Positions 1 through 64,000 of a stretch of 64,000 nt of DNA are shown piece after piece. The stretch lies in assembly GCA_028688895.1 (NCBI GenBank), contig JAQTXG010000004.1, positions 32,438-96,437 of the forward strand, given 5' to 3'. The notes under the pieces were generated by a model that saw only the letters and a program-made list of their open reading frames with translations, ran no database searches and was not told the origin of the DNA. How positions within the stretch are numbered: position 1 is the first letter of the stretch; every line of letters starts with the position of its first letter. A program made the translations under genes and the position numbers. The DNA is from Candidatus Altimarinota bacterium (GTDB lineage Bacteria; Patescibacteriota; Gracilibacteria; BD1-5; UBA6164).

Positions 1-140
1 GTACTAAGGTTTTAACCCATCGGCTTTCAGCCACTTCCCTTGAAAAGGGAAGAAAGTGTTAATGGAATGTGTACTAAGGTTTTAACCCATCGGCTTTCAG
101 CCACTTCCCTTGAAAAGGGAAGAAAGTTTTAATGGAATCA
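1..140. repeat. 70-bp tandem repeat, two copies
   Basis: Two head-to-tail copies of a 70-base unit (1-70 and 71-140) differ at one position near the end. Each copy carries the hairpin CTTCCCTTGAAAAGGGAAG. The same hairpin, with a shared AACCCATC flank, recurs in the intergenic repeat at about 51512-51553, so this is a member of a dispersed repeat family and not a local accident. The window may cut into a longer array at its left edge. Confidence 0.9.
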
Positions 141-159
141 CTAAAAAAATTACAAATTA

Positions 160-226
160 CTTACCCTTTTCGCCCTTCTGAGTAAACCTACGGAGAACGG
201 GTAGTCAAAGAGGTAGGAGTCTACAA
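160..226. repeat. dispersed intergenic repeat (copy also at 60501-60569)
   Basis: This stretch shares a long, nearly identical core (TTTTCGCCCTTC, AGTAAACCTACGGAG, AACGGGTAGTCAAAGAGG) with 60501-60569, about 60 kb away. It is more GC-rich than its surroundings and has no reading frame of its own. Positions 227-261 between it and the first gene hold only AT-rich leader sequence. Confidence 0.85.
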
Positions 227-261
227 GAGAAAAAAGAATAATATTTATTTTAAAATAACAA

Positions 262-1605
262 ATGAAAAAAAATGTGTATATAAAATGATGAGAAAAAGCT
301 GGTGTTTGATTTCTGGCTTTTTCTTTGATGGAATTGATTGTACTGGTATTTATCTCGGGATTGATATGTAGTATGGTTTATTCTAGTTTTTTGGTATACT
401 CAAAAAATAATAGGGATGCGACTAGGAAAAGTGATTTGACTTATATATGACAGTGACTAGATAGTTATTTGATAAAAAATGATATATTACCTGAAAATAA
501 TTCTGGTATAGATATATTGGCAAGGTGAAATGTAGTAAATAGGCAATGATTTGTAAATAGTGATGTATTGCAAAGTATATGAATAAGTGAAAAATTGATT
601 GATCCAGATAGAAATGTGAGTTATACTTATGTAACAGATATGGATAATAAAAAATATCAATTGGTGACTCTATTAGAAAACAACTGGTTTGAAAGTGATA
701 ATGTAAACTTTGCCAAGAGATTGCCATATACTCTATGAAGTGAGTTGTGAGTATTTTTGGATATAAATGATAATACGCCTCTACAAGAAAATAGTGATGA
801 AGACATAGAATTGGAGCACAAAGTTTATGAGGACTATATAGTATATATGAATACTGATAAATATGTAACTGGAAAAGATATATGACTAGAGATGTGATAT
901 AGAATAAACCCAATAGCTACTTGTTTACATATTCTCAAAAATGGTAATGCTCATGGTGATTGAGTGTATACTATAAATCCTGATCAAATAGATAGTTTTG
1001 ATGTATACTGTGATATGACTACTGATGGTGGAGGTTGGACACTGTTTTATGCTAATAATGGTATAGAAGATTCTCCTACACAGGAAAGTTATGTAGAGAT
1101 GAGAAACAATTTAGATGATGGTGAAGAGTATGAATTGACTGATTACAGTACTGGTACCCTAGCTGGTCTCTTGGATTATAATTATTTCACTGATAATGGT
1201 GCAAAAGAAGTGCTGATGAAAAATCATGCATTGGCAGATGAAGAAAAATGGTGAAAGGTGTTTTTTGACTCAGCTGAAACACTAAACTGGGCTTTGTGAG
1301 ATCAAGTATTATGAAGTGGTATAGATAAATGTATAGATTTACCTGAATGAGCTAGTTGGTGAGTGACTAGTGATACTTGAAATGATGATTATAGTGATTT
1401 GACTCAGATGATGGCTCATGGTTGAACTAGTTGGTGAATATCACACGCGAATTATGATTGTAATGATTATGAAGCTACAAGTATATTACCACACTTATCA
1501 TTTTATGGAGCAAATAATAATACTACTGATAATAGAGCTAGAAGTAATACTTTGATTTGATGAAGTTGGTGATGAGAAAATGAGTATAGGTATTTCGTGA
1601 GATAG
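262..1605 (+). CDS. Type IV pilin-like protein with fibrinogen-like C-terminal domain
   Basis: With TGA as Gly this reads as one 447-residue protein. Residues about 10-40 form a class III/IV signal: basic start, then FLAFSLMELIVLVFISGL, the pattern of prepilins and pseudopilins with the Glu shortly after the cleavage region. The C-terminal half carries the fibrinogen-related signature FDVYCDMTTDGGGWTLF (about residues 250-270), followed by a Trp/Gly-rich segment ending GGSWGGENEYRYFVR. Fibrinogen-like domains bind glycans or N-acetyl groups, so I infer a surface-exposed, pilus-associated adhesin. Several TGA codons fall inside the gene, and the second half alone would look like a separate gene under the standard code. 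The pilin part is family-level, the fibrinogen motif is clear, and the ligand is unknown. Confidence 0.85.
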
Positions 1606-1667
1606 TATTTACATTTAAAAGTTTTAGTATATAATACATTTACTAAAACTTTTTTATTTGGGAGGAT

Positions 1668-1829
1668 ATGATGGATGAGATAAATTGGAGTTTTTTGCTG
1701 GGTATGGTGATTGTGATTTTTGTTGTATCATATTGGAAAGAAAAGGATTTAGTCACCGGAACTATGAGAGGAGCATTTATATCAGTTGTTGCAATGGCAA
1801 TTATGTTGTCTGTGCAAATATTTGTGTAA
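1668..1829 (+). CDS. Small two-helix membrane protein, unknown
   Basis: The 53-residue protein starts at an ATG-ATG pair preceded by GGAGG, an unusually good ribosome binding site for this genome. It has two hydrophobic helices (about residues 8-22 and 34-53) joined by a short charged loop (SYWKEKD). It contains no TGA codon. It lies 62 bases after the pilin-like gene on the same strand and ends just before a strong terminator, so the two may share a transcript. I do not recognise the family; size and topology would suit a small holin-like or accessory membrane peptide, but nothing proves that. Confidence 0.65.
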   Translation: MMDEINWSFLLGMVIVIFVVSYWKEKDLVTGTMRGAFISVVAMAIMLSVQIFV

Positions 1830-1837
1830 ATGCTGTT

Positions 1838-1877
1838 AAAAAAAGAACGATTTGGTTAAATCGTTCTTTTACTTTAT
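1838..1877. terminator. Bidirectional terminator, left copy of the pair flanking ATPase 1
   Basis: AAAGAACGATTT / AAATCGTTCTTT hairpin with A-run and T-run on either side. The 38 bases 1840-1877 are repeated at 3216-3253 with only two loop differences (GG versus AA). The copy includes the last codons and stop of the lipase gene (read on the minus strand ATAAAGTAA), although that gene ends at the other copy. Confidence 0.9.
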
Positions 1878-1885
1878 CATTAATT

Positions 1886-3112
1886 TTATACTTCAGATAT
1901 AAAATCTATAAAATTTATTATTTCAAAATTGTTATTTTCTTCTATGGTTACTTTTTTATCAAAATAAACTAAAATGTTTTTTTGTTTATTATCTGAAAAT
2001 ACACTTATTTCCCTTTTCAAATTGTCACTATTTAACTCATAACATACTTGTATATTTGTCTCTATTTCTGGTATATAAAAATCTATCTCACCTCAATTTT
2101 TCTTGAAATAAACTTTTTCATATTTTTTAATTAGTTCAATAAAAACCATATTTTCAAATGATTGTCATATATTTTCTTTGTGTCAAAGTATTTTATTGAA
2201 TCACATATTGTACAAAAAAGGTTTTTTTGCAGCTTTTGGATTGTAATAATTTTCTATTTCATAAACATAAAATATATTCTTTATGTATTCATAATATTCA
2301 TATAATGTCGTTTTTCAAACCTTTATATTTAGTGATTTTAATTCATTGTAAATTTTACTAATATTGAGTGTTTTTGTAAACGAATTAGTAATACTTTTCA
2401 ATATATATTTAAGTGAATATTCATTATCTATTTTGTATCTTTCTATTAAATCTTTATATATAAGTACATCTAAATATGTCTTCAAATTATCTATTTTAAA
2501 TAGATTATTAGTAGATAACAATATTTCAGGAAATGATCAATATTCTAGTATGTCATTGAATGTATTTTTTACCTTTGCTAATTCTTGTGTAGCATAATAT
2601 TTTTTGAACTCTATATTTTTAAATCTCAATGCTTCTTTAAAAGTGAGAGGAAAAACTTTGTATTCAAATACTCTTCATCTGAAATGTGTACTCAGCTCTG
2701 ATGATAATAGCTTTGAATTACTTCCACTTAAAAATATCTTGTATCATAGGTTGTATAATGATAGTACAAACTCTTTGAAGTTTTGTATATCTTGTATCTC
2801 ATCAAAGACAAAAAATGGTTCCAAATCTGGATATATTTCTTTGAAATCAAGCAATAATATTTTATAATCTATTATTTCTCATGTATTTAATGAAAAATCT
2901 ATAAATACAACTTGTTCAAGTTTTATTTTATTTAATAGTATTAATTCTTTTATAAAATCAATCATTAAAAAAGTTTTTCAAACCCTTCTAGGTCATATAA
3001 AACTAACTATTTTATTTAAAACTAATAAATCATCATAAAAAATATAATCTCTTTTAATTGTATTTATATCTTTTATCAATACCTGATTATCTAATATTAA
3101 TTGTTTAAACAT
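1886..3112 (-). CDS. AAA ATPase with DUF4143 domain (cassette 1)
   Basis: About 408 residues. The N-terminal ATPase domain has Walker A GPRRVGKTF (about residues 40-48; the first Gly is TGA) and Walker B FFVFDEIQ, then the LSGSNSKLLSSELSTHFRGR segment typical of the AAA_14/DUF4143 family. The C-terminal half has GGEIDFYI, the PD-(D/E)xK-like motif of DUF4143. I chose the ATG giving MFKQLILDNQ; an upstream in-frame ATG at 3184 would add 24 Tyr/Ile-rich residues that do not look like the family. The gene lies between two direct copies of one terminator, in the gap between two convergent genes. A second gene of this family at 53355-54596 sits in exactly the same kind of place. Family assignment is firm; the cellular role of these ATPases is poorly known. 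Confidence 0.88.
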
Positions 3113-3215
3113 ACTTGTATGTAAGTATAAAATATAATATAATGTATCTATATATAAGTATATATTAAAATAATTATAATGCAAATATATAAAAATAATT
3201 GTTTTTTGATAAGCT

Positions 3216-3253
3216 AAAAAGAACGATTTAATTAAATCGTTCTTTTACTTTAT
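3216..3253. terminator. Bidirectional terminator, right copy (overlaps lipase stop)
   Basis: Same 38-base element as 1840-1877, here with AA in the loop. It contains the stop codon and last two codons of the lipase gene and would terminate that gene. Before the ATPase was inserted, one copy probably served both the lipase gene and the small protein gene at 1668-1829. Confidence 0.88.
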
Positions 3254-5650
3254 ATACTCTATTATCATATCTATCAAAAAGTTTACTTTTTCATTGTTTG
3301 CGTATTTTGGATTTTTTGATTCTTTGAATTTGATTAGATTTTTTTTCAGTTTTTGTTTTTTGGCTTTTGTGTATTTCTTGTCTAGGATTTCGTATAGTTT
3401 TATCAATATATCGTGGTATTTTTCGCTAAGTTCTACTTTTTTGAGTGCAGTTGATACTTCTGTATCTGTTAGTTTGTAGTTGGCTTTGTTTCAGTCTATA
3501 TCTACTAGATAATTTTCTACTACTCATTTTTTGGCTGTTCAGGCTATTACAAAAGAAGCTGTTTCATCTGTATATCCTGTACTTGTAGTATCTGGATTTG
3601 TCTTTATCTCGTTTAACACTATATGGTATTCTCAATCCCCTGTTCCATAGCTATGGATTTTGTTCATTATTTTTCCGGTACCTGTTCTAGGTATTAGGAA
3701 AAACTCTGGTTCGTTTGATCATTCAGTATCTCCACTAGTCCATGCTCATGGGATTTCATTTACTATTTTTCAGGTTTCTGGGTCTATTCATATCTTTCTA
3801 CCTTGTTCATCTTCTATTATTAAATTGATTGGTGAGAGGATTTCGTAGCGGAGAAGAGAGTCTAATTGTCATAAATCTCACGTGAAATTTAGACTGATTC
3901 TATCGTAGTTGTCTTTGTTTCTATTACTTAGATAATTTTTGATATCTGAATCAGAAAATAATTGTTTATAGTTCTTTTCAAATTTGTTATCCAAATTTGA
4001 ATCGTTCATCAATCATACTGTTGAGTATGTTGAAACAGGTACTTTTCATACTGGTGTAGTAGCTTTTGTAATTGTCGTTTTTGTATCTCTATAATCCAGA
4101 TATCATATGTATTTGTATAGTAATTCTTGTTCTTTTTTTAAATTTACGGCTACTTCCTTTGAATTTAAAATTGTATTTCAGGTAATTCTATCTAATACTT
4201 TAATTGCTGTTAAAATAGGCATTTTTGTATGACTACATAATTCTTTATCTACTTCTCACAATTTTAATACCAATCAATTTTCAGTATTTATTCATTTTGT
4301 GTCGTCATAACATTTGATTTGTTCTGATTTAAATTTACTATTATCTTTTATGATTTCGTCTGTATCATTTGTAGATAATAACAAATTGTTAGTTGGTACA
4401 GTTCAATCTCATCACAATCATGAATAATTTTTCAATATTTTTCATATAGAGTATATTCAAAATTTTATACTAAAATAATATTTGTCATATATATCTAATC
4501 ATTTATATGTATTTGTATGATCAGGAGTAGTGATACCATACAATCAAGTATTATATTCTTTTGGTATATCAAATCAAACTATATTGTTTACATCTCATTC
4601 ATTTCATGTGATATCTGAATAATACATAGTATACTTTCAAGATATATTTCAAAACATATTATTTATGCTTGATTTTTTGTTTAATTCTTCTAGAAAACTA
4701 TTTTGTGGATATATATTTTTATCCATTTTTTTTCAATCTCTTTCTAGATATAACAATTTATCATTGAATTTATTTGTATTTCATATATCTGGTAATAATT
4801 GTCAAATAGTGACTATTCATTTTGGTATGGATTCTTTAAAACCATGTAATATTTCATATAATCACAAATCAAAAGTAACTCATAACTGTCATTTTAATAA
4901 TACTGATTTAGTAAATCATTCTGTTTTTTCTAAATCTCATTTTTCCCATATGATAAAGCTTTTTGGTGCTCCTCTATTTGGAGTAGCAATGGTTATAAAT
5001 TGATTTACTCTCGTGAAATTGTCACAATCATTGTTTTTGAAATATTTCAATTGTCAATTTGCTCTTTGTTTACTATTATAGTATGCTATATATTCACTTT
5101 CATCTGCACACATATCTGATAACATAGCACGAGCTACTAGTCATCACATAGAGTGTCATATAATGTTTACTGTTCAGATATCACATCAGTTTTCTTGCTC
5201 GTATTTTTCTCTGATTTGTAATATGAGGTTGCTAAGTAGTTTTGCTGTCACTTTGTTGTCTTTTTTCCAGTCATATCAAAATAGATAAAGTGATTGTTTT
5301 GGGTTTCAGTCTATATATGTCTCAAATTGGTCTTTGTAAAACACATCTCTGATACTATATCAGTTTTGTTTGAATGTATAGAACAATGTATCATAAGAAT
5401 GAGTAATAGGATCGGGAATCCATCTCTTGGTTTTTGACTCATTGTATCACTCTTCACTATACCATGATGCTAGTATTCATGGGATAAATATAGTAGGGAT
5501 ATCTGATTGTTTGAAATCCTTGCATTTGTTGCTTCAAAAGCTAAGCACAAAGCTTTCATCATCTGTAAGTGGTCAGTAGCTTTGAGTGTAGGCGCTTAAA
5601 CTACTAGTATTTAATATTATCAATAATAAAATTGATATGAATTTTTTCAT
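3245..5650 (-). CDS. Secreted lipase/esterase, alpha/beta hydrolase
   Basis: 801 residues. An N-terminal signal peptide (basic MKK, hydrophobic core to about residue 20, ending SLSA) shows export. The nucleophile elbow GHSMGG (about 165-170, Ser168) follows a strand VNII; both glycines after Met are TGA. Upstream, IPTIFIPGILASWY gives the oxyanion-hole region seen in LCAT/PGAP1-type and triacylglycerol lipases, and HDCGGDGTVP (about residue 420) fits the Asp/Gly segment before the second half. The last 350 residues are an extra domain of unknown type ending in a Lys-rich helical stretch. I infer a lipid-degrading enzyme acting outside the cytoplasm, sensible for an organism that takes lipids from a host. 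Substrate cannot be read from sequence. It follows the membrane gene at 5661-6539 by 10 bases and is probably co-transcribed with it. Confidence 0.87.
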
Positions 5651-5660
5651 GGCTTGGTAT

Positions 5661-6539
5661 TTAGTAATAATATATTTTGTAATTAATTTCTGTGATTTTT
5701 TCTAGTGTTTCTCTTATTTCATTATCTAAATTTCACCAATAAAGTTGTGATTCATCATTATTTTTAAAATTTAATTTTGTTCATTCTTCAAGTTTTGTTT
5801 TTATATAATTAATTAATGTTAAGAATTTTTGATTATTAGTTTTTTCTGACATTATATTTAAATAATTTTCATTACTCCAATTTCATAATAATATTCTTCA
5901 GTAAAATGTGACATCATTATATTTTTCAACTATTTTTTCTAATCAAAAATTTTCTGCTCATTTATATGTTAGGTAGTACATGTACCACATATTTTTTTTG
6001 TTTGCATAATCAAAGGCTATTCAATATTCTTCTGCTGTTTTGAAATTTATCACATATTGTCATTCACATAAATCTCTCCTATATAATCTTCTGAAACGAA
6101 AATCATCTATACTATCATCACAATATTTTCACATCTTTTCTAGATATAAATCCATATTTGTTAGATTTCAATCTCTGTCTGTATATGAGTATTCTCAAAA
6201 TCTGTAAAAATAAAAATCTGGTGATATAATGTAAAATAAAGGAAATCCAATAAATCATAGCAGAAGTACAATAATAGATAGTTTTATTTTTGTTATTTTA
6301 TCTTGTATTTTTCTCAATTTAATGATTAAAATAACTGAAATAATAAATAATAATATAGATATGTAACCTGCATTGGTCCATGAATATTCAAAATTTGGTA
6401 TTACACATATATCTATAAATCCTCCAGATGAACAAACAAAATTTGCTCAAAACATAAATAATTTATAAATGAAAAATAATCAAAATAGAGATGTAATAAT
6501 CACTATCCATTTATAATTGTTTTCTAAAAAGTTTTTCAT
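5661..6539 (-). CDS. Multi-pass membrane protein, unknown, upstream of lipase
   Basis: 292 residues. Three hydrophobic segments occupy the first ~110 residues (about 11-32, 56-75 and 86-105), followed by a soluble, Tyr/Asn/Asp-rich region to the end (IYYY). Several glycines are TGA. The stop lies 10 bases before the lipase start, on the same strand, which suggests a two-gene operon and perhaps a joint role at the envelope. I do not recognise a family. Positions 6540-6668 upstream are AT-rich and hold no gene; a promoter is expected there, but I see no confident -35/-10 pair. Confidence 0.7.
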
Positions 6540-6668
6540 GCTCGTTTTTTTAGGTTTTAAAATACTATTTTAGTATATTTATTTTTGTTTATTTCGGTAA
6601 ACATTTTTAGTATATTTATGTCATATTAATATAACATTAATATTTGAGGGGAAAAATATTTTTTGCAT

Positions 6669-6703
6669 AAAAAAACTCCGAGTAAAATTTTTACTTGGAG
6701 TCT
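6669..6703. terminator. Terminator after broken toxin gene
   Basis: ACTCCGAGTAAA / TTTACTTGGAGT hairpin with one mismatch, flanked by A-rich and T-rich runs. It lies directly behind the minus-strand toxin-antitoxin remnant (stop at 6703). Confidence 0.8.
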
Positions 6704-6993
6704 TAAATTGATTTTAGTTTATTTTTTATCACTTCATAATTATGATTATTAACATCAAAAATTATAAATATGCCATTTTCTTTTCTCAGATATGCTCTAT
6801 AATGAATATCAATTCTAAATTAATAAAAAATAATTCACTTTTTACACTCAATTTTCTCAAAATTTAATGATTTATCAAAAATTCACATTTCTAATTTAGA
6901 TATTTGTTTTAAAAATTTTTTTCTAATTAAAAACTTATCTAACAAATCATAAATAAATTCTAATACTTTTATTTTTATAGATTTATTATTCAT
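6703..6993 (-). pseudogene. RelE-like toxin gene interrupted by an in-frame TAA
   Basis: The frame runs 97 codons from an ATG that overlaps the antitoxin by 8 bases, but codon 58 is TAA (6820-6822). Before it: basic, helical RelE-like sequence with KKGIIFY; after it: FRIDIHYRAYLRKENG and GIFIIFDVNNHN, which matches the conserved RxHYR/Y and beta-strand core of RelE/phage-Gp49-type toxins. The downstream part stays in frame to a normal stop. A single G-to-T change of GAA would give this TAA and would restore EFRIDIHYR. TAA is not known to be recoded in these bacteria, so I read this as a recently inactivated toxin. A 57-residue truncated product could still be made. Confidence 0.7.
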
Positions 6994-7183
6994 ATGACTT
7001 AATAAAATTTTTAATAAAAGATTCAGGTAATCAGTTTTTTTTCATATCTGATGCTATTTCATATTCATTATCTATGTTTGAATTAGGAAAATTATTTTTG
7101 GAAAAATCTTCTATAAACGATGCAAAATTATCAAAATTGTATTTAGATAATTTTATATCATCTTTTATATTTATTGTTGTCAT
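6986..7183 (-). CDS. Small antitoxin-like protein
   Basis: 65 residues, acidic and Asn/Asp-rich (IEDFSKNNFPNSNIDNEY), ending FIKSYE. It precedes and overlaps the RelE-like frame, the order antitoxin-then-toxin of type II modules. One Gly is TGA. No DNA-binding motif is obvious. The name rests mainly on its position. Confidence 0.6.
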
Positions 7184-7285
7184 ATTTTTAAATTTATAAT
7201 TTTAATAAATCTATTATAAAAATTTGTTTAAAATATACAAGTACAACTTGTTAATTGTATAATTATTGTATTTTGTCAATCTTTT

Positions 7286-9541
7286 TTAAATTATCGGCTC
7301 TGCGAAGTCACTTACCTTTTGGATTACATCTTTGTGTTCTGCAAATACTTCTTTTTTGGCTTCTGCCATACTTCTACAGTATTTTCATCTAGAAACATCG
7401 TACAATTTTTTGATGTATTCTGGACTAGTATGAGAGTCTGGTACATAAACACTTTTTAGTGAAAATGGGTCTTTTACTTGTCATTTTACTAGTAGTTTAC
7501 AATAAAACTCTCTCTGATTTAAGTTTGCTAAATCATATGCTCATAAAAATGGATCAAAGTGTTTTTCCATATATAGTGCGTCTTCACTAGATATTCTGAA
7601 ACTCACTAGTGTACCTACATTACCAAACAATGCATCTGAGATATTATCTGGGATTTGTTTGATAAATTGGTGAGCTACTGCTAGACTTAGTCAGTATTTT
7701 CTGGCTTCTGATAGTATCTCGTTGAAAGTTTCTGTTGCGAAGTTTTGAAACTCGTCTACGTATAGGAAAAATGGCGTTCTGGTTTCTTTTCCAGTACCTT
7801 GTCTACCCATCGCAGCTTGAAAAATCTTGGTAACAAACATAGCTCATAGAAATCACATGATTTCTTCTTGGAGTTTTCATTTCGGTAATTTTACTAGCAA
7901 AATCTTGCTTTGGTCCATCATCTCTCTGAAATCTAGTTTGTTTTCATGACTGGCAAATATGTTTTTCAATATATCTATAGATAGGATTTGTCATACTTTG
8001 TTCAATATCGGCATAATGGCTTCTGTATTGAATTGTTGACTCCATCCTGCAAACTCGTTGGTCCAGAAATTTCTAACAACATCATCGTTTATAGCATCTA
8101 TCATATCGTATCTGAAGTCTTTGTCAGTCAAAGCTCTGATTATATCAAAAAGTGTAGAATTTGGTTTATCTAGAAGTGCTAGAAATATCATTCTCAGTAC
8201 ATGTTCTAGCTTCGGATTCCAGTTACTACCAAAAAATTTCTTGAAAATATCTATAAATCATTTGGCAAGTACTTGTTTTGATTCTGTAGATTTTACATCT
8301 AGTGGATTGAAACAAAATGGAAATTTTTCATCTGTAGGATCAAAGATAATTACATCTTTCATCCTGTGTTCTGGTATATGTTCTATAATATCTTCTATCA
8401 AATCTCCATGCGGATCTATAACTCAAAGTCATTTTCATTGTTTCAAATCATCTATCATCAAACTAGTCAAAAATCTAGACTTACCAGTACCAGTTTTACC
8501 TACCACATATAGATGTCTCAGTCTGTCTTCATCATGGATTCAAACAGGTATTTTTGTAGATCTATAATCACTTGTACCTACTATGTTTACATCACGAGGG
8601 TAGTTTATAGCTACTCTTTCACCATTTTCTAGTACTGTATAGTCAAAAATAGGAGCTCCTATTGGAAGTGCTAATTTTTTTGATGTAACTTTTAGTAGTG
8701 ATGTTTCATTTTTTGGTCTGTTTGGAAAATGAAATAGACTAGATAATTCTTCTGAACTATACATGTATTTTGAAAATTTTACTCCTGAAATAGTACCATT
8801 TTTTATGCTATCTATATCATCGTGGATTTTTAGGTTGAACTCGTTTAGTGGATAGTTTTTAAAAACTGTAAAATTGTTGAAAAATGCTTTTAATTTTCAC
8901 TCTGCTCTTTGTTTGTTTTCTGATTGAACTACTATGTATACTTTTGTTTCAAATAGGTCTTGTTCTAGTTTGTGCTGAAAATATTTATCTCATAAGTCTT
9001 TCCAACCATTTGAGATTTTGTTGTTGAATAGGTATTTGAAAAATCTGAATAATAATTTGATTTTGAACCATTTGTATGAAAGTTTTGACATGATGAAAAA
9101 TTTGAAACTCTCTCAAACTATAGGTTTCATCTCTATAAAAACTCAGATCTTGTCTTTGATTATTCAAAAATTTTCAAAGCTTCTAAATAAGTTGAATGCA
9201 AATTCTGTATGATCTGTAGTAGAATATTTAAATGGATAAAACCAACTATTTTCTAGTTGCAATTCTCAAACTATTGTCCTATCTATATCATATTCCCATA
9301 CTCATTTATCATCTGGTACTATTTGAAATTCGTTGAAGTAACTATAAAACTGTGACTCAAAAGCTCAATATGTAGCATCATCACTTGTGAGACTATAAAA
9401 AATCTCTCAACCAGAGTAATTTAAACCTAGAGTGATTTCTCTGTTCTCTAGAGTTTTACCTATGTCTTGAAAGAATTCTTTTACATATTGTTTCCCTTTT
9501 TCATAACTATGGTAGACTTTGATTAAATAAGTGCTTTTCAT
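7286..9541 (-). CDS. VirD4/TraD-like type IV secretion/conjugation ATPase
   Basis: 751 residues. The first ~250 residues are an N-terminal region of unknown fold, with a basic hydrophobic stretch (KLSYKWFKIKLLFRFFKYLF, about 150-170) that could sit on the membrane. The motor domain starts near residue 320 with Walker A VVGKTGTGKSRF, then GVIDPHGDL, IIFDPTDEKFPFCFNPL and Walker B FFLYVDEFQNF, followed by LSEARKYGLSLAVAHQF. This set is characteristic of the DUF87/TraM-recognition coupling-ATPase proteins widespread in CPR genomes. It should be a hexameric ATP-driven motor that pulls DNA or protein to a membrane channel. No other conjugation gene is present here. The start is the only ATG near the 5' end and has no clear Shine-Dalgarno sequence. 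Confidence 0.85.
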
Positions 9542-9658
9542 CAATATAAGTAAGTAAACGAATATATATGAAGTTATTATATATTTTTTTTTCTAAATTA
9601 CAAATTTTTATTGACTTTTTTGTTTTTTATTGTGTAGTTATATTATTTTATCTAAATC

Positions 9659-9769
9659 TTAATCACATTTTGATTCTATCCAGCCAGTAAGCTCTTTTTC
9701 TAAATCTCTGAAATCTGAGTCATTTCTTTTTTGTTTTATCTTGTCTTCCCAGTGTTTAAGATTGTGCAT
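9659..9769 (-). pseudogene. Deletion relic of a family-2 array gene
   Basis: The first 27 codons (MHNLKHWEDKIKQKR, then FRDLEKEL) match the N-terminus of family-2 genes such as 30597-32081. Directly after, the DNA matches the other end of the family: read one frame over it gives YWLDRIKMGLRFR and stop, against HWLDRIKMGFKFK. The whole middle (about 1.4 kb) is missing, and the reading frame closes after 36 residues. A short peptide may still be made. The array therefore loses members as well as gaining them. Confidence 0.75.
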
Positions 9770-9804
9770 AAGTATCAAATTAAAATGTATTATTTAAATT
9801 ATAA

Positions 9805-9832
9805 AAAAGTTTTGTCGTATGACAAAACTTTT
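9805..9832. terminator. Terminator of array gene at 9895-11637
   Basis: Perfect AAAAGTTTTGTC / GACAAAACTTTT hairpin. Near copies follow other array genes at 22273-22299, 37043-37069 and 35439-35465, so it is part of the duplicated unit. Confidence 0.85.
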
Positions 9833-9837
9833 AATAT

Positions 9838-9894
9838 ATTTCTTTGTTGTAGCAATTTTCATACTTCTTCGCTGAAGCTTCGAAGTACACAGCA
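9838..9894 (-). repeat. Duplicated 3' tail of a family-1 gene
   Basis: Directly downstream of the stop at 9895, the minus strand contains a second copy of the gene's end: YENCYNKEIY and stop, separated from the first by a short palindrome (CTTCGCTGAAGCTTCGAAG). The same arrangement occurs at 22305-22416, 28681-28745 and 32104-32167. Confidence 0.7.
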
Positions 9895-11637
9895 CTAATA
9901 AACTTCTTTATTATAACAATCTTCGCAATACACTTTTTCAGGCCTTTCTGGACTGTAACTTGATTTTATATCTGTTCGACATTTATCACATTTTCTATCA
10001 AATAATTTTCTAGGATTTCTGAGAGACATCCTATCTAAATGTCTTTGGTCTGGGTGTCTTCTAGGGATTGGTAAATTGTGTTTTCTGTAAAATTCTAGTT
10101 CTTGAGCTATTATTCTATACAAAGGGTTAAAAACCTCTGTTGACACAATTTCAGATTCTATTGCCCAGTTTAGTATATCGTCTGGAATATCTTTTATGTC
10201 ATCTGGGAGCATATTTGCTTTTATTACTTTTTCTACTTTTGGAAATGAAGCTTCGTAGTCTGACCAGTTGAAGCATTTTTCTTTTGCATCCTCTTTAATC
10301 AATGGAAAATACTCCATTGCTATTGTTTCATTGTATCCAAATGGTGAAATAATGCTTGGGAAAAATTCTCACCATCATGTCCCACGAAACCTTGGTGAAG
10401 TGGGATCTCACTCCTCAATCATGTTATCTATTATTTTTAGGACTAATGCTTCATACTCTTCTTTTGTGTATTTTTTATTTAGAATGCAGTAGGATTTATT
10501 TCTAAGTCAGACACATAGAAATAGATTATTTGAATTATAGCAATTCATAGAGTAAAAAATATTACTATTATTATGGCAAACTATACAAAAACAGTTTAGG
10601 TATCAATTTAATCAAACATCTACTAATTCATATCATTTATCAAGTTTGGCTCAAAATCATATAGCATCATATACATTATTTGCTTGATCTGTTGATAAAA
10701 TACTATATTTGCAATCCTGTATATCAGCTACATCAAATACATAATAACTGTTTTTACAATTACTTATATTGTCTCCTAAACAATTTTGAGAATTGATAAT
10801 ATCTAGGTTTTTATGAATCATTTTTGTTTCTATTTCTTTCAAACCATTCCATCATTCTTTAAATATTTTTTTTATCAATAATTTTTTGTTTACAAAATAT
10901 TCTTCTTTTGAATACTGTTTATTTTCTATACAATATTTTTTTCAGTTTAAGTTTGTGCATAGTATACAATCACTACATCAAACACAATCAATACAAGATA
11001 TCAGATTATAACTATCTGAACAATTTTTAGAATAAAAACATTTGTTGCTATTTATACATCAAACACACTGATAGCAGTTAGATAATTTGTCTGCCCACAA
11101 TAAGTCTAGAGAATCTTTTGTGTTTGTTGTCCTGGTTGAATAATGAGTATTTTCTGATGCCCATGTAGCAAAACACAAAAAACAATCTTTCAATTCTCCG
11201 GTATGATTTCCATATTCAGAATTTTCACAAGATATTGTTGTGAAAGATTTTTGGAAAGGAACTTTTTTCATTAAATCATCAAACTGATCAAAAGCTGGTA
11301 AATCAAAATCGAAATCTACTCAATAATCCAATGCTTCCCATTTATCTGACCACCAAATATCATTATCATATACTGTGTATGGTTTATCTGGACTATAGAT
11401 TGAAACAATCTCTTTTCATGAAAAATCACATATTCTTTTATATAGTTTTCTTTCATTTCTAAATGTAAATCTTCTTTGTTGTCTGCAGTCTGGGCAAAGT
11501 GTTGGAGTTGGGATATTGTATTTAACTCATCATATAACTGGACTTACTTTTTCGTAGAATTCTAAGTCTGTGTCTGAGATATCAAATGGTGTATTGCAAT
11601 GTTTACAGTGTTTTGATTGAATTATTTTTTCTTGCAT
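9895..11637 (-). CDS. Cysteine-rich array protein, family 1 (copy 1)
   Basis: 580 residues. N-terminal zinc-ribbon-like pairs C11/C14 (KHCKHCN) and C48/C51 (LCPDCR) are followed by the family core FRNERKLYKR, SIYSPDKPYTVYD, WWSDKW and DYGVDFDF. The middle is a long series of short Cys/Asn/Ser repeats (NCYxC, SCIDCVGCSDCILC type), which could form a beta-helix; this is inference. A LRNKSYCILNKKYTKEEY block follows, then a linker, and the end has two more CxxC pairs (CDKC near 550, CEDC near 571) before NKEVY. The 45-base in-frame element that encodes DPTSPRFRGT lies at 10371-10424. It starts 21 bases after the radical SAM gene and is probably in its operon. Function unknown; related proteins occur in CPR genomes, usually as hypothetical proteins. 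Confidence 0.8.
10371..10424. repeat. In-frame palindromic insert (PTSPRFRG element), copy 1
   Basis: CCCAC..GTGGG-type imperfect palindrome lying inside array gene 9895-11637, between MIEEG and GWGEFFP. Paralogues without it read directly KTGEWGEFFP. Near-identical copies are at 22970-23023 and 37602-37655, each in frame in another family-1 gene. Confidence 0.85.
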
Positions 11638-11658
11638 ATAAATATTTTTAATAATAAT

Positions 11659-13065
11659 TTATCTATCAAACTTTCCAAGATTTAATTCAGTTATAGTTTT
11701 TCATAATCTATATGCTATTTCCCTATACACAGGAGTATCAGGAATAATATATTTTGTAGAATTTATTGGATCTAAGTTACAGATTTTTTTATACCATTTT
11801 CTGGCTAGTCTTCTGAGATTTGTATCAGAGTGTGTTAGTTCTGATGGTAAGGCTGTATAATCTAAAGCTTGGAAATATTCTGGATTTTCTATGAATGAAT
11901 TCACTATATCTTGATTTTGTTTTTCATACCAAGCTTTTGCTCATGGTATAATTGTTTTACTTATATGAGGTCTCGGAATTGAGCCATATTTTTCATACAT
12001 TTCTTTTGAAAATTCGTAAGCTAGTTTAAGAGATTCATCTGTTTCTCATGGATGTCAAAAAACCATTAATGTTTCTGGTGTTATTCACAATTCACTAGTT
12101 AATTTTATAACTTCCAAAGATTTTTCCTGTTCATTAAATACTTTTTCTTTTCATAAACTCTTGTAGTTTTGTCATTTTCATATACTTTTCCAAACTTCTG
12201 GAGTGGCTCAATCTATTCAAAATCATATACTGGTTAATCATAGATTTTTTGCTTTTATCAGTAAATCATAATTGTTATTGTAAACATCTAAAAATGATTC
12301 TACACCACATAATCATCTAAAATCAAATTTAATTCAAGTATTATCTATTACTTCAGAAATAGTATATAAATATTTTTCAAAATTGTTTGGAGTTTGAAGA
12401 ATATCTAGGTTTGAGAGATAAAACTTTAGAGTATGTATTCATAGTGACTTAGCTCGATTTGATAGATAAATAAGCTCTTGTTTTAACATATCAAAATCTC
12501 TATATATCTCTGGTACTCATTTCACTGCCTGACAAAAACTACAATTGTATTTACATCATTGTGATAGATATAGTGAAAATTCTCTTTCTAAATATAGTTT
12601 CATTTGTTCACCTTGTATATCTTGATATGATTTTATCAAGTTTATATTTTCAACTTTTGGTAATATTCATATTTCTAATCAAAATAAATCTTCTATATTT
12701 TTATCTATATTTCCATTTATTACTCTTTTTCTTTTTTGGTTAAAAATTTTGTAAAATTCTTCTTCTGTCAGACTAGAAATTATTTGTCATCATAGTATAA
12801 TATCTACATCGTCATTTAACTTTTCTATTATTTTTAATACTTCTGGTATGTATGGGGCTCAAACTAAATTTATTCATACTATTCAATCTAGTTTTGAATA
12901 ATCAGGAGCTGAAAAATTTGCATCTAGATAATCTATTTTTGTATTTCCTAATACTTTTAACAATCTAGCTTTGAATGATAAAAGAGGAGCTGACAAATAT
13001 ATGTGTCAAAAACCTTCTTGAGGTGCATAATTGTGTCTAGGTTGAATCAAGGTGATGTTTTTCAT
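11659..13065 (-). CDS. B12-binding-type radical SAM protein
   Basis: 468 residues. The N-terminus (ITLIQPRHNYAPQEG, SAPLLSFKARLL, GINLVG, DVDIILGGQ) looks like the B12-binding Rossmann domain of the BchE/YgiQ-like group, though a DxHxxG motif is not visible. The radical SAM cluster is CKYNCSFC (about residues 179-186, CX3CX2C), followed by an eight-fold barrel with FDFRGLCG and TSIGFGIDGATPEVWKSIGKGQ. The family makes a 5'-deoxyadenosyl radical from SAM to modify proteins, tRNA or small molecules. It lies between two array genes (63 bases after 13129-14688, 21 bases before 9895-11637) on the same strand, so it may act on, or together with, these Cys-rich proteins. The substrate is not shown by sequence. 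Confidence 0.85.
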
Positions 13066-13128
13066 TTTTGTTATTAATAAATAATTTTCTCATACTTCTC
13101 CACTTAAGTTTAAAAGCACTTGTTGTAT

Positions 13129-14688
13129 TTAATATATCACTTTCTCGTACTCTTCTATACTCAAAATCCTTCAATCAAGTTTTACTGGAAGTGCTGTTTT
13201 TATGATTTTTCATGATTTGGCACATTTTGTTTCTCTTAACTGGATTTCAGGAAACATCCATGAAAAATTTTCTTTAAGTCTTCTGATGTAAAACTTATCA
13301 TTTAGAGGAACTCATAATTTTTTTGAAAATGTTATGTCTAAATCTGAGATTTGAAATGGTCTTTTTGCTTCATCATCATAGTATCATCATTTGAAATCAA
13401 AATCTACAGTATCACATATATCGTCAGGTAATTCTGAAATATCCTTGAAGTCATCTTTGTTTGATTTTTCATGTTCAAAGACATTGAATCATAGCTTTTT
13501 TTGTGTTTCTAAATCCAAACTACAAAGTACTCACGACATAGTTTCTTCATATGAACTTGGTGAAAAATATGCTGGGAAAAATTCTCCATAGATTCATTTT
13601 TGTTTCATATCAATAGATATTTCTGCTTTTAGTTTTTCGTAGTCTTGTTTTGAATATTCTTTGTTTAGTATATGGTATTTTTTTCAAACTAGTCAGCAGC
13701 ATAAAAAACAATCTTCGCATCTAAAGCAATTTCAGCAATACTCTAGATTTTTTGATTCTGTTACATTGAAACTATAGCTTATGTTGTAACACTGTACTTG
13801 AGCCAAAGCTGTCATATATATGTTTTCTGCATCAAAAGCTGATATGATGTATTTTGATTTTTTTGTACTTATTGACCTCGCCGCATTTTCACAATCCTCT
13901 AATAATTCAGCTAAATAACAATTTTTTACATCTTTACAATTATCTAAATAATTTCATTCTCAGTTTTCTACACTATTTATTTGTAGATTTTTCCACCATG
14001 CATTATTTGTGATATATTTTAAAAAACTTTGTTTTAATTCGTTGTATTGTTTTCTAGAACTTAAGTTGTACTTAGATATCTCTTTTTCATAATCTTGTTT
14101 TGAATACTGTTTGTTTCATATACAAAACTTTTTATTTCTCAAGTTGTAGCACAAAAAACAGTCTTCACAATCCTGACAATCAAATAAAAATGCAGAATTT
14201 TTACATCTTTTTATGTCTATAGCATATTTGATATTGTAACTATCAAAACCATAAATTACATCATAACATTTTTGAAGATCAAATGAAAAAACACAAAACA
14301 TACAATCAGTGTTTCTAATAATTCTGAAACTATAAGCTGAGTCCTGGCTCCAACCCAATGAGTGGCATAGGTAACAATTTTTTGAGTACCAACAGTCATC
14401 GGTATATTCTGAATTTTCATTTCAGATTCAAATATTGTGGGCTATTGGACAAGTTTTGAATAATCACCATACTTGTTGCCAAAAATCTACATCTTTTTTA
14501 TAAATAGCTGATGGAGGATTTGCTTTTTCAAACCATTCATCTTTATGCCAAACTGGATAAGCACTTTTTTTAGAAAATACTGAAATAATATCTTTGTTTG
14601 TAAAGTCGCATTTTCTTTTATAAATTCAAAAATGTGGAAAAAAAGCTCATAAATGCCTAATGATTTCGTAGTCACTTTTAGTAATCAT
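13129..14688 (-). CDS. Cysteine-rich array protein, family 1, divergent short form
   Basis: 519 residues. It keeps the core (IYKRKCDFTNKDIISVFS, then WHKDEW; middle repeats such as CQDCEDCFLCYNLRNKKFC and CFRCEDCFLCCGLVGKKYH) and two TKEEY-like blocks (NKQYSKQDYEK, NKEYSKQDYEK). It lacks the N-terminal CxxC/CPxC pairs and the C-terminal zinc-ribbon and ends EEYEKVIY. It is the first gene of a probable operon 14688 to 9895 with the radical SAM gene. The different ends suggest that it diverged early or has a different partner. Function unknown. Confidence 0.72.
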
Positions 14689-14761
14689 AGAATTAAAAAT
14701 TATTAATTAATAATTTAAATTAAAAGTATTTTTTACTAAAATTCAAGTAAGCTATACAAAA

Positions 14762-14793
14762 AGCTGTTGTAGAAAATCTACAACAGCTTTAAT
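14762..14793. terminator. Terminator containing the stop codon of the upstream membrane-anchored protein
   Basis: Perfect AAGCTGTTGTAGA / TCTACAACAGCTT hairpin with an A-run and T-run. The TAG stop of the gene at 14778-16481 lies inside the stem. Confidence 0.9.
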
Positions 14794-16481
14794 AATTCTT
14801 TTGAAACTCGTATTCAGTTTTCGATACTAAAATCGTCATCTATTGCTATACCACTTGCTCAAATCCTTCTTGCAACTAGAAATTTAGAATTCATATCTTG
14901 TCAGTAAGATTTTGCCAAAAAATCTCATGATTGTCAAGAGTATCAAACTATTCAGACTTCGTATTCTAAATAATATGAATGATATCTTGTTTTGTGATAA
15001 ACTGAAAAATCACTAAACTTTATTTTTTTTGCATCATCATCTGATAAAACAGCACTTTTTTCTATAATATCTTTATAATCATTAAAATCTCATAATCATT
15101 TTTCTATATTGTATCACATAGAAATTAATGTTCATTTTTTATTTTTTATAAATTCGTCTTTTAGAAAATCATCGTACCAATTAGAAGGTAATAAATATGT
15201 ATGAATTTTGAAAAAATCGTTAGCATTTCTCATACTCTCTAAAATCATTTGCTGAATTTTTATGAATCACTCTTCATCTCAATTTCAATATATACTTAAA
15301 AACCTTTTTGCTAGTACTTCTGAATTTCATCTAGAAAATGTTAATTTATCATACTTTAATCATCATACCATTCTCATAAAAGCATCTGTGAAATCAATGA
15401 ATTCAGGCATTTGCGTAGATAACTCTATTATATATGCATCTATTTTTGACTGTAGTGCAGCTTCTTGTCTGTTTTGAATGTAATTAACTCATCATATTCA
15501 TGATCAAATCGCAAGAGAAATAGCTAATGATATAGCTCAAATTTGATTTTTAATTTTTTTTAATCATGATTCTCTTTGTTGTTCTTTTTCATATTTTCTT
15601 TTGTCTAAATATATAGAATCAAAACTAGAATTTATGTTATTTAGTTGTATAAAATCATATATATTTCTTATTGTTGGGATATGATTATAATTTCATGCTA
15701 ATATATCACTTATTATTTTATCGTACTTTCTTTGTCTATTTTCTCATCATTGTATATGAATTCATTTTATATAATCAGTTAACCTGATAGCTATTTCTAC
15801 TAATCAATAATAATTTCAGTTATCAATTCATTTTTGTTTTTTTGATTCATTTCTCAATCTAATTGGAATTGTAGCTTTTACATTTTTAAACAATACTTCA
15901 TCCTCATTTACGGCATTAAACAGAAGTTTATATATTTCAAGAGAGTTTATGTTATATTTTTCTAGTGTAATTTCTTTGCTTTTCACTTCTACTCATGAAG
16001 ATTTCAGATATGAAAATAACTCATTATGACTTTTTGATAAGTCATTTACTTTTATTTTATCAGAGTATTTAGAAAAGTTATTTTCTATTATATTGTTTAT
16101 GTATTGTATTTGTTCACTAACTGACATTTTTTCTGCTTCACCTACCTGATCATCATTTATTATATTCTTTAGTTCTGCTCATATCTCTATATGTATAATT
16201 GAATTATTTGAAGTATTTTTTAACAAATTTTCTATAGCTCATACATAAAAGTCTTGGGAGTACAATTGATTTTTTTCAGATTTTAGTGTTCTTCATACAT
16301 AAAACCTAAAATTACTTTCATTTAATTCTGGAATATTATTAATTGTTTGTTCTTTTAAATTTGTGTAGTATGAAATAACTCAAGGGATTTTTCTAAATTT
16401 TTCCCCTAAGTTTGTTATATTTTCTCATATTCATGAAAAATTTTCTCATAAAGATATAAAACTATCTGCTAGTAATTCCAT
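14778..16481 (-). CDS. Membrane-anchored protein, unknown, partner of TrmB-like regulator
   Basis: 567 residues. Residues 1-300 are mostly helical and charged, one transmembrane segment lies in the middle (about 308-328, QIGAISLAISLAIGSGIGGV), and the C-terminal ~230 residues contain FLKDEFIKNKKG. That short stretch resembles FLKTEFIKYRNTQ of the TrmB-like protein encoded just upstream, so the two may share an effector-type domain; this is a weak match. The start lies 2 bases after the regulator's stop, which shows co-expression. The stop lies in the terminator stem. A two-gene sensor/regulator pair is possible, but I do not recognise the family. Confidence 0.65.
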
Positions 16482-16483
16482 AA

Positions 16484-17221
16484 TTATTTTTTATAAGCTT
16501 TCCAAATTAAGTTAAACATACTTTTGAATCATTTACTAAGTATATTACTTTCTATAATCAATCAATAAATTTCGTCTTTTTTGTAACTCAAAACAGCTAC
16601 TCTATTGCCATAAATAACAATTTCATTTCACATTTCAAAAAGTTGGTCATCTATCACTAAAGTATTGTGCATATCTACATGATATTCTCCATAATTTGAT
16701 TTATCTTTTGTGATAATTGCTTTTGTAGGATTTTTCTGAGTATTTCTATATTTTATAAATTCAGTTTTTAGAAAATTTTCAAATCTTTCATCCATATCTT
16801 GAGTTCAAACAAATGTCAAATATGGTTCATTTATATAATCTCAATAATCAACTATTTCTTTAAATAAATCTCTTACTCTTTCAAAACCATCGTAAAAATA
16901 TACTTTTGGTTTATTTCAAAAAGCATTTGATACTGCTAAAAGCTCTGGCATGATATTTTTTAGTTTCTCTACTTTTTTTTCTTCTATAGCAAGTAGTTGT
17001 TCAGGAGATATAACACTAAAATATTTAACTTTATTTTTTGTGATTTCATTTGCTATTCACCTAGTTTTTAAGTCTTTAAGTATTGAATATGTAGTAATTC
17101 TATGCTCTCAAGCATGTCTAGCTATAGAGCTTACTATCCCGTTTCATAATTCTAAACAGGCTAAATATACTTTTGCTTCTTTTTCATTGAATCAATAATT
17201 TTTGAGAGTGTTTATTAACAT
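16484..17221 (-). CDS. TrmB-family transcription regulator
   Basis: 245 residues. The N-terminal winged helix-turn-helix (YGFNEKEAKVYLACLELG, IARHAGEHRITTYSILKDLKTRGI) is typical of TrmB/sugar-specific regulators, which are abundant in CPR bacteria and archaea. The coiled linker IEEKKVEKLKNIMPELL and a C-terminal domain (PKVYFYDGFERVRDLFKEI) complete the family's layout. It is divergently placed against the folP-folC gene across a 153-base spacer (17222-17374) and forms a tight operon with 14778-16481. It may regulate itself and its neighbours; the ligand is unknown. Confidence 0.85.
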
Positions 17222-17374
17222 ATTTTTTAAGCTTAAGAAATATCTGTAGTATATTTTCTACAATTATTATAATATAAAATATATTTATGTCAATGATTTT
17301 TTCGTATAGGTCTTGAATATATATCTTTTTAGAATAATATATCTCAAATTTTATAATGATAATAATAGGTACAT

Positions 17375-19273
17375 ATGTCTACAAAAATAATGTGAATACT
17401 AAATGTGACACCTGACTCTTTTTTTGATTGAGGAAAATATGATAGTTTCGGTGAGGCAAAAAAACAGATAGATGATATGATAAAATCATGAGTAGATATT
17501 ATAGATGTGTGATGATTTTCTTCTAGACCTAACTCTCTCTTGCCTAGTATAGAGGAAGAACTTGATAGGATTATCCCTGTTTTGGAGTATTTAGAAAGCT
17601 TGGATGTGGAAGTTTCTGTAGATACTTGTAGGAGTGAAGTAGTAAAGGAATTAGTAAAGTATAAAAATATAAAATACATAAATGATATAAGTGGTTTACA
17701 AGATGAAAAAATACTAGACTTGTTAAAAAACACTAATATATGATACATACTTATGCACATAAAAGGAACTCCTGAAAATATGCAGGATAATCCTATTTAC
17801 GAAGATGTGATAAAAGAAATAAACAAATTTTTTGATGAAAAGCTGACTTTGTTAAAATCAAAATGAATAAAAAATATAGTACTAGATCCTGGTTTTGGTT
17901 TCTGAAAAACTATAGAACATAATTATGAAATACTTAAAAATCTAGATAAATTTAAAATATATTGATACCCAGTTTTGTGTGGATTATCTAGAAAATCTAT
18001 GATTTATAAACCGCTAGGATTGAGTCCTAGTGAAGTACTTAGCGAGACTATTGCATTGAATATGTTAGCTATTTCAAAATGAGCAAACATAATCAGAGTA
18101 CATGATGTAAAAGAGCATATTTGAGTAGTAAAATTGTGAGAATATTTGAAAACTGAAATAAGTAGTTATAAAGATGCTTTGGATAATATTTTTAGATATG
18201 AAATAATTAGAGATTATTCTCTAGAAAAAGCTAAAAATGCATTGACTAAGTTGTGAAATCCAGATAAAAACTACAAAATAATACATATAGCTGGTACAAA
18301 TGGTAAATGATCAGTTTCAAAAATGGTTTTTTCTGTACTGAAATCGGCATGAAAAAAAGTGTGAGTTTTTACTTCGCCACACTTGATAGATATAAGAGAG
18401 AGATTTGAAACTGAAGAGTGACTGATATCTAAAAAAGATTTTGTAAAAGTCTTAAATCAAGTGTTAAAAACTAGTGATGATTTGTCGTATTTTGAAAAAT
18501 GTACTCTAATTGCTTTGGAGTATTTTAAGCAAAAAAAATGTGAATATGTGATACTAGAAACTGGTTGTGGTTGAAGGCTGGATACTACAAATATAGTGAA
18601 TCCTATAATCACGGCGATTACTTCTATATGAATAGATCATACAGAATTGTTATGAGATACTTTGGAAAAAATAGCTTTTGAAAAAGCAGGGATTATAAAA
18701 GAAAATGTGCCAGTTGTTTACAATTTTGAAAATGAAATCATAGAGAAAAAAGCAAAAGAAGTGAATGCTCTAATAATATTTAATGATAAAAAAATAAAGA
18801 CAAATTTGTTATGAAAACACCAAGAAAAAAATGCAGCAATAGCCTATGAAATCTGTAAATATATATGAATAGATGAAAATATAATAAACAAATGACTTCA
18901 AAATGTAGTACATAGATGAAGACTAGATCTGATTACTGATAATATTTTAGTTGATTGAGCTCATAATACAGACTGACTTAAAACTTTGAAAGAATATATA
19001 GAAATAAATATAAAAAATAATTATGATAATATATGTTATTGTTTTTCTCTGAAAAAATGAAAAGATATAAATTTGGTCTTTGAAGTATTTTGAGAGGATA
19101 AAAAATATGTATTGATAGATAGTGACTCAAATTTACTAGCAGATTTTGCTGATTATAGATGAAAATATGATTTTATGACAAATAAAAAGCTTTTAGAACA
19201 AGCTAAAAGCAATAAGAAAGATTTTTATGTAGTTTTTGGTAGTTTGTATATGATTTGAGAGTTTTTGTGATAG
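17375..19273 (+). CDS. Dihydropteroate synthase - dihydrofolate synthase fusion (FolP-FolC)
   Basis: 632 residues, one open frame. The N-terminal ~260 residues are FolP: MGILNVTPDSFFDGG, VGGFSSRPNS, SVDTCR, NDISG, LDPGFGFGKT and GLSRKS, which join pABA to the pterin diphosphate. The C-terminal part is FolC: ATP loop GTNGKGSVS (about 307-315), TSPHLIDIRERF, ETGCGGRLDTTN, GIDHTELLGDT, HRGRLDLI and DGAHN, which add glutamate to dihydropteroate. Many of these glycines are TGA. The two enzymes are consecutive steps in folate synthesis and are usually separate proteins, so the fusion may couple them. Upstream steps (FolK, FolB) are not in this window. It converges with the NadM-like gene. Confidence 0.93.
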
Positions 19274-19284
19274 AATTTTTGATT

Positions 19285-19335
19285 AAATTAAAAGTCATTA
19301 TGAAATTACTTAGAGAATTTCAGAATGGCTTTTAA
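19285..19335. terminator. Bidirectional terminator between folP-folC and nadM-like gene
   Basis: Long hairpin AAATTAAAAGTCATT...AATGGCTTTTAATTT with an inner TGAAATT/AATTTCA stem, placed between two converging genes. Confidence 0.8.
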
Positions 19336-19876
19336 TTTTTTTTATTAAAATCTCATAGATTCTATCATCTAAGAGTTTTTTTAAAATTTCATAGTCCTTT
19401 GAGGATAAAGATTTTCTGACTTGAGTGCTTGAAATAAGTATTTTTTCTCAATTATGGTTTATATATATATTATGTCTATTTATTTCTTCAAATAATATTT
19501 CTTTAAAATCTAGTATATTTAAGTATTGTTTTACTACTTTTATAGCATAATCATTTTCGAAATCTCATCAATAAAAAGTGACTTTTTTTATGTCTTGTTT
19601 CGTATTTTGTTTCACTTTTTTTTCTATTTCTTTTAACCATAATTCATCTGATTCACTATCTGCTAAATTTATAAGCTTGTATTTTTCCTTGTTTGAAAAT
19701 ATATTTGTTATAAATTTTTTTCTTTCACTATCTGTAAAAGGGTTGTATTCATTTATTATTCAGCTACTTCATAAAAATATAAATGTAAAATCGTTTGATT
19801 TTATACTTTTTTCTATAATTTTTTGATGTCATAAATGCAAAGGTTGCATTCTACCTATAAATATTCAGATTTTCAT
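19310..19876 (-). CDS. NadM-like nicotinamide-nucleotide adenylyltransferase
   Basis: 188 residues. The N-terminus KIGIFIGRMQPLHLGHQ carries the nucleotidyltransferase signature with HLGH (about residues 15-18), and ISSTQVRKSLS near residue 150 is the second ATP-binding motif (ISSTxIR). Size and the GRMQPLHLGH form fit archaeal-type NadM proteins, which make NAD from NMN and ATP. Some relatives use other nucleotides, so the substrate is likely but not certain. It follows the Nudix gene on the same strand after 25 bases; the pair could serve nucleotide salvage or cleaning. Confidence 0.82.
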
Positions 19877-19901
19877 TTTTGTAAATGATTATAATTATTA
19901 A

Positions 19902-20408
19902 TTACAATACTCAAAGATATTTCCAAATCTCTATAGTATATTTAGTAAATTCCTCAGGTTTATTTTCTACCCATATTTTTAATTCATCAATATGAATCCA
20001 TTTAGCAATATCTACCTCATCTTCTTGAATAGTAATTGTTGTATCTTTAGGTATTATATCAGAAAATATGCTACAAAATCTATGTCATAAAGTTGCCTTA
20101 TAATAGATTTTTGTTACTTCTACTAAATCAATACAATCTACTCATATTTCTTCTTTTACTTCACGAATAGCACAAGATTCATATGTATCATCCTTTTCAA
20201 CTGTTCATACAACTGCCAAAGTCCATAATCATGGATTTAATTTTTTTAGTTTACTTCTTTGTTGAACTAAAATATATTCTCATGATTCATCATATATATT
20301 TACAGCTATAATCCTCCAAGTATCATCATCAGTCAACTCATCTCTTGATTTATATCACAAGACTTCATCATTTTCACCTACTAAGTATACAAATTCTTTT
20401 GCTCACAT
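19902..20408 (-). CDS. Nudix hydrolase
   Basis: 168 residues. The Nudix box GTVEKDDTYESCAIREVKEEIGV lies at about residues 65-87, close to the consensus GX5EX7REUXEEXGU with Asp instead of the first Glu. The N-terminal VNIYDESGEYILVQQRSKLKK and the LNPGLWTLAV strand resemble the IPP-isomerase-like Nudix subgroup. It hydrolyses nucleoside-diphosphate-linked substrates as a class; which one cannot be told. Confidence 0.85.
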
Positions 20409-20509
20409 AAATATTTATTTATTATTTATATTTTAAATATTATACAAAACTTTTATTAATAAACTCACTATTATAATTCTTCACTAAAGCTACGAAGTAC
20501 TTGTGATAT

Positions 20510-22240
20510 CTAGTATACTTCTTTTTCGTAACAACTTTCACAATAAATAATCTCAGGTCTTTCAGGACTATAAGTAGTCTTCATATCTACTCCACATTTA
20601 TCACATTTTCTATCATATAATTTTCTAGTATTTCTAAGTTTCATTCTATCTAAATGTCTCTGATCTGGGTGTCTTTTTGGGATTGGTAAATTATGTTTTC
20701 TATAAAATTCTAATTCTTGTTTAATTATTCTATACAAAGGGCTAAAGCCCTCTGTTAACTCCAATTCAGATTCTATTGCCCAGTTTAATATATCATCTGG
20801 TATATCTGCTATATTTTCTGGCAACATATTTGCAGGAATTATTTTGTCTACTTTTGGAAGTGGAGATTCGTAGTCTGACCAGTTGAATCATTTTTCTTTT
20901 GCATCTTCTTTAGTCAAAGGGAAATACTCAACAGCAACTGTTTCATTATATCAGAATGGAGAAATTGAGCTTGGAAAAAATTCTCACCATTCTCAGGTTT
21001 TCATCATGTGTTCTATTATTTTTGGGACTAGTTTTTCGTACTCTTCTTTTGTGTATTGTTTGTTTAGTATGCAATATTGTTCATTTCATTTTAATCAAAT
21101 ACATCAAAAACAATTATTTGGTGTTCATAAACAGTTATCACAATACATTATATTATATCATCCCCATACAATGTTTGAAAATAAAATATTTTTTGAATTT
21201 CATGTACAATGTACTTCATATATATATGATGAATTTTCTCACCATAAATCATTATCATAGTTATTTTCTGCCTCTAAAAACATCATCTCTGTACAATACT
21301 TAATATTTTTTGAATTTATGCATTCAAAACAATTGTATATTTGATCAGAATTTTCTATTTTATCAGAATTAGTTATATTTTGACTATTTATTATATTTAG
21401 ATTTTTTGATGGAAATGAATTTTTTAATTTATTATAATCCAAAAAAAGTTTATTTCTAAATTCCATATCATTTTTTATCATATCAAAAATCTGTGCGTAC
21501 TCGTTTTTTGAAACTTGTCTATTTAATATATAATATGACTTATTTTTTAATCATTTACATCATATACAATATTTTGTTCATTGGCAATCTTCACATAAAA
21601 ATAAGTCAGAACAATTATAGGAATCTTTTACATAAAAACAATTATAGCAATCTTTTGAATCTATGCATTCATAGCAAATCTGTGAATTACTTACTTTTAG
21701 ACAATCTAAGCATCTTTTACTATTAGCAACTGTTGTACAATAATAACAGTCTTCTACATATCAACAAGAACATACAAAATATGAATTTTTATTATAATAT
21801 GAATGATTTCAATAATCTGCATTTTCACTAAATCAATTTAAAATAGTAATTCTAGGTACTTTTTTTCTTAAATCTAAATATTGATCAAAAAAAGGTCTAT
21901 AAAAATCAAAATCTATTCAATAATCAAAAGGATTGTATTTATCACTCCACCAGTCATCTTGATTATATGTTATAAAATCTTTATCAGGTGAATAAATTGA
22001 AACTACAGATTTTCAAGTAAAATTACAGTTTCTTTTGTATAACTTTGTTTCATTTCTCCAACTGAGTCTTCTCTGTCTTCTGCATTCTGGGCATAGTGAT
22101 GGAGTTGGGATTAAATATTTTTGTCAGTTAAAAACTGGACTTACTTTTTCATAAAATTCTAAGTCCTTGTCTGTGATATCAAATGATATGTTACAGTTTT
22201 TACAGTGCTTTGTTTCTAGTGTTTTTTCTTTTTGAAACAT
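20510..22240 (-). CDS. Cysteine-rich array protein, family 1 (copy 2)
   Basis: 576 residues with the complete family plan: KHCKNCN and LCPECR at the N-terminus, FRNE-type core (here WRNETKLYKRNC), SIYSPDKDF, WWSDKY and DYGIDFDF. The Cys-repeat middle includes CLDCLKVSNSQICYECIDSKDCYNC. Then come EQYCILNKQYTKEEY, KTGEWGEFFPSSISPFGYNETVA, FNWSDYE, RHPDQRHLDRMKLRN, CDKCG, CESCYEKEVY. It carries no palindromic insert, so it shows the uninterrupted linker. It follows copy 3 at 176 bases. Function unknown. Confidence 0.82.
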
Positions 22241-22272
22241 ATATATTTTTAAAAGTATTTTATATATTATAA

Positions 22273-22299
22273 AAAAGTTTTGTGTAATACAAAACTTTT
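22273..22299. terminator. Terminator between array copies 2 and 3
   Basis: AAAAGTTTTGT / ACAAAACTTTT hairpin, nearly the same as at 9805-9832, located downstream of the gene at 22417-24300. Confidence 0.85.
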
Positions 22300-22304
22300 G
22301 TTAA

Positions 22305-22416
22305 TAAACTTCTTTGTTGTAGCAATTTTCATACTTCTTCGCTGAAGCTCCGAAGCACATATCTTAATATATTTCTTTGTTAAAACAATCTTAATCACAG
22401 CTAAAGCTGGACCAGA
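22305..22416 (-). repeat. Two extra copies of a family-1 3' tail
   Basis: On the minus strand after the stop at 22417 come DCFNKEIY and stop, then (after the CTTCGCTGAAG palindrome) YENCYNKEVY and stop. Together with the real end of the gene this makes three successive C-terminal tails. They look like remnants of repeated unequal exchange. Confidence 0.65.
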
Positions 22417-24300
22417 CTAGTATATTTCTTTATTATAACAATCTTCGCAATATACTATTTCTTTCCTATCTGGAGAGTAACTAGTTTTTATGTCTATTCT
22501 ACATTTATCACATTTTCTATCAAATAATTTTCTAGGATTTCTGAGAGACATTCTATCTAGATGTCTTTGGTCTGGATGTCTTTTTGGAATTGGTAAATTG
22601 TGTTTTCTGTAAAATTCTAGTTCTTGTTTCAAAATTCTGAATGGTTTCTTTGTAATTTCGCATTCTATAGCCCAGTTTAGTATATCGTCTGGGATATCAG
22701 AAATACTATCAGGTAACTTGCTTGCTGGAATTATTTTTTCTACTTTTGGGAATGGTGATTGGTAGTCTGACCAATTAAACCTCATCCTCAATTCCTTCTC
22801 CTTTGAAGGAGAAGGATGAAGAACAATTTCTGTAGCTTGTTCCCTCTCCTCTCAAAGGAGAGGGCTATGGTGAGGTTGGTCTGAAGGGTTAGGGTGAGGT
22901 ATCGGAAAATACTCCATTGCTACAGTTTCATTGTATCCAAATGGAGAAATTGAACTTGGAAAGAATTCTCACCATCATGTCCCACGAAACCTTGGTGAAG
23001 TGGGATCTCACTCATCAATCATGTGTTCTATTATTTTTGGGACTAGTTTTTCGTACTCTTCTTTTGTGTATTGTTTGTTTAGGATGCAGTATTGTTTTCA
23101 TTCTAGATTTACGCATAGGAAGCAATTTTTACTCTTTTTTACTTCTATGCAGTATATAAGATTCTCTCATTTTCATACTATACTTGAAAATAATATATTG
23201 TTTGAATATCTACCTACTGAAACTGATTCATACATCCTATTTGATTCTTCTCAATATGATGAAATATCAAATAAATCGCTAGAATAATTGATATTTGCAC
23301 TATATTTACAGTCCGTGCATTCTAATACATCATAGCAATTTATACAGTTTTTTGAATTTATAATATTATCTCATAAGCAGTTTTCTGATCAGACTAGATT
23401 TAAGTTTTTTACTATTCTTGCTGTTAAAAATTCTTTGTATTTATTACTGAAATCAACTAAAAATGAGTAATTTCATAAATTATTTTTTATATTTTCGTAT
23501 TCTAGTTTTGTAACTGGATTATTGAATACATGATAAGTTTTGTTGTTTAAGTTTGAGCATCAAATACAATGACTACAATTGTAACAATTATCTAAAAAAT
23601 AGCTAAATTTACATCAAAAAGACTTATTGCAATAGAAAGAATTGTACATATCATAACTGTCTACGCATTCATAAACATATTTAGAATTTCACACAAAATT
23701 GCAATCAACAGTGTAATCACAGTTTTTTATTCAAAATGAAAAAAGAGAGCTATTTATAGTATTTGCTTCAAAAACATAATATGAATCTACTATCTCAGAA
23801 GTATGGCTTGTGTAAACTGAATTGTTTGTAACATTTGATGATGAACCTATCATATTTTGAAAAATAGTATTTTTTATTAGTTCTCAAAATTGTTCAAACA
23901 TACTTTTAGTAAAATCTATGTCTACTCAGAATTCTAGCTGATTCCAGTCTTCAGATGACCAGCATTCATTACAATAATTTTTTATTCAACTCTCAATATG
24001 AAATCTAGATACTATGTCTTTTTTACAATTTAAACATACATTTTTATATAATGACCTCTGATTTAAAAAACTAAGTCTTCTTTGTGCTCTGCAATCTGGA
24101 CAAAGTGTTGGGGCTGGAATTAAATATATACCCCCTCCTAACCTCCCCTTCCAGCTAAAGTCTGGACACGTGTCAGAGGAGGAACTAGAACAAGCAAAAA
24201 TAGGACTTACTTTTTCGTAAAATTGTAAGTCTGAGTCTGTGATATAAAATGATGAGTTGCAGTTTTTGCAGGATTTTGTTTGGATGATTTTTTCTGGCAT
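22417..24300 (-). CDS. Cysteine-rich array protein, family 1 (copy 3), three in-frame inserts
   Basis: 627 residues, longer than copy 2 because it has three inserted GC-rich elements. The first (24130-24190) follows KVSPIF and encodes a Ser/Gly-rich stretch (CSSSSSDTCPDF, KGRLGGG). The second (22970-23023) encodes DPTSPRFRG before WGEFFP. The third (22785-22905) is a double element between EYFP and FNWSDY encoding PHPNPSDQPHHSPLLGEERE and PSPSKEKEL. All keep the frame when TGA is Gly. The remaining parts match the family (CKNCN, LCPDCR, NKQYTKEEY, CDKCR, CEDCYNKEIY). Divergent from the ABC1 kinase gene across 119 bases. Function unknown. Confidence 0.8.
22785..22905. repeat. In-frame double palindromic insert in array copy 3
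   Basis: Two GC-rich palindromes in a row: one around TTCTCCTTTGAAGGAGAA and one around CTCTCCTCTCAAAGGAGAG followed by GTGAGG. The second matches 37493-37534 and 47728-47763, also inside array genes. Read on the minus strand it adds about 38 residues between EYFP and FNWSDY. Confidence 0.85.
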
Positions 24301-24419
24301 AGATATTTTTTATGAAAATATAATTTCTTATATTATAGTGTTAAAACAAGTATTTCAAAAATAAAATTTACAATAACAAATTTATAAATAATATATAGTA
24401 ATATACTTAAATATCAATT

Positions 24420-25619
24420 ATGAATATCATAGATTTTATACTTTTGCTAAGAAATATTTTTAGTAAAAAACCAGATATATCAAAAATACAAAAACAATGA
24501 CTACTAGCCGTAAAAATAGCTCAAGTTTTTGCTTTGAGAGTGGATTTTTTGTCTGATGAGAGTTGTTTGGAATTGTCCAAACTTTATTCTCAAAATTTTA
24601 GCTGACTGGATTTGTCTTTTGATGAAATAGTGTCAAATTATGTAGATAAGAGTTGGTATGACTATTTTGAATATATAGATAAAAATCCTATAGCAAGTGC
24701 TTCGATATGACAAGTACATAAAGCAAAACTCAAAAATGGAGATATAGTAGCTATAAAATTTGTAAAAAAAGAATTCTCAAAAGTATTTTTAAAAGATATA
24801 AAAACTATAGAATGATTTTTGAAATTTGTCATATTTTTTTATCCAAAACTAGAAAAAGTAGCAAATCCTTTGGCTGTTTTAGAGGCTATCAAAAAAACAA
24901 CTATTTCTGAACTCAATCTATTGAATGAAATATCAAATGCAGAAATACTCAATAATGTATATAAAAAATACAAAGATAAAATAGATATTTCCAGATTTGC
25001 TCTACCTAAATATTACAAAGAATTATCAAGTGAAAATATACTTGTTTCTGAATTTGTAGAGTGAGAAAATTTTGATAAATTACTAGAAGAGAAAAAAATG
25101 GATTATAAATTGTTGTTGGATTTTTTTCAGATTCATGGTATTTTTATGTTTGGTGAATGAGTATTTCACTGAGATGTGCATCCTGGAAATATTATTTACA
25201 AAAATGAAAAAATCTATTTGATAGATAATTGAGCCATTAGCGAGACTCTTCTGTCTACTAGGAAATGATTATTTGTGTTTTTTGAAAACTTGGTAAAATA
25301 TGATTACAAAAAATGTGCTGATGCTTTATTGGAAATGTCTGTTACAAAAATAAAAAATACTGACAAATTTTATAGTGAATTTGAATCACTTTATAAAGAT
25401 TTTAGGTGAAAAAATGTTTCACAAGTAAGTCTGACAAAGCAAATGATGGATACCATAAAAACTGCTGTACATAATGGAGCTACTTTTAAAGATGATATGT
25501 ATCCTATAATAAAAAGTCTGATGTATCTGGACTGAATGGTTATAAAATGTAATCCTAATGCTGATTTGATAAGTGATTTAGCACCGTTTATACATGATTT
25601 CAAAAAATTTATATGATAA
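24420..25619 (+). CDS. ABC1/UbiB-family atypical kinase
   Basis: 399 residues. The family's signature is present: KQGLLAVKIAQVFALR at the start (KxGQ-like motif, here with GLLAVK), ASIGQVHKAKL and VAIKFVKK (the Ala-rich loop and the lysine, about residues 95-115), SEFVEGENF, FHGDVHPGNIIY (about 240-252, catalytic loop) and LIDNGAI (metal-binding Asp). Members stabilise isoprenoid/ubiquinone synthesis or handle lipids by ATPase activity. It precedes the phytoene-desaturase gene by 10 bases, so the pair is likely one operon concerned with isoprenoid lipids. Gly codons in conserved positions are partly TGA. Confidence 0.87.
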
Positions 25620-25629
25620 ATAAAATATA

Positions 25630-27120
25630 ATGAAAAAGGTACTTATAGTTTGAGCATGACCTGGAGGTTTGTGAGCAGGAATGATTTTGAGTAATAATGG
25701 TTATGAAGTAGAATTATTTGAGAGATGAAATGAAGTATGATGAAGAAATAACAATATAACTTTGTGAGAATACAAATTTGATATATGACCTACTTTTTTG
25801 ATTTATATGAAGGCTATGAATGATATATTTGAGCTTGCATGAAAAAAAGTGGAGGATTATTTGGATGTGATAAATATTGATCCATTGTATAAATTGAGTT
25901 ATGCTGACTGAAAAGAATTTTATCCTAGAACAAAAATACAGGATACTTACGATGAAATAGCAAAAGTATTTCCATGAGAACAAGATAATTATATGAGATT
26001 TTTGGATATAGAATGAAAAAAATTTGAAGCTATGATTCCTTGTCTGGAAGTACCGTATTCTAATTTTTGAGCATTTTTTAAAAAGAGATTTTTGAAAGCT
26101 TTGCCTAGATTGGATTTGTTTAATTCTCTAGAAGACAGACTTGCCAGTTATTTCAAAGATGAAGATTTAAAGATTTCTATGGCTTTTCAAGCAAAATACA
26201 TATGAATGTCACCATGGAAATGTCCTGCTGCATTTACAATTTTGTCTTATTTTGAGCACAAGTTTGGTATTCATCATGTAAAATGATGACTAAATCAGAT
26301 TTCAAAAGCTATGGCAAAAGTAGTAAAAGAAAACTGATGAAATGTAAATCTAAATACCACAGTAAAAAATATAATAGTAGAAAACTGAGTAGCAAAATGA
26401 GTAGAACTAGAAAATGGTGAAAAAGTATACTGAGATTATGTGATTGTAAATGCTGATTTTGCTTATGCTATGAGCAATCTAGTAGATAATAGTGCTAGAA
26501 AAAAATACACAGATGAAAAACTAAAAGCAAAAGAATATAGTTGTAGTACTTTTATGATTTATCTATGATTAGACAAAAAATATGAAAATCTAAATCATCA
26601 CAACATAATTTTTAATAAAGAATACAAAAAATATGTAGATAAGATAACAAAAAATCAAGATGTAAGTGATGATTTCAGTTTTTATGTACACAATCCTAGT
26701 TTGATAGATGATACACTTGCTCCAAAATGAGAAAGTGCATTGTACATACTAATACCTACTCCAAACAATCTATGTGGAATAAATTGGGACGAGAGAAAAG
26801 AAAAAATAGAAAATAGAGTTTATGAAATAATAAAAGAGAGATTTTGAATAGATGATATAAAAGAGCATACAAAAGAAAAATTGATTATTACACCTAATGA
26901 TTGGGAAAATAAATTTAACATCTATAATTGAGCTACTTTTAATCTATCTCATAAGATTTCTCAGATGTTATATTTTCGTCCTCACAATGAGTTTGAAGAT
27001 ATTAAAAATATGTATTTAGTATGAGGATGAACTCATCCTGGTAGTGGATTACCGACTATTTATGAATCTGCGAAGATTTCAAGTGAGATGATTATATGAA
27101 GGGATAAAAAAAATGATTAG
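25630..27120 (+). CDS. Phytoene desaturase-like FAD oxidoreductase (CrtI family)
   Basis: 496 residues. The N-terminal Rossmann motif VLIVGAGPGGLGAGMIL and ERGNEVGGRNN bind FAD. Conserved regions of the CrtI/CrtN group follow: [32 protein letters not shown], and the C-terminal FAD motif [25 protein letters not shown]. The enzyme desaturates or isomerises polyprenyl chains in carotenoid synthesis. No phytoene synthase or other carotenoid gene is visible here, so the substrate may be host-derived. Operon with the ABC1 kinase. The stop TAG lies in the terminator stem. Confidence 0.92.
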
Positions 27121-27141
27121 CAAAGCTAATCATTTTTTATT
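27109..27141. terminator. Terminator shared by crtI-like gene and array gene at 27137
   Basis: AAAATGATTAGC / GCTAATCATTTT hairpin. The crtI-like stop is in the left arm and the stop of the converging family-2 gene overlaps the right edge. Confidence 0.85.
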
Positions 27142-28660
27142 TAAACTTAAATCACATTTTTATTCTATCTAGCCAATGATTTTCTGGTAACGGAAGTCAG
27201 TGTTTCACCAAAAAATCGTATTCCATTTGCACTATTCTATATATATTTCACTTTTCATCCTGTATTACTTTTTTTAGTATTTCTGGATTTATTTGCCAAT
27301 TTCAGTTTGAGTCATATCATTGATAGTCTTGTATACTTTTGGGGCTTCTCCCCTCCTTACTAGGGAGGGGCTGGGGGTGGGGAAAAATTACTTCCACTCA
27401 TTCTGGTATATCTACTTTGATCTCTGCATCTCTCCACATATATCACTGTTTTTCTACTTCCTGCTTTGTGAAACTATCATCTAATAAATATGCCATAGTA
27501 TCATTGAAATAAAATGGATTTAATTCTCATGGGAAAAATTCTCATAGTGTTCCATCTACTTCCATTTGACTAAATATCTTGTCCGCTAAATCATTGTATT
27601 CTTCTTTTGTGTATTGTTTATTTAATATACAATATGATTTGTTTTTTAATCATACACATCAGATGCAATAACTACAATTATTACAATTATAAGAATAATA
27701 TAAGTTGGAAGATAATGTAATATGTGCACAAATATATAGATTTTGACATGATGGTCATGAATTTATTACTCAATAAAAATCGCTACAAACTCAAGAACCA
27801 GTTAAAATACTATCAAACATATTCTCATCTTTATCACCTCATGTTATTAATACATTATTTCAATTATTTATATTAAAGCAATATTTTCCATTTATAACAT
27901 TTTGTGAATTTATTATATATTCTCATTTACTATCCACTGCTCAAATATTATTTCATGAAATATTTGAAGTAGTATCGTACCAATCTATATATTTATCTTT
28001 TTTTTCTAATAAATCTTTTTTAAATTTCAAATATTCTTCTTTACTATACTCTAGATTATTGATACAGTATGATTTATTTATCAAATTATTACATCAAAAA
28101 CATTCACTACATCCAGTCAAATTTGAACTAAACCAAATATTATTTGAATCATTAATAAAACTAGAATAAAAAATATTATAAGAATTTATTATTCATGTGC
28201 TAGAATATATATTTTCACAATTACTCCAAACTACAACAGAGTCAAAAACATTTGTAGAATTCATCTTCGTAGACAAAGAATAAAAAACATTTTGAGCTCA
28301 AATAGTAGTATTTGATAAATAAACATTTTTTGAATTAAATGTACAATCTGAATAATTTGTATTCTCATTTCATCATAAATCTATAACAGCTGAAAAGGGA
28401 TTTTCACTAAATAAATTTCCATAATTAGTAAAAAAATCTAATGAAAAATTATATTCTTTCATTGGTTTTTCATTTTCATCAAACTTACTAGCTATTACCA
28501 CTTCTTTTAATCTATTACTTTTAGGACATCTAGTAATATTTCAATCAATTTTATAAAATGATAAACTTGACCAACTTGCTATTTCTTTAATAAATTTCCT
28601 AAAATCTGTATTTTTTCTCTTCTCTTTAATTTTATCCTCCCAGTATTTTAGATTTGACAT
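27137..28660 (-). CDS. Cysteine-rich array protein, family 2 (copy 1)
   Basis: 507 residues. Family 2 starts MSNLKYWEDKIKEKRKNTDFR, lacks the N-terminal CxxC ribbon, has a middle of Asn/Ser/Tyr-rich repeats (NSKNVYLS, NCENIYSS, SSNLTGCSECFGC) and shares with family 1 the block NCSYCIGCVGLKNKSYC-ILNKQYTKEEY. It ends NHWLDRIKMGFKFK. A GC-rich insert at 27340-27386 encodes PHPQPLPSKEGR between EGVEVI and the DYQGYDSN segment. It is the last gene of a long co-directional run from 45087. Function unknown. Confidence 0.78.
27340..27386. repeat. In-frame palindromic insert (PHPQPLPSKEG element)
   Basis: TCTCCCCTCCTTACTAGGGA-type palindrome with trailing GGGGGTGGGG. The same element lies at 39141-39178 and 41909-41946, in every case in frame at the same linker of a family-2 gene. 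Confidence 0.88.
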
Positions 28661-28680
28661 AAAATTTTAGTTAAAATATA

Positions 28681-28745
28681 TTTAATATACTTCTTTCTCG
28701 TAACACTTTTCATACCTCTTCGCTGAAGCTCCGAAGTACACAGCA
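28681..28745 (-). repeat. Extra 3' tail copy behind family-1 copy 4
   Basis: Minus-strand CYEKEVY plus stop, separated from the gene's own end by the CTTCGCTGAAG palindrome. Almost identical to 32104-32167. Confidence 0.65.
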
Positions 28746-30584
28746 CTAATAAACTTCTTTGTTGTAGCAAGTCTGGCAATAAACAATCTCTGGTCTTTCT
28801 GGATTATAAGTTGTCTTCATATCTACTCCACATTTATCACATTTTCTATCATACAATTTTCTAGGATTTCTGAGTATCATTCTATCTAGATGTCTTTGGT
28901 CTGGGTGTCTTCTTGGGATTGGTAAATTATGTTTTCTATAAAATTCTAATTCTTGTTTAATTATTCTATACAAAGGGCTAAAGCCCTCTGTTGACTCCAA
29001 TTCAGATTCTATTGCCCAGTTTAGTATATCATCTGGTATATCTGCTATATTTTCTGGCAACATACTTGCTTTTATCACTTTTTCTACTTTTGGAAATGGT
29101 GCTTCGTAAGTTGACCAATTAAATCCCATCCCCCTCTCAATCTCCCCCCAAGGGATAACTGAGACAGGAGTGCTTGCACGACTATCTTCGAAGTTAGAGC
29201 GAAGTAGAGAAGGAGCTACAAGTTGGTCTATCCCCTTTCTCCCATGGGGGGAAAGGGTTAGGGATTGGGGGACTTCAATTGGAAAATATTCTTGTGCTAC
29301 TGTTTCATTGTATCAAAATGGAGAAATTGAGCTTGGGAAAAATTCTCACCATTCTCATGTTTTTTTCATATGTTCTATGATCTTTGGAACTATTTCTTCA
29401 TATTCTTCTTTTGTGTATTGTTTATTTAATATACAGTATGATTTATTACGAAGTCAAATGCATCAAAACAAATATGATGAATCAGAACAATGCATTGTAT
29501 AGTAAGAATTACTTATTCATGGATAACTATATAAAGAAAAGGCATAATTGTATCATCATACAGTTGATACTTCATAACATAAATCTCAATTAATTCAATA
29601 ATTGCAATCTTTACAATTTGTAAAATTTCATACTGCATCACTACAAAAACTAGAATATGATGAGTCAGATATTTCAAAACAGTTTTTTAAATTATTACAA
29701 TTTTTTAATCTATCTCATAAAACATTTTCACAATTAATAAAAGTATTTGATACATGTATTGAATCCATAATCATACTTTGTCTTTCTTTTTTGTATATTG
29801 AATATTTATTACTTAAATCTATATATTTTAATTTTTCTAAATATTCACTCTTGCTTAATTGCTTATCATAAAATAAATATGATTTATTTATATGGTTTGA
29901 ACTCATAAAACAATTAGTACAATTATTTAGATTATAACAAAAAAAACAGTTTGATGAATTTATTACATTTTCACTTCATATCAATCATAGTCAGTTTATA
30001 CAATAAATACAATCATATGAATTATTTATATCTATACATCTATCACAATCCATTACATCATTATTTCTAACTGTCCAAGTAGAATAAAATACATCTTCAT
30101 TAAATCATCAAGTAAAAGATAAGTAACAGTTTTTTGAATGAACAAGTTGAGTAAACTTACTTCATTCTGATCATAGGTTATATATAGCTAAATTTGGTAT
30201 AATATTTAAAATTTCTTTAAATTGTTCAAAAAATCATTTATTAAAATCAAAATCAATTCAATAATCCATTGCATCCCATTTATCACTCCACCATATTTCT
30301 TGATCATAAACCTTGTATGGTTTATCTGGACTATAAATAGATAATATTTCTTTTCAACTATAATCACATTTTCTTTTATATAATTTTTTCTCATTTCTAA
30401 AACTGAGTCTCCTTTGATGTCTACAATCAGGACAAAGTGTAGGTGATGGAATCAAGTATTTTTTTCATAAAAATGCTGGACTTACTTTATCGAAAAACTC
30501 TATATCTTTGTCAGTTATTTCAAACTTTGTATCACAATGTTTGCATTTTATTATTTCTATAACTTTTTCGTTTATAAATGTCAT
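28746..30584 (-). CDS. Cysteine-rich array protein, family 1 (copy 4)
   Basis: 612 residues. It starts MTFINEKVIEIIKCKHCDTKF, as copies 5 and 6 do, and has LCPDCRHQRR, FRNEKKLYKRKCDYSGKEI, WWSDKWDAMDYGIDFDF, a Cys/Asn repeat middle (CDRCIDINNSYDCIYC, NCFFCYNLNNCTNCF), LRNKSYCILNKQYTKEEY and the CDKC...CQTCYNKEVY end. A long insert at 29110-29278 between EYFP and FNWSTYE encodes about 45 extra residues (SLTLSPHGRKG ... SVIPWGEIERG) with an inverted repeat of CCCC(C/T)-rich arms. The start lies 12 bases after the stop of family-2 gene 30597-32081, a junction conserved in two other pairs. Function unknown. Confidence 0.82.
29110..29278. repeat. Long in-frame insert in array copy 4
   Basis: Two outer palindromic arms (around CCCCCTCTCAATCTCCCCCC and TTTCTCCCATGGGGGGAAAG) enclose a spacer with CTTCGAAGTTAGAGCGAAG. 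Its base composition is much more GC-rich than the surrounding gene. It keeps the frame across the conserved EYFP / FNWS junction. Confidence 0.82.
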
Positions 30585-30596
30585 AGTTTGCTTTTA

Positions 30597-32081
30597 TTAT
30601 TTAAACTTAAATCACATTTTGATTCTATCTAGCCAATGTATTTCTGGTAATGGTAATCCATGCTTCATCAAAAAATCATATTCCATTTGTACTATTCTAT
30701 ATATATTTCATTTTTCATCCTTTATTACTTTTTTTAGTATTTCTGGATTTATTTGCCAGTTTCAGTTTGAGTCATATCATTGATAGTCAGATAAATCATT
30801 AACTCAAATAATATGATATCATTCTGGTATATCTACATTTATTTCACTTTCTCTCCACATATATCACTCATTTTCTACTTCTTGTTTTGTAAAACTATCA
30901 TCAATTAAATATGCAAAAGTATCATTGAAATAATATGGATTAATATATCATGGAAAAAATTTTCATAAAGTTCAGCTATCTTCCATTTGGCTAAATATTT
31001 TGTCAGCTAACTCATACCATTCTTCTTTTGTGTATTGTTTATTCAAAATACAATATGATTTGTTTTTTAATCAAATACATCAAATACAATTACTACAATT
31101 TTCCATAAACCAAGAGTAGTATATATATGATGATTCGTCTATATAAATAGAACAAAATATATTATTTGAAGTTCCAGATCAACATACTCAATAAAAATTA
31201 TTAGAATCTACTCATGCATCAATCACATCATAAAAATACTCACTATGATCACCTCATCAACCACATACCATATTACGTACATCATACATATTATTTATCC
31301 AATAACCATTTTCTATATTTTCACATTTAATGTTATAATATCATGAAACTATATTTTTAGATGAATAATTTATTCAAGAATTTCTAGAAATATGTTCATA
31401 ATTGAGAATAAATTTATCTTTTTGTTTAAGAATATTATTTTTTAAAATGATGTATTCTTCTTTTAAATACTCTTTATTATCAATACAATATTTTTTATTT
31501 TCTAAACCATTACAAAAAATACAATCTTGACATCAAATCAAGTTTGTAGAAAACCATATATCTGAAGAATTGGTAATATATTTTGAATAAAAAATATTAA
31601 AGGAATTAATTATTCATCATCAAAAATAAATATTTTGAGATCAATTATTTACAAAAAAACTATTAAAAACATTAGTTACATTTATATATGAAAATGCACT
31701 ATACAAAATATTTTCAGCTTCCATACCAATAACAAAACTTAAATACGTATTTTTTGTTCAAAAAGTAGCATCTGAAAAAAGACTATTTTCATTTTGAAAA
31801 TTAGCACTTACATTTTGGAAATATACATTATCAAATAATGTTTTATAGTTAGTGAATAAATCTAACTGAGAATTATAATTAATTCATTTTTCAAAATTAT
31901 TTAAATATTCTATTGAATCTATTTTTGGACTCCTATCTGTATTTGGATATTTACTTATATAATCTTCACGTTTATAAAGATTTAATACTAACCAACTTGC
32001 TATTTCTTTAACAAATTCTCTAAAATCAGTATTTTTTCTCTTTTGCTTGATTTTATCTTCCCAATGTTTTAGATTTGACAT
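30597..32081 (-). CDS. Cysteine-rich array protein, family 2 (copy 2), no insert
   Basis: 494 residues, MSNLKHWEDKIKQKRKNTDF at the start and WLDRIKMGFKFK at the end. The middle has Asn/Ser-rich repeats with few cysteines up to NCSNCIGCIGLKNKSYC, then ILNKQYTKEEWYELADKIF. At the linker where other copies carry palindromic inserts it reads EGYHIIGVNDLSDYQGYDSN, giving the uninterrupted form. It is the first member of one of three family2-family1 pairs. Function unknown. Confidence 0.8.
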
Positions 32082-32103
32082 AAAATTTTAATTAAAAATA
32101 TAT

Positions 32104-32167
32104 TTAATATACTTCTTTTTCGTAACACTTTTCATACCTCTTCGCTGAAGCTCCGAAGTACACAGCA
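32104..32167 (-). repeat. Extra 3' tail copy behind family-1 copy 5
   Basis: Minus-strand CYEKEVY plus stop following the CTTCGCTGAAG palindrome; nearly identical to 28681-28745. Confidence 0.65.
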
Positions 32168-33895
32168 CTAATAAACTTCTTTGTTGTAGCAAGTCTGGCA
32201 ATAAACAATCTCTGGTTTTTCTGGACTATAAGTTGTCTTCATATCTACTCCACATTTATCACATTTTCTATCATATAATTTCCTAGGATTTCTGAGTTTC
32301 ATTCTATCTATATGTCTTTGGTCTGGATGTCTTTTTGGGATTGGGAGATTGTGTTTTCTATAAAATTCTAGCTCTTGCCCTATTATTCTATACAAAGGAC
32401 TAAAGCCCTCTGTTGACTCCAATTCAGATTCTATTGCCCAGTTTAATATATCATCTGGAATATCTTTTATATTTTCTGGTAACATACTTGCTTTTATCAC
32501 TTTTTCTACTTTTGGAAATGGTGCATCGTAATTTGACCAATTAAATCATTTTTTTTCTGCTTCTTCTTTTGTTAATGGAAAATATTCTTGTGCTACTGTT
32601 TCATTGTATCAAAATGGAGAAATTGAGCTTGGGAAAAATTCTCACCACTCTCATGTTTTTTTCATATGTTCTATGATCTTTGGAACAAGGATTTCATATT
32701 CTTCTTTTGTGTATTGTTTATTTAATATACAATATTCCTTAGCTCTAATTCAGACAGATGCAAAACAATTTTTGCTATTCTCTACACAATTCATACAATA
32801 TAATAAATTATCTACATTTTCCCAACAATCAAAACAAAAAAGTAATTTATTTCCAGAATCTCATATAACACCTGACTCATAACAATTATTTAAAATCCAT
32901 CAAAATAAATCAACATCCATTAAATTTTTAGAATTTTCTTTTATATTTGCACAGTACTTAATATTTTCACAAGATACAATATCATTAGATTTATTAACAT
33001 TTTTTGAGTTATTTATATAATCTCATATACAATTTTCGTTATTTAATCAATGAAAACTCTTTTCTGGTAATGATAAGAAAAAATTACTAAATTTAACTTT
33101 TAAATTTTCAAAACTAGTATTTTTTATAATCTCAGATAATTTTAAAAAATAATCTTCTTTTGAATATTGTTTATTCTCAATGCAATATGATTTATTTGTT
33201 AAATTTTTACAGCCAAAACAATTCTGACATCATACACAATTTTTGATAAAATAGCTATCAAAACAATTACTAGAATCTTGTCAGAAAAATACCTTATTAC
33301 AATTTTGACAATCAATACATCAATAACAATTTTCAGAAAAATTTGTCTGATAACAATCTACACAATTTTTAACATCTTTAAAATTTATACTATAGTAACA
33401 ATCTTCTCATTCTCATCAATTGAAGCATAAATAACAATTTTTACAGTTTGAAAAATTATTTGAATAATCACAGTTTTCTCAATTTAAAACACTTTTTGAA
33501 AAATGTGGTACTGAATTTCTAAGTAACAAAAATTGTTCAAAAAATGACTTTCAAAAATCAAAATCTATTCAATATGTTGTAGCATCCCATTTATCACTAT
33601 GCCAAATATCTCTATCATAAACAGGAAATTCTACATTTTGAGGATAAAAAGAAAATATTAATTTATCACTAAAATCACATTTTCTCTTATATAAATTTCT
33701 CTCATTTCTAAAAGATAATCTTCTTTGCTGTCTACATTCTGGACATAGAGTAGGACTAGGAATATTATACTTTTTTCATGCAAAAACTGGACTTACTTTT
33801 TCGTAAAACTCCGAATCTTTATCAGTTATTTCAAATCTAGTATCACAATGTTTGCATTGTTTTAATTCTATAACTTTTTCGTTTATAAATGTCAT
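32168..33895 (-). CDS. Cysteine-rich array protein, family 1 (copy 5), no insert
   Basis: 575 residues. The start MTFINEKVIELKQCKHCDTRF is shared with copies 4 and 6. It has LCPECRQQRR, FRNERNLYKRKCDFSDK, a very Cys-rich middle (NCKNCYLC, NCVDCYQTNFSENCYGCIDCQNC, NCVGCQNCFGC) and the CDKC/CQTC end. The linkers read KTGEWGEFFP and EYFPLTKEEAEKKGFNYD, without any palindromic insert. It starts 12 bases after family-2 gene 33908-35401. Function unknown. Confidence 0.82.
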
Positions 33896-33907
33896 AGTTT
33901 TCTTTTA

Positions 33908-35401
33908 TTATTTAAACTTAAATCACATTTTTATTCTATCTAGCCAATGTATTTCTGGTAACGGTAGTCAGTGCTTCATCAAAAAATCGTATTCCATTTG
34001 CACTATTCTATATATATTTCACTTTTCATCCTTTATTACTTTTTTTAGTATTTCTGGATTTATTTGCCAATTTCAGTTTGAGTCAAATCCTTGATAATTA
34101 TTTAAATCTTTTGTTGTAATTACTTCAACTCATTCTGGTATATCTACTTTTATCTCTTCGTCTCTCCATAAATATCATTTATTTAAAACATCTTCTCTGG
34201 AAAATTCTCATAATAGTCCTGCAACTGTATCATTGAAATAACTAGGATTTAAATCTCATGGGAAAAAATCTCATAAAATTCAATCCGAATCCATTTGAGC
34301 AAATATTTTACATACTTCTTTTTCCCATTCTTCTTTTTCAAATTGTTTGTTAAATATACAATAACTTTTATTTTTTAATCATATACATCAAAATAAATAT
34401 GAACATGATTCTATATTACTTGAATAATAAATATTTGTACTTCATGATGAAATAAATCTAGATAAATATACTTTTGAGCATCAAAATCAAGATGAACACA
34501 CTCAATATATATCCAAATTTCATTCTCAACCAAATGCAAAATCATACCAATTTTCTCAACCAGTTGTAGATCATGTATACATTAAATTTTTTGAATTTTT
34601 AGTGTTGAATACAAAATATCCATTTTCAATATTGTCTGATTCAATAATATTGTTTCATATTACATTTGTGCTATTATGATTAATTCATTTATTATTTAAA
34701 TTATTGTAATATTCTAAAAATTTGCTTTTATCACTTAATAGTATTTCTTTAGTTTTGAAATATTCTTCTTTCTCATATTTTTTATTTTTTATATAATATG
34801 ATACATTTTCTAAATTATCACAAAACAAACAGTTACTACATCATGTTAAATTCGTAGAAAACCATATATCTGAACTATTTTTTATAAAAGAACTATAAAA
34901 GATTTTGAATGATTTATTAATTCACTTTGAAAAATAAACTATTTCTGAATTATCTACTACAAATAAACTATTAAATATATTTTTAGAATTTATTCTAACT
35001 AGTACACTATAATAAACATTTTCTGATCAAATCGTTACAGTGTTACTTAAATAAACATTTTTAACATTTACTGCTGTATCTGCAAATTTTGTATTATCAT
35101 TTAATCAAGCTTGGAATAAACATTCATGATCTATACTAAGAAAAAGTTTTTTATAATTTGAAAAAAAATCTTTAGAATAATCGTAATAAAATCATTTTTT
35201 TAGCAAATCATCTCTATTTTTTTGATATTCTTCTATAGAACATATATTAATTCTATCTGATTTATGATACTTTGAAATATTTCAGTTATTTCTATAAAAA
35301 GATATAGGTAACCAACTAGTTATTTCTAACAAAAATTCTAAAAATGGAGTATTTTTTCTCTTTTGTTTGATTTTATCTTCCCAGTATTTTAGATTTGACA
35401 T
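33908..35401 (-). CDS. Cysteine-rich array protein, family 2 (copy 3), no insert
   Basis: 497 residues with the family start MSNLKYWEDKIKQKRKNT and end WLDRIKMGFKFK. Its middle again holds Asn/Ser repeats (NVKNVYLS, NSKNIFNS) and CSNCLFCDNLENVSY. The linker after EGVEVI is short and has no insert. In its C-terminal half the shared LKNKSYC-ILNKQ block is degraded compared with copies 1 and 2. Pairs with copy 5 of family 1 by a 12-base junction. Function unknown. Confidence 0.76.
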
Positions 35402-35438
35402 AATCATTTATTTATTAATTATATTTTAAATATTATAA

Positions 35439-35465
35439 AAAAGTATTGTATAATACAAAACTTTT
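35439..35465. terminator. Terminator after family-2 copy 4
   Basis: AAAAGTATTGT / ACAAAACTTTT hairpin, with a mismatch in the stem, of the same type as at 9805 and 22273; it lies directly behind the stop at 35467. Confidence 0.75.
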
Positions 35466-35466
35466 A

Positions 35467-37005
35467 TTATTTAAACTTAAATCACATTTTTATTCTATCT
35501 AGCCAATGATTTTCTGGTAATGGAAGTCCGTGTTTCACTAAAAAATCGTATTCCATTTGTACTATTCTATATATATTTCACTTTTCATCTTTTATTACTT
35601 TTTTTAGTATTTCTGGATTTATTTGCCAATTTCAGTTTGAGTCGTATCATTGATAATCTGACAAAAATCCCCCTGTTTCCGCTACGCTTCAACTTTCCCC
35701 CTTAATAAGGGGGACTTTATTATGGATTACTTCCACTCATTCAGGGATATCTACTTTTATCTCTGCATCTCTCCACATATATCACTGCTTTTCTACTTCC
35801 TGCTTTGTGAAACTATCATCTATCAAATATGCCATAGTGTCATTGAAATAAAATGGATTTAATTCTCATGGGAAAAATTCTCATAGTGTTCCTCCTGATT
35901 CCATTTGACTAAATATCTTGTCTGCTAAATCATACCATTCTTCTTTTGTGTATTGTTTGTTTAATATACAATATGATTTATTTTTTAATCATACACATCA
36001 GATGCAAAAACTACAATTATTCATAAAAAATGAATAATAAATATTTGAACTAGCACTGGCATTTGCTCATATATACATATTACTAGATCATTGACCACAT
36101 CACATCCATCCATAAATATCATTTGATTCAGCTAGATCAAAACTATCATATAAATCACTAGTATTATTTATTCCATCTACAAATGCTAAATTCCTTGAAT
36201 TTTTTACTCTATTTACCATAAATCAATTCTCTACATTTTCTGAAAAATTTACTCAACTTCAATTTGTATTTATAGATAATTTATTTGTTGCTGTTACATT
36301 GTTTGTATAAAAAAAATTTGAAAATTTATCTTTCGCTTTCAATATTTGTATCTTTTTTTCTAGATATATTTCTTTAGAATATTTTACATTTTCTATGCAA
36401 TAAGATTGATTATCAAGTCAATCACAAAAAATACATTCTGTACATCAAGTCAGATTGCTACTAAACCAGATATTATTTGAATTCGTTATATATTTGCTAT
36501 AAAATATATTAAAACTATTTATTACTTGAAAACAAAAATATATATTTTCAGAATTTGACGTAATAAGTACAGAATTAAATATATTTCTGACATTTGCATA
36601 ACACATCACACTATACAATATATTTTCAGCATCTTGTCATATACAAGTGCTTAAATAAGTATTTTTAGCTCAAAATAATGTATCAGCAAAATCACAATTT
36701 GGATTTTCTCAATATCTAATAGTAGATATTTTTGGAACATTTATAAATATTTTTGCAAAATTTTCTGAAAATGAGTTATCAAAATTATAACTTATTCAAT
36801 CTACTCAATCTCAATATTCTTGAAAATATTTATTAGGTTCCAATATGTTTTTTATCCTATTTGTATCTGGATATCTACATATAATATTTTCATTTTTATA
36901 AAACATTATATTAAACCAACTAGCTACTCACATTACAAATTCTCTAAAATCTGTTTTTTTTCTCTTTTGCTTGATTTTATCTTCCCAATATTTTAGATTT
37001 GACAT
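35467..37005 (-). CDS. Cysteine-rich array protein, family 2 (copy 4)
   Basis: 512 residues, MSNLKYWEDKIKQKRKKTDF start and WLDRIKMGFKFK end. At the EGVEVI linker, 35668-35725 encodes HNKVPLIKGES-GSVAETGG, a palindromic insert (CCCCCTTAATAAGGGGGA) different from the PHPQPLPSKEG element but at the same site. It is not paired with a family-1 gene at the 12-base distance, unlike copies 2, 3 and 5. Terminator-like hairpins lie on both sides. Function unknown. Confidence 0.78.
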
Positions 37006-37042
37006 AATAATTTATTTATTAATTATATTTTTAATATTATAA

Positions 37043-37069
37043 AAAAGTTTTGTATTATACAAAACTTTT
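37043..37069. terminator. Terminator after family-1 copy 6
   Basis: AAAAGTTTTGTATTATACAA/AACTTTT hairpin immediately behind the stop at 37071. Confidence 0.8.
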
Positions 37070-37070
37070 A

Positions 37071-38885
37071 TTAATAAACTTCTTTCTCGTAGCAATCTTT
37101 ACAATAAACTAATTCTTTTCTGTCTGGACTATATGTAGTCTTCATATCTACTCCACAATTATCACATTTTCTATCATATAATTTTCTAGGATTTCTTAGT
37201 GTCATTCTATCTAGATGTCTTTGGTCTGGATGTCTTTTTGGGATTGGTAGATTGTGTTTTCTATAAAATTCTAGTTCTTGTTTCGTTATTCTATACAAAG
37301 GGCTAAAGCCCTCTGTTGACTCCAATTCAGATTCTATTGCCCAGTTTAGTATATCATCTGGTATATCTGCTATATTTTCTGGCAACATACTTGCGTTTAT
37401 TACTTTTTCTACTTTTGGAAATGGTGCTTCGTAATATGACCAGTTGAAGCCCCATCCTAACCTCCCCCTAGTAAGGGGAGGAACTTGAGCTTGTCCCCTC
37501 TCCTCTCAAAGGAGAGGGCTAGGGTGAGGTATAGGAAAATACTCCATTGCAACTGTTTCATTGTATCAAAATGGAGAAATGTTGCTTGGGAAAAATTCTC
37601 ACCATCATGTCCCACGAAACCTTGGTGAAGTGGGATCTCACTCCTCAATCATATGTTCTATAATTTTTGGAACAAGAGTTTCATATTCTTCTTTTGTGTA
37701 TTGTTTGTTAAAAATACAATAGGATTTATTGCGAAGTCATATGCATCCGAAACAATTACTTACTCAATAAGAACATGAATCACAATAAATTAAATTATTT
37801 ACTTCTGGCCAAGTATCTATTGAAAAAATAACCTTCGTTGCATTTACTCATCATGTAGATACTTCATAATGTAGTGTTGTATTGTCACATCAATAATTAA
37901 TATCCATACAATCACTAGAATCATCTAAAAAATAACAGTACTTAGAATTTTCAATATTTGTACAATCAAATACATTAACAGAATTTTTTGCATTGTAAAT
38001 GTTGTCTCAATTTGAATTTTCAGTGTTATTTATGTTTGCGAATTTTTTTGGAAAATTATTCAAAAAATCTATAAAATATTTTTTGATACTTTTTATATTT
38101 CATTCTGAAAAATTATGTTTTTTTATTTCTTCAAAATATGTTTCTTTTGAATATTCTTTATTAAAAATATGATATCTTTTATTTACAAGATTAACACATC
38201 AAAAACAATATTCACATCAAATACAATTAAATAAAAATGAACTATTTTGACAATTAATTATTTTCTGTGAAAATTTACAGTTAAAAATATTAAAACAATC
38301 AATACATTCATAACATTCTTGTGAATTTTTTATTAACAAGCAATCATATCAATTTTCACAAAAATTAACTCTGTTACTATAGGAACATTTCTCACTTGTA
38401 CTTCAAGAAAAACATAAATAACAGTCTTTGCAATTTGTTAACTGATTTGAATAACTACTATTTTCACATGTATTATCTATATTTAAATTTTGTCTTGGAA
38501 CTTTATAAAGTAGGTCTTGAAATTGTTTGAAAAAACTTTTAGAAAAATCAAAATCTATTCAATAATCTAATGGATTCCACTTATCAGATAGCCAAATTTC
38601 TCTATCATATACTTTATAAGGTTTATCTGGTGAATAAATAGAAACAATATCTTTTCATGTAAAATCGCATTTTCTCCTATATAAATTCCTTTCATTTCTA
38701 AAACTAAGTCTTCTTTGTTGCCTACAATCAGGACAAAGAGTAGGACTAGGTATATTATACTTTTTTCATGCAAAAATTGGACTTACTTTTTCATAAAATT
38801 CTAAGTCCTTGTCAGTTATTTCAAACTTTGTATCACAACGTTTGCATTGTTTTATTTCTATAACTTTTTCGTTTATAAATGTCAT
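37071..38885 (-). CDS. Cysteine-rich array protein, family 1 (copy 6), two inserts
   Basis: 604 residues. It starts MTFINEKVIEIKQCKRCDTKF; LCPDCRQQRR, FRNERNLYRRKCDFTGKDI, WLSDKWNPLDYGIDFDF and a Cys-rich middle follow. Two palindromic inserts are in frame: PTSPRFRG (37602-37655) before WGEFFP... region and a double element at 37452-37533 encoding PHPSPLLGEERGQ-AQVPPLTRGRLGW between EYFP and FNWSYYE. Ends CDNCG ... CKDCYEKEVY. It starts 12 bases after family-2 gene 38898-40469. Function unknown. Confidence 0.8.
37452..37655. repeat. Two palindromic inserts in array copy 6
   Basis: 37452-37533 holds CCTAACCTCCCCCTAGTAAG followed by the CTCTCCTCTCAAAGGAGAG element; 37602-37655 is the CCCAC..GTGGG (PTSPRFRG) element. 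Between them lie ordinary family codons. Both inserts keep the frame. Confidence 0.85.
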
Positions 38886-38897
38886 AGTTTGTTTTTA

Positions 38898-40469
38898 TTA
38901 TTTAAACTTAAATCACATTTTTATTCTATCTAGCCAATGTATTTCTGGTAATGGAAGTCAATGCTTCATCAAAAAATCGTATTCCATTTGAACTATTCTA
39001 TATATATTTCACTTTTCATCTTTTATTACTTTTTTTAGTATTTCTGGATTTATTTGCCAGTTACCGTTTGAGTCGATGCCTTGATAATCAGATAAAACCC
39101 CTCCTAAGCTCCCCTTATCATGGGAGGAACTAGAACTTGAGCTTCTCCCCTCCTTACTAGGGAGGGGCTGGGGGTGGGTAAAAATTACTTCCACTCATTC
39201 AGGGATATCTACTTTTATCTCTGCATCTCTCCACATATATCACTGCTTTTCTACTTCCTGTTTTGTGAAACTATCATCTATCAAATATGCTGCTGAATCA
39301 TTGAAATAATATGGGTTCAAGCTTCCTGGGAAAAATTCTCATAATATTTTTTCTATCTCCATCCCAGTAAATATTTTCTCTGCTAGGATTTCCCACTCTT
39401 CTTTAGTGTATTGTTTATTTAATATGCAATATGATTGATTTTTCAGTCATACACATCAGATACAATAACTACAATTTTCCATAATAACACTATAATAGAG
39501 ATTTGAACCTCATGTTATTTGATATGAGTTATATATATTATCACAATATCCAGTAGAAAATACTCAATAAACATCTGTTTCTGGAGGTGTATTTAGAAAA
39601 CAATCATATATATTCTCTCCTGGTCATTTACCTCAGATAAACATTATATTTTTTCCATTTTTTATCTGATAGTTGTTTGCTCCGTTTGTTATATTTTCAC
39701 TTTCTATGTTAAATATTCCATTTACATTATTACTTGAAAAATTATTTCATTTAGAATCTATTTTTAAAAACCATGAAAAAAACTCTGTTTTATTTTTTAG
39801 TATTTTTTCTTTTTCTATTTTGAATTCTTCTTTTGTAAGTTGTTTATTGTTTATACAATATGATTTATTATCCAAATTATCACAAAATATACAGTCATGA
39901 CATCATAGCATATTTGAACAAAACCATAGATTTGAACTGTTTATTATATGTTTGCTATAAAATATATTAAATGATTTGATTATTCATTTACTTGTAAATA
40001 TATTTTCACAAGTATCCCAGACAACTATACTATTAAGTACATTAACAGAATTTTCTTTTACACTGAAACTATATAGCACATTTTCACATCATCTAATCAC
40101 AACAAAACTTAGATATGAATTACTACAACTCACAGTTTGGTCAGTAAAAATAGCATTTTCACACTCACCATGCAATACTGTAGGTGCAAAATTTGAAGAC
40201 TTAAACAATATCTCAAAATTTTCAAAAAAAATCTTTGAAAAATCATATGTAAGTCCATTTTTTGATATAGAATCTCTAGATTCATCAAAATCTTTATGTG
40301 AAATTATTTTTCAGATTCTTTCAGTATTAGGTGGATAAACAGAAACAAAACCTGTATTGTTATACAAGTTCATGGTTCTCAGAGATGCTATTTCTTTTAA
40401 ATAATCTCTAAATGATGTCTGTTTTCTTTTTTCTTTTATTATGTTTTGAAAATATTTCAGTTTTTCCAT
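38898..40469 (-). CDS. Cysteine-rich array protein, family 2 (copy 5)
   Basis: 523 residues, starting MEKLKYFQNIIKEKRKQTSFRDY and ending WLDRIKMGFKFK. The middle shows the family repeats (NSSNLWFCSNMLGCHDCIFC) and NCSYCIGCVGLKNQSYC, ILNKQYTKEEW. A double palindromic insert at 39095-39182 after EGVEVI encodes THPQPLPSKEGRSSSSSSS, then HDKGSLGGV, before LSDYQG. It directly follows the MFS gene (3 bases) and precedes family-1 copy 6 (12 bases), so these are co-transcribed. Function unknown. Confidence 0.8.
39095..39182. repeat. In-frame double palindromic insert in family-2 copy 5
   Basis: CCTCCTAAGCTCCCCTTATC arm plus the CCCCTCCTTACTAGGGAGGG arm. Almost identical to 41863-41948 in copy 6 of family 2, at the homologous position. 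Confidence 0.88.
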
Positions 40470-40472
40470 AAA

Positions 40473-41657
40473 TTAATCTCTTTTGTATATAAAATAATAA
40501 CTAGTTATCAATATAAAAAACAATGTAACTCAAAACACAAAAAATCCCAATTTAAAACTTTGTGACATAAAATATCCTATTCAAAAACTTCAAATTATTT
40601 GAAAAATAGATGAAAATTGTCAGTTTATAGAAAGTATACTTGCCTTGTAATTGTTATCTATTTTGTAATTTGTAAGTAAATAATGTTGTACTACAGGTCC
40701 TCTTCACCACAAATATCAAACCACAATAGAAAATAAAAGTCATACAATATAAGGATTATCTAGTATAACTGCTAGAAAAAATCATCCTACAAATACCAAC
40801 ATATCCAATATAAAAAACTGTTTCATAGTCATGATTTTCTGTAAATAATGGGCATAATGTCAGAATATAAACCAGAAAAATCTTGATAATCACATCACAA
40901 ATCATATAAAAATCACTGGATATCATAAATCTTGTAAATATACATTTCTAAAACTTGTACTTGCAATATTTAGTCAAACTATAGCTCATGTAAATATAGA
41001 AAACGAATAGAGTCACAAGTGTTTCATCTCTAGTATCAATTTTTTGATACTTTTTTGATTTTCTTTTGCTATTTTTACTTGTTTTCACTTTGGATTTACT
41101 AGTGTAAAGGCAATAAATATTCATATAATATCTATAACTAATGCCATATAAAATGGAAAAATCATAGAAATATTTGTAGAAAATGGAAATAATAAAATCA
41201 ATATAATACTTGCTAGAGATACATTTCATTTTAGTTTTCAGTATATTTTTGAAAAATCTTTGTCTTTTCATAAGCTCATCAATGTTTCATGAAAAAAAGC
41301 TGTTCATACTCACTCAGTAAAAGCAAATCAAAGTGATGCAAATATCGATGCAAATACAAAAAATACAAATGAATTATTGAAAAATGATCAAATTATATAC
41401 AGTGATGTAGAACATATCAGAAATATTTTTGATAAAATAAGTGTTTTTTTATGTCAAAAATTGTCTGCAAAATATGATGATGGAATTTGAAACAAAAAAG
41501 AAAACAAAAATCCAAATCATGTATAAAGTCAGATTTGATTTGCTGTTGTATTTGGTAAACTCAAAAAATATATAGAAATAATTGGATCAAAATTTCTCCT
41601 CTGAGTCAGTAAATAATAAAAGTATTTTTTTATGTTTGATTGTATATTGTTTTCCAT
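40473..41657 (-). CDS. MFS transporter
   Basis: 394 residues with about 11-12 hydrophobic helices. The first half has FQIPSSYFADNFGHKKTLILSK, the MFS loop-2/3 motif (GxLaDrxGrkkxl) between helices 2 and 3, and the central basic loop KGKQVKIAKENQKSIKKLI separates the two halves. It belongs to the major facilitator superfamily; the substrate is unknown. It sits inside the Cys-rich array, 11 bases after family-2 gene 41669-43231 and 3 bases before family-2 gene 38898-40469, so it is probably transcribed with them and may export or import something connected with them. Confidence 0.85.
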
Positions 41658-41668
41658 TTTTATTTTTA

Positions 41669-43231
41669 TTACATTCCAAAATTTAGTTTCATTCTGTCCA
41701 TCCAATGTATTTCTGGAATAGGTAGTCAGTATTTCACTAAAAAGTCGTATTCCATCTTTACTATTCTATAATAATTTCATTTTTCTCATTTGATTACTAC
41801 ATTTAGTATTTCTGGATTTATTTGCCAGTTTCAGTCTTTGTCGTATCATTGATAGTCTGATAAAACCCCTCCTAACCTCCCCTTATCATGGGAGGAACTA
41901 GAACTTGAGCTTCTCCCCTCCTTACTAGGGAGGGGTTGGGGGTGGGTAAATATTACTTCCACTCATTCTGGTATATCTACTTTTATCTCTTCTTTTCTCC
42001 ACATAAATCACTGCTTTTCTACTTCCTGCTTTGAGAAATTTCAAAATAATCAAGCTAATGTATCATTGAAATAAAATGGATTTATAATTCATGGGAAAAA
42101 ATCTCATAAAGTTCATTCTTGTTCTATTTTTGAGAAAATTTTTATTACTTCTTTATGCCATTCTTCTTTTGTATATTGTTTATTAAAAATACAATAACTT
42201 TTATTTCTAAGTCAAATACATCATAAACAATAACTACAACTAGTTACAAAAAATGAATAATATATATTTGTACTATCACTAACATTCATAGAACAGTATA
42301 AGTTATCACCATTTGCTCACATTATTCAGTACAAATCATGGGCTTGTTGTGCTCATCAAGTAAGTACATCATACATATTTTCATTACCATTTATTCATCA
42401 TACAAATATTAGATTTCTTCAAGTTTTTACATTGTATCAAAAATATCAATTTTTTACATCATGTGAATTATAAAATCAACTTCATTCAACATTTGTAGAA
42501 TTGTTATTTTTTCAGGTTTTATTTACATTCTTAAAATATTCTAAATATTTTGTTTTATCTTTTAATGCATTTGCTTTTTTCACAAAATATTCTTCTTTTT
42601 CGTATTTTATATTTTCTATGTAGAAACTACAATTATCTAAATCATTACAAAACAAACACTCACTACAACCAGTTAGATTTGAGCTAAACCATATATTATT
42701 CGAATTGTTTATAAATCTAGAATAAAATATTTTGTAACTTTCTATTATTCAACTTCCAAAATATACTATACTGCTATTTTGATAAGTAGAAACTGAACTA
42801 AATACATCAGTACAATTATCTTTTACAGAAAATGAATAAAATATATTTTCACAATTATTTATCACTGTGAAACTTAAATACACAGTCTTTGAATTTAAAA
42901 TAACATCAGAATAATATGTATTTTCGGATCATCAATAAATCAAAAAGTCAAAAATATCAATACTTAAAAGTAATTTTTGAAAGTTTTTGAAAAAACTTTT
43001 TTCATAATCATAATCAATTCATTGATTTATCAAATCATCTCTAGAATTTTCAAAATCTTTGTTTGGGATAACTCACTTTATCCTATCTGTATCTGGAAAC
43101 TTTGATATGATTCAATTGTTTCTATGAAGTACTACTGTAGACCATGAAACAATCTCTTTTAGAAAATCTCTAAAAGGAGTATTTTTTCTCTTTTCTTTTA
43201 TAATGTTTTGAAAATATTTTAAGTCTTTCAT
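41669..43231 (-). CDS. Cysteine-rich array protein, family 2 (copy 6)
   Basis: 520 residues, MKDLKYFQNIIKEKRKNTPFRDF start; the end HWMDRMKLNFGM departs from the usual WLDRIKMGFKFK. The middle has NCENIFYSFSVKDNCTDVF and CSECLFCNDLDNCSFY, then SCSYCLGCIGLRNKSYC and IFNKQYTKEEW. The double palindromic insert (41863-41948; THPQPLPSKEGRSSSSSSS, HDKGRLGGV) is nearly the same as in copy 5, so either the two were copied from one another after insertion or the element entered twice. Function unknown. Confidence 0.8.
41863..41948. repeat. In-frame double palindromic insert in family-2 copy 6
   Basis: Same two arms as 39095-39182, with few differences, located between EGVEVI and LSDYQG. Confidence 0.88.
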
Positions 43232-43242
43232 ATATTTTTTTA

Positions 43243-45087
43243 TTAAGCATACATAAATTGTTTATAACAAGCTGGACAATATACTTTGTACTTTGGTTTA
43301 TTTTTGAACACTGTTAATGTTTCAATGCTACATTTATCACATATTCATACATACATTTGTCATTTTGGTCTATCTGAAAATATCTTATCTATTCTGTTTT
43401 CGTGATGTACTCTAGGTATAGGAAATCATTTTTTCTTTAAGTATTCTAATTCTTTTTTGATTATCCTAAATGGTCTGGCAGACTCTTCGCATATAATAGC
43501 TTTATCTAAAATATCATTATTTATTTCTCATATATTTCATATTTCTTTAGTTTTCAATACTTGCATATTTTCTGGGATATTTATTTCCTTGTTTTTGGTT
43601 CTCCATTTGATTTGTATTTTTTCATCTCATCCTAAATCTAGTATAGCGTCACTTATGAAGTCATCTGTTTTCACTATTACTACTCAAATAGCATCTGAAT
43701 CTATCGTTTCCTCTCTTCAATCACTATATATCACTTTGTTTACTTTGAAATAATCGTAAGCCAATGTATCATTGTAAGGAAATGGACTACAAGTCCAAGG
43801 TATAAATTCTCACCATTTTCAAGATTGTTTTAGATTGATTACTATTTCTTGTCTCTTTTGAAAATACGATTCTTTTGTGTATTGTTTGTTTAATATGCAG
43901 TATTTTTTGTTTCTAAGTCATACGCAAAACATACAATCCTCACATCATTCCAAATCTATACAATAATCTATATTTGTAGATTCTGCTATAAATCATGAAA
44001 AATTTACATTGTAAGTATTGTATCCAAAACTAAAACTTCATATACTATTTTCACAGTTTGTACCAAACTCTAGAGAATTAATAATCTTTTCTCATTTATC
44101 GTCGGCAAAATCACCTCAAATCATTATGTTGGCACAATTACTAATACCATTTCAAGCATATACATTTACAGAATTGTTGGAGAAAAATGTAGCTTCTCCG
44201 TTCACTTTTTGACAATTATTTATATTTATAGCTCAATCAACTAGATTTTGATCCAAAAATTCTGCAAATTTTTGTTGTAAAAATATGAATTGATTATAGT
44301 CTCATAATTTTTCATAAATACCTTTTTTGATTGATTCGTATTGTTCTTTTGTGTATTGTGTATTGTAAATCATATATGATTTATTTACTTGATTGCAGCA
44401 AAAAATACACTCTTTACAGTTATTCATATCACTACAAAAAAGTAGTCAACTACAATCTACACTATTTCTAGAAAATGAGACATCGTGAGAAGTACCTATT
44501 GTATGACTACTATAGATATTTGAACTTGATGCTATATGGTATGAATCAAATACATTTTTTGAATCAGTAATTTTTAGCGAATAATATACATCTTCGCATT
44601 CTGAAAATACACAATAACTCAGATACAGATTTTTTGATGTACCCACATGACTAGAATAATCTCAGTTTTCTACACCTCTAAAAACTAGTCTAGAAGCTTT
44701 TGGAAATACACTATATAGTTTTATAAAATCATCAAATATATCATCTGAAAAATCATTTCAATACTTAAATCATAAATCATCTACTAGTAATTCTCTGTAT
44801 GTATTTGCTTCTATAACTTCTCACTTATAATCTTCTGATATAATAGATATAATATTTTTTCAAGAATTAATATCTTTTCTGTTGTATAAATGTTTGTCAT
44901 TCAGAAATGAATATATCAATCTAAAAATACAAGTAGGACAAATATCTGAGTATTTGAAGCTAGATTTATCATACTGTTCTTTTTCAACTGAGTATAATGA
45001 ATATTGCGTAGTACAATATTTACACACTGAATTATTTATTATTTCTATATCTGTTCACTTGACTAGTAAATCTAATAATTTATTCAT
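43243..45087 (-). CDS. Cysteine-rich array protein, family 1, divergent long form
   Basis: 614 residues. N-terminal CxxC pairs are present in altered context (CKYCTTQYS; ICPTCIF), then LYNRKDINSGKNIISI. Middle repeats resemble both families (ENGDYSSHVGTSKNLYLS, ECEDVYYSLKITDSKNVF, NCKECIFC, GCEDCMFCVGLRNKKYC). A region with EETIDSDAIGVVIVKTDDF is not seen in other copies. It ends with CDKC ... YCPACYKQFMYA in place of NKEVY. It is upstream of family-2 copy 6 by 11 bases and is the first gene of the longest co-directional run. Function unknown. Confidence 0.74.
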
Positions 45088-45088
45088 T

Positions 45089-45132
45089 AAAAAAAAGTAA
45101 GCTATAAATTGATTATAGTTTACTTTTTTTAT
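45089..45132. terminator. Hairpin upstream of the long array run
   Basis: AAAAAGTAAGCTATAA / TTATAGTTTACTTTTT hairpin with a G-T pair. It lies between array genes 45373-47067 and 43243-45087 and probably ends transcription from the former. Confidence 0.75.
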
Positions 45133-45202
45133 ATTTATTTTCAAATAAAAAGTATTAATGCTTTTTGTGTATACAATTTTATTAAATATAGCTAAATAAG
45201 GC

Positions 45203-45370
45203 TTAAGGAAGGTTTGAAAAACTCACTTCTAGAAAAAAATGTCCTTTTTTACTAAAATTTACTCAAAAATTTTTCCCTTAGAATAGCTTTGAAAAAAATT
45301 ATTTTCATAAATTTTATCTAAAAAATCACTATTTTTATTCTTATGAAGGAGTTTTTCAAACCTTCCTTAA
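45203..45370. mobile_element. MITE-like element with 22-bp perfect inverted repeats
   Basis: The arms TTAAGGAAGGTTTGAAAAAC.. (45203-45224) and its exact reverse complement (45349-45370) enclose about 124 bases with no open frame. The right arm ends two bases before the stop codon of array gene 45373-47067. The size and clean terminal repeats look like a miniature inverted-repeat element, but I see no matching transposase in the window and no clear target duplication; a very long terminator-like stem is the alternative. The rest of 45133-45372 holds only AT-rich sequence. Confidence 0.55.
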
Positions 45371-45372
45371 TA

Positions 45373-47067
45373 TTAAAGTTCTTTTTTGTAGCAACTCTCA
45401 CAGTATACTAATTCTTTTCTATTTGGAGAATATGTTGTTTTTATATCTATCCCACATTTATCACATGTTCTATCATATAGTTTTCTAGGATTTCTCAGTT
45501 TCATCCTATCTGCATGTCTTTGATCTGGGTGTTTTTTGGGTATTGGTAGATTATGTTTTCTATAAAAGTCTAACTCTGGTTTGATTATTCTAAATGGTTT
45601 TTTTGTGATTTCACATTCTATTGCCCAATTTAATATATCATCTGGTATATTTAATATATCTATTGGTAATTGATTTGCTTTGATTATTTTTTCTACATTT
45701 GGCATTGGATGAATATATTCACTCCAACTGTATCATTTTTCTAGTGATTGACTCTTTGTAAGTGGGAAATATTGGTTTACAATTGATTCATTATAGCAAA
45801 ATGATGAAAAACAAGCAGGAAAATATTCTCACCAAGTGTTATTAATTTGCATCGAATTAATCAATTTTGGAACGATTTCATTGTATTCTTGTTTTGTATA
45901 TTGTTTATTGAATATACAGTATGATTTATTTTTAAGTCAAACACAGCCAAAACAATTATTACAATAGTGACAGCTATCACAATAATATAAAAATGATGAT
46001 TCTCAAATACAATTATGGCAGGCAATACAATTTGTACCTAATGTAAACATCGTTTGATACATCAATTCTCAACGAACAGCTGTATAGTTTACATCATAAC
46101 TATTGGTAAAATTTCATATAGTAGAGCTGTATTTCAGATTCTCACTGTTTTTTACATCAAAAGAATTATATACATTTTTTGAATTGTAGATATAGTTTCA
46201 AGTTACATCTTCGTTATCATGTCATATGATACAATTTACAATAGTTCATTTTTTTAGTTCACTCAATTTTTCGCTGATATGATTTATATTTTCTACTGTT
46301 TGTATTTTTAGTTTTTCAATTATTTTAAAGTATTCTGCTTTGTCATATTTTTCATTGAATATATAGTTTTGTTTATTTTGTAATCATACACATCCAAAAC
46401 ATTCATTACAATTTTTGCATGAATCTAAATAATATGAATTGTTACAATTTTCGCTATTGATAGAGTACATGATATTGTAAGAATAATAACAATCAACGCA
46501 CTGATAGCTATTTTTGCACCCATAAACATACAAACAATCTACGCATTTTTCACATTCCCAAACTATGTGTCAGTAACTACAAGTATCATTTTTTACATTT
46601 CAAAATACTAAATAACAAGAATTACTATAATTTGACATATTACAATACTCACTATTTTCACTATTTACATTCATCAAATTGATTCTAGGAACTGTTTTGT
46701 GTAATTCTCATATATAATCAAATACTTCTTTTCACTCAACAATATCTAATCCATAGCTCATAGGATCCCATTTATCACTAAACCAGATATCATAATTGTA
46801 TACTGGAAAACTCACATCATCTCTGTACATAGAAATGATATTTTTGCCAGTTGCATCACATCTCCTCCTATATAGATTGAAAAAATTTCTAAACATAAAT
46901 CTGTTTATACTTCTGCAGTCCGGACATAGAGACGGAGTAGGAATACTGTATTTAACTCATGCAAAAATAGGACTTACTTTTTCGTAAAATTCTAAGTCCT
47001 TGTCTGTTATATCAAAAGATATGTTACAGTGTTTACAGGTTTTGGTTTGGATAGTTTTTTCTGGCAT
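45373..47067 (-). CDS. Cysteine-rich array protein, family 1 (copy 7), no insert
   Basis: 564 residues, starting MPEKTIQTKTCKHCNISF. LCPDCRSINRF, RRRCDATGKNIISMY, WFSDKWDPMSYGLD and Cys-rich repeats (CEKCVDCLYVYGCKNSYQCVDC, CKNCNECFGC, CDSCHYCNNCFGC) follow. Linkers are free of palindromic inserts. Ends CDKCG ... CESCYKKEL, a shortened tail without the final VY. The inverted-repeat element begins just after its stop. Function unknown. Confidence 0.82.
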
Positions 47068-47100
47068 ATAATTTCTATAATTATGTATAATCAGTATTAA

Positions 47101-47232
47101 CCCACCTTAACAGCTACAGACCACCCCCTACCCCCTCCTTAGTAAGGCGGGGGAATAGCTAAAGAAAGCACCCTTATTATCCGAAGATGTTTCCTTTATG
47201 ACAATGGGGATATCCATAGGACAGGTGAATTA
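47101..47232. repeat. GC-rich intergenic repeat block
   Basis: Between array copies 7 and 8 lies a block with ACCCCCTACCCCCTCCTTAG/TAAGGCGGGGG, related to the palindromes found inside array genes, followed by about 80 bases of less AT-rich DNA (ATCCGAAGATGTTTCC, GGGGATATCCATAGG). No gene is visible. It shows that the same repeats also settle between genes. Confidence 0.7.
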
Positions 47233-47246
47233 GTTTTTGTCTAGTT

Positions 47247-48980
47247 CTAATAAACTTCTTTATTGTAACAATCTTCACAGTACACTTTTTCAGGTCTTTC
47301 TGGACTGTAAGATGTTTTAATATATATTCCACATTTATCACATTTTCTATCATATAATTTTTCAGTATTTCTCATCTGCATCCTATCTAGATGTCTTTGG
47401 TCGGGGTGTCTCTTAGGTATTGGCAAATTGTGATTTCTATAAAAGTCTAACTCTGGCTTGATTATTCTAAATGGTTTTTTTGTGATTTCACATTCTATCG
47501 CCCAGTTTAAAATATCATCTGGTATGTCTGCAATATTTTCTGGTAAATGGTCTGCTTTGATTATTTTTTCTACATTTGGAAGTGGTGTTTCGTAATCTGA
47601 CCAATTGAATCATTTTTTTATTACTTCTTCTTTAGTTATCGGAAAATACTCCATTGCTACTGTTTCATTATATCCAAATGGTGATATATTGCTTGGGAAA
47701 AATTCTCACCATTCTATTGTTGCTTGTCCCCTCTCCTCTCAAAGGAGAGGGTTAGGGTGAGGTAACATCATATGTTCTATTATTTTTGGGACTAGTTTTT
47801 CATACTCTTCTTTTGTGTATTGTTTGTTTAATATGCAATAAGATTTATTTCTCAGTCAAACACATCAAAAACAATTAGAAATAGAATAAGAATTGATGCA
47901 ATAATTTAGATTATTGCATCCATCCCAACATTGTACTGAAAAATTGATTCCATAATCAGATATTCCACAATTTATTGCTTCATATATTTTTTCAGCATCT
48001 CTTCCAGCAGTACTTACATCCATACAGTCTTTTGCATTTCTCCATACATGGTGTCAATATCTACAATCCTCTGCATCATATGCATCAAAACATTTATAAC
48101 AATTTTTCGAATTTTCTATATAGTCTCAACTACAATTTGGAGAATTAAATATTCTAGCATATTTTTTTGGAAATGTTTTTTTAAATTCTAAAAACTTTTC
48201 TTTTATGTTTTGAATCTTTTTTAGTTTTGCTATTTCTTTTTCATAGTCTTCTTTAGAATATTCTTCATTAAATATATGATATTTCTTCCCTACTAGATTT
48301 ACACAACAATAACAATAATTACAACCTATACAATCTTCTAAATAGCTACTTTCACTACAATTTACACAATTAAATAAATAGCTTGAATTGTAACAATTAT
48401 TACAATTATCTGATTCGTATAGATATCTACACTCGTGAACAAATCATGAATCTATACAATTAACACATTTTTGTAACCAATATCAATAATAACATTGTTC
48501 ATTATTTGAGCTCTCTGATATCAGATAACAATCTTTGTTATCTGCAGATAAATTACAATAATCAGAATTGTAATTATTACTTCATATAATACTTTGTTTA
48601 GGTACACTTTTAAACAATTCATTAAACTGTTCAAAAAATCATCTAGAAAAATCAAAATCTATTCAATAATCCAATGCATTCCATTTATCACTTAACCAAA
48701 ATTCTTGATTGTACACTTTGTATGTTTTATCAGGTGAATATATAGAAATGATTTGCTTTCCAGTTGCATCACACAGTCTTTTATATAGTTTTCTCTCATT
48801 TCTAAAACTCAGTCTCCTTTGATGTCTGCAGGCCGGACATAGAGACGGAGTAGGAATTTTATATTTAACTCATTCAAAAATAAGACTTACTTTTTCGTAA
48901 AATTCTAAGTCTTTATCTGTGATATCAAAAGATATGTTACAGTGTTTGCAATTTTTTGTTTCTATTGTATTTTCTGGCAT
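47247..48980 (-). CDS. Cysteine-rich array protein, family 1 (copy 8)
   Basis: 577 residues, starting MPENTIETKNCKHCNISF; an in-frame ATG further upstream would add a Lys/Phe-rich stretch that no paralogue has, so I rejected it. It has CPACRHQRR in the first ribbon (note Ala in place of Asp/Glu), LYKRLCDATGKQI, WLSDKWNALDYGIDFDF, a Cys/Asn-rich middle and LRNKSYC-ILNKQYTKEEY. A palindromic insert at 47717-47766 encodes LPHPNPLLGEERGQATIE before WGEFFP, a different linker from that used in copies 3 and 6. Ends CGIY-type ribbon and CEDCYNKEVY. First (most upstream) gene of the array. Function unknown. Confidence 0.8.
47717..47766. repeat. In-frame palindromic insert in array copy 8
   Basis: CTCTCCTCTCAAAGGAGAG palindrome with GGTTAGGGTGAGG, the same element as in copies 3 and 6, here before WGEFFP. 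Confidence 0.85.
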
Positions 48981-49119
48981 GTTATATATATTATAAGTAA
49001 ATTTTACTTTATTAAACATTTTTTTCACAAATTGTAAAGTGTATTTTTTGTAATACCTTGATTTATATGATAAAATAAACATAATTAAGTGTGAAAATAT
49101 TATCACAACAATGTAAAAT

Positions 49120-49890
49120 ATGAGAATAAATGAATATTTAAATAATCTAGGTTTAAATGATAATGAAATAGATATTTTTCTATGAGTTTTTAAGCTTGGT
49201 TCAAATCCGGCTTCTACTATAGCAAATTATCTTAATATGGAGAGAACTTATGTGTACAAATCTCTAATAAAACTTACAAAATTGAATCTAGTTTATGAGA
49301 CTTCAAAGTGAAAAGTAAAGCATTTTTATATTCCTGATTCTGATGTGCTAGAAAAATTTATCACAAAAAAAATAGAGAAATATAATTTTCTCAAGGAAGA
49401 TTTTGTAAATATTCAGACAGAATTGGAACAATACAAGCAGCCATTGTACAATTCTAGTATTCCAAAAATCACTATTTTTGATTGAAATGATGGTATAGAA
49501 AATTTGTATAATGATATATATGATAATGTATTAAAAAATAGTTATATATCTATAAAATTATTTTCAACAAACACTTTGGAAGCTCAAACATCTTTGAAAT
49601 TTGAGATAAAGGAAAATAGAGAAAAATTATTTAAAAAGCTTGGAGAAAAAAAAGTTACAGTAGACACTTATTTATGAAATGGTATTTCTACTATGGAAGA
49701 AATAGTGAAAATCACTCAAATAGAAAATCTGTACAATTTACCCGCATCAAATTCTGCTATAAACATATTTGTAGTGGGTAGAGTGACATATATAGTTATA
49801 TATAAAAAAAATCCATTTGGAATAAAATTGGATAGTGAGGATTTGGCTTGGGCTATGCATTTCTTGTTTGATAAATTGAATGTAAATTAA
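49120..49890 (+). CDS. TrmB-family transcription regulator
   Basis: 256 residues. Winged helix-turn-helix (LGLNDNEIDIFLGVFKLGSNPASTIANYL, RTYVYKSLIKLTKLNLV), a coiled segment, and a C-terminal domain IPKITIFDGNDGIENLYNDI like that of the regulator at 16484-17221. It is divergent from the most upstream array gene (48980) across 139 bases, so it could control the array; that is position-based inference. Converges with the truncated mutS. Confidence 0.85.
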
Positions 49891-49918
49891 AAAGTATTAA
49901 TTAATTAATACTTTTTTT
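49889..49918. terminator. Bidirectional terminator between trmB and mutS
   Basis: AAAGTATTAATTAATTAATACTTT palindrome with flanking A and T runs. The mutS stop (49897-49899) is inside the stem and the TrmB stop at its left edge. Confidence 0.85.
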
Positions 49919-51288
49919 AGTTCACTCAATACATTTAATGCCTCTATCGGTGTCAGATTATTTATATCTATTTTTTGTAATTCTTTTTCTACTTTGCTTT
50001 CTTTTTTTACTTCTTTTTCTACTTTTTTTACTTCTGGTTCAAAATTTCATAAAAATAATTGTGTTCCTGAAACTTTGTTGTGTTCTAGCTCTAGCATCCT
50101 AAGCATTTTTCTAGCTTCTTTTATAGTTTCGCTTGAGATTCAAGCTATTCTAGCTACTTCAAGTCAGAATGATTTTTTTATTCCTCAGGGAATTATTTTT
50201 CTCAAAAAAACTAGATTGTCTTCATTTTCTCATACTGCTACTGAAAAATTTTCTACTCCGGTAAGTTTTTTTGATTCGTCTATGAGTTCGTGATAATGAG
50301 TTGCAAAAAGAGTTTTTGCTTTTATTTTATCATGATTTTCTCTGAGAATAGCCCAGGCAAGACTCATACCGTCATATGTAGAAGTACCTCTACCTACTTC
50401 GTCTATTATCACAAAACTATTTTTTGTAGAATTATTTAGGATATTAGCTACTTCTTGCATCTCTACCATAAAAGTAGATTGTCATAAAAATAGGTTGTCA
50501 TTTGCTCAGATTCTAGAAAATACTCTGTCTGTTAAAGGTATAATGGCTTTTCTAGCTGGTACAAAACTACCTATATGTGCCATCAATAGTATGAGTGCGT
50601 TTTGTCTCAAAAATGTAGATTTTCATCACATATTTGGTCCTGTAATTATATGTACGTATTTTTTGTCAGTAAGAGTTAAATCATTGCTGATGAAGTCCTT
50701 TTCTGTTTGTTCAATTACTGGATGTCTTCATCATAAAACTTGGTAATCATAGTTTTGATTTATTTCTGGTTTTGTATAATTATTGTAATAAGCTATGTAT
50801 GACATACTAGATATGAAATCTATATATGCTGTTTTGTCTCATATGTTTTTGATCTCTTCAAAACTATTCAAAATCTGGTCTCTTATCTCTAAAAATATCT
50901 CGTATTCTCTAGCTGATTTATTTCATTCTGCTTCTAGTATTTCCTCTTCAAATTGTTTTAATTCTACTGTAATATATCTAGATGCATTTACAAGAGTTTG
51001 TTTGTGTATAAATATTTCTGGTACATTTTTTGACTGACTTTTTGGTAACTCAATAAAATAACCTGAAGCTCAAGTGTATTTTATTTTTAGATTGCTAAGT
51101 GAATACTTTTGTGATAATTCACTTTGGTAATTAGTAAGCCAATCTTTTGAATTGTAAACAAGTCATCTGTAATAATCTACTTTTTCGTCGTAGTTATCTG
51201 CTATGATTTCTCATCACATGATGTTCATCTCTGCATCAGGCTTGATTGAAGCATCTATTAATTGTATTATTTTTTTTATGTTTTGCAT
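49897..51288 (-). CDS. mutS: MutS lacking its N-terminal half
   Basis: 463 residues, against about 850 for a full MutS. It begins in the lever/core domain ([21 protein letters not shown] ... [16 protein letters not shown]) and keeps the complete ATPase: Walker A TGPNMGGKST (both middle glycines TGA), [12 protein letters not shown], Walker [22 protein letters not shown], and the C-terminal helix-turn-helix. The mismatch-reading domain I, the connector and half of the core are absent. Directly upstream, where the rest should be, lies the repeat block at 51300-51420, and no other mutS part is visible in the window. The ATPase may still be made, but mismatch recognition should be lost unless supplied by another protein. 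It contains regular TGA-Gly codons and is native. Confidence 0.88.
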
Positions 51289-51573
51289 GATTTTGGATAA
51301 ACAATTAATTAACCCATCCTTGAATTCCTTCCCTTAAGTCTAATGGAAGGAGGCTACAACTTTTAATATGAGCCCCTTTCCCTTATATAAGGGAAAGGAT
51401 TCAGGTTAGGGATATTTTTATCCCCCATATTCTATCAATTACATTTTTTTTGTAAAGAAATATTGAAATTTATTATAAATTAGATATTCTAGAAGTAGTA
51501 AAATTTATAGAACCCATCCCCCTTCGGGGACTTCCCTTGAAAAGGGAAGAAAGAAGGAAGTAATAACAAAAAC
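51289..51573. repeat. Repeat-filled region between truncated mutS and surface-protein gene
   Basis: Holds two repeats and no gene. 51300-51420: a GC-rich block with CTTCCCTTAAG, GAAGGAGGCTACAA and the hairpin CCTTTCCCTTATATAAGGGA followed by GGATTCAGGTTAGGG, which recurs at 60590-60660 and (reversed) at 56563-56605. 51512-51553: CCCCTTCGGGGACTTCCCTT/GAAAAGGGAAG, related to the tandem repeat at 1-140. The remainder is AT-rich. Confidence 0.8.
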
Positions 51574-51592
51574 TATGATAAAAATAAACAAA

Positions 51593-53185
51593 AGTGACTC
51601 AATAATTGATATAATTATCAAGATAAATAACTGTAAACAAAAGGAAATCGTGTTAGATTTCCCTTTTTGACATCCAATTTTGCATAACTACACTTCTCTA
51701 AAAATACTTAAAAACAAAGCTGGAAACAAAGATTTAATACTTATTACTAGTGATAAAACAGCCAAAAACATATGAAAGAGTCTATGAATCAAATATTCTC
51801 AATTATGAGATACAGATTTGTTGGAGTACAATTATACATTTTTGGAATATACAAAATATTTATTTAAAAGATATTTAACTGAAATAAAACAAATATTTTC
51901 AAATAAAACACCTGATATAATATTTGAATACCAAAAAAAATATTCTACTAGCAATTCAAAAATATGATTTTTCTTGCTTGGTTTACTTGGTTCTGTATTG
52001 TTATTTATATTTATTTTTTACTTTGCTGTAAACAAAACCTATATAGAAATAACTCCTGAAATAAGTATCAGAACTAAATCTGAAAATTTTATTTTTAGAG
52101 CTGCTTCAGCTGAAGAAGTGTTAAATGAAAATATTATAAAGCTGACTCAGGTATCTAAACTTATTTACTTGACTAACACATTTTGAACTACTGGAGTAAA
52201 TGAAGATTCACTAAAAAGATCTAAATGAAAAGTAACTTTTTATAATGAACTAGAAGAACCAGTTGATTTACTCGCTAATACTAGAATAGAAACAAAAGAT
52301 GGCGTTTTGTTTACAACAGATACACCTATCAGTTTAGATAAAGCTACTAGAACAGCAACTTGATGAATAATTCCATCACATGTAGAAATAAAAGTGACTT
52401 CAAGTTTAAAGGATTCGAAATGAAAAATTATTTGAACCAGAGCAAATATATGAACATGAGTTTTGTTAACACTACCTGGTTTAAAGATAAATAATGATAA
52501 AATATATGCAAAAACTACTGAACCTATAGATGGTTGAAATGAAAACTATGTAAAAAAACTTACACAAGAAGATATAGATAATGCAAAAAATATTTTGGAA
52601 TGAAAGCTGAAACAACAAGCTTTGAATGAATTGAAAAAGCAAATACTAGATGATAATGCAAAAAATAACATAACTTATGATATACTTTGAGTAGATGATA
52701 TACTTTTTTACAGTGATTTCAAAGTAATGTGAGATGAAAAATTGAAAGTATGAGCAAATATAGATAGTTTTGATTTATCTGGTACTATAAAAATAACTAG
52801 TTATATATATAATACTGAAAAAGTTTTAAACCAGATGTCTAGTACTATAAAAGATACTATGTTAAAAGATGTAGAAAAATTGCTTTTTGTAAATGATAAA
52901 TCTTTGAGAATATCTGTAGTATTGAACAAACAAGATAGACCTTTAGAAATAAAGGCTACTGCACAAGTAGAATCATTTTTTTCACATAATTTTTTGAATG
53001 AAAAAAATAATTATATAGAAAAACTAAAATCTTCAATAGCTTGATTAGAAAAAGATGATGCTATAAAAGTATTGCTAAACAATCAAAATATCAGTGATGT
53101 AAAAATGGAAATCAGACCTTTTTTTATAAATAAAGTATCAAAGATTTTGGATAATATTGAAGTATCTGTGGTTGAAAAGAATTAA
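51593..53185 (+). CDS. Single-pass membrane protein of the baseplate-J-like CPR type
   Basis: About 530 residues. Order: a cytoplasmic alpha/beta part (EIVLDFPFGHPI, KDLILITSDKTAKNIGKSLGI), one transmembrane helix (FFLLGLLGSVLLFIFIFYFA, about 125-145), then a long outer part with IEITPEI, RSKGKVTFYNELEEP-VDLLANTRIETKDGVLF, a 'TFYN...L.A.T...T.DG..F' pattern seen in surface proteins of CPR bacteria and resembling baseplate-J-like domains. I use the GTG at 51593 because the frame upstream closes; an ATG at 51574, with an AGGAAG some 12 bases before it, is one base out of frame but would give the family-typical start MIKINKSDS. A one-base frameshift or sequence error near 51600 is therefore possible. 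Function: probably surface/attachment; unproven. Confidence 0.7.
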
Positions 53186-53280
53186 GTAAAGTAAGCTCTG
53201 CAAAATTCACATCTAGAAAAATTTCTAGTTGTGGTATACTAATTTCTATTCTTTTGAAGGACATTTTAAGTTTATTTAAA

Positions 53281-53319
53281 AAAATACTTTACAGTAAAAC
53301 TGTAAAGTATTTTTTTATC
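53281..53319. terminator. Bidirectional terminator, left copy flanking ATPase 2
   Basis: AATACTTTACAGT / ACTGTAAAGTATT hairpin. The 39 bases are identical to 54692-54730 and include the GATAAAAAAA that forms the end of the helicase gene at the other copy. Positions 53186-53280 before it hold no gene. Confidence 0.92.
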
Positions 53320-53354
53320 CAATTGATGATAAGTAAAATTTGATTTATCTATAA

Positions 53355-54596
53355 TTACAAGACTGAATTTAGATTTAATACATTTATATGTTTTATTCAA
53401 TTTCTAACTCAAAAATTAACATCATCCATAGTTACAACATATTTTTCCCATGAGTCACTTATTTTTTCTAAACTTCAGAATTCTCTATTTATTGTATCTT
53501 CTGATGATAATAAATATGATATTTGGAAATATTTTGTTATTCCATTTTTTTCTATAATAAAATCTACTTCTTCGTTATCTTTTAATCTTCAAATCTTTAT
53601 TTCATATCACATCCTCCTGAATTCTAAATATGCATAGTTTTCAAGTAGATTTCAAATATCTCTGGATAAATTAAAACCAGAAATAGCATTTCTAAGTCAC
53701 AAATCTCATACATAATATTTATTATATATTTCAAAGTATTTTTTAGTTATTGGATCTTCAGCTTTGACCAAATTTAACAAGTATACTTTTAATCAATAAT
53801 CTAGATAATTTAACACGGTTTCTGGTGAAATATTTACCCTTTGTGATTTTAAATAATCACTTATACTTTTTGCAGAAAATACATGTCATATATTAGAAAA
53901 AACATATTTATATAAGTTTTCAAAAAAATCAATATTTCTAAGTCAAAAGTATTTTACGATGTCTTTTAATACTATAGTAGAATATATTCACTTCAAATAA
54001 TTAAAAATCACTACATCTTCTTTATTCATAAAAAATCTTCATGGTAATCATCCATATTTCAAATATTCCATAAATAATTCTTTTGAAATTTTTTCTCATG
54101 AAAAAAGAGAATATTCTTCTAAACATAAAGGAAATATTTCAAATTCAATATATCTTCAAGTTAACAATGTCGATAATTCGCTAGATAACAAATTTGAATT
54201 ACTTCATGTTATAAAAATTTCTATATTATTTTGATATACTGATAATATACTATTTATAAATCTTTCCCAATCATGAATTTCCTGAATTTCATCTATTCAA
54301 ACAAATATTTTTCAATTGGTAGTATTTTCTAAAAACTTTTTAAATTCCTTATTTAAGTCATTATAATCCTTGATATTATCATATTCTAAATCTTCTTTAT
54401 TTATATAAAAAAAATTTTTTTTATTTATTTTTTGAGAATTATAAAGTTCTCTAATCAAAGTCTTTAATATATAGCTTTTTCACACTCTTCTCATTCATGT
54501 TAATACTTTTATAACATTTGAATCAAGATACTTGTTTAGATTATTTATATAATTTTTTCTAATTATAATATCTTGTTTTAATATTTCATCTATCAT
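53355..54596 (-). CDS. AAA ATPase with DUF4143 domain (cassette 2)
   Basis: 413 residues. Walker A LTGMRRVGKSY (about residues 35-45), Walker B IFVGIDEIQEI, then ITGSNSNLLSSELSTLLTGR, the family's sensor region; the C-terminal half has YEIKIGRLKDNEEVDFII with the PD-(D/E)xK-like motif of DUF4143. It resembles cassette 1 (1886-3112) in layout and position: minus strand, inside the gap between converging genes, and between two direct copies of the local terminator. The start MIDEILKQDI is the family-typical N-terminus. No recombinase gene accompanies it. Biological role unknown. Confidence 0.9.
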
Positions 54597-54691
54597 TGAA
54601 AAATAGTTAAAAAATAAATATATTTCAGTTATATATGAAATATATTTATATTTTAAAATTATGCAAATTTATTATTTCTCTATTCAAATAA

Positions 54692-54725
54692 AAAATACTT
54701 TACAGTAAAACTGTAAAGTATTTTT

Positions 54726-54730
<5 letters not shown>
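54692..54730. terminator. Bidirectional terminator, right copy (helicase end)
   Basis: Identical 39-base copy of 53281-53319; it contains the helicase stop codon (54726-54728). Confidence 0.92.
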
Positions 54731-56528
<1,798 letters not shown>

Positions 56529-56931
56529 ATTTAATATGTTTAATAATAAAAAACTCTATCCTGAATCCTTTCTCTAATTTTAGAGAAAGGGGCTACAAAT
56601 TAAAAGTTACAATTATATTGTTGCTCCCTCTCTAAATAATAGAGTTTATTCAATGGTGAGTTGGAATGTTTTAAATCAAAAAAAGAACTTGGCATAATAA
56701 TATTGCAAGTCCTTCTTGAATAAGTGAAGAAAGGTACTTCCAAATATAACTAAATAATGTAATTAATTTATTACGCTATGCAATATAATATATATGTAAA
56801 ATATATATTGCTTAGTTTCAGTAACCCAAATTAATTAATCCCATTATATTGAGTCATTTTGAAACGTCCTAGATTTTTGACTCGGTGATTATATAAGTTT
56901 ATTTTTAAAATGCAAATCTTTTTTGTCAAGA
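56529..56931. other. Long intergenic region upstream of the helicase
   Basis: No gene. 56563-56605 is a copy of the dispersed repeat with the CTTTCTCTAA/TTAGAGAAAG hairpin, in reverse to its copies at 51368 and 60614. 56780-56811 is a strong AT hairpin (GCAATATA ... TATATTGC). The leader of the helicase gene probably runs through here; cold-shock type helicases often have long leaders, but no specific element is recognised. Confidence 0.6.
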
Positions 56932-56965
56932 AAAAAAGTACCCGGTGTTTTTGGGTACTTTTTCT
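56932..56965. terminator. purC terminator
   Basis: AAAAAGTACCC / GGGTACTTTTT hairpin with a GGTGTTTTT loop and T-run, four bases after the purC stop. Confidence 0.92.
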
Positions 56966-56968
56966 TAT

Positions 56969-57928
56969 TTATAGTCGCTTTAATGCCTTGTACACTTCAA
57001 TGTATCCATGTAGAATTTGTTCTTGGATTTCATGAGGTACTTTTACATAAAGCTTTTCTCCTCTTTCGAGGTATAATGCACTGATTTTCCAGCCAGCGTT
57101 TTCACCAAAATCACGGAGAATCTGCTTGTCCATTGACTGATAGTTTTTGTTTGAAAAATCTTCTAGCCTTATAAACCGGCTACTTTCTGGAGTCAATACT
57201 TCATCTCCTAGTACCCAATTACCTTCGCTATCGATGAAAACTTCAAACTTGGTATCAACTACAACAATACCGATGTTCAAACATTTTTGAGTAAAATTGT
57301 CAAAAAGTTTGTATAATGGACAGACAATGCTACTGAAATCATCTGTTACTTTGGTACTTATCATCGGTTCGTCTTTTACTCCCTTTGTGGTCGGAGTAAA
57401 TACAACTGACTCAAATTTATCCCACTCACTCATACCTGCAGGCAAATAAATCTTGTAAGGATTATGCCCTTGTTTATAGGACTTGTACAAAGAACCGGTC
57501 AGGTAATTCCTGAAAATCAGTTCCATACCTGTTTTTTTGCCTTTGAAATCTGTTTCAAGTGGTTTACAAAGCTCAAAAAATTGAGCACGACCAATAATAC
57601 TTTCCGGTAGATTTTCAGGTAATTTTCTACGAGCAGTTTTTATGCCCATAGATTCTGCGAAATCGAAACCTAGGTCAGAAATCTGAGTTTGGACAATGCC
57701 TTTGCCAAATATTTCTAGGTCAAGGGGAATATCAAATACAGATGTACGGTCACTGCGTACCAAAAGTACATGAGGAATGTCCCCAGCTACAAAGTACAAA
57801 TCAGCGTTTTTTCCTATGTAAAACAAATTGTAGCCCAACTCTTCCAACTCTGGTAAGCCTTTTTGTGTTGTCAAAATTTTAGATTGTGGCCATAGTCCAG
57901 CGTTTGCTGCATCTTGAATGTGTTGCAT
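56969..57928 (-). CDS. purC: SAICAR synthetase (purine synthesis), recently acquired
   Basis: 319 residues with all family motifs: GKNADLYFV, RSDRTSVFDIPL, MELIFRNYLTGSLYKSY, DTKFEVFID, WVLGDEVLTPESSRF. It joins aspartate to CAIR in de novo purine synthesis, using ATP. The start ATG is chosen because AGGAGA lies seven bases upstream; an ATG ten codons further up is weaker. It is unlike its neighbours: no TGA codon, glycine written GGN, CGG and CGT used for Arg, richer in G+C, and a strong ribosome binding site. I infer transfer from a bacterium that uses the standard code. No other purine gene is near, so its use (salvage of a host intermediate, or selfish carriage) is unclear. Confidence 0.95.
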   Translation of the reverse strand: MQHIQDAANAGLWPQSKILTTQKGLPELEELGYNLFYIGKNADLYFVAGDIPHVLLVRSDRTSVFDIPLDLEIFGKGIVQTQISDLGFDFAESMGIKTARRKLPENLPESIIGRAQFFELCKPLETDFKGKKTGMELIFRNYLTGSLYKSYKQGHNPYKIYLPAGMSEWDKFESVVFTPTTKGVKDEPMISTKVTDDFSSIVCPLYKLFDNFTQKCLNIGIVVVDTKFEVFIDSEGNWVLGDEVLTPESSRFIRLEDFSNKNYQSMDKQILRDFGENAGWKISALYLERGEKLYVKVPHEIQEQILHGYIEVYKALKRL

Positions 57929-57934
57929 ACTGTT

Positions 57935-57940
57935 TCTCCT
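57935..57940 (-). promoter_or_regulatory. Strong Shine-Dalgarno of purC
   Basis: AGGAGA seven bases before ATG 57928. It decides the start and is notable because most native genes here have none. Confidence 0.85.
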
Positions 57941-58005
57941 TTTAAAAATTTTATGCAATTGTATTATAAATAATTATTTTTAATAATCAAGTTAAATCAT
58001 AATTT

Positions 58006-58034
58006 TTGACTAAATTATAAAAATAGTTTATAAT
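58006..58034 (+). promoter_or_regulatory. Sigma-70-type promoter for the mscS-like gene
   Basis: TTGACT, 17 bases, TATAAT. It lies about 95 bases before the start at 58128, between the divergent purC and channel genes. Confidence 0.75.
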
Positions 58035-58127
58035 ATAGATATTAATATTTTGAAAAATAAATTTCGATAATAAGGAAAATTATATATAATTGTAAACCCA
58101 AATTATAAATTAACTGATAGGAAAATA

Positions 58128-59126
58128 ATGTTTGATTTTGATACTAAAAAATTTTTTGATTATATATCTGATTTTTATGACTACATAATATCATTTTTTG
58201 ACTATGATTTCGAAAAAATAATAAATTTTACTTTAGAATACTTAAATTCAGTTATTATTTTGTGAATAGTATTATGATTTATCATCACTGAAATATATCT
58301 GAGAAAGAGACTTAGAAAAGTAAAAAATGATATAAATAAAAAATATAGTGCAGACGAAATGGAGGAAATAGATAATCTAGAAACTCTAGATCAGGACTTG
58401 TATATAGAGTATTATAAATGAAAAAATATATTGAATTTGATCAGATTTGTAATAGTTTTTTCTGGTGTTTCATTTTTGATATTATTTAGAGCTCCTGGAA
58501 TATTCAACTTTTTAGCAATAGCTGTCTGAGCGATTATTATCACATTTAAAGAAGTAATATTGTCTTTTATGGGATTTTTCTATATATCAACTCATTATAA
58601 AATATGAGAAAATCTTTTACTCTGAGATAATAATAATATTATCAGGTGAGAAATAGTATATATAAATATACTAAATGTATGAATCATATGAAAGAGCGAA
58701 AACTGAGAACATAATTGACAATTTTATACGGTACCTAATCATAAACTGGTAGTAGAAAATGTAAAAAGAGAAGAATTGAGTGTAAACAAATATAGAAAAG
58801 AAGAGTTTGAAATATATTTTAAAAATGATATGTTTAGAGTAAATTTTGACGAATTTTTAAGTGAACTGAGAAATTTTCTAGACAAAGAACTGACTAGAAA
58901 AAATATAAATAATATATGAAATTATAAAACATATATCTGATATAAATACAAGCTGAGATTCAAATATGAAAAAGAGTATTTGATTATAAGGATAAATTTA
59001 ATCGAAAAATATAGAAATATAATAATTATTCAATCAAAACTGACTTCTTTTGTGGAGTCACTAAAGAAAGATTATATAAAAAATGAAGTAGAATTAAATA
59101 AAAATATACATGAAGAAGAGTTGTAA
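58128..59126 (+). CDS. MscS-family mechanosensitive channel
   Basis: 332 residues. Hydrophobic helices at about 46-66, 105-122 and 125-150, followed by the beta domain of MscS proteins: IGENLLLGDNNNIIRGEIVYINILNVGI and FYTVPNHKLVVENV, which match the F/I-GD...G.V..I....iPN pattern. The C-terminal part is mixed alpha/beta. The family opens on membrane tension to release solutes during osmotic shock. A consensus promoter and GATAGGA before the ATG support expression. Confidence 0.85.
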
Positions 59127-59165
59127 AAAAGATAAATCGTTTGATGAACTACAAGTGGAAAGAAC

Positions 59166-59201
59166 AAAACATCTAAAACCTTTGGTTTTAGATGTTTTTT
59201 A
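59166..59201. terminator. Bidirectional terminator between mscS-like and toxin genes
   Basis: AAAACATCTAAAACC / GGTTTTAGATGTTTT hairpin with flanking runs between converging genes. Confidence 0.9.
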
Positions 59202-59492
59202 TAAATCAAAATCAACTTTTTCAGCTCTAATAACTCTGATTATAATTACTTTTTTATTTTCTTCATCCACTCTATAAAATACTCTATAACTTCCGTTTAC
59301 AATAATTCTCCTATATTCTCAAATATATTTTTCATGTCTATTTGGTAAAAAATCTAATGAAAAAATAGCTTTATATAAATCATCATATATCTTTTTAGAA
59401 ACAAAAGAATCATAAGACATTCTATAAATATAATCTGATAATTCGAAAATATCATCATGAACTTCATCTCTTATAACAATCCTATAAAACAT
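59199..59492 (-). CDS. ParE/RelE-type toxin
   Basis: 97 residues. VIRDEVHDDIFELSDYIY at the start, LPNRHEKYIGEYRRIIVNGSYRVFYRVDEENKKVIIIRVIRA at the end fit the RelE/ParE fold (the R-x-V-F-Y-x-V strand is characteristic). As a class these cleave ribosome-bound mRNA or poison gyrase. It starts one base after the antitoxin stop. It is intact, in contrast to the toxin remnant at 6703-6993. Confidence 0.87.
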
Positions 59493-59493
59493 A

Positions 59494-59649
59494 TTATTTA
59501 AGATTAGCGAAATATTCTAATCCTTTTACATATGCTTCTCTAGCATCAGTTTCTCAACCTCTTTCTTCAGATTCTTGCAATAAATAAATAACTTCTTCTA
59601 TAGATGTAACATGAAGATTATCTACTTTTTTCTCTATTTTTACTGGCAT
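59494..59649 (-). CDS. Antitoxin of the ParE/RelE pair
   Basis: 51 residues, MPVKIEKKVDNLHVTSIEEVIYLL then ESEERGGETDAREAYVKGLEYF. Short, acidic at the C-terminus, and directly before the toxin, as in type II modules. The pair of glycines includes one TGA. Binding to operator DNA is expected but not visible. Confidence 0.78.
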
Positions 59650-59678
59650 AATTTTTATATTAAAATTTATTTAACATA

Positions 59679-59706
59679 ATTATAACAATTTAAAATATTA
59701 TTGCAA
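59679..59706 (-). promoter_or_regulatory. Promoter of the toxin-antitoxin operon
   Basis: On the minus strand TTGCAA, 16 bases, TATAAT, 30 bases before the antitoxin start. The rest of 59707-59823 is AT-rich with no gene. Confidence 0.65.
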
Positions 59707-59823
59707 ATTTATTTATAAAATAAGTATATAATGCGTATATAATAGAACCTTTAATTTGTACAATTTTTCCACCGATAATAGGAAAATTGAGGTATATAGT
59801 GAACAATATAGAGATTTTATTAT

Positions 59824-60423
59824 CTAGATGTTTTTTAACAACTCTAAAAGTCACTCTTTTTTGTTGCGTTCTTTGTATATTGGGTCATCTAAAGGTACAT
59901 CTAGTTGGTGTCTACCATCATGAAATATACATACTGAACTGACTGGTAACCCTTTCATGAATGGTCTTCTAGGAGTTTTGTTTATAAATATATCTATTTT
60001 TTCTGATTGGAAAAAATATTGACCATTTGGTAGATAAAGACACCTAGCAAATGGAAAACTTGCTTCTAATTTCTCATTTTCTATATGCTTTATTTTTTCT
60101 AGAAAAAACTCTAACCAATCATCATCTGATGTACTATCTGGTAATTCACCTGCCCATCTACGAGCTTTTACTCATGGAGCTCAGTTTAGTTCGGTTATTT
60201 CAAATCATGCATCATCTCATATAGTAGGAAGTCATGTAAGTTCACAAAAAAATTTAGCTTTTATAAACGCATTATCTTCAACAGTATGTCAGTCTTCTAT
60301 CGGATTTTCAAACTCATAATCCAAATCTGATAAAAATACTAAATCAAATCATTCATAGTTTAGTAATTCTCTAAACATTTCCTCTTTTCAAGGATTTCAT
60401 GTTGCTATGAGTAATTTTTTCAT
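59824..60423 (-). CDS. HAM1/RdgB-type NTP pyrophosphatase
   Basis: 199 residues. LLIATGNPGKEEMFRELL (phosphate loop), GHTVEDNAFIKAKFFCE, TIGDDAGFEITELNGAPGVKARRWAG and GLPVSSVCIFHDGR are the family blocks. The enzyme removes inosine and xanthosine triphosphates from the nucleotide pool, protecting DNA. Several invariant glycines (TGNPGK, GDDAG) are TGA. Chosen start is the ATG directly before KKLLIATGN. Confidence 0.9.
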
Positions 60424-60474
60424 AAGATGTATAATATATTATAATATGTTAATTCAAAAACTCTCCCTTGTCCA

Positions 60475-60660
60475 CAGGATACCTCCCTTCGGGTATAAAT
60501 TCCTTCCCCTTTTCGCCCTTCGGAGTAAACCTACGGAGAACGGGTAGTCAAAGAGGAAGGAGGCTACAATTATTTCCTTAACTTAATGGCATTGTATTTA
60601 AGAGAGGTAGGCTCATTTGTAGCCCCTTTCTCTAAAATTAGAGAAAGGATTCAGGTTAGA
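60475..60660. repeat. Cluster of dispersed intergenic repeats
   Basis: Three repeats in a row between the HAM1-like gene and the helicase: a CCTCCCTTCGGG segment, the 160-226-type repeat (60501-60569) and the hairpin repeat CTTTCTCTAA / TTAGAGAAAG with GATTCAGGTTAG (60614-60655). No gene. Confidence 0.8.
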
Positions 60661-60663
60661 GTT

Positions 60664-61923
60664 TTATTTATAATGTCTTTTCTTCGCTGTTCTTGCTTTG
60701 TTTTTTATCTTGTCTTTTTTAAATCATTCTTCGAAATTTGCATAACCTAGTATTTTTCATTTTGGGATTTCTTCGTTTTTGTATGATTCATCCGTTACTA
60801 CTTCTAGTTTTTTTCATATCAATTTTTCTATATTTGCTAGATTTTCTTTGTCTTGATCTATACAAAATGTAATAGATACTCATTTCTTCCCTGCTCTAGC
60901 AGTTCTACCTATACGGTGAACATATGTTTCAGGATCACCTGGGACATTGTAATTTATCACACATGATAAATCATTTACATCTAGTCATCTAGATGCTATA
61001 TCTGTAGCTACAAGTACTTTTATATCTCAGTCTTTTAGAGATTTCAAAGCTCTTTGTCTAGCGTTTTGTGATCTATTTCTGTGAATATTGTCGCATTTTA
61101 TATGTGCTGAGCTTATATATTCCATCACGTATTCTGTATCATCTTTTGTTTTTACAAATACTAAAATACTATCATACTCAGACTTTTTCACTAAATGTTG
61201 TAATAATTGTCTCCTATGACTTGCTTTTACATGATAAACTTGTTGTTTTATAGTACTTGTAGTTGATGCTACTTTGTGAACTGTAATTACTTCTGGGCAA
61301 TGAAGTAAACTTGATGCTAATTCTTTGATTGCTGTTGGCATAGTTGCTGAAAAAAATAGAGTTTGTCTCTCTTTTGGAATCCTCTTCATCACTTTTTTTA
61401 TATCTCACAAAAATCATAAATCAAGCATCCTATCTGCTTCATCTAGTACCAAAATCTCTACATAAGATAACTTGATAATTCATTGGCTAATTAAATCTTC
61501 CAATCTACCAGGAGTAGCTACCAAAATATCTACTCATTTTTCTATTGCTTTTACTTGGTGGAATTGATTTACTCATCCATAAATAACTGTATGTTTGAAG
61601 TTGGTATTTGTACAATATGGTGCAAAAGTATCTCCTATTTGGATTGCTAATTCTCTAGTAGGTGCTATAATCAAAGCTTTGATTTTTCTCTTGATTTTTC
61701 ATTCTACAAGTCATTCTTCTAGTCTCCTGTTGTATAGTGTATGCAAAATAGGCAATGCAAAAGCAAAAGTCTTACCACTACCGGTTTGTGCACATCATAA
61801 AATATCCTTTCACTTGATAGCTAGAGGAATCACTTTTTCTTGTATCTCTGTTGGAGTAGTAAAGCCCAATTTATCTAGTGCTTTGAGTATAGGTGGGATG
61901 ATATTTAGTTCTAGGAAATTCAT
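60664..61923 (-). CDS. DEAD-box RNA helicase (RhlE-like)
   Basis: 419 residues. [26 protein letters not shown], Walker [66 protein letters not shown]. The C-terminus is a short basic tail ([18 protein letters not shown]). Compared with the helicase at 54726 it lacks the extra RNA-binding domain and the RGG tail, which fits RhlE-type proteins that help ribosome and mRNA turnover. It is divergent from corA across 144 bases. Confidence 0.92.
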
Positions 61924-62067
61924 TTTATAAATGTTATATTTTATTAGTTGACATAGTATATATTTTTTGGGTAAAATAACAAATTATATTAATTAAAAAA
62001 TATTTCCAATAAAATAAATAATAAATATAATAACTTAAGGTCTCAAATAATTCTTTAATAATAGAAT

Positions 62068-63195
62068 ATGAAAATAAATTTCTCAACTAATAGTAAATTG
62101 TCAGAATTTATCAAAATACCATTTACTAGTGGTCTATCTAAAATACTTCCAAAGACAGATAAAATAGCTAGTAGTCCTGGTACTATAAAATACATATGAA
62201 AAAAGAGAAACTCAAAAGTAAAGATAAATCTGATTAGTTATAATGGAACTGAATCTAGTGAAAAACAGATAAAAAATATAGCTCAAATAAGTGAATTTGT
62301 AGATCAAAAATCTATAAAATGGATAGATATAAAATGAGTACACAATGAAAAATTGATTCACGATATTTGAGTGATGTATGGTATACATCCATTGGTGCTA
62401 GAAGATATAGCAAATACAACTCAAAGACCAAAAATAGAAGAGTATAGTGATTATACTTTTGTAGTTTTAAAAATAATCAATTTTTCTAAAGAAAAACATG
62501 AAATTCTGACTGAGCAATTTAGTATTTTGGTATGAAAGGATTTTGTAATTACTTTTGATGAAAATAATTATGAAGATTTCTCAGGAGTAAAGGCTAGAAT
62601 TTTAAGTGGAAAATGAAAAATAACAAAACTTTGAACTGATTATTTGATGTATGCTATAATAGATTCTGTTGTGGATCAATACTTCTCTGTTTTGGAAGAT
62701 ATAAGTGAAAAAATGGAAGAATTGGAAGAAGAATTGATGTTTTCTGCAAACAAAAGCTTATTAAACAAAATATATGGTTTAAAAAAGGAAATAGTTTATC
62801 TGAAAAAATCTATATGGCCTCTTCGTGAAGTAATAAATAGTCTTCAGCATAGTGAAAATAAAATGATAAGTAAAAATACTCATCTATATCTGAGAGACCT
62901 ATATGACCATACTATTCAAGCAATAGAAACAGTTGAAACTTTTAGGGATTTGACTTCTGGAATGCTTGATTTGTATTTATCAACTTTGAGTAATAAAATG
63001 AATGAAATAATGAAAGTATTGACTATATTTTCAGCTATATTTATACCACTTACATTTTTAGCATGAGTATATGGAATGAATTTTGAATTTATGCCTGAAT
63101 TGGCTATAAGATGGGCTTATCCTGTATGGTGGATTATAGTATTTGTATTGATTATTGTGATGCTTTTGATATTTAAAAGAAAAAAATGGTTGTAA
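62068..63195 (+). CDS. corA: CorA-family magnesium/cobalt transporter
   Basis: 375 residues. The N-terminal soluble funnel (WIDIKGVHNEKLIHDIG, HPLVLEDIANTTQRPKIEEYSDYTFVVLKI) and a long helix with LTIFSAIFIPLTFLAGVYGMNF lead into the pore: the GMN signature is at about residues 336-338, then MPELAIRWAYPVWWIIVFVL forms the second helix and a short basic tail follows. It forms a pentameric channel for Mg2+. Two TGA glycines occur in the conserved part. Confidence 0.95.
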
Positions 63196-63197
63196 AA

Positions 63198-63228
63198 AAA
63201 TGTAAATCAATAGATTTACATTTTTTTA
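63198..63228. terminator. Bidirectional terminator between corA and deacetylase
   Basis: AAAAATGTAAATC / GATTTACATTTTT hairpin between converging genes. Confidence 0.9.
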
Positions 63229-63233
63229 GTTTA

Positions 63234-64000
63234 TTAATTTTGTATTTGTCACAATACATCACTAAGTGCATCTTTTGTTGTTTTTACATCTAGTAATCAT
63301 GCTGCTCTTCTAGAATCAAGTCATGACATAACAGCTTCTAAATGTGCAGGAGTATTACTATATATTTCTCAACCATCTAATATATCATGATATACTATCA
63401 CTAACCAAGCTTTTTTTGCTATAGCTTCATCTACCCAAGCTAAAATACTTTCTGGTGTAGTAGATACTACTGGATTAATGGCTTTGATTAGGTATTTATC
63501 AAAATTGTGTTTGTTATTAAATCATTCTTCTGTGATACGATTGTAGCTATAAACATTTTTTATACGAGAAATTACTAAATCATTGTATTCTCAATATGGA
63601 ACAGCTATAGAGTCAACAACACTTCAAGTTCATAAAAATTGTTCTATGATATTTTTTGAATCTATCAATTCTGCGTCTATTTGAGATTGTGATAAAAGTG
63701 GTAAATGAGCATGTGTAACAGTATGAGAACCGATTTCCATACCATAGTCTCTCATCTCAATTAATTTTTCTCTAGACATCTGTCAAGGGAAATATGGATC
63801 CATATAATCTCATACCAAGTACATAGATCATGCCATATTGTGATTTTTGAAGCTTTGGTAAGCAGTATCATAAAATGACTGAGAAAAATAATCATCGAAT
63901 GTCAAAGTAATAATAGCTTTGTTTAGTTCTGATGGTGGTTGTTTTGATAATGAATAATCATCAGTAACTAATGTACCAGCAGTATTTAAAATAGTATAAA
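63234..64000 (-). CDS. Polysaccharide deacetylase (NodB homology), 5' end outside window
   Basis: The last 255 residues are visible. ITLTFDDYF carries the catalytic/metal Asp pair (TFDD), GSHTVTHAHL the metal-binding H-x3-H, PYGEYND the later motif, and LVIVYHDIL the terminal His strand. The family removes acetyl groups from N-acetylglucosamine polymers such as peptidoglycan or host polysaccharide. The remainder of the gene, including any signal peptide, lies beyond the right edge. Confidence 0.9.

What the first reader, a model, noticed from the sequence alone, without database searches (positions are those of the whole stretch)
1840..3253. DUF4143 ATPase gene enclosed by two copies of a bidirectional terminator (site 1)
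The 38 bases at 1840-1877 and 3216-3253 differ only in the loop. The unit includes the last codons and stop of the neighbouring lipase gene, although that gene needs only one copy. The ATPase lies between them. The simplest reading is that the ATPase entered the single terminator between two converging genes and left a duplication.
Basis: partly seen in the sequence, partly recalled or inferred. Interest (0 to 1): 0.78.

Follow-up and report, generated by a model that had tools for sequence, protein, structure and literature searches.

The report
One-gene mobile ATPase duplicates its target
In this small-genome bacterium a single gene, for an ATPase joined to a nuclease-like domain, dropped into the end of a lipase gene and left that end duplicated on both sides; the same mark surrounds about a quarter of its relatives sampled across the phylum, so a family counted among the commonest putative antiviral systems looks like a one-gene mobile element.

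Summary
The repeat is real: 1840-1877 and 3216-3253 match at 36 of 38 bases, form strong hairpins, occur nowhere else in the genome and enclose an AAA_14-DUF4143 ATPase gene. The copy at 3216 is native: the lipase stop lies in it, and the lipase paralog and genus relatives end in one hairpin, no ATPase. Site 1 has no orthologous empty site. Site 2 of the same window (53279-53319/54690-54730, 41/41 identical, a 28%-identical ATPase) has: in 11 relatives the flanking genes converge directly without an ATPase, in one congener with the same terminator stem. Insertion with target duplication is shown at site 2 and strongly supported at site 1.

Terminators are only one kind of target. In Patescibacteria 44 of 181 such genes are enclosed by direct repeats of 22-380 bp (median 58), coding or not, against about 5 of 229 control genes. 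The shared unit is promoter plus ORF, without inverted repeats or transposase. The protein is an archaeal-type AAA+ ATPase plus a PD-(D/E)XK fold, PADLOC family PDC-S01. Best reading: a one-gene mobile element making long, variable target duplications; that its own protein does this is inferred. I found no report of it.

The parts
3216..3253 (.). Site 1, native copy of the target: lipase Ile-Lys-stop plus hairpin terminator
   Evidence: Lipase stop lies at 3245-3247; lipase paralog and relatives have one hairpin directly after the stop
1840..1877 (.). Site 1, derived copy of the target, 36/38 identical, with orphan ATAAAGTAA
1878..3215 (-). Site 1, inserted unit of 1338 bp: leader plus one gene
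1886..3112 (-). AAA_14-DUF4143 (PDC-S01) ATPase gene; the mechanical ORF starts at 3184, the likely ATG is at 3110-3112
   Evidence: start inferred from homologs beginning MFKQ (L125, L130)
3113..3215 (-). Leader of the unit, probably its promoter
   Evidence: Inference from the leader shared by relatives
3245..5650 (-). Lipase-like target gene, intact
1668..1829 (+). Small convergent ORF, 53 aa, no homolog in the genus
54690..54730 (.). Site 2, native copy of the target: helicase stop plus terminator
   Evidence: empty sites
53279..53319 (.). Site 2, derived copy, 41/41 identical
53320..54689 (-). Site 2, inserted unit of 1370 bp
53355..54596 (-). Second AAA_14-DUF4143 (PDC-S01) ATPase gene, 28% identical to the first
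54726..56528 (-). DEAD-box helicase flanking site 2
51575..53185 (+). Convergent 536-aa gene flanking site 2, used to find the empty sites
   Evidence: present in 47 of 48 family genomes

Best explanation
A one-gene mobile unit (own promoter plus an AAA+ ATPase fused to a PD-(D/E)XK-type domain, family AAA_14-DUF4143 / PDC-S01) inserted at the 3' end of the lipase gene and left the target segment of 38 bp on both sides. Shown: insertion with duplication at site 2; native and derived copy at site 1; the same mark, with repeats of 22-380 bp, around about a quarter of family members sampled in the phylum. Inferred: the protein drives its own movement, the ATPase opening or holding DNA and the nuclease-like domain nicking the two strands tens to hundreds of bases apart; a copy of the gene is joined there and the gaps are filled, which gives long duplications of variable length. 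The unit has no terminator of its own, so insertion at a gene's terminator leaves the host gene intact and gives the new gene a terminator.
For: Repeat unique in the genome. Lipase paralog and relatives with one terminator and no ATPase. Empty site 2 in 11 genomes, same stem in G002. In the order 21 of 98 ATPase genes versus 4 of 162 other genes of the same loci (Fisher p 8e-7). In other Patescibacteria 20 of 78 versus 1 of 67 (p 2e-5). Shared DNA of homologs at different loci limited to about -46..-116 through the stop codon. Repeats contain the start of a PIG-L gene (L085), the start of a DegT-family gene (L075) and the end of a glycosyltransferase gene, the last hit twice in nested fashion (L154). 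Protein: archaeal AAA+ fold, Z 18.3 to 2fna, and restriction-endonuclease-like C-terminal domain. COG1373, which I take from memory to be this family, is among genes nearly identical between gut genera (PMC10782964).
Against: No orthologous empty site for site 1. The two window proteins lack the canonical ExK of the nuclease motif (QISY and QVCY instead). No conserved ends and no motif at the repeat borders, which a dedicated recombinase would usually need. Three quarters of the members show no repeats (old, or moved otherwise). Eight plasmid-borne relatives outside the phylum show none.
Confidence: 0.66

Rival explanations
1. The unit is passive cargo: ATPase genes reach new places by host double-strand-break repair or template-switching replication, which duplicates the target; the protein does not catalyse it.
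For: No terminal repeats, no border motif, filler of tens of bases between repeat and shared unit; canonical ExK missing in the window's two proteins.
Against: Other genes in the same loci rarely carry such repeats (4/162 and 1/67), so the process is specific to this family.
Confidence: 0.18
2. Single-crossover (Campbell-type) integration: a circle carrying the ATPase and a piece of the target recombines with the chromosome by homology, which leaves direct repeats of any length.
For: Repeat length varies from 22 to 380 bp and no border motif exists.
Against: The circle would need to carry a piece of each of some 44 different targets; nothing found here supplies such circles. Repeats of 22-60 bp are short for ordinary homologous recombination (own knowledge).
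Confidence: 0.1
3. Site-specific island: the repeats are attachment sites of a tyrosine or serine integrase acting in trans.
For: Direct repeats next to terminators and gene ends resemble att sites (own knowledge).
Against: Every insertion has its own repeat sequence and length, and the unit holds no integrase gene.
Confidence: 0.03
4. Two independent or ancestral terminators, alike by selection or by a dispersed repeat family, with no insertion event.
For: A few other cases in the order (L092, L018) may rest on dispersed intergenic repeats.
Against: The 38-mer is unique to site 1, one copy keeps a meaningless lipase stop, and site 2 has empty sites in relatives.
Confidence: 0.03

Closest known systems
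PDC-S01, phage defence candidate of PADLOC
   Same: Same protein family: HMM hits 8e-129 and 1.4e-72. PMC12988326 describes it as an ATPase domain fused to the PD-(D/E)XK superfamily and as the fourth most common defence across prokaryotes.
   Different: Described as an antiviral candidate found by a guilt-by-embedding approach, validation pending for most such candidates; no report of one-gene mobility or target duplication in the papers searched.
Archaeal AAA+ ATPases SSO1545 (2fna) and PABY2304 (2qen)
   Same: Fold of residues 3-306: Z 18.3, rmsd 3.4, 269 aligned, and Z 17.8.
   Different: About 20% sequence identity; whether their genes are mobile was not tested.
Insertion sequences and DDE transposons
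   Same: Short mobile DNA with one gene and a target duplication.
   Different: No terminal inverted repeats seen, no transposase; duplication length variable and far longer than the 2-15 bp usual there (own knowledge).
R2-type retrotransposons and Tn7 TnsA
   Same: Restriction-endonuclease-like domains of mobile elements; the DUF4143 domain's fold hits include R2 proteins and TnsA. The proposed two offset nicks resemble R2 biochemistry (own knowledge).
   Different: No reverse transcriptase and no TnsB-like transposase in the unit.
Free-standing homing endonuclease genes
   Same: A single nuclease-type gene that spreads between sites.
   Different: Homing copies a gene into a cognate site by homology, without long new target duplications (own knowledge); here targets are unrelated to one another.

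Membership tests
AAA_14-DUF4143 / PDC-S01 | Match to the family profiles over most of the protein | tested here: met
   Pfam; PADLOC
PDC-S01 as a defence system | Protection of the host against phage | not testable with these tools
   Needs phage assays; PMC12988326 says validation is pending for most such candidates
PD-(D/E)XK nucleases | Restriction-endonuclease-like fold of the C-terminal domain | tested here: met
   Domain folded alone (pLDDT 78); the matches are mostly of this superfamily, best Z 9.3, most at 6-8.4
PD-(D/E)XK nucleases | Canonical D...(D/E)xK catalytic motif in the window's two proteins | tested here: not met
   E-[IV]-D-F present, but QISY and QVCY in place of ExK; other flanked members have ExK
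Mobile element with target duplication | Empty site with one copy of the repeated sequence in relatives | tested here: met
   Site 2: 11 genomes without the ATPase, same stem in G002
Mobile element with target duplication | Orthologous empty site for site 1 | tested here: inconclusive
   Convergent partner not conserved; lipase paralog and relatives have one terminator
Insertion sequence / DDE transposon | Terminal inverted repeats and fixed short target duplication | tested here: not met
   No shared ends; duplications 22-380 bp
Integrase-driven genomic island | Integrase gene in the unit and the same att sequence at each insertion | tested here: not met
   Unit holds one ATPase gene; every repeat is different

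The most novel reading that the evidence does not exclude
AAA_14-DUF4143 (PDC-S01) proteins are the enzymes of a previously unrecognised class of one-gene mobile element that moves by staggered breaks tens to hundreds of bases apart, without terminal repeats or a known transposase. The wide spread of PDC-S01 would then at least partly reflect selfish spread rather than selection for antiviral defence.
Probability: 0.42. Interest if true: 0.93.

Novelty: new variant of a known kind. Interest (0 to 1): 0.84.

Why it matters
PDC-S01 was reported as the fourth most common putative defence system in prokaryotes (PMC12988326), yet its action is unknown. If its genes are one-gene mobile elements, counts of defence systems need rereading. 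There would also be a compact AAA+-nuclease protein tied to insertion with very long target duplications, which can be tested directly in a laboratory strain.

Tried and rejected
Empty site for site 1: the small convergent protein has no homolog in the genus; fibrinogen-like orthologs exist in G002 and G004, but on other contigs than the lipase. Empty sites for three other insertions (folD neighbour of L097, nrdR neighbour of L114, G064:C134) failed because synteny is lost. A common motif at the repeat ends: a weak A-start/T-end bias in the Gracilibacteria set only, absent in the rest. Conserved unit ends or inverted repeats: none; an upstream palindrome is common but looks like an operator. 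Sequence relatives in the PDB: no convincing hit. Virus collections: two contigs in IMG/VR and 20 phage records, not pursued. Relatives outside Patescibacteria: 8 plasmid genes without repeats, and no enclosing repeat seen in the non-Patescibacteria loci; a genome search could not be centred on another phylum. The whole genome was not available as a file, so only stretches around the genes were taken.

Full report
OBSERVATION. The window lies in G000:C38:32438-96437, a 26% GC stretch that reads with table 25 (TGA=Gly); relatives of its ATPases come from records named Candidatus Gracilibacteria. The 38-base units at 1840-1877 and 3216-3253 match at 36 positions. The hairpin is found at no other place in the genome and the repeat far exceeds shuffled sequence (score 32 against at most 18). 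Both copies fold strongly on both strands. Between them lies one AAA_14-DUF4143 gene.

WHICH COPY IS NATIVE. The lipase stop codon is inside the copy at 3216-3253. The lipase paralog of the same genome (C32) and the lipases of G002 (two copies) and G004 each end with a stop codon followed at once by a single hairpin, with no ATPase. The copy at 1840-1877 keeps an orphan ATAAAGTAA, the lipase's Ile-Lys-stop. So the ancestral state was lipase plus one terminator, and the distal copy is derived. An orthologous empty site could not be found, because the convergent partner differs in relatives.

SITE 2 GIVES THE EMPTY SITE. The same window holds a second case: 53279-53319 and 54690-54730, identical at 41 of 41 bases, different in sequence from the site 1 repeat, around another AAA_14-DUF4143 gene that is 28% identical to the first. 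The flanking genes, a 536-aa protein and a DEAD-box helicase, are directly convergent without an ATPase in 11 relatives, three of them in the same genus. The spacer is 25-91 bp in ten and 191 bp in one (L160, two hairpins); the scan found hairpins in 10 of the 11, and G001's is imperfect. In G002 the single hairpin is AAAAAATACTTTACA-AAAT-TGTAAAGTATTTTTT, the same stem as in the window. Insertion with duplication is thereby shown for site 2. A stretch of 93 bases between the 536-aa gene and the distal copy remains unexplained.

GENERALITY. I took 98 DUF4143 genes from the order and looked for direct repeats enclosing each. 21 have them at score 22 or more, from 23 to 380 bp, 81-100% identical. 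Of 162 other genes of the same loci (two ATPases first counted as controls were removed), 4 do (Fisher p 8e-7). In a second, independent set from other members of the phylum, 20 of 78 ATPase genes and 1 of 67 controls do, at score 20 or more (p 2e-5). Pooled with uniform settings, 44 of 181 ATPase genes are enclosed, with a median repeat of 58 bp and a median unit of 1368 bp. The control sets used slightly different settings, so the pooled control figure (about 5 of 229) is approximate. Eleven of the 44 repeats hold a hairpin; others are coding. Examples: the start of a PIG-L gene (L085), the start of a DegT-family gene (L075), and the end of a glycosyltransferase gene struck twice in nested fashion with repeats of 380 and 82 bp (L154). 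In these, one copy belongs to an intact gene and the other is a fragment. A few cases (L092, L018) may rest on dispersed intergenic repeats.

THE UNIT. Pairs of close homologs at different places share DNA only from about 46-116 bases before the start codon to about the stop codon, at most +38 (one pair, L125/L130, is the same insertion in two species and matches throughout). The shared leader holds -35/-10-like boxes and, in one subfamily, a palindrome such as ATTTCATATATAACTGAAAT. There are no terminal inverted repeats and no border motif. The unit is thus a promoter and one gene, without terminator.

THE PROTEIN. The site 2 protein was modelled at mean pLDDT 83. Residues 3-306 match the archaeal AAA+ ATPases 2fna (Z 18.3, rmsd 3.4, 269 aligned) and 2qen (Z 17.8). 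The C-terminal domain alone (pLDDT 78) matches mostly restriction-endonuclease-like proteins: Bax1, McrC, Card1/Can2, VRR_NUC, Hjc, TnsA. Z values of 6-9 are moderate, but the list is largely of one superfamily. The family motif is E-[IV]-D-[FY] followed by either E-[VI]-K or Q-V-[CAS]-Y. The two window proteins are of the second type, so their catalytic competence is uncertain; flanked members occur in both types. PADLOC calls the family PDC-S01.

LITERATURE. PMC12988326 reports PDC-S01 as the fourth most common defence across prokaryotes, with 9,986 in archaea and 29,494 in bacteria, an ATPase domain fused to the PD-(D/E)XK superfamily, validation pending for most such candidates. PMC13356809 finds it the most frequent individual locus in rumen genomes. 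PMC10782964 lists COG1373, 'Predicted ATPase, AAA+ superfamily', among genes nearly identical between genera; that COG1373 is this family is my own knowledge. Searches for DUF4143, COG1373 and long target duplications returned nothing on one-gene mobility. The library lacks most subscription papers, so this absence is weak evidence.

MECHANISM AND LIMITS. Shown: insertion with long target duplication (site 2), a derived copy (site 1), a family-wide association, a one-gene unit. Inferred: the protein makes two nicks far apart and a copy of its gene is joined there. Passive capture by host repair is the main rival; specificity to this family argues against it, the missing ends and the missing ExK in the window's proteins argue for it. 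Outside Patescibacteria I tested only eight plasmid-borne genes, none flanked. My confidence is about 0.9 for insertion with duplication and about 0.45 for self-mobilisation.

Noticed in passing
window 9895-49106: Sixteen paralogous genes of about 1.5-1.9 kb, mostly in near-tandem array on the minus strand; one has a weak treble-clef zinc-finger hit, another no Pfam hit at all.
   Followed up: partly
window 1-138: Tandem 68-nt repeat (two copies, 99%) with a TTCCCTTGAAAAGGGAA hairpin; similar CCCTT..AAGGG hairpins occur in related genomes.
   Followed up: no
window 53186-53278: 93 bases between the 536-aa gene and the distal repeat copy of site 2 have no counterpart in the short spacers of relatives; origin unknown.
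   Followed up: no
L154 2768-6449: Two different ATPases inserted one after the other at the same glycosyltransferase 3' end, the second inside the duplication left by the first.
   Followed up: partly
L105, L152, L147, L113, L121, upstream of the ATPase: Palindromes (arms up to 27 bp) within about 100 bases before the start codon; possible operator or recognition site of the protein.
   Followed up: partly
L019 4908-4947 and 7735-7774: The terminator after a DUF4143 gene recurs 2.8 kb downstream after another gene (37/40), both copies starting with the stop codon.
   Followed up: no
L082 949-1959: A RhuM-family gene is also enclosed by a 38-bp direct repeat; RhuM is also on the transfer list of PMC10782964.
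   Followed up: no
L075 3966-6000: The DegT-family target gene carries an intein with a LAGLIDADG-like domain.
   Followed up: no
G057: One genome of the order holds 29 DUF4143 matches, several of them clustered: the strongest expansion seen.
   Followed up: no
window 262-1605: Gene with a fibrinogen C-terminal-type domain and many distant relatives in the family.
   Followed up: no
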